Assembly: GCA_947629145.1 (NCBI GenBank)
Contig: CANRCQ010000007.1
Coordinates: forward strand, 1 to 38,005
Source of the DNA: an uncultured Clostridia bacterium
GTDB lineage: Bacteria; Bacillota; Clostridia; Christensenellales; UBA1242
Length of the DNA: 38,005 bases
Direction: 5' to 3'
Shown here: piece after piece, positions 1 through 38,005 of the stretch
Layout: each line of letters begins with the position of its first letter
How positions within the stretch are numbered: the stretch's first letter is position 1
Position numbers and translations under genes: made by a program
Notes under the pieces: model-generated
What the model was told of the DNA's origin: nothing
Databases searched by the model: none
Seen by the model: the letters and a program-made list of their open reading frames with translations, nothing else

Positions 1-738
1 GCAGCGCGTCCTGGTGTGGGGAAAACTTCGTTTGCAATGAATATTGCCGTCAGCGCCGCAGTGAACGAAAACAAAAAAGTTGCAATCTTTGCTCTTGAAA
101 TGAGCCGTGAACAACTTATGCAGCGCGCCCTTTCTTCGCTTGCAAAAGTGAACCTTGCGCACGTGCTTCGTGGCACGATGGATGGCGAAGAATGGAAACG
201 CATTTGGACAGCGGAGAAAAAACTCGCTCAAAGTGGAATTTATGTGGATGATTCATCCATGGTCACTCCGTTTGAGATAATCTCCAAGTGCAGAAAACTT
301 AAAATGACCGAAGGGCTTGACCTTATCGTGATTGACTATCTTCAACTTATGACAATGGGAAAATCATCTCGCGACAGCCGAAATCAAGAAGTCAGTGATA
401 TCACAAGAACTTTGAAAATTGCGGCAAAAGAACTTAATGTTCCAATAATTTTGCTTTCACAACTTTCGCGTGCGGTTGAAGTTCGTGAAGACCACAGACC
501 TGTGCTTTCAGACCTTCGTGATTCAGGAAGTATCGAACAGGATGCGGACATAGTTTTGTTCTTATACAATCCAGAAAAATACAACGATGTTCAAACGGAA
601 GACGAGCCAGGCACAGTTTATCTTCTTATATCAAAACACAGAAGTGGAAGCACTGGCGAAGTTAAACTTAAATGGGTTGGCGAATATACAACATATCTCA
701 ATCATGACGAAAAAGTTCAGGTTGAACAGCAAGAATAA
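1..738 (+). CDS. dnaB: Replicative DNA helicase DnaB, C-terminal part (5' truncated by window edge)
   Basis: Frame 1 begins AARPGVGKTSFAMNIA (Walker A); LIVIDYLQLM (Walker B), LSQLSRAVEVREDHRPVLSDLRDSGSIEQDADIV are DnaB hallmarks. Frame is open from base 1. Confidence 0.97.
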   Translation, partial: AARPGVGKTSFAMNIAVSAAVNENKKVAIFALEMSREQLMQRALSSLAKVNLAHVLRGTMDGEEWKRIWTAEKKLAQSGIYVDDSSMVTPFEIISKCRKLKMTEGLDLIVIDYLQLMTMGKSSRDSRNQEVSDITRTLKIAAKELNVPIILLSQLSRAVEVREDHRPVLSDLRDSGSIEQDADIVLFLYNPEKYNDVQTEDEPGTVYLLISKHRSGSTGEVKLKWVGEYTTYLNHDEKVQVEQQE

Positions 739-748
739 AGGAGAAAAC

Positions 749-1600
749 ATGAAAGGAAGAAAGTGGTTTATTGCAATAGTTATACTTTTGATAATTGCGG
801 CAGTGCTGACAGTTGTGTTTATCAATCTTTTCAGGGAAAAAGACACAAAAGAAACAATAAACACGGTGCATCACTATGTTCAGGAAGGCTATTTGAATGC
901 CGAAAGTCACGAAAATGAAATTACAAGACAATATTTAGAACAAATCAAGGCGCTTCCATCGACAGTTGAAAACATCACTGATGAAGACCGCAATCTTGCT
1001 TCAAATGCCATTGTCGCATTAGACGCATTTGAAATCTATGGGGGATTTTTCGACAGAGAGATAATTTACACAAAATACACCGAAGTTTACAGAAGCAACC
1101 GAAAGGCAGTTGCGGACAATTTCAGTGATGCGCAAAGATATATCAACACACTCACTTCCTATCTTGACTATGAAGATAGATTTAAAAACATTTTAGAGTC
1201 GCCAGACATACAAGTTAAACAGTCTTGGCTTGCACGCTCTTGGGCGGACTGCAATCAATATGTTTCAAGCATCACAACTTGCACGGCAAATGCAATGACA
1301 AAACTTGGAACAATCTACACAGCAAGTGTCACATCTCCGCTTATGAACAACAAACTTACAAAGGCAATTTTCTTTGCCACAAAAAACGTTACAGACAAAC
1401 TTAAAGACAATCTTAAAACAAAAGACTACACACAAACTTACAAGAAAGTGGCAGATGCTTATCTTGAAAAAAGCAAAGTTTCCTTGATTTTGGGTGTGCA
1501 ATACAACGAAGTTTTACAAGCAAAACTTGACAAAATATTGGGTGAAAATGGGCAAACAACAGATGAATATCAACAGTTGCTTGCAGGCACACTTGCATAG
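749..1600 (+). CDS. Hypothetical single-TM protein (283 aa), mostly alpha-helical extracytoplasmic region
   Basis: Start re-assigned to ATG 749 after AAAGGAGA (738-743 region); MKGRKWFIAIVILLIIAAVLTVVFINLF is an N-terminal TM. The longer ORF start at 587 overlaps dnaB and is not supported. Confidence 0.8.
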   Translation: MKGRKWFIAIVILLIIAAVLTVVFINLFREKDTKETINTVHHYVQEGYLNAESHENEITRQYLEQIKALPSTVENITDEDRNLASNAIVALDAFEIYGGFFDREIIYTKYTEVYRSNRKAVADNFSDAQRYINTLTSYLDYEDRFKNILESPDIQVKQSWLARSWADCNQYVSSITTCTANAMTKLGTIYTASVTSPLMNNKLTKAIFFATKNVTDKLKDNLKTKDYTQTYKKVADAYLEKSKVSLILGVQYNEVLQAKLDKILGENGQTTDEYQQLLAGTLA

Positions 1601-1608
1601 GAGGAGTT

Positions 1609-2712
1609 ATGAAATTTAAGATAAAATTATTGTCAGTTGTTGTTTTAATTGTGTCATGTTTCTGTTTAGTTGGGCTTGTGGGGTGCTGCGACAAGGTGAA
1701 CATTGGAACACTTGAAGCAAACTACAAAGCCTTGCAGGAAGTTTACACAAATGCAGTGAAAGATGGCGCTTTTGAAGAAAAGCAGGTTGATTCAACAGTT
1801 GCTGGCACAAAATACTACATCAATTTTGGACAGGAACTTCAAAAAAAGATTGATGCAAGTGAAAAGGGCTATGTTGAACTTAGAAAGTTATACAACACAT
1901 ATTTTGCTATTTCAAACGAGTTTATAGAACACACTATCGATTGGATTATTGGAAGAAAAGATGACCCAATCAGCAAAGCAACACAAAGTGCGGTTGAAAG
2001 TCTTAACTCTGCGCTTGTAAACTACACAGCAACCCTTAAAGACTTCCTTTTCAAAAGAGTGGACTTTGTGTATTATTTTGAACCAAATGAAACAGGCGAA
2101 TCACTTGCATCCAAGTTTTCCCCTGAAGACAATTTCAGTGTTCTTACAATTTTCAAAAGAACATATGGCGCAATGGTGGATGCAAATGTAAACTTTTCAC
2201 TTGCACTTGCGGATGCCATTGAAACGACAAATGTTTATGAAGATATAAACAATTCCGAGCCAACATCCCACGACCGCGACTTGATTAAACAATATATTCG
2301 TGCAAAATTATTGAAAGTTTTTTCAAAGTTTAATATCACGGAAATTGACAGTAAATTCAACTGGGCAAACACCCAAAGCAATGGGCCAGCAAAGGCAGAA
2401 ATACAAAAATATCTAAATCAACTTGATGAAGATTTCTCTTTGTATAAAACCGTTCTCACGGCGCAGGCAGACCCACAAGTTGCAACAAAGGAAGAAATTC
2501 AAACGCTTTGGGAATACACTCAAGACTTTTTGGTTGAAACCAACGACTATTACACTGCACTCAACAGCCTTAATTTAAGTGCTTTCAATGCAGTATTATT
2601 TGAATATAAAGATTATGACAAACAAGCATTAAATTACATGGACAAGATAGAACAATATGTAACAATATCACTGCCAGAATTTTTAAACAAAATACAAGAA
2701 ATTTTAAATTAA
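1609..2712 (+). CDS. Putative lipoprotein of unknown function (367 aa)
   Basis: RBS GGAGG just upstream; MKFKIKLLSVVVLIVSCFCLVGLVGC signal with lipobox LVGC. Confidence 0.8.
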   Translation: MKFKIKLLSVVVLIVSCFCLVGLVGCCDKVNIGTLEANYKALQEVYTNAVKDGAFEEKQVDSTVAGTKYYINFGQELQKKIDASEKGYVELRKLYNTYFAISNEFIEHTIDWIIGRKDDPISKATQSAVESLNSALVNYTATLKDFLFKRVDFVYYFEPNETGESLASKFSPEDNFSVLTIFKRTYGAMVDANVNFSLALADAIETTNVYEDINNSEPTSHDRDLIKQYIRAKLLKVFSKFNITEIDSKFNWANTQSNGPAKAEIQKYLNQLDEDFSLYKTVLTAQADPQVATKEEIQTLWEYTQDFLVETNDYYTALNSLNLSAFNAVLFEYKDYDKQALNYMDKIEQYVTISLPEFLNKIQEILN

Positions 2713-2724
2713 AAAGGTGAAAAA

Positions 2725-4353
2725 ATGAACAAAAACATTGAATTAGCACAACTTTTGTTTCCAAACAACAAATACACTGTTGAAGAAATTGAAAAGAAAT
2801 ATCCTAAAAGAAAGTTGAAAAAGGGTGCGCAAGTGACAAGATTTGCGCCAAGTCCAACTGGATTTATGCATCTTGGCGGATTTTTCCAAGCGATAATTGA
2901 CTATCAAATTGCAAAGCAAAGCGGCGGCGTTTTTATGCTTAGAATTGAAGACACTGACAAAAAACGCGAAATTGCTGGCTCTGACCAAATTGTCATGTCA
3001 ATTCTCACATCACATGGCCTTACACCAGATGAGTTTGAAATGAAAGGCGGTGTGACCATGGGCGACTATGGCCCATATTATCAAAGTGAGCGCACCGAAA
3101 TCTACAAAGCATATGCAAAGAAACTTGTGGAGCAAGGGGATGCTTTTCCTTGTTTTTGCAGAAAAACAGAAGGGCTTTTGGACGTTGAAGAAAAGCGAAA
3201 GAAAAAGTTTGCTGTTGGGCTGAATGAAGACAAAGACCCTTGCCGCAACTTGACTTTTGAACAAGTTGCACAAAACCTTAAAGACGGCAAAAAGTTTGCT
3301 ATTCGTTTGAAATCAAAGGCAAATGGCGATGGCAAAGTGACACTTGTTGATGTTGTAAAGGGCGAAATTGAACTGCAAGAGAATGGTAAAGACGCAATCC
3401 TTTTGAAAGACGACCTTACCCCAACATATCATTTTGCACACGCTGTGGATGACACACTTATGGGCACAACAATCGTGGTGCGCGGCGAAGAGTGGCTTCC
3501 ATCTTATCCACTTCACAAAGAGATTTTTGAAGTTTTGGGATTTGAACAGCCAAAATATATGCACACACCACTTATTTACAAATTTAACGACAAAAACAAC
3601 AAGATTAAACTTTCAAAACGCAAGCATCCAGAAGCAGATATGCGCTTTTTTGACAGTGTTGGCTATCCAAAGGATGCTGTTTTGGAATATTTGACAAATC
3701 TTGCAAATTCCAAATTTGAAAGTTGGCGTGCTGAAAATCCAACGGCTTCTTATTGGGATTTTCCTTTTGACGCATACAACATAACTGCCAACACACCAAT
3801 CTTTGATTTTGTCAAACTTGACGATATTTCAAAAGAGATAATTTCAAAAATGAGCGCGCAAAGTTGCTATGAAAGTTTGCTTTTGTGGGCAAAGGAAAAT
3901 GCAACGGAAACCGCAAAATATCTTGAAAAAGATGCAGAATATGTCACAAAAGTTTTAAATATCGACCGCGAAAAGCCAAAGCCAAGAAAAGATATTTGCA
4001 AATGGAGCGAGTTTTTTGATTTGTTTGCATATATGTTTTCAAAGCCAAAGAAGTTTGAAGTTGACAACAAAAAGCAATTTGAAGAAGTTATTAAAAACTA
4101 CAAAAAATATTTAGATTTATCTTCAAAAGAAGTGTGGTTTGACAAAGTTAAAAAGATGTCACAAGAACTTGGCTATGCAGTCAACAATGCAGATTACAAG
4201 AAAAATCCACAAAACTTTAAGGGCAATGTTGCCAAAGTTTGTGAGTATATTCGCTTGGCAATCACTGGGCAGCAAAACAGCCCAGACCTTTTTGAAATCA
4301 TGACTTTGCTTGGCGAAAAAGAAGTGTTAGACCGTTTGGATGAAGCACTTTAA
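2725..4353 (+). CDS. gltX: Glutamate--tRNA ligase (Clostridia-type with N-terminal extension)
   Basis: RFAPSPTGFMHLGG (HIGH-region), FMLRIEDTDKKRE, KLSKRK (KMSKS-like); RBS AAAGGTG. Confidence 0.95.
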   Translation: MNKNIELAQLLFPNNKYTVEEIEKKYPKRKLKKGAQVTRFAPSPTGFMHLGGFFQAIIDYQIAKQSGGVFMLRIEDTDKKREIAGSDQIVMSILTSHGLTPDEFEMKGGVTMGDYGPYYQSERTEIYKAYAKKLVEQGDAFPCFCRKTEGLLDVEEKRKKKFAVGLNEDKDPCRNLTFEQVAQNLKDGKKFAIRLKSKANGDGKVTLVDVVKGEIELQENGKDAILLKDDLTPTYHFAHAVDDTLMGTTIVVRGEEWLPSYPLHKEIFEVLGFEQPKYMHTPLIYKFNDKNNKIKLSKRKHPEADMRFFDSVGYPKDAVLEYLTNLANSKFESWRAENPTASYWDFPFDAYNITANTPIFDFVKLDDISKEIISKMSAQSCYESLLLWAKENATETAKYLEKDAEYVTKVLNIDREKPKPRKDICKWSEFFDLFAYMFSKPKKFEVDNKKQFEEVIKNYKKYLDLSSKEVWFDKVKKMSQELGYAVNNADYKKNPQNFKGNVAKVCEYIRLAITGQQNSPDLFEIMTLLGEKEVLDRLDEAL

Positions 4354-4582
4354 AAAATAAATAAAAATTAAAAATAAATAATATTTTTTGAATTTTTTTC
4401 TTAATTTTAATAAAAAATATTAAAAAAATCAAAAAAAATAATAAAAATCGCTGAAAATTCGATATTTAGGGCTATTTAAATATGTAAATAAATAATTAAA
4501 AAAATATTTTTCAATAAAAAATAATTATTTTTAATTTAATTTTAATTTATTTTTAATTTTTATAAAAAAAAGGACAAAAAAT
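4354..4582. other. Extremely AT-rich intergenic segment (about 92% A+T by hand count)
   Basis: Only ~18 G/C in 229 nt, with repeated A- and T-tracts; lies between gltX and trpS. Confidence 0.9.
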
Positions 4583-5641
4583 ATGAAAAAAATAATATTA
4601 ACTGGGGATAGACCAACTGGCAATCTTCACATCGGCCATTATGTTGGCTCTATTCAAAACAGACTGAAGTTGCAAGAAGCAGGCGACTATGAAAAGTTTT
4701 ATTTGATGATTGCCGACACACAAGCGCTTACAGACAATGCGGACAATGTTGATAAAGTCAAAAACAACATCATTCAAGTTGCCATCGACTATCTTTCGGC
4801 TGGGATTGACCCAAACAAAGTTACAATTTTTATTCAATCGCAAGTTCCAGAACTTGCTGAAATGACAATGTATTTTATGAACTTAGTTACACTTTCTCGC
4901 CTTACAAGAAATCCAACTGTAAAAGAAGAAACAAAAATGCGTGGCTTTACAAGTTCAATTCCAGTTGGATTTATGTGTTATCCAATAAGTCAGGCGGCAG
5001 ATATTTTGGCTTTTGATGCAAACATTGTGCCTGTTGGGGATGACCAACTGCCTATGATTGAACAGACACGCGAGATTTCAAGAGCCTTCAATTCCACCTA
5101 CAAACAAAATGTTTTAGTTTTGCCAGAAGCAGTTTTGCCAGAAAACGAAACGTGCAGAAGGCTTGTTGGCACAGACGGAAGTGCAAAAATGAGCAAGTCC
5201 GCCGGAAACTGTATTTATCTCAAAGACGAGCCAGATGTTATCAAACAAAAGATAATGAATGCCTACACCGACCCAAATCATATCAAAGTCACCGACCCTG
5301 GGAAAGTGGAAGGGAATGTTGTGTTTGAATATCTTGATGCCTTTTGCAAAGATGAGCATTTTGCAAAGTATTTGCCAGAATATAAAAATTTGGAAGAACT
5401 TAAAGTACACTATCGCCGCGGCGGACTTGGGGATGTTAAAATAAAGTTGTTTTTGAACAACATCATGCAAGAACTGCTTGCTCCAATCCGTGAAAGACGC
5501 AAGGAACTTGAAAAAAATGTGGATGAAATCTACAAAATGTTGTTTGAAAACGGCAAAAAAGCGAGCGCTGTTGCTGCACAAACCTTGCAGCGAATGAAGG
5601 ACGCAATGGGAATAAATTACTTAAAATTCCTAAAAAAGTAA
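4583..5641 (+). CDS. trpS: Tryptophan--tRNA ligase
   Basis: GDRPTGNLHIGHYVGSI, VPVGDDQ, KMSKSAGNCIYL; RBS AAAGGA. Confidence 0.97.
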   Translation: MKKIILTGDRPTGNLHIGHYVGSIQNRLKLQEAGDYEKFYLMIADTQALTDNADNVDKVKNNIIQVAIDYLSAGIDPNKVTIFIQSQVPELAEMTMYFMNLVTLSRLTRNPTVKEETKMRGFTSSIPVGFMCYPISQAADILAFDANIVPVGDDQLPMIEQTREISRAFNSTYKQNVLVLPEAVLPENETCRRLVGTDGSAKMSKSAGNCIYLKDEPDVIKQKIMNAYTDPNHIKVTDPGKVEGNVVFEYLDAFCKDEHFAKYLPEYKNLEELKVHYRRGGLGDVKIKLFLNNIMQELLAPIRERRKELEKNVDEIYKMLFENGKKASAVAAQTLQRMKDAMGINYLKFLKK

Positions 5642-5653
5642 TAAAAAAACATT

Positions 5654-5697
5654 AAAAAACGCGAAAAAAACAGAAATTTTTGCGTTTTTTTATTTTT
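5654..5697 (+). terminator. Rho-independent terminator after trpS
   Basis: AAAAAACGC (654-662) pairs with GCGTTTTTT (682-690), followed by T-rich tail. Confidence 0.75.
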
Positions 5698-5786
5698 TGA
5701 GCATTTAAAGCAAAAATGTGTTCACTCTGCGCGCGCGAGCGTTTTAAAATTTATTTTTATATATATAATATATTTATGCATTTTGT

Positions 5787-5816
5787 TTGCGTTTTTTGGC
5801 GTCTTTTTGATATAAT
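5787..5816 (+). promoter_or_regulatory. Putative sigma-A promoter of the giant gene (extended -10)
   Basis: TTGCGT -18 nt- TATAAT with TGA immediately before (TGaTATAAT). Confidence 0.55.
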
Positions 5817-5839
5817 AAAAATAGTTTAAAGGTGGCTTG

Positions 5840-8800
5840 GTGAAAAGAAGAGTTAACTTTTTAATGTTGATTATATTCGCGTTGTGCGGAATTTTTGCTG
5901 GAATTAAACTTCCAACTTTTGTTGCACACGCTTCAAGTCAAACTGCAAGTGTTTGGGATGGAAAAATATACGAAAGAAGTGACTTGACCAATGCCGACTA
6001 TTACGAAGAAGGAAGCAAAGTTTATATTAGAAGCGCAAAGGGCTTTTCTTATTTTGCAAATTCTGTGAACAAGTCAACGGAATATCGCACATACAGCGGA
6101 ATGACAGTTTATCTTGAAACTGACATTGACCTTGCTGGAAAAGCCTGGACCCCAATTGGAAGTGGCAGCGGCAACGTCTTCCAAGGGACTTTCAATGGCG
6201 CTGCGGAAGGGCAATCCCAGGGGCATTACATTTACAATTTAAGCATTTCAGGTGAATTTACATATGCCGGACTTTTTGGAATAACTGGAAGTTCTGCGCG
6301 CATTTTAAACACACATCTTAGAAATGTCCAAATCAATGCGAACGCATCATATGTTGGCGCGATTGCTGGAAGTTTTGCATCCACAGACACAAATGCTTTT
6401 TCAAGCAACTCTGTTGAAGGGAATATTTTCGCAAACTCATCGGTGGCTGTTGGTGGACTTGTTGGAACAATGGCAGCGGCAATCACTTCTTGTTTTGCCA
6501 ATGTAAACATAAATGTCAACAACACTTCTTGCAATGTTGGTGGACTTGTTGGAACAATGGCAGGTTCAAGTTTGAGAACATCTTTTGCGGAAGGGGAAAT
6601 TGAAGCGAGTGCGCAAAATACTGGTGGGCTTGTCGGCTTGGCTTCAAGCACACTTTCAATTACGGACAGTTACAACGCGGCAAATATCAAGGCAACCAAC
6701 GGAAACTTTGGCGGACTTGTGGGGGATGCTGAAAACAACATCACATTAAATCACACCTACAATATTGGGGATTTGCCAGCAGAAACATCTGTGCAGACTT
6801 TTAAACGTGGCGCTCTTATTGGAATGGTGAACAGCGCCGCAACCATCCAAAACAGTTTTTATGTATATGAAACAAGTGATATTGGGATTTGCAACTCTTC
6901 TACACAAGAAGGAAATGCAAGTTCTTATTCAATTTCAAATGTTTACTCGATAAAGAAAGATTCTAGCAGCGACAGATTGGCAAAAACTCGCGAATTTTAT
7001 TTGGACACAAGCCGCTGGGCTGGAACTTGGGATTTAACTTCTTTGGTTCCTGAATGGGGAATAAGCAGAAACATCAATTCGTCTTACCCATATCTTATAA
7101 GGACAGCCGCTATTGTGTCTGCAAACAATGATGTATCTTATATGCTTTCCGGCTCTGGCACGGTGGATGACCCTTACATAATCGAAACGACAGGCGATTT
7201 GGCGGCAGTGGCAGAGTTTTACAATAATGGCAATGGCACAAATGAAACTTATTATTTCTCTTTGAAAAATAACATCTCTCTTTTGGGGCGCTCTTGGCAA
7301 CCTATTGGACACTCAAAAGCCTTCAACGGAGTTTTCGATGGAAACGGACACTCAATCACAGACCTTACTTGTTCACTTTATGAACAATATGCTTATCACG
7401 GACTTTTTGGACAGACAGAAAATGCAGTCATTAAAAATCTTACTATGGAAAATGTGAGATTTATAAATGATGGACAGACTGGACACGCTTATGGGAATTT
7501 TATTGGCTATGTTGCAGGGACAACATATCTTATAAACTGCGCCGATTATAATTCCGGACAAACCATTGGTGCGGTTGCAACAACAGGGGCTTCACAAGAA
7601 AAAAACTTGACTGTTGTCTATGGAAAGGAAAATGTGACAATAAGCGGCTCGCTTATCAAGGACAACCTTAAACTTACCGGAATAGCATACAACACGGCAT
7701 ACGAAGTGACAATAAACGGCAATGGTGGAATTTTCTATGAAACATATGCTCTTGAAAATTCAACCGACATATCTGGCGGAAAGGTTAAAAAACCTTATGC
7801 CACAGACGAAGGCAAACCTTATTACGGAGAATACAAAGTAATTTGGGAGTATGCACGCGGCGCTGGACAACAACATTATTTTAAACTTAAAGATGTTGGC
7901 GCGATTGATGCTTCTTACGGAAAATCACTCTTGCCAGTGGGAACAGAAAATTGGGGCGAAAACGATGTTTTGTATCTTCGTGGCAAAAAACTTGAAAGTT
8001 TTAGATACACAAGAAGGGGCGGAGAAAGTGTTGTTCAACAAGGGGACAACATTGTGATTGAAAGCAGCAGCCAAGACTCTGCCGCCGCCACAATTATTGA
8101 AGGGATTGATGCAAATTGGCAAACTGCAACGCAGACAGTCAGGGTGTATTACAATCAATATGAAAAAGACAATTTTAATGCCGAGATAAACAGAACCGCC
8201 GAATATCTCAACAGATTTGCTGCAGACGGAAACAAAAGTGATGAGATTATTTCAATTGACGATGATGGCTTAATTTATGTTGACTACAAATTGGAATACA
8301 ACTCTTTAATAAGTGACGGCGCAAACGGAAAAATCTTTGAAACATTGAAATATGGCGACAGTTTGTCTGTGCGTGAAGGCTTTGAAGTGGGTGAACTTTA
8401 TTATGACGCAAGTTTTAGAAACAAAGTTGAAAAAACTTCCAGTGGTTTTGTGAATGGAAATTTTCAAAAAGTTTACGCAAAATGGGTGGGGCAAAATATC
8501 ACTGGTTCGATAGACGTCAAATTTAACACCAACCACAATATTGATTTACAAGACGCGGTTCAAGAGATTTGGTTCACATCTTATTATGAAAATGGGAATG
8601 ACGGAACTAAAGATTACACCCAATTTGAACCTATAGAAAGCGATTTTCAGTCAAGCATAATGGCAACATTCGATTATGAATATACAATAAGCGATTCAAT
8701 GGACGACTCTGGGAAATTTACAATTTCTTTAAAAAATGGTTTTCAAATTGAAGAAGGAAGTGAAATTGTAATTGAAAACAGCCCTGACACAAACTTTGGT

Positions 8801-11800
8801 GTTTTGACAAGCAATATGGGAACAACTTTCACAGAATTACAAGATTTTAACAGTGCTCTCTTTTACAACTTGGTGGGGAAAGTGACCGTTTCCATGACAA
8901 TAACACCAACAACATATGATGTAGGTCAATTCTCCATAGCGCCTAATTTGGTGTTTGGTGTTGGCCCAATGGAAGAGATGAACATCACAAAAACAGGGGA
9001 AAATTATCGCTCGAATGTTTCAATTTTAAGTGGGGCACAATATATTGATATTTTAAGTTTTGCAGACGACCAATTGAAAGCGCGCTTATATGAGTTTCAA
9101 ACTTCTCAATCTCAAGTTGCCGAAGAGAGAAGGATTCCGCTTTATGTAGGCTTTGATTTTAAGAACAAAATGCTTATCTTTTCAAATACAGACCACGATA
9201 TTGTTTCATGTAATTTTGCGGAATCTGGAACTTTCTACTTTACTCATGGAGAGCAAAGAACAACTTACAGATGGGACACTGTGCAAGAAAAAATTGGAGA
9301 AGAAGGCGGAGAAGATATAACTGAAACATTCTATGTTATTAAAAAAGATTCAAGCATAGATAATGACTTTATTGTAAAATATTCGACATCATACAGAGGT
9401 ATGCTTTCCTTCCCAGCAAGAACAAATTTTGTTGTTGTTATGGACACGACTTTGCAAACGGCGGACTCAATGCCGATTGATTTTAGATATGAAAATATTA
9501 TAGGTGAAGAAGGGGATATTGCGGATATTACAGTGACAAATCTTATTGAAAATTCAGCTGACCCTAACAGACCTTTTAAAGGATTGTGGGAATTTGAAAA
9601 ACTTCTTGGAGTTGATGAAGCCGCAAACAGAAAATTTCAGGCATTCACAACATTTGAAAAAGCATATTTAGATATAGAATTTGTTACAAAGGCGGAAGAT
9701 GGAACTTTGAAAAAACTTTCAAATCATGCGCCATCTTACACTTTGTATTCTGTTAAAACAACCCCAGAAGGCGAAGAAACCAAGGAAGAAACCAACGAAT
9801 TTGATATTAGCACAAGTGGAAAAATTCAACTTGATTTCACAAACACAAGATATTATGAAGTTGTGCCTGAAGGAACATTGTATAATCAAGAAGATTACAC
9901 ATTAAAAGTTGAAGTTGAATCATACAATGTGGAAGATTTAAAAGACAATCAAGAATTTGGGGAGTATTTAGAAAGATTTAAAAATGATAACAGTATAATT
10001 TTTGATATTGTTAAAAACGATGGAAAAACTTTAATTTTAGACTATACAAGAGAAAGAAATGAAGACGGCAGTTTTAATTTAATAAACGGCTGGCAGGCAG
10101 GGCTTTACAAACTTTCTATAGTTTGCCAAGATGTGCAATACACAGTGAATGTTAGAAATGTTTTTGTGGATGTTGATGGCAATGTTTTAGACAATGTTCA
10201 AGACAGCGGAATACAGACAAAGGTTAGTTTCCTTGACACAGAAACGGTTGCAGGCGAAGATGTTGCAACGGCGGAAAAGACATCACTTTACACAACAGAC
10301 ATTTCCATTTCCACCGAACTTACAGAAAACAAAGGATTTGTGTTTAGGGGTTGGAATTTTGATGGCGCGGAAGATTTTACTGACAGAACAAACATTCATA
10401 GCTATGCAACAAGTTTGACTTTCACTCTTTCTCAATACAATTATTCAAGATTTGTTGAAGCACAAAATGAAATCACAATTTCCGCAGTTTACACAGTGAA
10501 GCAAGTTAGAATTTTGGGTTACAGGTCTTATTCAATTCAAGAAACTGACGAACTTGGCACACATGAAAGATTTGAAAGCGGAAGGCTTACATACACACTT
10601 ACTCAGCCAGAGAAAGAAGAGATAATCTACAATTACAACACCGCCAACATTCAGCAGACACTTTTAAACATTTGGCTCAGCCAAAATGAATATTTGTATT
10701 ATTACATAATCGGCTATAAGATTGTAAACGACAGGGGGACAACTCTTGCAATCGCAAAGACTGACGAAGGCGAAGACGTTTACAATGCTTTAAGGGATGA
10801 AAGCGATTTTGACGACCCAAGTTTCAACTCATCTCGTTGGGATGGCTTTTCGCTGGATGATTATTTGGAATATATTTTAAGAAATGACCAAACCACAAGC
10901 ACATCAAGGACATTATATCTTTCCCCAATTTTAAAGAGAAAAAACATAACCTTGATTTTCCATTCTGGCACAGGCGACCTTGGAAATCAATATGGCGATG
11001 AAAAGAATGGCACAATCTATGCAAACACAACACCTTATGCAACAGAAGTTCCAAACGACAAGACATTTGAAATTGTAAATCCAGCATCAATAATCTATTT
11101 AAACACCTACAATGTGGATTTTAGTGACAGACAGATTGCGCTTGACCAAGTGTTCTATTCAAGAGTGGGCTACACGAAGCCAGACAGCAACTATTGGGCA
11201 TGGAAAAACATCAATTCTTCTGGAACAATCTTATATTCACAACTTTCGTTAATCCCACAAATGTATAACTTCAACGGCACAAGCGGAGAAGTGCATTTTT
11301 ACATCAACTGGCAAGTGGAAACTTACAACATAACTTTCAGGCCTGGAGATGGCTTCTTTGAAGATGGAGATACATTTAAAACAATCCAAGTTGAATATGA
11401 TGCCATGATAAGAACGGAAATTCCTGTCAATATTTCAAGAAACGGCTATTCATTCGCTGGATGGGGAATTGATGGGGATGAAAACAAAAAGTTCTTTGAC
11501 GAAAAGGGCGTTCTTGTAGGCGCGAACATTGAATATGACGGACAGACCTATTTTGTCAACCGCCTTTACAAACACGCAGGAAACATTGTTTTGTTGCCAA
11601 TTTGGAGTTCACAACTATTTACTATAATTGTGGACTACAACAGCGGCACGGACATAAGAGAGCAAACATCTCAAACATACACACTTTTATATGGCGGAAG
11701 TTTTGCAGGAATATTCAATGCTGACGGCACACTTATTGAATACAATGTTTCAAGAGAAGGCTATTTACTTGATGGATTTTATGTAGCAAACGAAGCTGAC

Positions 11801-14800
11801 GACACAATCTTCCAAAGAATTACTGCCACAACAATATTTAGTTCAAGTCTTTTGGGCTTTCAGTTTGCAGCATTCACAGACCCACAAACAGTTGCACTTA
11901 CAATTTACGCAAAATGGCGTTTTGATAGGACATATTTCACGCTTTCTATGACAAACAACAGACATGAAAGTTTGGATTATATTGAAGCGGAACAGAAAGT
12001 TTATTTTGCAGATTATTTTGCACAAGACAACATAACGGCAAACAATATCACTGTAAATTCAGTTTATGAAGGCTTTAACATTTCCATTTCAGTGGAACAC
12101 ACAAAACTTTCACTTATGTTAGACGAACAGCCACAAGAAGAATTTAGAGATTATTTTGTTGTTTACAATGCAGGGGAATATCAAGTTCTGTTTGAAGTTA
12201 TCTTAACTGACCAAGCAAGCAAATTCAACCTTGGCGAAGTTAGAAGATTTTCTTTCTCACTTTATGTGAATGTAAACAGAGCAAGGCTTCTTAGTGATGA
12301 AAGTTTGAATGACAACATCTATGCACAAAACATAGTTAAAATCATAGAGCCATTTGTTGATTTGCAGAAGGCAGGCATTATTCAAGGACAAGATTTGTCA
12401 ACAGTTGTTTCAAGATACAAAGCCTATGAAGGTGTGGACACTTTTGACCAAGCGGATGATATGCAAGTTTATGAATACATTATGATAAAATACTATTTGC
12501 TTTTGACGACAAACATTGCAAACGATTACAGAGCATATAAGGCTTGGACTTACAGCGACTATCTTGATTACAAACAAGAAAACGAAACTACGGTTTCGAC
12601 AAGAATTGCAAATTTAAAATTCTTCACTTATTATGATTATTTCAATCCAACGCAAACAGTTGAACTTGCAGAATATTTAAGTGGAATTTCACTTAAAGCA
12701 GTCAATATTGAAAATGTAAATCTTACACCAACAAAAGTGACATTAAATTCGGCTGTTTACACAATTTCGCCATTTACACTTTATGATGTTCGTGTTTATG
12801 TTGCGGAAAGCGAAAATGTTTCAAATTACAATCTCAACAATGACGCAGACGGCTTTTACTTTGAAATAGGAAGCGGCTATGTTATGCCACAAGTTTTGAC
12901 CTTGAAAAACAAGGTTGAAAATCCATCTGTTTACTATTCAAAATATTATTCAACCAGAGAAGTTCTGTTTGAATTGGATTATCCAACATATGAGTTTGAA
13001 GAAACAACATATTACAACTATAATGGAATTTACATAAACGCAAAACTTTATTCAAGTGACAGGGAAGTTGGACAATATTCATTTAAAGACAAAACAAATT
13101 ATCTTTTCTTTGATGAAATAAATGTTGCAATTATGGAAGATGACAGGCTTTACAATTCAAGGAACTTCAAACTTGTCCTTGACGAAGCGGACATCTTTAC
13201 AATCTTGGATGTGACTGGGGTTGCAAGTGTGGAAGTGACGGCAAAATATTTGACTACACAAGACGACTATGCAACTTTAAGTGATGTTGATGAAGATATA
13301 CTTTATATATCAAACATAACATATAATATAGGCGAAGATGCCGTTACACTCAATCCTATTGACAATCCAGAAGCATTCACTGTGGGAATGCATATGTCAG
13401 GCGATGTTCAACTTTATCAAATTGAAGAAAATGATTCCAATCGAATTTTTGTTTATCTCAATCAGTTTGTAACAGAACTTGTCATTTCAACAAAGCAGAT
13501 GCGACTTACGGACTATGAATACGCAAGTCTTTACAAGTGGAGTGAAAATCAACTTTACAATGTAGATGGCACAATGGAAAGCAGTGACACCTTGACTTTA
13601 ACGCGTGAACAATTTGATTCTGCGGAAGAAGACGAACTTTCACAGACAATTTATTATGCAATATTCACTGACCTTGTGTATGTTGAATACAACTTTAATT
13701 TCCCATCATCATACAGCGAAACAAACGGCACTTCAAGCACTTTGAAACTTGGCGAAAGCACATATGATTCACTTTATTGGCCATATGAAGCAGGGGTTGG
13801 GCAATGTTCAAGTATGTTTTTAATGTTAAATGGAAACGAGTATAAAATCACAGAAAACAGAGAGATGTTGTTCCGTGGGGATGATGGAGTCTTTATTGGG
13901 CTTAACAACTCAAACAGATTCCAAAAAGTTGTCTTTTCTTGCAAGTGGACAATAAGCACAACAATGAACTATATTCAACTTTTGCATAATGAAAAAATCG
14001 CCGTTGGCACATATAAAACTTTGTCCTATGGGCAAGTTGTATATCTTTACAATCTAAACGAAGATATGTTTACATATTCATATGTATGGCAAAAGGACAT
14101 TGATGGAGATTATCAAACAGTAAGTGAAACAAACTTCTTGGAACTTGCAAACGGCGGAAGTGCAGATGAAAGCGGCTCGTTTAGACTTCAAATTGTGGCA
14201 AAGATTCGCGAAGAGTTCTATCCATGTTTAGATGAAAATTCTCCAAAAGAATACTCAGTCAACGCAGATTTCTCACTTGAATTTATAAAAAACATAATCG
14301 ACAATGTGGAATTTTCTCAGCAGCCGGTCACTTATGACGCAAAAGACCATGCAGAAGAAGTGACAGTCACAGTTGTATATCGCTCTTGGGGAAATGAAGA
14401 CTATGGCCAGCAGATTTCAAGAGAACTTACAATTTCTCAAACAGATTTCATTCCACTTCAAGTTTTGCTTGCAGAAGAAGAAACAACCGTGCTTAGAAAT
14501 GCAGGAATTTACACAATCAATCTTTTGATTGACGACAGCAAGTTTGAATATGGCGAAATTACAAAAACTTTCCAATTTGTGATTGACAGAAGGGAAGTTG
14601 ATTTAGACAATTCCTTCACGGCAACAAAAGAGTTTGCCGCAAGCGACCCAGCACTTGACATGAATTTTGCAGTGAGAGATGAAGGCTCGCTTATTGAAAA
14701 CATAACCTTGTCACTCACACGCGGCACAGACCCAAGCGAAGATATTGGCGAAAGCGGACTTTATTTTGCCTTGGTGGGCGAAGAATTTAAAGACAACTAC

Positions 14801-17800
14801 ATCTTTAAATCCAATGGAGTTGTGCTTTATGACGGAGAAACAAAGCCAGAAGCACTTGAAAACTCTGTTGGCACATTCACAATCACTCAGGCGGACACTT
14901 TAAGACTGAATTACACAATCACAACAGACAACCCAGCCATTTGGACAGAAACTTATGTAAAGGGCGGATTTAATGTTGCTGTTTCGACAAGCGGAGATGA
15001 CTTTGTTTTGCAAATCAAACAGCAAGACACAGTTAAACACCAGTTTACACTTGTTTTAAATGACGCGATAAATGGAATTATTTCTTCAAGCAAAATCTTG
15101 CAAATATTAAAGGCACACTTCGACCCAACAATTCGTTTTATCATCGGCGACAAGACCTTTGATGTTGCGGAAGATTGTGAAATTTACAACTATTCACTTT
15201 CAAACGGCGCGCAACTTTCAACTTATTACAGAAATGTTGAGATAAGTTTGGATTATAAATTCCAAATCACACAACAAATAATTGACATTACTGGCATCAC
15301 TTATGTTAAAACTTTCGATAACGAAAACACCGCAACCATAAGCCTTGAAGGCGAAGAAATCAATCCGGAAGAATACAACGGACTTTATATAGAAGTTTTA
15401 TATTATTCAGTTCACGCAGACGACAGCGTTATGGTTGGGCTTTCACTTAATCAAGCAGGGGAAAGCGAAAACAAGGACAATTTCACACTCAGTCAAACCA
15501 CAGCATATTGGAAAGTGGCAAAACTCACTGCAACTATGACCCTTGAAATTGATACAGATAAAGAAAGATATAAAACCGAAGTTGCATCTCACTATAAATA
15601 CGGAGTTTTAAATGTTTCAAACATCAAACTGGGCGACTTTGTGAAGATAAAAGACGTTCAAAAAGAAGATGGAACATCTGTTTTGAGATGGCTTTATGAA
15701 GGATTTTATTCTTTGACATTCAATCACGATGCAAGCAGTGTAAGTGAACAGGGATTTTTATATCATGGAAGTTACTCACTCACTCCAGAATATGAATTTC
15801 AAGATTTTGAAATGACCGTCAACTCACTTGATTTTGTTGTTGATGTGCTTGAAATAGAACACAATCTTTCAAGGAATTTTGTTGTCATCACAGTATTGGA
15901 CAAGATTGCGGCAAGTTATCCAGAAACAATAAACCTTTCCACAGGCGAAGTGTTAAATCTTGAATACACTGTAAGTGGACAGACACCAGACACAAGCCTT
16001 CCAGAAGGCAACTATGATTTTGTTTTCAAAGCGGACAATGGGCTTGTTGCAAAATTCTTAAACGACAGTGTTGTTGTCACAATCAACGCAAACAACCAGG
16101 CTCTTGGAGTTGTCAAAGAAGCACAAGCTGTCTATGCAAGAATTGTTGATGAAAATGTTGACACATTAAATCCAGACAACTTGAAAGTCGTTTATTCAAG
16201 AGAAAGTTATGCCTTTGTTTTAACTGATGTAACGACACTGAAACTTCAAAAAACTGGCGCAGATTTTAGAACATTTAATGTTAGATATTTCACAAGAACA
16301 AACGTTGACGGTGTTGTCAGTGAAACGGCAGTTGACACATCAGCTCTTGGCACAGTTACAATAACCGCAGGGGATATGCTTGCTGTTGGCAAATACAACC
16401 TTTCAATCTCAATGAGAGAAGGCAGTTACGTAAACATCATCTTTGCAGAAAACTATGCGTTTGAAATCACTCAAATTGTAATTGATGTTGAAAAATTGAA
16501 CATTCAAAAAGAATTTAACTATTCAAGGGATATTACAATAAGCGAGTTCAGTGAAAAAATCTCTGGCGAAGATGTTTCAATTCTTGCAAGATTTGAAGAT
16601 TTGGAAATTGGCGACACAAAACACGTTGATTTGTATTTAAACGGTGCTAACAGAAACAATTACACACTTTCTTCAACAAGTATAGAAGATGGACAAATCA
16701 AAAAGGCACAGGCAACCATTTCGCTCAACAAACTTTCATATGTTTATGGGCAGATAAGCAACATGGGAACTTATGAATTTGCATTCACTGTAAATTCAAA
16801 TGAACAGGTTGTGCCATCCGCCGGATATAAACTTTCTGTGGAAATTCAAAACGCAACATTCTCTTCTTCCACAAATAGATATTTGGATGTGGGCGAATAC
16901 ACAGTAAATGTAAGTGGCGAAAGTGCAAACTATGAAATTCAAAACGCAACTTTTGAAATTGAAGTCACCGCGCTTGAACAGTCACTTTTGCTTGAAAACA
17001 ACGGCATGATAACGGCGATCTATGGCTCTTTGGCGGCACGCAGCGACACCGTAACTTACACCATGACAAGCACACTTGGCGAAAAATTTGACGTCACATT
17101 AAAACGCGAAATGGGCACTCAATTAGGCTTTTATCGCATTCTTTCAAACGGATTTTCAAGTCAAGATAAAAACTACATTCTTACAAAAGTGGAAGACACA
17201 TCCATAAGGGGTGCATTCCAAATCACTCGTCAAAATCAAAGAGTGTTTGTTCTGTTTGATGACGGCACAACCACATTTGAAGTGCTTTACAACGGCTTTG
17301 AATACAACAGAGTTAATGTGATTTTAAAAACAGACGGCTATTACATGACAATCACTCACACTTCAGGGCTTTCACAGACACTTGAAAAGAAACTTGGCTT
17401 CTTCTATCTTGAAGGGGGCAAATACAACAAATATGAAGAAGAATTTACTGTTGAAGGACTTGTTGCAACACTTGAATTTATGAATTATCCACTTATCAAA
17501 CAGAAAGGGGAATACAACATTCAGTCAGTAAATGCCACTTCTTCAACCCACGATGTTAAAATGGGAAAAGACGGCACATTGTATGCATTTACGTTTGTAA
17601 TTTCAAAGATAGAACTTGAACTTAAAGACGAGTTCAGCACGCAAATCACAAAGACATTCAATTTTAATGATGCCGTTTATGACTATGAAGATGCAAGCGA
17701 ACTTTTCAAAGGCATCACAACAGAAGATGGACTTAGCGCACAAGTTAAGTTCTACACAGACAACACCTACACCACACTTGCAAAATTTGTTGGCACAAAT

Positions 17801-20800
17801 TACAGAGTTGTAATCACTGTTGATGGGGCAAACGCAATCAACTATTCTATTCCAGACTATCTTTCAATGCCAGATGGGGGAATTCCACCACAGACAGTTA
17901 TTGGAACAATCGAACGCGCCGATGTGACATTCTATGTCAGCAACCTTACATTTGCTTATGGCGAAAAGTTTGACCTAAACAGCATGGTTAGATATGAAGT
18001 GGATTTTGTTTTCGATGAAGCGGCTTTGACAGAATACAAAAAACAGCGCACTTGGGAATTGGAACTTATATACAACTATGATGGGCCTTTAAGCACAACA
18101 GGAAATTTGCCAGCAAACGAATATTCCCTTACTTTGAATTTCAACGCAACAGACTTTAAAGTTTTAAAATATGTGACCGACAACAGCGAAAGCGAAACCT
18201 TGCAGGCAAAACTTGCAATCACACGCAGAAAACTTCAACTTATCGAGAAATCAACTCCGTTTGAAGATATGTTTGTAAAGACCTATGACGAAACGCCAGA
18301 TGTTGTAAATGCATTCACAAGTGGGGTTGCAAACTTTGATATTTCTGGGGTTTTAACAGACGATGATGTTCAAGTTTTATCTGCGGAATTTGAAAATGAA
18401 AAAGTTGGAAATCCAAAGAAAGTTAGATTTGTTCTTAAAGGCGCGGACAAAGACAACTATGTGCTTGATGACTATGCATTTGGCGCAATCAATCCTATCG
18501 AAATTGACATTGTGTTCAATTATGAAGACCCAATTTATTCAAGTGTTGATGAAATCGGCGCGCCACAACTTTCAAGCATAGGCTACCCATTTGTTTCAAC
18601 AAACAATCTTACATCCAACTCTCTTGATGAAAGAACAAAAACTGGAAGAAGTTTCCCAAGTATGCTTTACAATAACCTTGGATTTGATTTTGCTTATTGG
18701 ACACTTGATTTCAACATTGTGGACAATCCAACAAAAGTTGAAAAACTTAAAGAGTTGATTGCAAAGGCTGGGCTTACATTAGACATTCGTTCAAACGAAG
18801 CGGAAGGGCTGTTTAAGGTTCAAGTTTCAAACAACGCAAAAACAGTTGAATTTATTGGTTTGCTTGTCAAAGAACAAGAACAATTCCCAGAATTTTACTT
18901 TAAGTCAAATTCAAAAATTCAAATCGTCTTCCAGCCTAACTGGGACCCACAAATAGAAAAACTTGAAGTTGTGGCAACTGATGAAAACGGAAATGAGATG
19001 CCTGTTGGGGTTATCAGTGTCAATGGAAGTGTGGATGCGGACAGTTATTCACAAGAATTTGACTATGATGCAAGTATAGATGTCAAAGTGAAGGCAGTTT
19101 CTCACGCATTCTATTTTGGCTTCTACATCAAAGTTGAAGACGAATGGGTCAACGCACAAAATGTTGAAGGAGTGATGATTTCTTACTCAACCGACTATGA
19201 TATGCTTCTTCAAATGCACATCAAAGAAAACACGCAAATTCAAGCAAGATTTTCAATTCAAAAAGTTGCAGTTGACATTTCACTTGCAGATTTTGAAAAT
19301 GCCGAATTGACATCTTCTAATTTTGTCGATGATGACGGCGACAAGGTTTACACTTGGAACACAGATTATTTCACACTTTTGAATGTTCAAGTAAGCGCTT
19401 TGCCAAGCATAACGCGCACAGGCTATCAGCATTTGGGCTACACTCACAGGGGCACACTTTTAGAAAGCGAAAGAATGCTCAGTGAACTTGTCACAGACAT
19501 CAATCAGTCAACTTCAATCACACTTGTTCCATTGTTTGAAAGACAAAAGATTGAAGTTACACTCAACTTCAATCATGACAATGTTGAAAATGTGACAATC
19601 ATTGTTGAATATGGGCTTGCATACAAAACAAGTGCAGATTGGGAAGAAAACAAAAATCCAAGTCGCGCTGGCTTTATGTTTAAAGGATGGCAAAAAGATG
19701 GAGTCACGATAGACGAAAACAATGCTGTCACAGAAGCACACACACTTGTTGCACAATGGGAAGTTCTTAAATTTACATTAAAATTTGTTGTTGAAAATGC
19801 GGAAATTTCAAATTCTTCTCATGAATTTGAATTTGACGGCACAAATATCTATCAGGCAACAGATGTTGAATTTGAAGAAGAAATCACATTCAAAGTGACG
19901 GCAAATGCCGGCTATATGATTTCAAGCACTTGGGCAGATGAATTTGATGTTGAATTTGACGACACAAGAGATACAATCGCAAGTGTCACATTCAAAATGC
20001 CAAATTATGACGGCGATGTTTATGAATACACACTTCCAATCATTCCAGTTTCAAACAGAATTACAATCACAGGCGAACATATTGGGCTTATTGAAGCATA
20101 CAACAATTCAACAAGCGAAAATATTGATGTGGCAGGAAGCAGTTTCTATATTGAAACAGACAATCGTTTCACAATCACATTGACGGCAGAATTGGGCTAT
20201 GAATTTGAACAAGACATAACCCTTTCAGTTGAAGGCATTCAAAAGACAGTTAATATAGTTGAAAAACAACTTGTGATTGAAATTGAAAGTGTAAACAGCA
20301 ATGTTGATATTACAATCACAACAAAACGCAGTTTAAATGATGTGACAATTGCTTTTGATGAAATTTTACAAATCAAAAACATTATTGTGGAAGGCACAAC
20401 CTATCTCACAAGCGGACTTCAACCATTCAAGGTTGTCACTGGCGAAGAGTTTGTATTCTTTGTTACATTTGAATATGGCTACTCATTCGACAGGGTTGAA
20501 AGCGAACAATTCACACACAGCGAAAATCTTGATGACAGCGGACTTTATGAAGAAGGCGTGTATAGAGTTGTCGTTTCAAACATCAATCAAAGCGGAACAG
20601 TTACAATTTATTCAACCACCGCAATCTTCACAATCTCAACCGAAGTTATCACTTGGGACAGCAATCACGACAGAGTTACAGTTGACGGAAACATTGCTTA
20701 CATAAACGGCGACATAGTTCCAGTCAGCGCAAACTATCAAGACACAGTTACTTTCACATACAGAGAAGCATCAAATTATTATTTCGCAGGTTGGTCAAAA

Positions 20801-23800
20801 GACGGAATTGAGATATTCAGCAGTCTTAAAGAACTTGTTTACACAGTTGAAAAAGACGAAACTATTTACGCGATTTTCTCCGCTTCTCATTACTTAATCT
20901 CTCTTGCAACACTCAGTGTAAGCGAAGTTTCCGTTGAAACGCACATGGAAACACTTTACACAGAACTTCGCGGACTTTCCGCAGGAAGATACACGAATTT
21001 AGACGGCACAGATATTCAAAGTGTTCAACTTTACTTTGGAACAAATGCAGTTGTTATGTTCTATGTTCCACAAGGGTTCATCTATTCTGGATATGGCTAT
21101 TACAACACCGAAAATCAATTTATTTACATAGACCAAAATCCAAGCAATGAAAGAATTATTGAAGTCAACATCACAACACAGACTGTTGGCGAAAACGTGT
21201 TTAGAATTTATTTTGTAGTTTCCGCTTACAGTGTTTCCATCGATGTTCAAACGCAGATAAGAATAAATGAAACTCGCCAAGACAACAACATGATTGGAAT
21301 TGCACAACTTGTTGGCGCAAACGGCGAAAGTGTCAAAGAAAACGGCTATATCGAAGGCTCTCGCGCACACTATGAAGGCGCTTATATTCCAACTGATTTC
21401 CACAACTTCACTGTAATTTCTTACACCGGCGACAGAATATATATTCGTGTTGAAATCCAGCGCGATGGATATGTCTTTGATGGGCTTGTTTGCACGGATT
21501 ACAGTGTTATTATCGCAAAAACCAGAAACGAAGATATTATCTATGAAGTGTCCAATTTTGTAGGAGATGTGGACAAACACATAAGCCTTTATGTTGTGTT
21601 TAAGCCTATCATCAACATGGTTGAACTTACATTTGAACACAATTCAACAACGGTTGAAGGCGGCGTGTTTGAAGTTTCCCCAGCAGGCGAAGAATATGCA
21701 GGAATGATTTCAACATCTGGAAACAGCAGACCTTCTGTCAATGTTTACGCATTCACAGACAGCAAGTTTGTTGTTCACGCATATATTAAACTTGGCTATT
21801 ATGTAAATGACGCGTCAAATCTTGTCATCATTGATGAAAACTTAATTGTGGAAAGTGGGGCAACTTACACGAAATTCAGCGAAGCGCAAATATTGCAATC
21901 TGGCTTTACAGGAATGGTGTCATTTACAATTTCTGGCTTCATGCACACTCAGTCAATCAAGATTGTTTTAAATGCACAAACTTACACTGTCAAACTTCGC
22001 GATGGCAACACCGAGAAAGAAGACGGAGGAACTTTACTTGCCACAATCAAAAATGTTGAATTTGGAAGTTTGATAGACCTTACAAATGATGGACATATTA
22101 CAATTGAAGACGGCAGACTTTCCTTTGTGGGCGGCAAACTCAATGTAATTGTAGAGCAAGATAAATACAATTTTGAAGGTTATTTCACACAGCCAAGTGG
22201 CGCAGGTGTTAGATATTTTGATTCACACGGAAACATCCTTTCAACATGGCAGGAAAGCGGCTTCTCATTCAATCAAAGAACAAAACTTTATGAAAGAAGT
22301 GCAAATGCCGTGTTCAAAGAAAACGGCGAGATTGAAATTTCACTTTATCTTTACATGAGTTATCTTAAAACAAAGATAAGATTTGCAATTATTCCAGACA
22401 TTCAAACAAACATCACGGCGCAGGACATTGTTTCTGGTGTGAATGTGTATAATTCTTGGTATTATTCTTCACAGCCACTTTACATGGAAGTTACATTTGG
22501 AACAAACATCTATTTCAACGCACCAGAAATTGCAGGCTATGCATTCTATCGTTTTGTAATCAATCAGCGCCCAGCAGGTGGGGATTGGTTCGCTCCAGCC
22601 TACTCTTACAGCGAACGCACTCCATGGTCAACCAATCAACTTGACAACTTTGTTGAATGCGAAGTGCAGATTGTTTACTTTGCGCAAGTTGATATAAGGA
22701 TTATTGGTGGGGAAGCAAATCCAATAATTACACAACAAGACAGCAACTCCCAGGCGCTTAATTTGCTTGAAAAGTATTATGTTGACACATCCAAATCCTT
22801 TACATTAAACGCAAATCCTGTGGAAGGATATGAGTTTATAAGTTGGACAAACACAAGCACTGGCTACACAAGTGGAAGGGAAATCATAACTCAACAAATC
22901 CAAAAGCGAGTTATCTTTATCATGGTTTTGGAAGGGCTTCCGGTCAACCTTGACTTCACGGATTATGAAACAAAGTTTGGACAGATTGTTCAAGTTAGAA
23001 TAACTCCAAAAAATGGCACAACATCGGCATATTCACTTGGGCATTACAACAATGCTGGTGATTTTGTGAAAGATGTGTCAACTTACACAGCCCATGTTGG
23101 GGATTATATAGAATTTGTGCTTAATGTAGAACGCGGATTTGCTGTTGTTTGGGACAGCCCTGAAAATATGCAATTCAGCCGTTTTGAAAATCAAAGATAT
23201 TACTTTAAACTAGAACTTATTGGGCATATTGCGACCTATGAAACTTTGAATATAATTCCAAGATTTGAAGATGAGATTTTGTCTGTTTACATCAATGAAA
23301 AATTTGCGGATGACCAAATTATTGAAAATGCATTTGACCTTAATGATGAGTCCCTTGCAGGAGCAATTACAAACGCAAATGGTGTTACAGTAAAATCTAT
23401 TGTCGCAGATAAAAATGCCGACATCACACTTTTAAGTGTTGTCAATCCAAAATACAGAATTACAAACATCAAAATTCAAAACTATGGGCTTGAATACAAC
23501 GATATGGACACAATTTTCCATGATGGAAAAATTACAATCACAAAGGCATATCGCGCTGGAAAAGCAGAGCCAATCATAGGCACAATTTCGCTTGTTGTTG
23601 AATATTCAAGACTTTTGTGGGAAAATGATTTTCTTGTGGACACCAACCTTAGCGGCGCAGGAACGGACAGAAATCCATATCAAATTTCAAATTCTTCTCA
23701 ACTTACTCTTATGATGCAACTTGTAAATTCAGGAGCAGTCAATGAAAGCGGATTAAGTTATAAAAACGCAAGTTACATTTTGACGGACGACATCGACCTT

Positions 23801-24097
23801 TATGCTAAGTTCTGGACACCTATTGGCACAAGAGAAAATATGTTTGGCGGACAATTCAACTTCAACAATCATACAGTCACAAACATCCAACTTTACAGAA
23901 CCGACTTCTCTCCAATTTACAGTTCTGGGTTGTTTGGCTACATAACCGCAGATGCACGAATCATTTTAAGCGAAACATCACTTTGGTATATTTATCTTAT
24001 CGTGGGGATTGTGCTTGGACTTATCATCCTTCTTATCATTTTGCTTCTTGTAAATCATAAGAAGAAAAAGCAACGCGAGCAAATGGCGAAGAGATAA
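5840..24097 (+). CDS. Giant secreted, membrane-anchored repeat protein (~6,085 aa): GLUG-like, InlB-B-repeat-like and MBG/YDG-like modules
   Basis: Continuous ORF (track start TTG 5837; GTG 5840 preferred after AAAGGTGG). Signal peptide VKRRVNFLMLIIFALCGIFAGIKLPTFVAHA; GLUG-like VGGLVGTMA repeats; B-repeat-like YNITFRPGDGFF...ISRNGYSFAGW and VTLNFNHDN...NPSRAGFMFKGWQKDG; MBG-like ATISLNKLSYVYGQ and ADVTFYVSNLTFAYGE; C-terminal TM IYLIVGIVLGLIILLIILLLVNHKKKKQREQMAKR. Confidence 0.93.
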   Translation: MKRRVNFLMLIIFALCGIFAGIKLPTFVAHASSQTASVWDGKIYERSDLTNADYYEEGSKVYIRSAKGFSYFANSVNKSTEYRTYSGMTVYLETDIDLAGKAWTPIGSGSGNVFQGTFNGAAEGQSQGHYIYNLSISGEFTYAGLFGITGSSARILNTHLRNVQINANASYVGAIAGSFASTDTNAFSSNSVEGNIFANSSVAVGGLVGTMAAAITSCFANVNINVNNTSCNVGGLVGTMAGSSLRTSFAEGEIEASAQNTGGLVGLASSTLSITDSYNAANIKATNGNFGGLVGDAENNITLNHTYNIGDLPAETSVQTFKRGALIGMVNSAATIQNSFYVYETSDIGICNSSTQEGNASSYSISNVYSIKKDSSSDRLAKTREFYLDTSRWAGTWDLTSLVPEWGISRNINSSYPYLIRTAAIVSANNDVSYMLSGSGTVDDPYIIETTGDLAAVAEFYNNGNGTNETYYFSLKNNISLLGRSWQPIGHSKAFNGVFDGNGHSITDLTCSLYEQYAYHGLFGQTENAVIKNLTMENVRFINDGQTGHAYGNFIGYVAGTTYLINCADYNSGQTIGAVATTGASQEKNLTVVYGKENVTISGSLIKDNLKLTGIAYNTAYEVTINGNGGIFYETYALENSTDISGGKVKKPYATDEGKPYYGEYKVIWEYARGAGQQHYFKLKDVGAIDASYGKSLLPVGTENWGENDVLYLRGKKLESFRYTRRGGESVVQQGDNIVIESSSQDSAAATIIEGIDANWQTATQTVRVYYNQYEKDNFNAEINRTAEYLNRFAADGNKSDEIISIDDDGLIYVDYKLEYNSLISDGANGKIFETLKYGDSLSVREGFEVGELYYDASFRNKVEKTSSGFVNGNFQKVYAKWVGQNITGSIDVKFNTNHNIDLQDAVQEIWFTSYYENGNDGTKDYTQFEPIESDFQSSIMATFDYEYTISDSMDDSGKFTISLKNGFQIEEGSEIVIENSPDTNFGVLTSNMGTTFTELQDFNSALFYNLVGKVTVSMTITPTTYDVGQFSIAPNLVFGVGPMEEMNITKTGENYRSNVSILSGAQYIDILSFADDQLKARLYEFQTSQSQVAEERRIPLYVGFDFKNKMLIFSNTDHDIVSCNFAESGTFYFTHGEQRTTYRWDTVQEKIGEEGGEDITETFYVIKKDSSIDNDFIVKYSTSYRGMLSFPARTNFVVVMDTTLQTADSMPIDFRYENIIGEEGDIADITVTNLIENSADPNRPFKGLWEFEKLLGVDEAANRKFQAFTTFEKAYLDIEFVTKAEDGTLKKLSNHAPSYTLYSVKTTPEGEETKEETNEFDISTSGKIQLDFTNTRYYEVVPEGTLYNQEDYTLKVEVESYNVEDLKDNQEFGEYLERFKNDNSIIFDIVKNDGKTLILDYTRERNEDGSFNLINGWQAGLYKLSIVCQDVQYTVNVRNVFVDVDGNVLDNVQDSGIQTKVSFLDTETVAGEDVATAEKTSLYTTDISISTELTENKGFVFRGWNFDGAEDFTDRTNIHSYATSLTFTLSQYNYSRFVEAQNEITISAVYTVKQVRILGYRSYSIQETDELGTHERFESGRLTYTLTQPEKEEIIYNYNTANIQQTLLNIWLSQNEYLYYYIIGYKIVNDRGTTLAIAKTDEGEDVYNALRDESDFDDPSFNSSRWDGFSLDDYLEYILRNDQTTSTSRTLYLSPILKRKNITLIFHSGTGDLGNQYGDEKNGTIYANTTPYATEVPNDKTFEIVNPASIIYLNTYNVDFSDRQIALDQVFYSRVGYTKPDSNYWAWKNINSSGTILYSQLSLIPQMYNFNGTSGEVHFYINWQVETYNITFRPGDGFFEDGDTFKTIQVEYDAMIRTEIPVNISRNGYSFAGWGIDGDENKKFFDEKGVLVGANIEYDGQTYFVNRLYKHAGNIVLLPIWSSQLFTIIVDYNSGTDIREQTSQTYTLLYGGSFAGIFNADGTLIEYNVSREGYLLDGFYVANEADDTIFQRITATTIFSSSLLGFQFAAFTDPQTVALTIYAKWRFDRTYFTLSMTNNRHESLDYIEAEQKVYFADYFAQDNITANNITVNSVYEGFNISISVEHTKLSLMLDEQPQEEFRDYFVVYNAGEYQVLFEVILTDQASKFNLGEVRRFSFSLYVNVNRARLLSDESLNDNIYAQNIVKIIEPFVDLQKAGIIQGQDLSTVVSRYKAYEGVDTFDQADDMQVYEYIMIKYYLLLTTNIANDYRAYKAWTYSDYLDYKQENETTVSTRIANLKFFTYYDYFNPTQTVELAEYLSGISLKAVNIENVNLTPTKVTLNSAVYTISPFTLYDVRVYVAESENVSNYNLNNDADGFYFEIGSGYVMPQVLTLKNKVENPSVYYSKYYSTREVLFELDYPTYEFEETTYYNYNGIYINAKLYSSDREVGQYSFKDKTNYLFFDEINVAIMEDDRLYNSRNFKLVLDEADIFTILDVTGVASVEVTAKYLTTQDDYATLSDVDEDILYISNITYNIGEDAVTLNPIDNPEAFTVGMHMSGDVQLYQIEENDSNRIFVYLNQFVTELVISTKQMRLTDYEYASLYKWSENQLYNVDGTMESSDTLTLTREQFDSAEEDELSQTIYYAIFTDLVYVEYNFNFPSSYSETNGTSSTLKLGESTYDSLYWPYEAGVGQCSSMFLMLNGNEYKITENREMLFRGDDGVFIGLNNSNRFQKVVFSCKWTISTTMNYIQLLHNEKIAVGTYKTLSYGQVVYLYNLNEDMFTYSYVWQKDIDGDYQTVSETNFLELANGGSADESGSFRLQIVAKIREEFYPCLDENSPKEYSVNADFSLEFIKNIIDNVEFSQQPVTYDAKDHAEEVTVTVVYRSWGNEDYGQQISRELTISQTDFIPLQVLLAEEETTVLRNAGIYTINLLIDDSKFEYGEITKTFQFVIDRREVDLDNSFTATKEFAASDPALDMNFAVRDEGSLIENITLSLTRGTDPSEDIGESGLYFALVGEEFKDNYIFKSNGVVLYDGETKPEALENSVGTFTITQADTLRLNYTITTDNPAIWTETYVKGGFNVAVSTSGDDFVLQIKQQDTVKHQFTLVLNDAINGIISSSKILQILKAHFDPTIRFIIGDKTFDVAEDCEIYNYSLSNGAQLSTYYRNVEISLDYKFQITQQIIDITGITYVKTFDNENTATISLEGEEINPEEYNGLYIEVLYYSVHADDSVMVGLSLNQAGESENKDNFTLSQTTAYWKVAKLTATMTLEIDTDKERYKTEVASHYKYGVLNVSNIKLGDFVKIKDVQKEDGTSVLRWLYEGFYSLTFNHDASSVSEQGFLYHGSYSLTPEYEFQDFEMTVNSLDFVVDVLEIEHNLSRNFVVITVLDKIAASYPETINLSTGEVLNLEYTVSGQTPDTSLPEGNYDFVFKADNGLVAKFLNDSVVVTINANNQALGVVKEAQAVYARIVDENVDTLNPDNLKVVYSRESYAFVLTDVTTLKLQKTGADFRTFNVRYFTRTNVDGVVSETAVDTSALGTVTITAGDMLAVGKYNLSISMREGSYVNIIFAENYAFEITQIVIDVEKLNIQKEFNYSRDITISEFSEKISGEDVSILARFEDLEIGDTKHVDLYLNGANRNNYTLSSTSIEDGQIKKAQATISLNKLSYVYGQISNMGTYEFAFTVNSNEQVVPSAGYKLSVEIQNATFSSSTNRYLDVGEYTVNVSGESANYEIQNATFEIEVTALEQSLLLENNGMITAIYGSLAARSDTVTYTMTSTLGEKFDVTLKREMGTQLGFYRILSNGFSSQDKNYILTKVEDTSIRGAFQITRQNQRVFVLFDDGTTTFEVLYNGFEYNRVNVILKTDGYYMTITHTSGLSQTLEKKLGFFYLEGGKYNKYEEEFTVEGLVATLEFMNYPLIKQKGEYNIQSVNATSSTHDVKMGKDGTLYAFTFVISKIELELKDEFSTQITKTFNFNDAVYDYEDASELFKGITTEDGLSAQVKFYTDNTYTTLAKFVGTNYRVVITVDGANAINYSIPDYLSMPDGGIPPQTVIGTIERADVTFYVSNLTFAYGEKFDLNSMVRYEVDFVFDEAALTEYKKQRTWELELIYNYDGPLSTTGNLPANEYSLTLNFNATDFKVLKYVTDNSESETLQAKLAITRRKLQLIEKSTPFEDMFVKTYDETPDVVNAFTSGVANFDISGVLTDDDVQVLSAEFENEKVGNPKKVRFVLKGADKDNYVLDDYAFGAINPIEIDIVFNYEDPIYSSVDEIGAPQLSSIGYPFVSTNNLTSNSLDERTKTGRSFPSMLYNNLGFDFAYWTLDFNIVDNPTKVEKLKELIAKAGLTLDIRSNEAEGLFKVQVSNNAKTVEFIGLLVKEQEQFPEFYFKSNSKIQIVFQPNWDPQIEKLEVVATDENGNEMPVGVISVNGSVDADSYSQEFDYDASIDVKVKAVSHAFYFGFYIKVEDEWVNAQNVEGVMISYSTDYDMLLQMHIKENTQIQARFSIQKVAVDISLADFENAELTSSNFVDDDGDKVYTWNTDYFTLLNVQVSALPSITRTGYQHLGYTHRGTLLESERMLSELVTDINQSTSITLVPLFERQKIEVTLNFNHDNVENVTIIVEYGLAYKTSADWEENKNPSRAGFMFKGWQKDGVTIDENNAVTEAHTLVAQWEVLKFTLKFVVENAEISNSSHEFEFDGTNIYQATDVEFEEEITFKVTANAGYMISSTWADEFDVEFDDTRDTIASVTFKMPNYDGDVYEYTLPIIPVSNRITITGEHIGLIEAYNNSTSENIDVAGSSFYIETDNRFTITLTAELGYEFEQDITLSVEGIQKTVNIVEKQLVIEIESVNSNVDITITTKRSLNDVTIAFDEILQIKNIIVEGTTYLTSGLQPFKVVTGEEFVFFVTFEYGYSFDRVESEQFTHSENLDDSGLYEEGVYRVVVSNINQSGTVTIYSTTAIFTISTEVITWDSNHDRVTVDGNIAYINGDIVPVSANYQDTVTFTYREASNYYFAGWSKDGIEIFSSLKELVYTVEKDETIYAIFSASHYLISLATLSVSEVSVETHMETLYTELRGLSAGRYTNLDGTDIQSVQLYFGTNAVVMFYVPQGFIYSGYGYYNTENQFIYIDQNPSNERIIEVNITTQTVGENVFRIYFVVSAYSVSIDVQTQIRINETRQDNNMIGIAQLVGANGESVKENGYIEGSRAHYEGAYIPTDFHNFTVISYTGDRIYIRVEIQRDGYVFDGLVCTDYSVIIAKTRNEDIIYEVSNFVGDVDKHISLYVVFKPIINMVELTFEHNSTTVEGGVFEVSPAGEEYAGMISTSGNSRPSVNVYAFTDSKFVVHAYIKLGYYVNDASNLVIIDENLIVESGATYTKFSEAQILQSGFTGMVSFTISGFMHTQSIKIVLNAQTYTVKLRDGNTEKEDGGTLLATIKNVEFGSLIDLTNDGHITIEDGRLSFVGGKLNVIVEQDKYNFEGYFTQPSGAGVRYFDSHGNILSTWQESGFSFNQRTKLYERSANAVFKENGEIEISLYLYMSYLKTKIRFAIIPDIQTNITAQDIVSGVNVYNSWYYSSQPLYMEVTFGTNIYFNAPEIAGYAFYRFVINQRPAGGDWFAPAYSYSERTPWSTNQLDNFVECEVQIVYFAQVDIRIIGGEANPIITQQDSNSQALNLLEKYYVDTSKSFTLNANPVEGYEFISWTNTSTGYTSGREIITQQIQKRVIFIMVLEGLPVNLDFTDYETKFGQIVQVRITPKNGTTSAYSLGHYNNAGDFVKDVSTYTAHVGDYIEFVLNVERGFAVVWDSPENMQFSRFENQRYYFKLELIGHIATYETLNIIPRFEDEILSVYINEKFADDQIIENAFDLNDESLAGAITNANGVTVKSIVADKNADITLLSVVNPKYRITNIKIQNYGLEYNDMDTIFHDGKITITKAYRAGKAEPIIGTISLVVEYSRLLWENDFLVDTNLSGAGTDRNPYQISNSSQLTLMMQLVNSGAVNESGLSYKNASYILTDDIDLYAKFWTPIGTRENMFGGQFNFNNHTVTNIQLYRTDFSPIYSSGLFGYITADARIILSETSLWYIYLIVGIVLGLIILLIILLLVNHKKKKQREQMAKR
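6448..6563 (+). repeat. 29-bp exact direct repeat (two copies, 87-nt period) inside GLUG-like region
   Basis: TGTTGGTGGACTTGTTGGAACAATGGCAG at 6448-6476 and 6535-6563; encodes VGGLVGTMA twice. Confidence 0.85.
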
Positions 24098-24125
24098 AAT
24101 ATTTTTGCAGCAAAATAAATATAAT

Positions 24126-24164
24126 AAAGCAAGGAGTTTTTATGAACATCTTCCTTGCTTTTTT
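24126..24164 (+). promoter_or_regulatory. Perfect 10-bp hairpin followed by a short T-run, overlapping RBS and start codon of uppP
   Basis: AAAGCAAGGA (24126-24135) pairs with TCCTTGCTTT (24152-24161); SD AAGGAG lies in the 5' arm, ATG (24142) in the loop. Confidence 0.6.
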
Positions 24165-24900
24165 GTTTTTGGGGCTTATTCAAGGACTGACGGAATTTTT
24201 GCCAGTGTCATCTTCTGGGCATTTAGTTTTGTTTTCCAAGATTTTTCATGTTAAAGAAAGTCTGTTTTTGTCCATTCTTTTACACGTTGCAACTCTTTTG
24301 TCGATTGTTGTCGTTTTTTATAAAGATATTTGGCAGATGATAAGGCATCCACTTTCAAAGCAGACAATTTATCTTGTGGCAGCCACAATCCCAACTTGCC
24401 TTATCGTGCTTGTGCTTATGCCACTTGTAAAGGCATCTTTTATGGGCGGAATGCTTTCCGTTTGTTTTGTGATAACCGCCACAATTTTACTTTTTTCTGG
24501 AATGCTTGCACAAAAGAAAAACGAAAAACTCAACCTAAAAACTGCAATTTTCATGGGAATTGCACAAGGTTTTGCAGTTTTTCCGGGGATTTCGCGTTCT
24601 GGAAGCACAATTTCCGCAGGGCTTTTGTGCGGAAAAGATAAACAAGAAGTCGCAAAATTTTCTTTTTTAATGTCAATTCCAGTCATCTTTTTGTCGCTTG
24701 TCATGGAAGTGTATGAAATTTGTGTTGATGGACAGACTGTTGTGGTGGAATTTTTGCCAGTTGCCCTTTCCTTTTTGACGGCATTTTTAGTTGGCATTTT
24801 TGCAATCAAAGTTATGATTAAACTCACTTCTAAATACAGTTTAAAATATTTTTCCTTTTATCTTGTTGTAATTTCAATTGTGTCACTATTTTTTATTTAA
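24142..24900 (+). CDS. uppP: Undecaprenyl-diphosphatase (UppP/BacA)
   Basis: GLTEFLPVSSSGHLVL and FPGISRSGSTISAG signature motifs; multi-TM; RBS AAGGAG. Confidence 0.95.
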   Translation: MNIFLAFLFLGLIQGLTEFLPVSSSGHLVLFSKIFHVKESLFLSILLHVATLLSIVVVFYKDIWQMIRHPLSKQTIYLVAATIPTCLIVLVLMPLVKASFMGGMLSVCFVITATILLFSGMLAQKKNEKLNLKTAIFMGIAQGFAVFPGISRSGSTISAGLLCGKDKQEVAKFSFLMSIPVIFLSLVMEVYEICVDGQTVVVEFLPVALSFLTAFLVGIFAIKVMIKLTSKYSLKYFSFYLVVISIVSLFFI

Positions 24901-24946
24901 GCATATAAAAAACACCTATTAAATATATATAAAAAAGGGGTGTGTT

Positions 24947-27544
24947 TTGGAATTTTATCAACAGGACATAAAAAGTTGTTTATATAATTTAAAATCAAAC
25001 TTGTCTGGGCTTTCTTCGGCGGAAGTTTCTTCGCGGCTTGATGCGGCAAAAGCGCTCAGCATAGAAAAAAGCAAAAAAAGTTCTTTCTTGGCAAAGTTTT
25101 TGGCGCAAATTAAAGAACTTATGGTGCTTGTGCTTTTGATTTCTGGTGTGGTGTCAATCGTCATTGGGGTGACGGAAAATTCAAGCAGTGAAATCATTGA
25201 TGGCGTGATTATTCTTGGAATTGTGGTTATGAACGCGCTTTTTGGGGTCTATCAAGAGCGTAAAAGTGAAAAGGCGATTGAAAGTTTAAAGAACATGACA
25301 AAGCCGCAAGCGGTGGTGCTTCGTGACGGCAAAGTTTGCAAGATTAAAACAAGCGAACTTGTGCATGGAGATATTGTCTGTTTGGAAGCAGGCAGCATTG
25401 TCCCAGCCGACCTTAGACTTAGCGAAACGGTCAATTTGAAGATAAACGAAAGTTCGCTCACTGGCGAAAGCGAAGGGGTGGAGAAACATTGTGACATCAC
25501 ATATGAAAGCGCTGTGCCACTTGCCGACAGGAAGAACATTGCATATCAAGGCAGTGTGGTTGAAAATGGGCATGGTAAGGGAATTGTGTTTGGCATTGGC
25601 AAGGAAAGCGAACTTGGAAAAATTGCACAAAGCATAAAAGAAACAAAGAAAGAACTCACACCCTTGCAAAAAAGCATTCAGGGAGTGGGAAAAGTTTTGA
25701 CTTACATCATTCTTTTGATGGCGACAATTACATTTATTTTGGAAACTATTGCAAATCCTTCACAAGTTTTACAGGCCTTTCTCACGGCGGTGGCAATTTC
25801 AGTGGCGGCAATTCCAGAAAGTATGCCAGCCGTGATTACAATCATCATGAGCATGGGCATATCAAAACTTTCCAAACAAAAGGCAATCATAAAACATATG
25901 TATGCTGTGGAAACACTGGGTGCGTGCGATGTTATTTGCAGTGACAAAACAGGCACAATCACGCAAAATAAGATGAAAGTGCAAAAATTTTTCACTTTTT
26001 TCAAAGAAAATTCGCAAAATTTCGACATTTTTTTAAAAAACATGGTGCTTTGCAACGATGCCCAGCGCGGTGCAAAAGGCTTTGTTGGTGGCTCAACCGA
26101 AGTTGCGCTTTTAAACTTTGCACAAAAACACAAGGTTGACATTGAAAAGGAAAGGTTGAAAAATCCGCGCATAGATGAAATATCTTTTAACTCACAGCGC
26201 AAAATGATGACCACTTTAAACTCTGTTTCTGGCAAAAGAATTTGTTTTTCAAAGGGCGCACTTGACAGAATTTTGCAGCGCTGCGACATGGTGCTTACAG
26301 AAAATGGAGTTGTGGAACTTGACGAAAACATGAAACAGCAAATTTTGTTTGAAAACAAAAAGATGTGTGAAGATGCGCTTAGGGTGATAAGTTTTGCCTA
26401 CTTGCCGTGTGAGAAATTGGAAGAAAAAGGCATGGTGTTTGTTGGACTTTGTGGAATTCAAGACCCACCACGCAAAGAGATTTTAGATGCTGTTAAAAAG
26501 TGCAGAAAGGCTGGAATGCACGCCGTGATGATAACTGGCGACTACAAAGACACCGCCTTTGCGATTGCAAAACAAGTGGGGATTGCAAATGATGAAAGCG
26601 AAGTTATTTCTGGCGAACAGATTGACGAATTTAGTGACGAAGAATTTAAAAAGATTGTTGAAAAAACTTGCGTGTTTGCAAGGGTCAGCCCTGCGCACAA
26701 GGTGAGAATTGTTCAAACACTTAAAGAAAATGGGCATATTGTTGCAATGACTGGGGATGGTGTGAATGATGCTCCATCTTTGAAAAAGGCGGACATAGGC
26801 ATTGGCATGGGAAAAACTGGCACGGATGTGACAAAAGAAACTGCGGATGTGCTTATCACAGACGACAACTTTGCAACGATTATTGTTGCGGTTGAAGAAG
26901 GGCGAAAAATCTATTCAAACATTCAAAAGACGATAAAATATCTGTTTTCTGCAAATATGGCGGAGATTTTGTCCCTTTTCTTTATCACAATTTTTCTTCC
27001 TGGAAAGACATTTTTGCTTCCTGTTCAAATTCTGTTTGTAAATCTTATCACAGACAGCCTTCCTGCGATAGCGCTTGGCATGGAGAGTGTGGAAAGCGAT
27101 GTTATGACACTTCCGCCGCGAAAGAAAGGGGAAGGGCTTTTCTCCGGTGGCATGGGTGTTTCGCTTTTGGTGCTTGGGGTGGTGCAAACCCTTCTCACAC
27201 TGGGCGCGTATTTAATTGGGCTTTTCTTAGTGGGACAGCAAACCGCAATCACAATGGCTTTTTACACGCTAAATCTTATTCAACTTTTCTATATGTTCAC
27301 GGCGCGCACAAAGGGGAGTTGCTTCAAATCCAATCCGTTTAAAAACACCTTTTTCAACATCTCACTTGGCGTGGGGCTTGGGCTTATATTTTTGATGGTT
27401 GTCACTCCACTTGGCGAGATTTTAAAACTTGCAAAACTTGACGGCTTTTGTTGGGCGATTGTGCTTGTTTTTTCAATTTCAATTATCTTCATTGGCGAAC
27501 TATATAAACTTGTTGAAAGAAAACTTAAAAATACTTCCAAATAG
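24947..27544 (+). CDS. P-type Ca2+-type cation-transporting ATPase (type IIA-like)
   Basis: TTG start after AAGGGG; SDKTGTITQNKMKVQ, TGES, MTGDGVNDAPSLKKADIGIGMG; TM4 VAAIPESMP; TM6 NLITDSLPAIALG. Confidence 0.93.
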   Translation: MEFYQQDIKSCLYNLKSNLSGLSSAEVSSRLDAAKALSIEKSKKSSFLAKFLAQIKELMVLVLLISGVVSIVIGVTENSSSEIIDGVIILGIVVMNALFGVYQERKSEKAIESLKNMTKPQAVVLRDGKVCKIKTSELVHGDIVCLEAGSIVPADLRLSETVNLKINESSLTGESEGVEKHCDITYESAVPLADRKNIAYQGSVVENGHGKGIVFGIGKESELGKIAQSIKETKKELTPLQKSIQGVGKVLTYIILLMATITFILETIANPSQVLQAFLTAVAISVAAIPESMPAVITIIMSMGISKLSKQKAIIKHMYAVETLGACDVICSDKTGTITQNKMKVQKFFTFFKENSQNFDIFLKNMVLCNDAQRGAKGFVGGSTEVALLNFAQKHKVDIEKERLKNPRIDEISFNSQRKMMTTLNSVSGKRICFSKGALDRILQRCDMVLTENGVVELDENMKQQILFENKKMCEDALRVISFAYLPCEKLEEKGMVFVGLCGIQDPPRKEILDAVKKCRKAGMHAVMITGDYKDTAFAIAKQVGIANDESEVISGEQIDEFSDEEFKKIVEKTCVFARVSPAHKVRIVQTLKENGHIVAMTGDGVNDAPSLKKADIGIGMGKTGTDVTKETADVLITDDNFATIIVAVEEGRKIYSNIQKTIKYLFSANMAEILSLFFITIFLPGKTFLLPVQILFVNLITDSLPAIALGMESVESDVMTLPPRKKGEGLFSGGMGVSLLVLGVVQTLLTLGAYLIGLFLVGQQTAITMAFYTLNLIQLFYMFTARTKGSCFKSNPFKNTFFNISLGVGLGLIFLMVVTPLGEILKLAKLDGFCWAIVLVFSISIIFIGELYKLVERKLKNTSK

Positions 27545-27557
27545 GAAGTTTTTTTTA
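27533..27557 (+). terminator. Terminator overlapping ATPase stop codon
   Basis: ACTTCC-AAATA-GGAAGT followed by TTTTTTTT. Confidence 0.85.
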
Positions 27558-27586
27558 TTTTCTTTGCTTTTTATGTGGAAATATGA

Positions 27587-27598
27587 TAAAATTAAGTT
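27587..27598 (+). promoter_or_regulatory. Extended -10 (TGaTAAAAT) ending 6 nt before the holB ATG; predicted leaderless start
   Basis: TAAAAT at 27587-27592, TAAGTT, ATG 27599; no SD possible. Confidence 0.55.
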
Positions 27599-28555
27599 AT
27601 GAATTTGACCGAAGTGATAAAATCGCAGCAATTTTTCAAAGATTTGACATTAAAGAAAGAAAAAAACATTCTTTCAAATGCCATAATGTTTTTCTGTGAT
27701 GACGATGTGACAAGCAAAACAGTTTTGATTTTGTCCGCACTTTTGTTTGAATACAAAACCTTTGACCTTATGAATGAAGCCAGTGCAGAGTTTCTTCGCA
27801 TAGAAAACGGCGCGGATTTGGACATCAAAATTTTTCCAAAGGGGAATGACAAATTGAAAGTGGCGGACTCGAATGAAATTGTTGCGGACTGCTATGTAAA
27901 GCCTGTGAATTTGCCATATAAAATTTACATTTTAAACAATTTTGACTATTCCACAGACGAAGCACAAAACAAACTTTTGAAAGTGTTGGAAGAGCCACCA
28001 GAAAATGTTTATTTTCTTCTTTCGGCAAAAAGTGAAGACAGAGTTCTGCCAACGATAAGGTCGCGCTGTGACAAAATAAAGATAAATCCACTTGCAAAAA
28101 GCGAGATTGAAAAGGTGTGTCAAGACCCCCTTGCGGTTGTGCTTGGCGGCGGACATCTTGGAAAAACCCTTCATTTAAGCAAGATGGATGATTTAAAAAG
28201 CATTGTCAATTTTGCCGTGTCGATTTTGTGCGAACTTAAAAACAGCAAGCAAGTTTTGCAATTTTCAAATGAGTTTTTAAACTATCAAAGCGAACTTGAC
28301 CTTATTTTAAATGTGATTGCACTTTGTTTGGAAGACATTTTAAAATTAAAATGCGAAAGTGAGAACTTGATGAAACTTTATATGTATAAAGACGAACTCA
28401 AAGAAGTGGATGCGGAATATTCTGTTAGGGCAATTTGTGAGATTGAAAAACTCATTTCCACTTTGCGTGAAAAACTTGAATTCAACGCAAATCTCACGGT
28501 CACTTTGGACAATTTTTTACTTAAAATTTTGGAGGTTAAATACTTATGCAAATAG
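27599..28555 (+). CDS. holB: DNA polymerase III delta' subunit-like (HolB)
   Basis: YKIYILNNFDYSTDEAQNKLLKVLEEPPENVYFLLSAKSEDRVLPTIRSRCDKI; followed by ricT/yaaT as in other Firmicutes. Confidence 0.88.
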   Translation: MNLTEVIKSQQFFKDLTLKKEKNILSNAIMFFCDDDVTSKTVLILSALLFEYKTFDLMNEASAEFLRIENGADLDIKIFPKGNDKLKVADSNEIVADCYVKPVNLPYKIYILNNFDYSTDEAQNKLLKVLEEPPENVYFLLSAKSEDRVLPTIRSRCDKIKINPLAKSEIEKVCQDPLAVVLGGGHLGKTLHLSKMDDLKSIVNFAVSILCELKNSKQVLQFSNEFLNYQSELDLILNVIALCLEDILKLKCESENLMKLYMYKDELKEVDAEYSVRAICEIEKLISTLREKLEFNANLTVTLDNFLLKILEVKYLCK

Positions 28556-29364
28556 AAGTTGTGGGTGTAAAATTCAAAAACGGAAACCATATTTATTCTT
28601 TTTCACCAAATGGCCTTGAACTCAAAAAGGGCGACTATGTGATTGTGGAAACCGAAAAGGGCAGCGACCTTGGAGTTGTTATCAAAGAAAAGTATAAAAT
28701 AGATGCCGAAAGTTTGACATCGCCACTTAAAAATGTTTTGTCGGTTGCTTCAAAAAAGGTTGTGGAAGATGCGGAAAAGTTTGACCAGCAGGCGCAACAA
28801 CTTTATCCAACAGTAAAAAAGGTTGTCAAAGAAAGTGGGCTTGAAATGAAGGTTGTCAAGGTTGAAGCAAGTTTTGACAATTCGCGCTATATCATAAATT
28901 TCAGTGCGGAAAACAGAGTGGATTTTCGCGACCTTGTAAAGAAACTTGCGGAAGTTTTGAAAAAGCGTGTTGAACTTAGACAAATAGGAAGCCGTGACGA
29001 AGTGAGAATGCTTGGCGGATTTGGGCCTTGTGGAAAAGTTTGTTGTTGCGTGCAGAACTATGGCGAATTTGACCATGTGTCCATGAAAATGGCGAAAAAC
29101 CAAAACCTTTCACTCAATCCAAACAGCATTTCTGGGCTGTGCGGAAAACTTATGTGCTGTTTGGCATATGAAAATTCAACCTATCAAGAGGCCCTCAAAG
29201 TTATGCCAAAGATAGGTGCAAACGTTTCCACCAAAGACGGCATTGGAACTGTTGTTTTCAACGACCTTTTGAAAAGAGAAGTGGATGTAAAATTTGTCAA
29301 AGGCGATGAAAGTGAAATCAAAACCTTTGCCCTTGAAGATATTAAATTTAAGAAAGAAAACTAA
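28546..29364 (+). CDS. ricT: PSP1-domain protein, RicT/YaaT-like
   Basis: DYVIVETEKGSDLGVV, VDFRDLVKKLAEVLKKRVELRQIGSRDEVRMLGGFGPCGKVCCCVQ, LSLNPNSISGLCGKLMCCLAYE. Confidence 0.93.
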   Translation: MQIEVVGVKFKNGNHIYSFSPNGLELKKGDYVIVETEKGSDLGVVIKEKYKIDAESLTSPLKNVLSVASKKVVEDAEKFDQQAQQLYPTVKKVVKESGLEMKVVKVEASFDNSRYIINFSAENRVDFRDLVKKLAEVLKKRVELRQIGSRDEVRMLGGFGPCGKVCCCVQNYGEFDHVSMKMAKNQNLSLNPNSISGLCGKLMCCLAYENSTYQEALKVMPKIGANVSTKDGIGTVVFNDLLKREVDVKFVKGDESEIKTFALEDIKFKKEN

Positions 29365-29367
29365 AAA

Positions 29368-30111
29368 ATGGAAGAAAATTTGCAAAAAAATGCTGTTTTT
29401 TTAGAAAAAAATGAGAGAATTGAAGATTTGCAGTGTAAAGACCTTAAAATAATTCAAAACGCAGACCTTTATACTTTCACTGCGGACAGTGTTGTTTTGG
29501 CGAATTTTGTTAAAACAAAAAAAGACGATTTGTGTGTTGAGATAGGCGGCGGATGCGGAGTTATCTCCATATTGGTGCAAGCCAAAAACAAACTGAAAAA
29601 GATTGTTGCATTTGAAATTCAAAAGCCTATGGCGGATTTGATGCAAAAAAATATAACTTTAAATGCCTTGCAAGACAAACTTGAAGTTGTTTGTGACGAT
29701 GTCAAAAACTTTTCAAAATATGTCGAAAAGGCGGATGTTGTGTTTTCAAATCCACCTTATTTTAAAGTGACAAACTTTAAACAAAACGAAGTGAAAAAGA
29801 TTGCAAAAGAAGAAGTTTTACTTTCATGCAAAGAGCTTTGTGAGTGCGCTTCAAAAATGCTGAAAAGTGGCGGTGCGTTTTATGTGTGCTATCCGGCAAG
29901 TCGCACTTGTGAACTTGTGGTGAACTTGTCAAAAAACAAACTTGCCGTCAAAGAGATGTTTTTCACAGAAAATGGCAAGGGCAAAGTTCAAACCGTGTTT
30001 TTAAAGGCTGTGAAAGACGCAAAGGAAGAAGTTAAAGTTCATCCAAATCTTGTTACAAATGATGAAAATGGGGATTATCTTGAAGCCTTGCACACAAAAT
30101 ATTTTTGTTGA
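29368..30111 (+). CDS. tRNA1(Val) (adenine37-N6)-methyltransferase-like (YabB/TrmN6 family)
   Basis: YTFTADSVVLANFV, VEIGGGCGVISILVQ (SAM motif I), VVFSNPPYFK (NPPY). Confidence 0.88.
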   Translation: MEENLQKNAVFLEKNERIEDLQCKDLKIIQNADLYTFTADSVVLANFVKTKKDDLCVEIGGGCGVISILVQAKNKLKKIVAFEIQKPMADLMQKNITLNALQDKLEVVCDDVKNFSKYVEKADVVFSNPPYFKVTNFKQNEVKKIAKEEVLLSCKELCECASKMLKSGGAFYVCYPASRTCELVVNLSKNKLAVKEMFFTENGKGKVQTVFLKAVKDAKEEVKVHPNLVTNDENGDYLEALHTKYFC

Positions 30112-30136
30112 CAAGCAATTTTTTCTTTGATATAAT
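30108..30136 (+). promoter_or_regulatory. Perfect consensus sigma-A promoter with extended -10
   Basis: TTGACA (30108-30113), 17-nt spacer, TATAAT (30131-30136), preceded by TGA (TGaTATAAT). The -35 overlaps the upstream TGA stop codon. Confidence 0.9.
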
Positions 30137-30155
30137 TTTAAAAAGGAGAGAAAAT

Positions 30156-30275
30156 ATGAATCACAAAGTGTATATTTAAGCAAAAAAGCAGCAAAAGTGC
30201 GCTGATGCAGCAAAACAAGCCCAAAAAGAGCAAGAAACTAAACAAAAACCAAAAGAAAAAGAAAGAGAAAAATAA
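30156..30275 (+). pseudogene. Interrupted micro-ORF: MNHKVYI*AKKQQKCADAAKQAQKEQETKQKPKEKEREK* (7-aa peptide, small RNA or nonsense-disrupted ~39-aa gene)
   Basis: RBS GGAGAG, ATG 30156, in-frame TAA 30177-30179, frame then open to TAA 30273-30275; strong promoter upstream and terminator immediately downstream. Confidence 0.5.
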
Positions 30276-30300
30276 AAGACTGAAAACTCAGTCTTTTTTT
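30274..30300. terminator. Bidirectional terminator hairpin, copy 1
   Basis: AAGACTGA-AAAC-TCAGTCTT (30276-30295) + T-run on + strand, T-rich on - strand. Confidence 0.88.
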
Positions 30301-30386
30301 GATGGCTCAACTTTTATGTCATTAAGTTGTTCTTTAAGTATCTCAAACATCTCATCAACCCATTTATCAAATTCTTTCTTCGTCAT
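30288..30386 (-). CDS. Small 32-aa ORF (MTKKEFDKWVDEMFEILKEQLNDIKVEPSKKD), translationally coupled to the WG-repeat gene
   Basis: TAATG overlap with upstream stop codon, SD AGGGAGAA upstream; stop TGA lies in the terminator stem. Too short for the ORF track. Confidence 0.65.
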   Translation of the reverse strand: MTKKEFDKWVDEMFEILKEQLNDIKVEPSKKD

Positions 30387-31624
30387 TATAAATTTCTCCC
30401 TAAGTCTTTGATATTTTCTGCTGCTTTTTTAGCGACTTCGGCCTTTTTATCAATTTCAGCGTCATGCGCTCTGCGCTCTGCTCTCTCGGCAGCTATTTCT
30501 TGTTCTATTATTGCAATATTTTGTTTCTCTTTTTCAATTTTATTTGAAATCATATCATAAACTTGTTTTGTGTATTCTTCAACTTCTTTTGAAGAACCTT
30601 TTTTTGAGCATAAATCATATTTAATTCCATCGGCGATTGCATTTAAACATTTTTCAATTTCTTTTTTGCCTTCATCGAATAATGTAGTTGGGAGTTGTTC
30701 AAAATCTTCTGGATGTTTTCTTAAACAACTATATAAATCATCAAATCTACCATCGTCATTTATTGTCGCTTTTATAGATGTTGGCAAAACAACGTTATCG
30801 CGAAGATTAAAGTATGTCCATTTGTTTCTTATTCTAACAGGAACAAACCAACTGTCATCCACATCGAGAGCGTCATCAAAGTATCCTTTACAACATTCAT
30901 TTGATGTTGGATCGTAATAAGTCCATTTTTTGCCGATTCTAACTGCTGCAAATCTACCATGAATATCTCTAACCTCATCAAATTCCTGTTCACAAAGTTT
31001 CTTGGTTGATGCTTCATAAAAAGTCCATTTTTTACCGATTTTAACCGCCGCAAAGTAATTTTTATTATGATTAGCTCCAATAATATTTCTAAACTTATCA
31101 AATTTTTGTTCATGAACTTCTCCAGTATATGGATTGCAAAAAGTCCATTTTTTGCCGATTCTAACTGCTGCAAAGTAATTATGAATATTTAGAATCTCAT
31201 CAAATTTTTCTTCAAAAAGTTCTCCAGATGAAGGACTGTAAAAAGCCCATTTTTTGCCGATTTTAACCACTGGAAGTCCATTTGTATGAACATTAATATC
31301 ATCAAATTTTTGTTTACAAAATTCTCCAGTTGAAGGATTGTAAAAAGTATATTTTTCAACGTCTTTTTTACCGAATTTTTTAGTGATGATAACCGCAGCA
31401 AAGCCTGCATGAACATTACTAGGATTATAATTAAATCTTTCTTTACAAAGTTCTCCAGTTGAAGGATTGAAAAATGTCCATTTGCCATCGATTTTAACAC
31501 TAGCAAAGCCTTCATGAACATCAACAACATTATCAAATCTTTGTTCACAAAGTTTACCAGTACTTTTATTTTTAAAAGTCCATTTGTCGTCAAATTCTAC
31601 AGGTTCAAAAAGTTCTTCTTCCAT
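30386..31624 (-). CDS. KWT/WG-type repeat protein (412 aa, ~8 repeats) with C-terminal charged coiled-coil
   Basis: Repeats of FAAVRIGKKWTFYNPSTGELCEQKFDEV-DIH type; start re-assigned to ATG 31624 (SD AAGGGGG) because the track ATG (31651) lies inside the -10 element. Confidence 0.85.
   Translation of the reverse strand: MEEELFEPVEFDDKWTFKNKSTGKLCEQRFDNVVDVHEGFASVKIDGKWTFFNPSTGELCKERFNYNPSNVHAGFAAVIITKKFGKKDVEKYTFYNPSTGEFCKQKFDDINVHTNGLPVVKIGKKWAFYSPSSGELFEEKFDEILNIHNYFAAVRIGKKWTFCNPYTGEVHEQKFDKFRNIIGANHNKNYFAAVKIGKKWTFYEASTKKLCEQEFDEVRDIHGRFAAVRIGKKWTYYDPTSNECCKGYFDDALDVDDSWFVPVRIRNKWTYFNLRDNVVLPTSIKATINDDGRFDDLYSCLRKHPEDFEQLPTTLFDEGKKEIEKCLNAIADGIKYDLCSKKGSSKEVEEYTKQVYDMISNKIEKEKQNIAIIEQEIAAERAERRAHDAEIDKKAEVAKKAAENIKDLGRNL
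30800..31610 (-). repeat. Imperfect tandem repeats (~105-bp period) encoding KWT/WG repeats
   Basis: Recurring (rc) ...TTTTTGCCGATTTTAACCGCCGCAAAG / AAAGTCCATTTTTTGCCGATTCTAACTGCTGCAAA... blocks. Confidence 0.8.
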
Positions 31625-31646
31625 AAAATCCCCCTTAATTACCCTT

Positions 31647-31674
31647 ATCATAACACGGGGGGGGGATTTGTCAA
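31647..31674 (-). promoter_or_regulatory. Promoter of the WG-repeat gene with a homopolymeric C9 tract in its spacer
   Basis: Minus strand: TTGACA (31674-31669), AATCCCCCCCCCGTGT (16 nt), TATGAT (31652-31647), TGt extended -10; G9 on + strand at 31657-31665. Confidence 0.8.
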
Positions 31675-31718
31675 GTGCTTTTTAAAAAATATTAAAAAAA
31701 GTGCGGAAAAACAAGAAA

Positions 31719-31745
31719 AAAAGACTGAAAACTCAGTCTTTTTGT
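31719..31745. terminator. Terminator hairpin, copy 2 (same stem-loop as 30276-30295)
   Basis: AAGACTGA-AAAC-TCAGTCTT (31721-31740) + TTT; A-rich flank gives T-tail on minus strand. Confidence 0.85.
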
Positions 31746-32059
31746 TTTGTGTTTGAGTGGGCGAGAATTTCTTTAAAATCGGCATTGGCATAATCTTTGG
31801 CAGTTTTACCCTGAGTGTCTTTAATTGACAAATCGATGTTGTGATATAAAAGAAAAGTTGCAACATTGTAATTTTTGTTTTCAAGGGCATACATTATTCC
31901 TGATTTATGCTTGACAGGGGATGTTGCATTGACATTTCCGCCAAAGACAAGATATTCTTCAACATAGCCTAAGTCACCTTTTTTGCAGGCATACAAAAAC
32001 CTGCAAACATTTGGCTTTTTATCCTTTTTTACGCCATATAAGGAAACTTCCATTTTCAT
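31733..32059 (-). CDS. Small ankyrin-repeat-like protein (108 aa)
   Basis: FLYACKKGDLGYVEEYLVFGGNVNATSPVKHKSGIMYALENKNYNVATFLLYHNIDLSIKDTQGKTAKDYA ankyrin pattern; stop in terminator stem. Confidence 0.8.
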   Translation of the reverse strand: MKMEVSLYGVKKDKKPNVCRFLYACKKGDLGYVEEYLVFGGNVNATSPVKHKSGIMYALENKNYNVATFLLYHNIDLSIKDTQGKTAKDYANADFKEILAHSNTKQKD

Positions 32060-32065
32060 ATAAAT

Positions 32066-32094
32066 AGTTTAAATCTTATTAAAACTTTTGTCAA
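32066..32094 (-). promoter_or_regulatory. Promoter of the ankyrin-like gene, -10 ends 6 nt before ATG (predicted leaderless)
   Basis: Minus strand TTGACA (32094-32089), 17 nt, TAAACT (32071-32066), ATTTAT, ATG 32059. Confidence 0.7.
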
Positions 32095-32099
32095 GAAAA

Positions 32100-32609
32100 T
32101 CACATTATTTTGCACAGCAAACAAGCCACGATTGTGCCAACAAGGCTGCAAACAAGCGCCACAGGGATGGCATACAAAAGTTTTTTGACTTTTGTTTGAC
32201 TTATATAGACGGTTGCCACATAAAAGATAGTTTCGCTGCAACCCATAATCACACACGCACAACGGCTGATGTAACTGTCCGCACCATACACTTTAAAGAT
32301 GTTTTCCAAAATTCCATAACTGCCACTTCCAGTGAATGGGCGAAGTAGCACCAGTTCCACCAGTTCTGGGGGAATTCCAAGGGCAGTGAAAATTGGTGAG
32401 AGAATTTGGGTGAGAAAGGTTGTAATTCCACTTACGCGCAAAAGAGTTGTTGCAATCAAAATTGTTGCAATATAAGGGAAGATTTCCACCACAAGTTTGA
32501 TTGCGCCTTTTGCACCTTTGACAAATGTGTCGTAGGTGTTGATTTTCTTAAACAAGCAATAGACGAAAATCAAAATAAACAAAATCGGCAAAATGTAAAT
32601 ATCAATCAT
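32100..32609 (-). CDS. spmB: Spore maturation protein B
   Basis: GIPPELVELVLLRPFTGSGSYG and CSETIFYVATVY; multi-TM; overlaps spmA stop (ATGA). Confidence 0.93.
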   Translation of the reverse strand: MIDIYILPILFILIFVYCLFKKINTYDTFVKGAKGAIKLVVEIFPYIATILIATTLLRVSGITTFLTQILSPIFTALGIPPELVELVLLRPFTGSGSYGILENIFKVYGADSYISRCACVIMGCSETIFYVATVYISQTKVKKLLYAIPVALVCSLVGTIVACLLCKIM

Positions 32610-33169
32610 CTTTTACGTCTCACTTTGCTTATAAGTTTAACTAGCACAATCCCCAAAAATGTTGTGACAAAAGTGGAAATAAGGGTTGGAAGGATTATAT
32701 TGGATGCACTTGTCGAGCCTGCCGCTGTGCGAAGCCCTATCACAGTTGTTGGAAGAAGTTGAATGGAAGTTGCATTGACGACAATAAGCATTATCATGGC
32801 AAAATTAGCCTTGCCGGAGCCGTCATCAAGCGCCTGCATTGCCCTTATGCCCATGGGAGTGGAAGCATTTCCAAGGCCAAGCATATTTGCGGAGATGTTC
32901 ATTGCGATAAGTTTTTGAGTTGTCTTATCTTCCACCTTAAAGATTTTTTTGATAAGTGGCCTTAAAAGGCGAGCAAGTTTTTCGCCTAAACCACTTGCAT
33001 CCACAAGTTCCATAAAGCCCAGCCACACCGCATAGATTGCACAAAGTTCTATGCAAAGTTCAAGTGCATCTGTGGATGCGGAAAGCATTTCGCTTAAAAG
33101 TTCGCTTGGATTTAAAATTAAAAGCACAAGCATACTTAAAAGCATCATTATAGTCCAAAAGAAGTTCAT
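32606..33169 (-). CDS. spmA: Spore maturation protein A
   Basis: MNFFWTIMMLLSMLVLL...NMLGLGNASTPMGIRAMQALDDGSGKANFAMIMLIVVNATSIQLLPTTVIGLRTAAGS; start moved to 33169 (track start 33238 would overlap the tatD promoter). Confidence 0.9.
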   Translation of the reverse strand: MNFFWTIMMLLSMLVLLILNPSELLSEMLSASTDALELCIELCAIYAVWLGFMELVDASGLGEKLARLLRPLIKKIFKVEDKTTQKLIAMNISANMLGLGNASTPMGIRAMQALDDGSGKANFAMIMLIVVNATSIQLLPTTVIGLRTAAGSTSASNIILPTLISTFVTTFLGIVLVKLISKVRRKR

Positions 33170-33220
33170 GGCATTATATATGCAAAAATTGACGAAAAAA
33201 TGAGTAAAACTGCGTTTTGA

Positions 33221-33249
33221 TTGACTTTTTGACGGCATTTTGCTAAACT
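33221..33249 (+). promoter_or_regulatory. tatD promoter, extended -10 ending 6 nt before ATG (predicted leaderless)
   Basis: TTGACT (33221-33226), 17 nt, TGcTAAACT (-10 33244-33249), AACTGC, ATG 33256. Confidence 0.7.
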
Positions 33250-33255
33250 AACTGC

Positions 33256-34032
33256 ATGAAACCAGTTGATGTGCACGCACACCTTTGTGACGAAAGATTT
33301 GACAGTGACAGAGAAAGTGTGCTTGAAAGAACGAAAAACGAACTTGAATTTGCAATCTGTGCAAGTTCTAATATTTCATCTTCAAAGGACAGTGTTAACC
33401 TTGCAAAAGAGTGTGATTTTGTCTATTGCACGGTTGGGGTGCATCCAGAAGATGTGGAAAATTTCGACATAAACGAAGTTGAAAAACTTGCAAAAAATAA
33501 AAAGGTTGTGGCGATTGGAGAGATTGGGCTTGACTATTTCTATTTGAAAGATTTGCAGCCAGAAGAAGTAGAAAAACAGAAAAAATTGCAAAAAAATGCG
33601 TTTATTTTGCAAATTGACCTTGCAAACAAGTTGAATTTGCCGATTGTGGTGCACAGTCGCGATGCCATGGGCGACACACTTCAAATTTTAAAAGAACACA
33701 CTCCAACTAAAGAAAGTTTGCTTCATTGTTACAGCGGCAGTTTGGAAAGCGCGCAAGAGCTTATCAAACTTGGATTTTCCTTTTCATTTGGCGGAGTGAC
33801 CACTTTTAAAAACGCAAAGAATGTGCAAGAAGTTGTGACAAATCTGCCGCTTCAAAAAATCATGCTTGAAACGGACTGCCCTTATCTTGCGCCAGAGCCT
33901 TTTCGTGGCACAAGAAACGAGCCGCAAAATGTAAAATATGTTGCGGACAAAATTGCAAAACTTAAAAACACAAGTTATGAAGAAGTCGTAAAAGTCACAA
34001 CACAAAACGCAAAAAGGTTGTTTGGAATATGA
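33256..34032 (+). CDS. tatD: TatD family metal-dependent hydrolase
   Basis: DVHAHLCDERF, VAIGEIGLDY, PIVVHSRDA, LHCYSGS, ETDCPYLAPEPFRG. Confidence 0.95.
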   Translation: MKPVDVHAHLCDERFDSDRESVLERTKNELEFAICASSNISSSKDSVNLAKECDFVYCTVGVHPEDVENFDINEVEKLAKNKKVVAIGEIGLDYFYLKDLQPEEVEKQKKLQKNAFILQIDLANKLNLPIVVHSRDAMGDTLQILKEHTPTKESLLHCYSGSLESAQELIKLGFSFSFGGVTTFKNAKNVQEVVTNLPLQKIMLETDCPYLAPEPFRGTRNEPQNVKYVADKIAKLKNTSYEEVVKVTTQNAKRLFGI

Positions 34033-34805
34033 GCGAGTTTAATTTCAAAAAAAAGTTTGGACAAAACTTTATAAGTGACAAAAATCTTTTGTCGGCAATT
34101 GTGGCGGACTCTGGTGTTTCAAAAAAAGACGAAGTTTTGGAGATTGGTGCCGGCGCTGGAAGTTTGACACAAGAACTCTCTAGGGCGTGCAAAAAAGTTG
34201 TTTCTTTTGAGATAGACAGCGACCTAAAACCAGTGTTAGAAGGGCTTAATTTAAAAAATGTGGAGTTTGTTTTTGATGACTTTATGAAAGCCCCAATGGG
34301 CGAAGTTGAAGGAAAGTTTGACGGCAAGTTTCATGTTGTGGCAAACCTTCCATATTACATTACAACACCAATTATTTTTAAACTTTTTGAAGAAAGTGAA
34401 AGGGTTTTAAGCCTTACAATCATGGTGCAAAAAGAAGTCGCCGAAAGGCTTTGTGCAAGTGCTGGCGGCAAGGACTACGGCATTTTGACGGTTATGACAA
34501 ATTTCTATGGCACGCCGAAAATCACGCGCATAATAGGCAGGCAGATGTTTTGCCCTGCGCCAAATGTTGACAGTGCGCTTGTGAATATTAGACTTGAAAA
34601 CAAATACAAAGATGTTGACAAAACAAAATTTTCAAAACTTGTAAAACAGTGTTTTTCAATGCGTCGCAAAACTCTTTTAAACAATCTTTGTGCGATGTTT
34701 TCAAAACAGACTTTGACAGAAAAATTTGGCGAAGAGTTTTTGAAAAGGCGTGCCGAAACACTTACTCTTGAAGAATTTTTGAATATGTATAAAAAACTTT
34801 ATTAA
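34029..34805 (+). CDS. rsmA: 16S rRNA (adenine1518/1519-N6)-dimethyltransferase
   Basis: KKFGQNFISDKNLL, LEIGAGAGSLTQEL, NLPYYITTPIIFKL; 4-nt ATGA overlap with tatD. Confidence 0.96.
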   Translation: MSEFNFKKKFGQNFISDKNLLSAIVADSGVSKKDEVLEIGAGAGSLTQELSRACKKVVSFEIDSDLKPVLEGLNLKNVEFVFDDFMKAPMGEVEGKFDGKFHVVANLPYYITTPIIFKLFEESERVLSLTIMVQKEVAERLCASAGGKDYGILTVMTNFYGTPKITRIIGRQMFCPAPNVDSALVNIRLENKYKDVDKTKFSKLVKQCFSMRRKTLLNNLCAMFSKQTLTEKFGEEFLKRRAETLTLEEFLNMYKKLY

Positions 34806-34827
34806 AGCACAAATTTTGTGCTTTTTT
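34804..34827 (+). terminator. Terminator after rsmA
   Basis: AAAGCACA-AATTT-TGTGCTTT + TTT. Confidence 0.8.
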
Positions 34828-34840
34828 AATATAAAAACAC

Positions 34841-35014
34841 ATGACTAATGAAGAAAAAGTGTTGTTTGCAACATCGATTGCCGTGGAACTGGCAAAGGGG
34901 CTGAGTGTGGAAGAAATCGAAGATTTAAGAAATCTTATCAATCAAATTTCGTGTTCGCTTTCGACTATTTTAAATTGCAATTACAATGCACTTAAAAGGA
35001 AATCACTCCCTTAA
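34841..35014 (+). CDS. Small 57-aa protein of unknown function (MTNEEKVLFATSIAVELAKGLSVEEIEDLRNLINQISCSLSTILNCNYNALKRKSLP)
   Basis: ATG 34841 to TAA 35012-35014; amphipathic helical sequence; below the ORF-track length cut-off; no clear SD. Confidence 0.65.
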   Translation: MTNEEKVLFATSIAVELAKGLSVEEIEDLRNLINQISCSLSTILNCNYNALKRKSLP

Positions 35015-35314
35015 AAAGGTCACGCAAAGGGGCTTTTCTTTCAAATCGTTTAATGTTATGCCGTTTGCAACACACTTGCCGTCTTGATTGAAAAGGCAGT
35101 GCGCCTTGCAGTCAATCACGATTGTTGCAGAGTCACGCTGTGGGGCATACACAGGCGGAGTGTTTGAAAATATCTTTTTTGTTTTGTCGTCAACAGGCTT
35201 GTCCGTTTTCACAAACTGCGAACATTCCAAACTTTTTTTAATCAAAATCTCCCTGGCTTTACAGGTGTAGCGGTCGTTGAATTTGCAAGTTGTTTTGCGG
35301 CATCTTATATCCAT
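35003..35314 (-). CDS. Small protein with two Cys-rich modules (DUF1540-like), 103 aa
   Basis: CRKTTCKFNDRYTCKAREI and CKAHCLFNQDGKCVANGI; start re-assigned to ATG 35314 after AAGGAG. Confidence 0.75.
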   Translation of the reverse strand: MDIRCRKTTCKFNDRYTCKAREILIKKSLECSQFVKTDKPVDDKTKKIFSNTPPVYAPQRDSATIVIDCKAHCLFNQDGKCVANGITLNDLKEKPLCVTFLRE

Positions 35315-35346
35315 TTTGTTCTCCTTGTGATAATTGTTCCCAAATC

Positions 35347-35376
35347 TTGACAAAACAAACAGATTTGTTGTAAACT
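35347..35376 (+). promoter_or_regulatory. rplI promoter
   Basis: TTGACA (35347-35352), 18 nt, TAAACT (35371-35376); SD AAAGGGG. Confidence 0.7.
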
Positions 35377-35395
35377 TATTTCAAAGGGGAAAAGT

Positions 35396-35839
35396 ATGAG
35401 AGTTGTTTTACTTAAAGATGTGAAAGGCACAGGCAAAAAAGGCGAAGTCAAGGAAGTTGCAGACGGCTTTGCGAAAAACTTTTTGCTTAAAGGCGGCTAT
35501 GCAAGGGTTGCGGATAACAGCGCGCTGAGTGAAAACAAAATTCAAAAGGATGCACAAGCCTATCACAAACAGCAAGAATTTTTGGCTGCGAAAGAACTTG
35601 CAAAAAAAATCGAAGGAAAAACAGTTACACTTAAAATCAAATGTGGCGAAAACGGAAAGACTTTTGGCAGTGTTTCCAGCAAAGAAATCTGTGACGAACT
35701 TGAAAAAAGCGGCATAGTTTTAGACAAGAAAAAAATTGAATTGAAAGAGCCTATTAAGGCGGTGGGAGAATATAGCATTGTTGCAAAAATCTATCCAGAA
35801 GTTTCCGCAAAATTTGTTGTGAGTGTAGAAGCACTTTAA
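35396..35839 (+). CDS. rplI: 50S ribosomal protein L9
   Basis: [36 protein letters not shown]. Confidence 0.97.
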
Positions 35840-35855
35840 AAAAATTTTAAGTTGG

Positions 35856-35885
35856 TCTGTGTTATTCTTGCACAGATTTTTCTTT
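35856..35885 (+). terminator. Putative rplI terminator overlapping the dusB -35
   Basis: TCTGTG (35856-35861) pairs with CACAGA (35871-35876), followed by TTTTTCTTTT. Confidence 0.55.
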
Positions 35886-35896
35886 TATGTTAAAAT
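35868..35896 (+). promoter_or_regulatory. dusB promoter, extended -10 ending 6 nt before ATG (predicted leaderless)
   Basis: TTGCAC (35868-35873), 17 nt, TGtTAAAAT (-10 35891-35896), AGGCTT, ATG 35903. Confidence 0.65.
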
Positions 35897-35902
35897 AGGC
35901 TT

Positions 35903-36811
35903 ATGGAAATAAAGAACAAAATCTTTCTTGCACCAATGGCAGGGGTCAGCGATGTGGGCTTTAGGGCGGTTGCTTCCTATTTTGGCGCGGATGGAACTGT
36001 CACAGAAATGCTTTCGGCGCGCGCTATGGCTCACAATCCAAAAAAGACGGAGTTTATGACCTTGACCACAGAGCAAGAGAAAATTAAGATTGCGCAGATT
36101 TTTGGTCACGAAGAAGATTATATGAAAAAGGCGGTGTCAAGCGCTCTTCTTGAAAAATTTGATAGTTTTGATATAAACATGGGCTGCCCTGCACCAAAAA
36201 TAATTAAAAACGGCGAAGGTGGGGCGCTTATGGACAATATTCCCCTTGCAAGCAAGATAATTTCCGCAGTGAAAAGTGCCACACAAAAGCCTGTTTCCGT
36301 TAAATTTAGAAAAGGACATAAAGCGCAAAATTTTCTTGAATTTGGCAGGATGTGTGAAGAGTCTGGCGCGGACTTTGTCACCTTTCACGCAAGGACTGTC
36401 GCGCAAGGTTATAGCGGCTTTGCGGACTATGACGCAATCGCATCTTTAAAGGCAAAACTTTCAATTCCAGTGATTGGCAATGGTGATGTGAAAGATATTG
36501 GAAGTTTAAAAAGAATGAAAGAAACTGGGGTTGATGCGGTTATGGTTGGGCGCGGCGCACTTGGAAGGCCTTGGCTTTTTGCCACTTTAAAGGGGCTTGA
36601 TATGAAGGTTGACAAGATGCAGGCGATAAAAACTCACATCTCTATTTTGCGTGAACATTTTGAAGAAGATTGGCTTAAAAAATATATAAGAAAGCATCTG
36701 TTATGGTATGCGTGTGACTTGCCAACCACGGCGGCGCTGCGTTTAAAACTTGCAACTTGCGAAGATATTGACGAATGTTTGGCACTTTTACAAGACGCTT
36801 TTTTGAAGTAA
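35903..36811 (+). CDS. dusB: tRNA-dihydrouridine synthase (DusB-like)
   Basis: FLAPMAGVSDVGFRAVASYFGADGTVTEMLSARA, DINMGCPAPKIIKNGEGGALM, FHARTVAQGYSGFADY, VMVGRGALGRPWLF. Confidence 0.95.
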   Translation: MEIKNKIFLAPMAGVSDVGFRAVASYFGADGTVTEMLSARAMAHNPKKTEFMTLTTEQEKIKIAQIFGHEEDYMKKAVSSALLEKFDSFDINMGCPAPKIIKNGEGGALMDNIPLASKIISAVKSATQKPVSVKFRKGHKAQNFLEFGRMCEESGADFVTFHARTVAQGYSGFADYDAIASLKAKLSIPVIGNGDVKDIGSLKRMKETGVDAVMVGRGALGRPWLFATLKGLDMKVDKMQAIKTHISILREHFEEDWLKKYIRKHLLWYACDLPTTAALRLKLATCEDIDECLALLQDAFLK

Positions 36812-36834
36812 CACTGTTTTGTTTGAAAAATGCT

Positions 36835-36862
36835 TTGAATATTTTTCAAATTGTTGTAAACT
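36835..36862 (+). promoter_or_regulatory. pgk promoter
   Basis: TTGAAT, 16 nt, TAAACT (36857-36862); SD AAGGGG. Confidence 0.5.
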
Positions 36863-36879
36863 AATCTTAAGGGGTTTGT

Positions 36880-38005
36880 ATGAAAAGAACAATCAGGGAT
36901 TTAAAGAATATTAAAGGCAAGAAAATTCTTCTTCGCTGTGATTTTAACGTTCCACTCGACCACTGGGGAGATATTTTAAACGACAATCGCATTGTTCAAG
37001 AACTTCCAACTTTGGAATATCTCACAAAACAGGGTGCGCGCGTTATTGTTTGTTCGCACTTAGGTCGCCCAAAGGGCTATGACAAATTTTTGTCACTCTT
37101 TCCTGTTGCAGTTTATCTTATGAAATACTTTCCAAACAAAGTGAAGTTTATCGGCAAGGTTGTTGGGAAAGAAGTTGAAAAAGCAGCGAATGAACTTAAA
37201 GACGGCGAAATTTTGGTTATTGAAAATTTGCGTTTCTGTGAAGGGGAAGAGAAAAACGACCCTAAATTTGTCGCTGACCTTGGAAAACTTGCAGACATTT
37301 ATGTCAATGATGCTTTTGGCACAACCCACAGAAAACACGCATCAACCTATGGTGTGGCACTTAAAAAGCCAAATGCAATTGGATTTTTGATTGAAAAAGA
37401 GTTGAAGGCATTTGACCAGGCTTTTCAAAAAACAGACAAACCTTTTGTGGTTATGCTTGGTGGCGCAAAAGTTGCTGATAAAATCTCTTTGCTTGAAAAT
37501 TGTGTTGAAAAAGCGGACACAATAATAATAGGTGGTGGCATGGCCTACACCTTTTTGCAGGCGCTTGGACAGAATATTGGCGATTCGATTGTGTCACTTG
37601 ATATGATTGATGATGCACAAAGAATTTTGGAAAAAGCAAAGGCAAACAATGTGAAAGTTGTGTTGCCGATAGACCATATTGCACTTTTGCAAAATGGCAA
37701 GGTTGTAAAAACAAACGAACTTTCTGCTGGCATGACGGCGCTTGATATTGGGCCAAAGACAATCAAACTTTTCGCGCAGGAAATTGCTTCTGCAAAACGC
37801 ATTATGTGGAATGGCCCACTTGGAAAATATGAAGACCCACGATTTAAAAAAGGCACTATGAAAATGGCAAAGGCTGTGGCAAAATCTGGGGCATACAGCA
37901 TTGTTGGTGGCGGCGACAGCGTCAGTGCCGTTCAAGCAAGTGGCTTTGCGGACAAAATCAATCACTTATCAACCGGTGGCGGAGCAAGTTTAAAACTTAT
38001 GGAAG
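36880..38005 (+). CDS. pgk: Phosphoglycerate kinase (3' truncated by window edge; absent from the ORF track)
   Basis: MKRTIRDLKNIKGKKILLRCDFNVPL, CSHLGRPKG, VMLGGAKVADKI, IIGGGMAYTF, MWNGPLGKYE, SIVGGGDSVSA. Confidence 0.96.
   Translation, partial: MKRTIRDLKNIKGKKILLRCDFNVPLDHWGDILNDNRIVQELPTLEYLTKQGARVIVCSHLGRPKGYDKFLSLFPVAVYLMKYFPNKVKFIGKVVGKEVEKAANELKDGEILVIENLRFCEGEEKNDPKFVADLGKLADIYVNDAFGTTHRKHASTYGVALKKPNAIGFLIEKELKAFDQAFQKTDKPFVVMLGGAKVADKISLLENCVEKADTIIIGGGMAYTFLQALGQNIGDSIVSLDMIDDAQRILEKAKANNVKVVLPIDHIALLQNGKVVKTNELSAGMTALDIGPKTIKLFAQEIASAKRIMWNGPLGKYEDPRFKKGTMKMAKAVAKSGAYSIVGGGDSVSAVQASGFADKINHLSTGGGASLKLME

Follow-up and report, generated by a model that had tools for sequence, protein, structure and literature searches.

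The cytosine tract ahead of the WG-repeat gene in the analysed DNA, a window of 38,005 nucleotides from an uncultured Clostridia bacterium, is best explained as making the spacer of a housekeeping-sigma promoter variable in length, and we give this reading a probability of about two in three. The promoter architecture itself is real and recurrent. Slipped-strand replication would gain or lose C's in the tract, the shift in tract length would move the -35 and -10 elements apart or together, and the binding of RNA polymerase would change. A single clone would then comprise cells differing in expression of the WG-repeat gene and a coupled small protein. The recurrence of the arrangement suggests that copying slips, by altering promoter length, tune many surface-type genes. 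A high slippage rate, an effect on transcription, and a phase-variable phenotype are inferred.

The minus strand at 31674-31647 reads TTGACA AAT CCCCCCCCC GTGT TATGAT with a spacer of 16 nt, exactly as described in the first-pass annotation. The -35 hexamer TTGACA occupies 31669..31674, the C9 tract occupies 31657..31665 inside the 16-nt spacer (AAT-C9-GTGT), and the -10 hexamer TATGAT occupies 31647..31652, with a TG extended -10 motif ahead of it. In addition to this TG motif, the promoter has a consensus score of 11/12, and the homopolymer of at least 8 lies wholly within the spacer of a near-consensus promoter. The start codon of the WG-repeat gene is 22 nt 3' of the -10 and is preceded by AAGGGGG (31630..31636, minus strand), read as the ribosome-binding site. 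A terminator-like hairpin predicted at 31718..31743 (minus strand) separates the promoter from the ankyrin-repeat gene upstream (32059-31733, minus strand) and probably insulates the WG unit from it. A second predicted hairpin of the same type, at 30274..30297 on the minus strand, follows a 32-aa ORF and ends the two-gene unit.

The WG-repeat protein gene (30386..31624, minus strand, ATG at 31624) encodes 412 aa and matches Pfam WG_beta_rep with an E value of 9e-9; no N-terminal signal segment or signal peptide is found in the 412-aa protein. The gene is present in 3 of 112 congeners, namely the genome of the window and 2 of the 111 others. The ortholog in G199 (CANRDW01) has 69-73% identity, depending on method, and that in G136 (CANRMV01) has 37%; both genomes are rabbit-derived Clostridia MAGs. 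The TTGACA and the -10 of both orthologs likewise enclose a pure C9, so that all three WG species carry C9, with spacers of 16 in the window, 17 in G199, and 16 in G136. The stop codon of the WG gene is overlapped (TAATG) by the 32-aa ORF at 30288..30386 on the minus strand. This coupled ORF, proposed earlier, is present and is kept in both orthologs (about 4219-4299 in L086 and about 2493-2573 in L087), where the protein starts MTK(K/Q)EFDKWVDE(M/L)FE. Because of its presence in both orthologs with a shared start, the ORF likely encodes a real small protein. The small protein has 26-32 aa, is translationally coupled to the WG gene or adjoins it in 3/3 species, and is better conserved than the WG protein when judged by eye. 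An RNA hairpin was also considered, since AAATCCCCC of the spacer and GGGGGATTT of the ribosome-binding site could pair. This was judged a coincidence, because the pairing is only CCCCC/GGGGG in G199 and absent in G136, and because the spacer would be outside the transcript of the WG promoter.

The genome of the window (G000) comprises 947 kb in 57 contigs, and its tracts were counted from pattern searches and short stretches. The C9 had been noted as a lone tract. Within the 38 kb window it is indeed the sole C/G run of at least 6, whereas genome-wide it is 1 of approximately 28 C/G tracts of at least 8, with about 13 in promoters. These 28 distinct tracts correspond to 39 overlapping C/G 8-mer places, against 0.1-5 C/G runs of at least 8 per 947 kb expected from Markov models fitted to the window; the abundance is beyond chance. 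Between 11 and 13 of the tracts of at least 8 sit within consensus promoter spacers, and approximately 13 promoters carry C7-9 or G8-9 between the -35 and -10, including a C7 version at C6:13182 and G8/G9 versions at C47:5174 and C21:8960. The pattern TTGACA-N-C6+-N-TANNNT occurs at 11 promoters and the reversed-pattern control at 0, and nearly all 11 are followed by a ribosome-binding site and then an open reading frame. For G000, 98 distinct TTGACA-N14-19-TANNAT sites were listed; the longest C run in their spacers is bimodal, being 0-4 or 7-9 and never 5-6. A mobile or repeated element bearing the promoter was rejected, as most of the tract-promoter flanks are unrelated outside the core; shared flanks occur mainly among duplicated gene families.

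G/C tracts are also found outside promoters in G000. A G10 in a deaminase-like gene (L024, G000:C21:12444-12453) and a G11 inside another gene (L013, G000:C13:9198-9208) are both out of frame in this assembly with open flanking reading frames, and the genome may thus also hold coding phase-variable loci; other coding G tracts are in frame. In L037 (G000:C32), the minus strand has a G9 tract at 1561 and another at 2334, in similar AAATATG(T/C)G9ATTTT sites, directly 3' of a start codon and ribosome-binding site, with a short peptide read from each. The window also contains a 6086-codon open reading frame at 5837-24097 on the plus strand, within a genome of 947 kb.

The architecture is widespread in the genus, of which 61 of 112 congeners were sampled. 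C-tract promoters are present in 31/61 and G-tract versions in 17/61, with 1-15 per genome. The 115 C runs comprise 3 of length 6, 7 of length 7, 29 of length 8, 66 of length 9, 9 of length 10, and 1 of length 11. In other genera of the same family, tract promoters occur in 3/60 genomes besides G000. In the order outside the genus, the sites are mostly C6 (30/45; genus versus order, Fisher p 1e-15), and C8+ tracts are scattered, apart from a small cluster in family f32. The promoter spacers of this family (G394, G413, G314, G238, G298, and G422) contain C8-C12, and it represents a second lineage in the order, possibly of independent origin. Across the phylum, nearly all of the sites listed are C6-7, with almost no C8+. 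Chance or GC composition was rejected as an explanation, since the reversed-pattern control is zero genus-wide and the sites outside the genus are mostly a C6-7 tail such as chance would give.

The tract may be of C or of G, and its position is variable: it lies 0-5 bases from the -35 and 1-8 bases from the -10. Total spacer length is held near 16: a flank of 7 is mostly combined with C9 and a flank of 8 mostly with C8, giving a spacer of 16 either way. Flank and tract length are correlated with a rho of -0.50 in the flank-7/8 classes without G142, the p value of which is made optimistic by shared ancestry; the correlation is weak across all classes, and G142 has many spacers of 19-20. The first-pass annotation gave 17 bp as the optimum; the non-tract promoters of G000 peak at 17 (52/89), whereas its tract promoters are at 16 (6/9; p 1e-4). 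From this difference between ordinary and tract promoters, we read the class as poised, in the majority state captured by the assemblies, one base below the optimum. The occurrence of both C and G tracts, their variable offsets, the compensation, the preference for 16 over 17, and the one-base tract differences between near-identical paralogous promoters favor tuning by spacer length over a site bound by a protein.

The genes downstream of the tract promoters are biased to the surface or envelope, as expected of contingency loci, although the WG gene itself is without a membrane or signal segment. Simple hydropathy and motif rules identify a hydrophobic N-terminal membrane or signal segment in 35/72 downstream proteins and in 26/104 background ORFs from the same loci (p 0.002), and lipobox-like starts in 9 downstream and 3 background proteins (p 0.016). 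Among those scanned, the downstream proteins are mostly without a Pfam family, and they are mostly orphans. Several of the genes belong to families duplicated inside one genome, and those of G132/G133 include NUDIX-like and SDR-like enzymes of ordinary appearance, judged from sequence look only. In L004, L111, and L112, from two species, about 148 nt upstream of the tract promoters are 79-80% alike but are followed by different genes, which looks like a shuffling of promoter regions between genes.

Paralogous promoters that are otherwise near-identical can be one C apart. In G142, L091 and L092 have C9 and L093 has C10, and in G102, L082 and L110 have C8 and L109 has C9; these differences are read from draft MAG assemblies, and in L093, 17 bases lie between a contig end and the start of the tract promoter. 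Further promoters of G142 (L096, L097, L100, and L101) have C10, C11, C10, and C9, respectively, and near-identical promoters of G138/G134 have C9/C10. Tract promoters often lie less than 200 bases from a contig end (G142:C2:17-45, G136:C46:30-58, G102:C14:113-140, and G152:C10:52198-52228 of 52233). Assemblies broken by repeated gene families or by tract polymorphism would show such placement. Overall, tract lengths are very narrow, mostly 8-9. Intact mismatch repair lowers one-base slippage. MutS (MutS_I) and MutL (DNA_mis_repair) are present in 61/61 genomes; the tracts thus do not stem from a loss of mismatch repair, and drift in repair-deficient genomes was rejected as their cause.

The main rival is a fixed promoter element or regulon, in which a regulator or the genus's sigma factor reads C8-9 (or the G strand) and binding fixes the length, with no switching. 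The very narrow lengths fit such an element, as do the pure tracts kept even where protein identity between orthologs falls to 37%, the fairly uniform orientation and offset inside a single genome, and the regulon-like recurrence ahead of many unrelated genes. The same narrow lengths, the C9 in all orthologs, and the intact MutS/MutL speak against a length-variable spacer. Yet a bound motif sits poorly with tracts that wander 1-8 bases from the -10 and 0-5 from the -35 and occur as both C and G. Moreover, the compensation of flank length to 16 bp is not required by a binding site alone, the motif is not palindromic, and copies are one base apart. We consider the fixed element unlikely on balance.

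Less probable still are non-adaptive homopolymers, in which slippage bias makes G/C runs that are kept in free spacer sequence with a mild effect on expression. Spacers do tolerate sequence change, and coding regions of the same genome hold tracts too, but the tracts are concentrated in consensus promoter spacers, and C runs of 3-6 are nearly absent there, so that the decaying tail is missing. The mismatch repair genes found in every sampled genome and the pure tracts that outlast flank divergence of 20% and more also weigh against it. By far the lowest standing of these explanations belongs to an artefact of assembly or sequencing that affects the presence or the length of the tract: the genomes are largely draft MAG-type and several tracts are near contig ends (G142:C2:17 and G136:C46:30), but dozens of species share the architecture, as do two independent orthologous contigs. 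It is very unlikely that tract presence is an artefact, and possible that exact length is.

The length-variable spacer is preferred. The earlier proposal that tract length tunes the WG promoter gains support from the recurrence, the compensation near 16, the one-C differences between paralogs, and the genome preference for 17, and it is partly supported. The WG promoter would be one of about 13 in its genome, in a class preceding fast-evolving accessory genes in about half of the genus, many of them predicted lipoproteins or membrane-anchored proteins. As the spacer in the assembled genomes is mostly 16 and the usual length in the window's genome is 17, one added C should increase expression and one lost C should decrease it. 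The enzyme-like products of some downstream genes and the WG protein without a signal peptide argue against this reading. We are evenly divided on the broadest proposal, that this reduced-genome Clostridia genus uses a dispersed network of spacer tracts, one base short of the optimum, as its main form of bet-hedging over orphan envelope genes, with the tract recruited repeatedly before unrelated genes.

A few pathogens are known to use phase variation by spacer length, at a handful of loci. The same logic may operate here at as many as about 15 promoters in a genome, across a large genus that is apparently uncultured, is represented by 112 species, and has genomes of about 1 Mb. If switching is confirmed, the architecture would give a sequence signature by which metagenomes could be searched for phase-variable genes, and would explain why orphan genes bear tracts. 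No description of spacer-tract promoters in gut Clostridia was found in the open-access literature.

The tract lengths of opc in Neisseria are longer than 8-9. In N. meningitidis, porA, fetA, and opc have unstable homopolymers between the -10 and -35 (PMC2791445), and a change in their length is thought to alter sigma-factor binding, according to the passage of that paper citing Sarkari 1994 and van der Ende 1995. Tracts of at least 8 are predominantly the variable ones in this species (PMC5084427). The Clostridia set resembles these loci in anatomy, as read from sequence, with a homopolymer between the -35 and -10. In contrast to the three loci of the Gram-negative Neisseria, a Clostridia-type genome of about 1 Mb has about 13 here, and about half of the sampled congeners have 1-15 each; the tracts are of C or of G, and their length keeps tightly to 8-9. 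In H. pylori, the T-tract of the sabA promoter tunes RNA polymerase binding stepwise; it adjoins the -35 and acts via DNA shape and UP-element alignment (PMC4081817). The Clostridia promoters likewise have a homopolymer by the core promoter elements, whereas theirs is a C or G tract within the spacer. In Mycoplasma, the surface lipoprotein paralog families Vlp and pMGA have a repeat in each promoter region (A tracts, GAA), and a paper on the spacing of the pMGA GAA repeat is cited in PMC2791445. The likeness lies in a repeat in the own promoter of lipoprotein-type paralogs, whereas the repeat units and positions differ and the downstream families of the Clostridia set are unrelated orphans, including cytoplasmic-looking proteins. 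The spacer-tract principle is thus already known from Neisseria porA/opc/fetA, and by this comparison its genus-wide deployment appears to be new.
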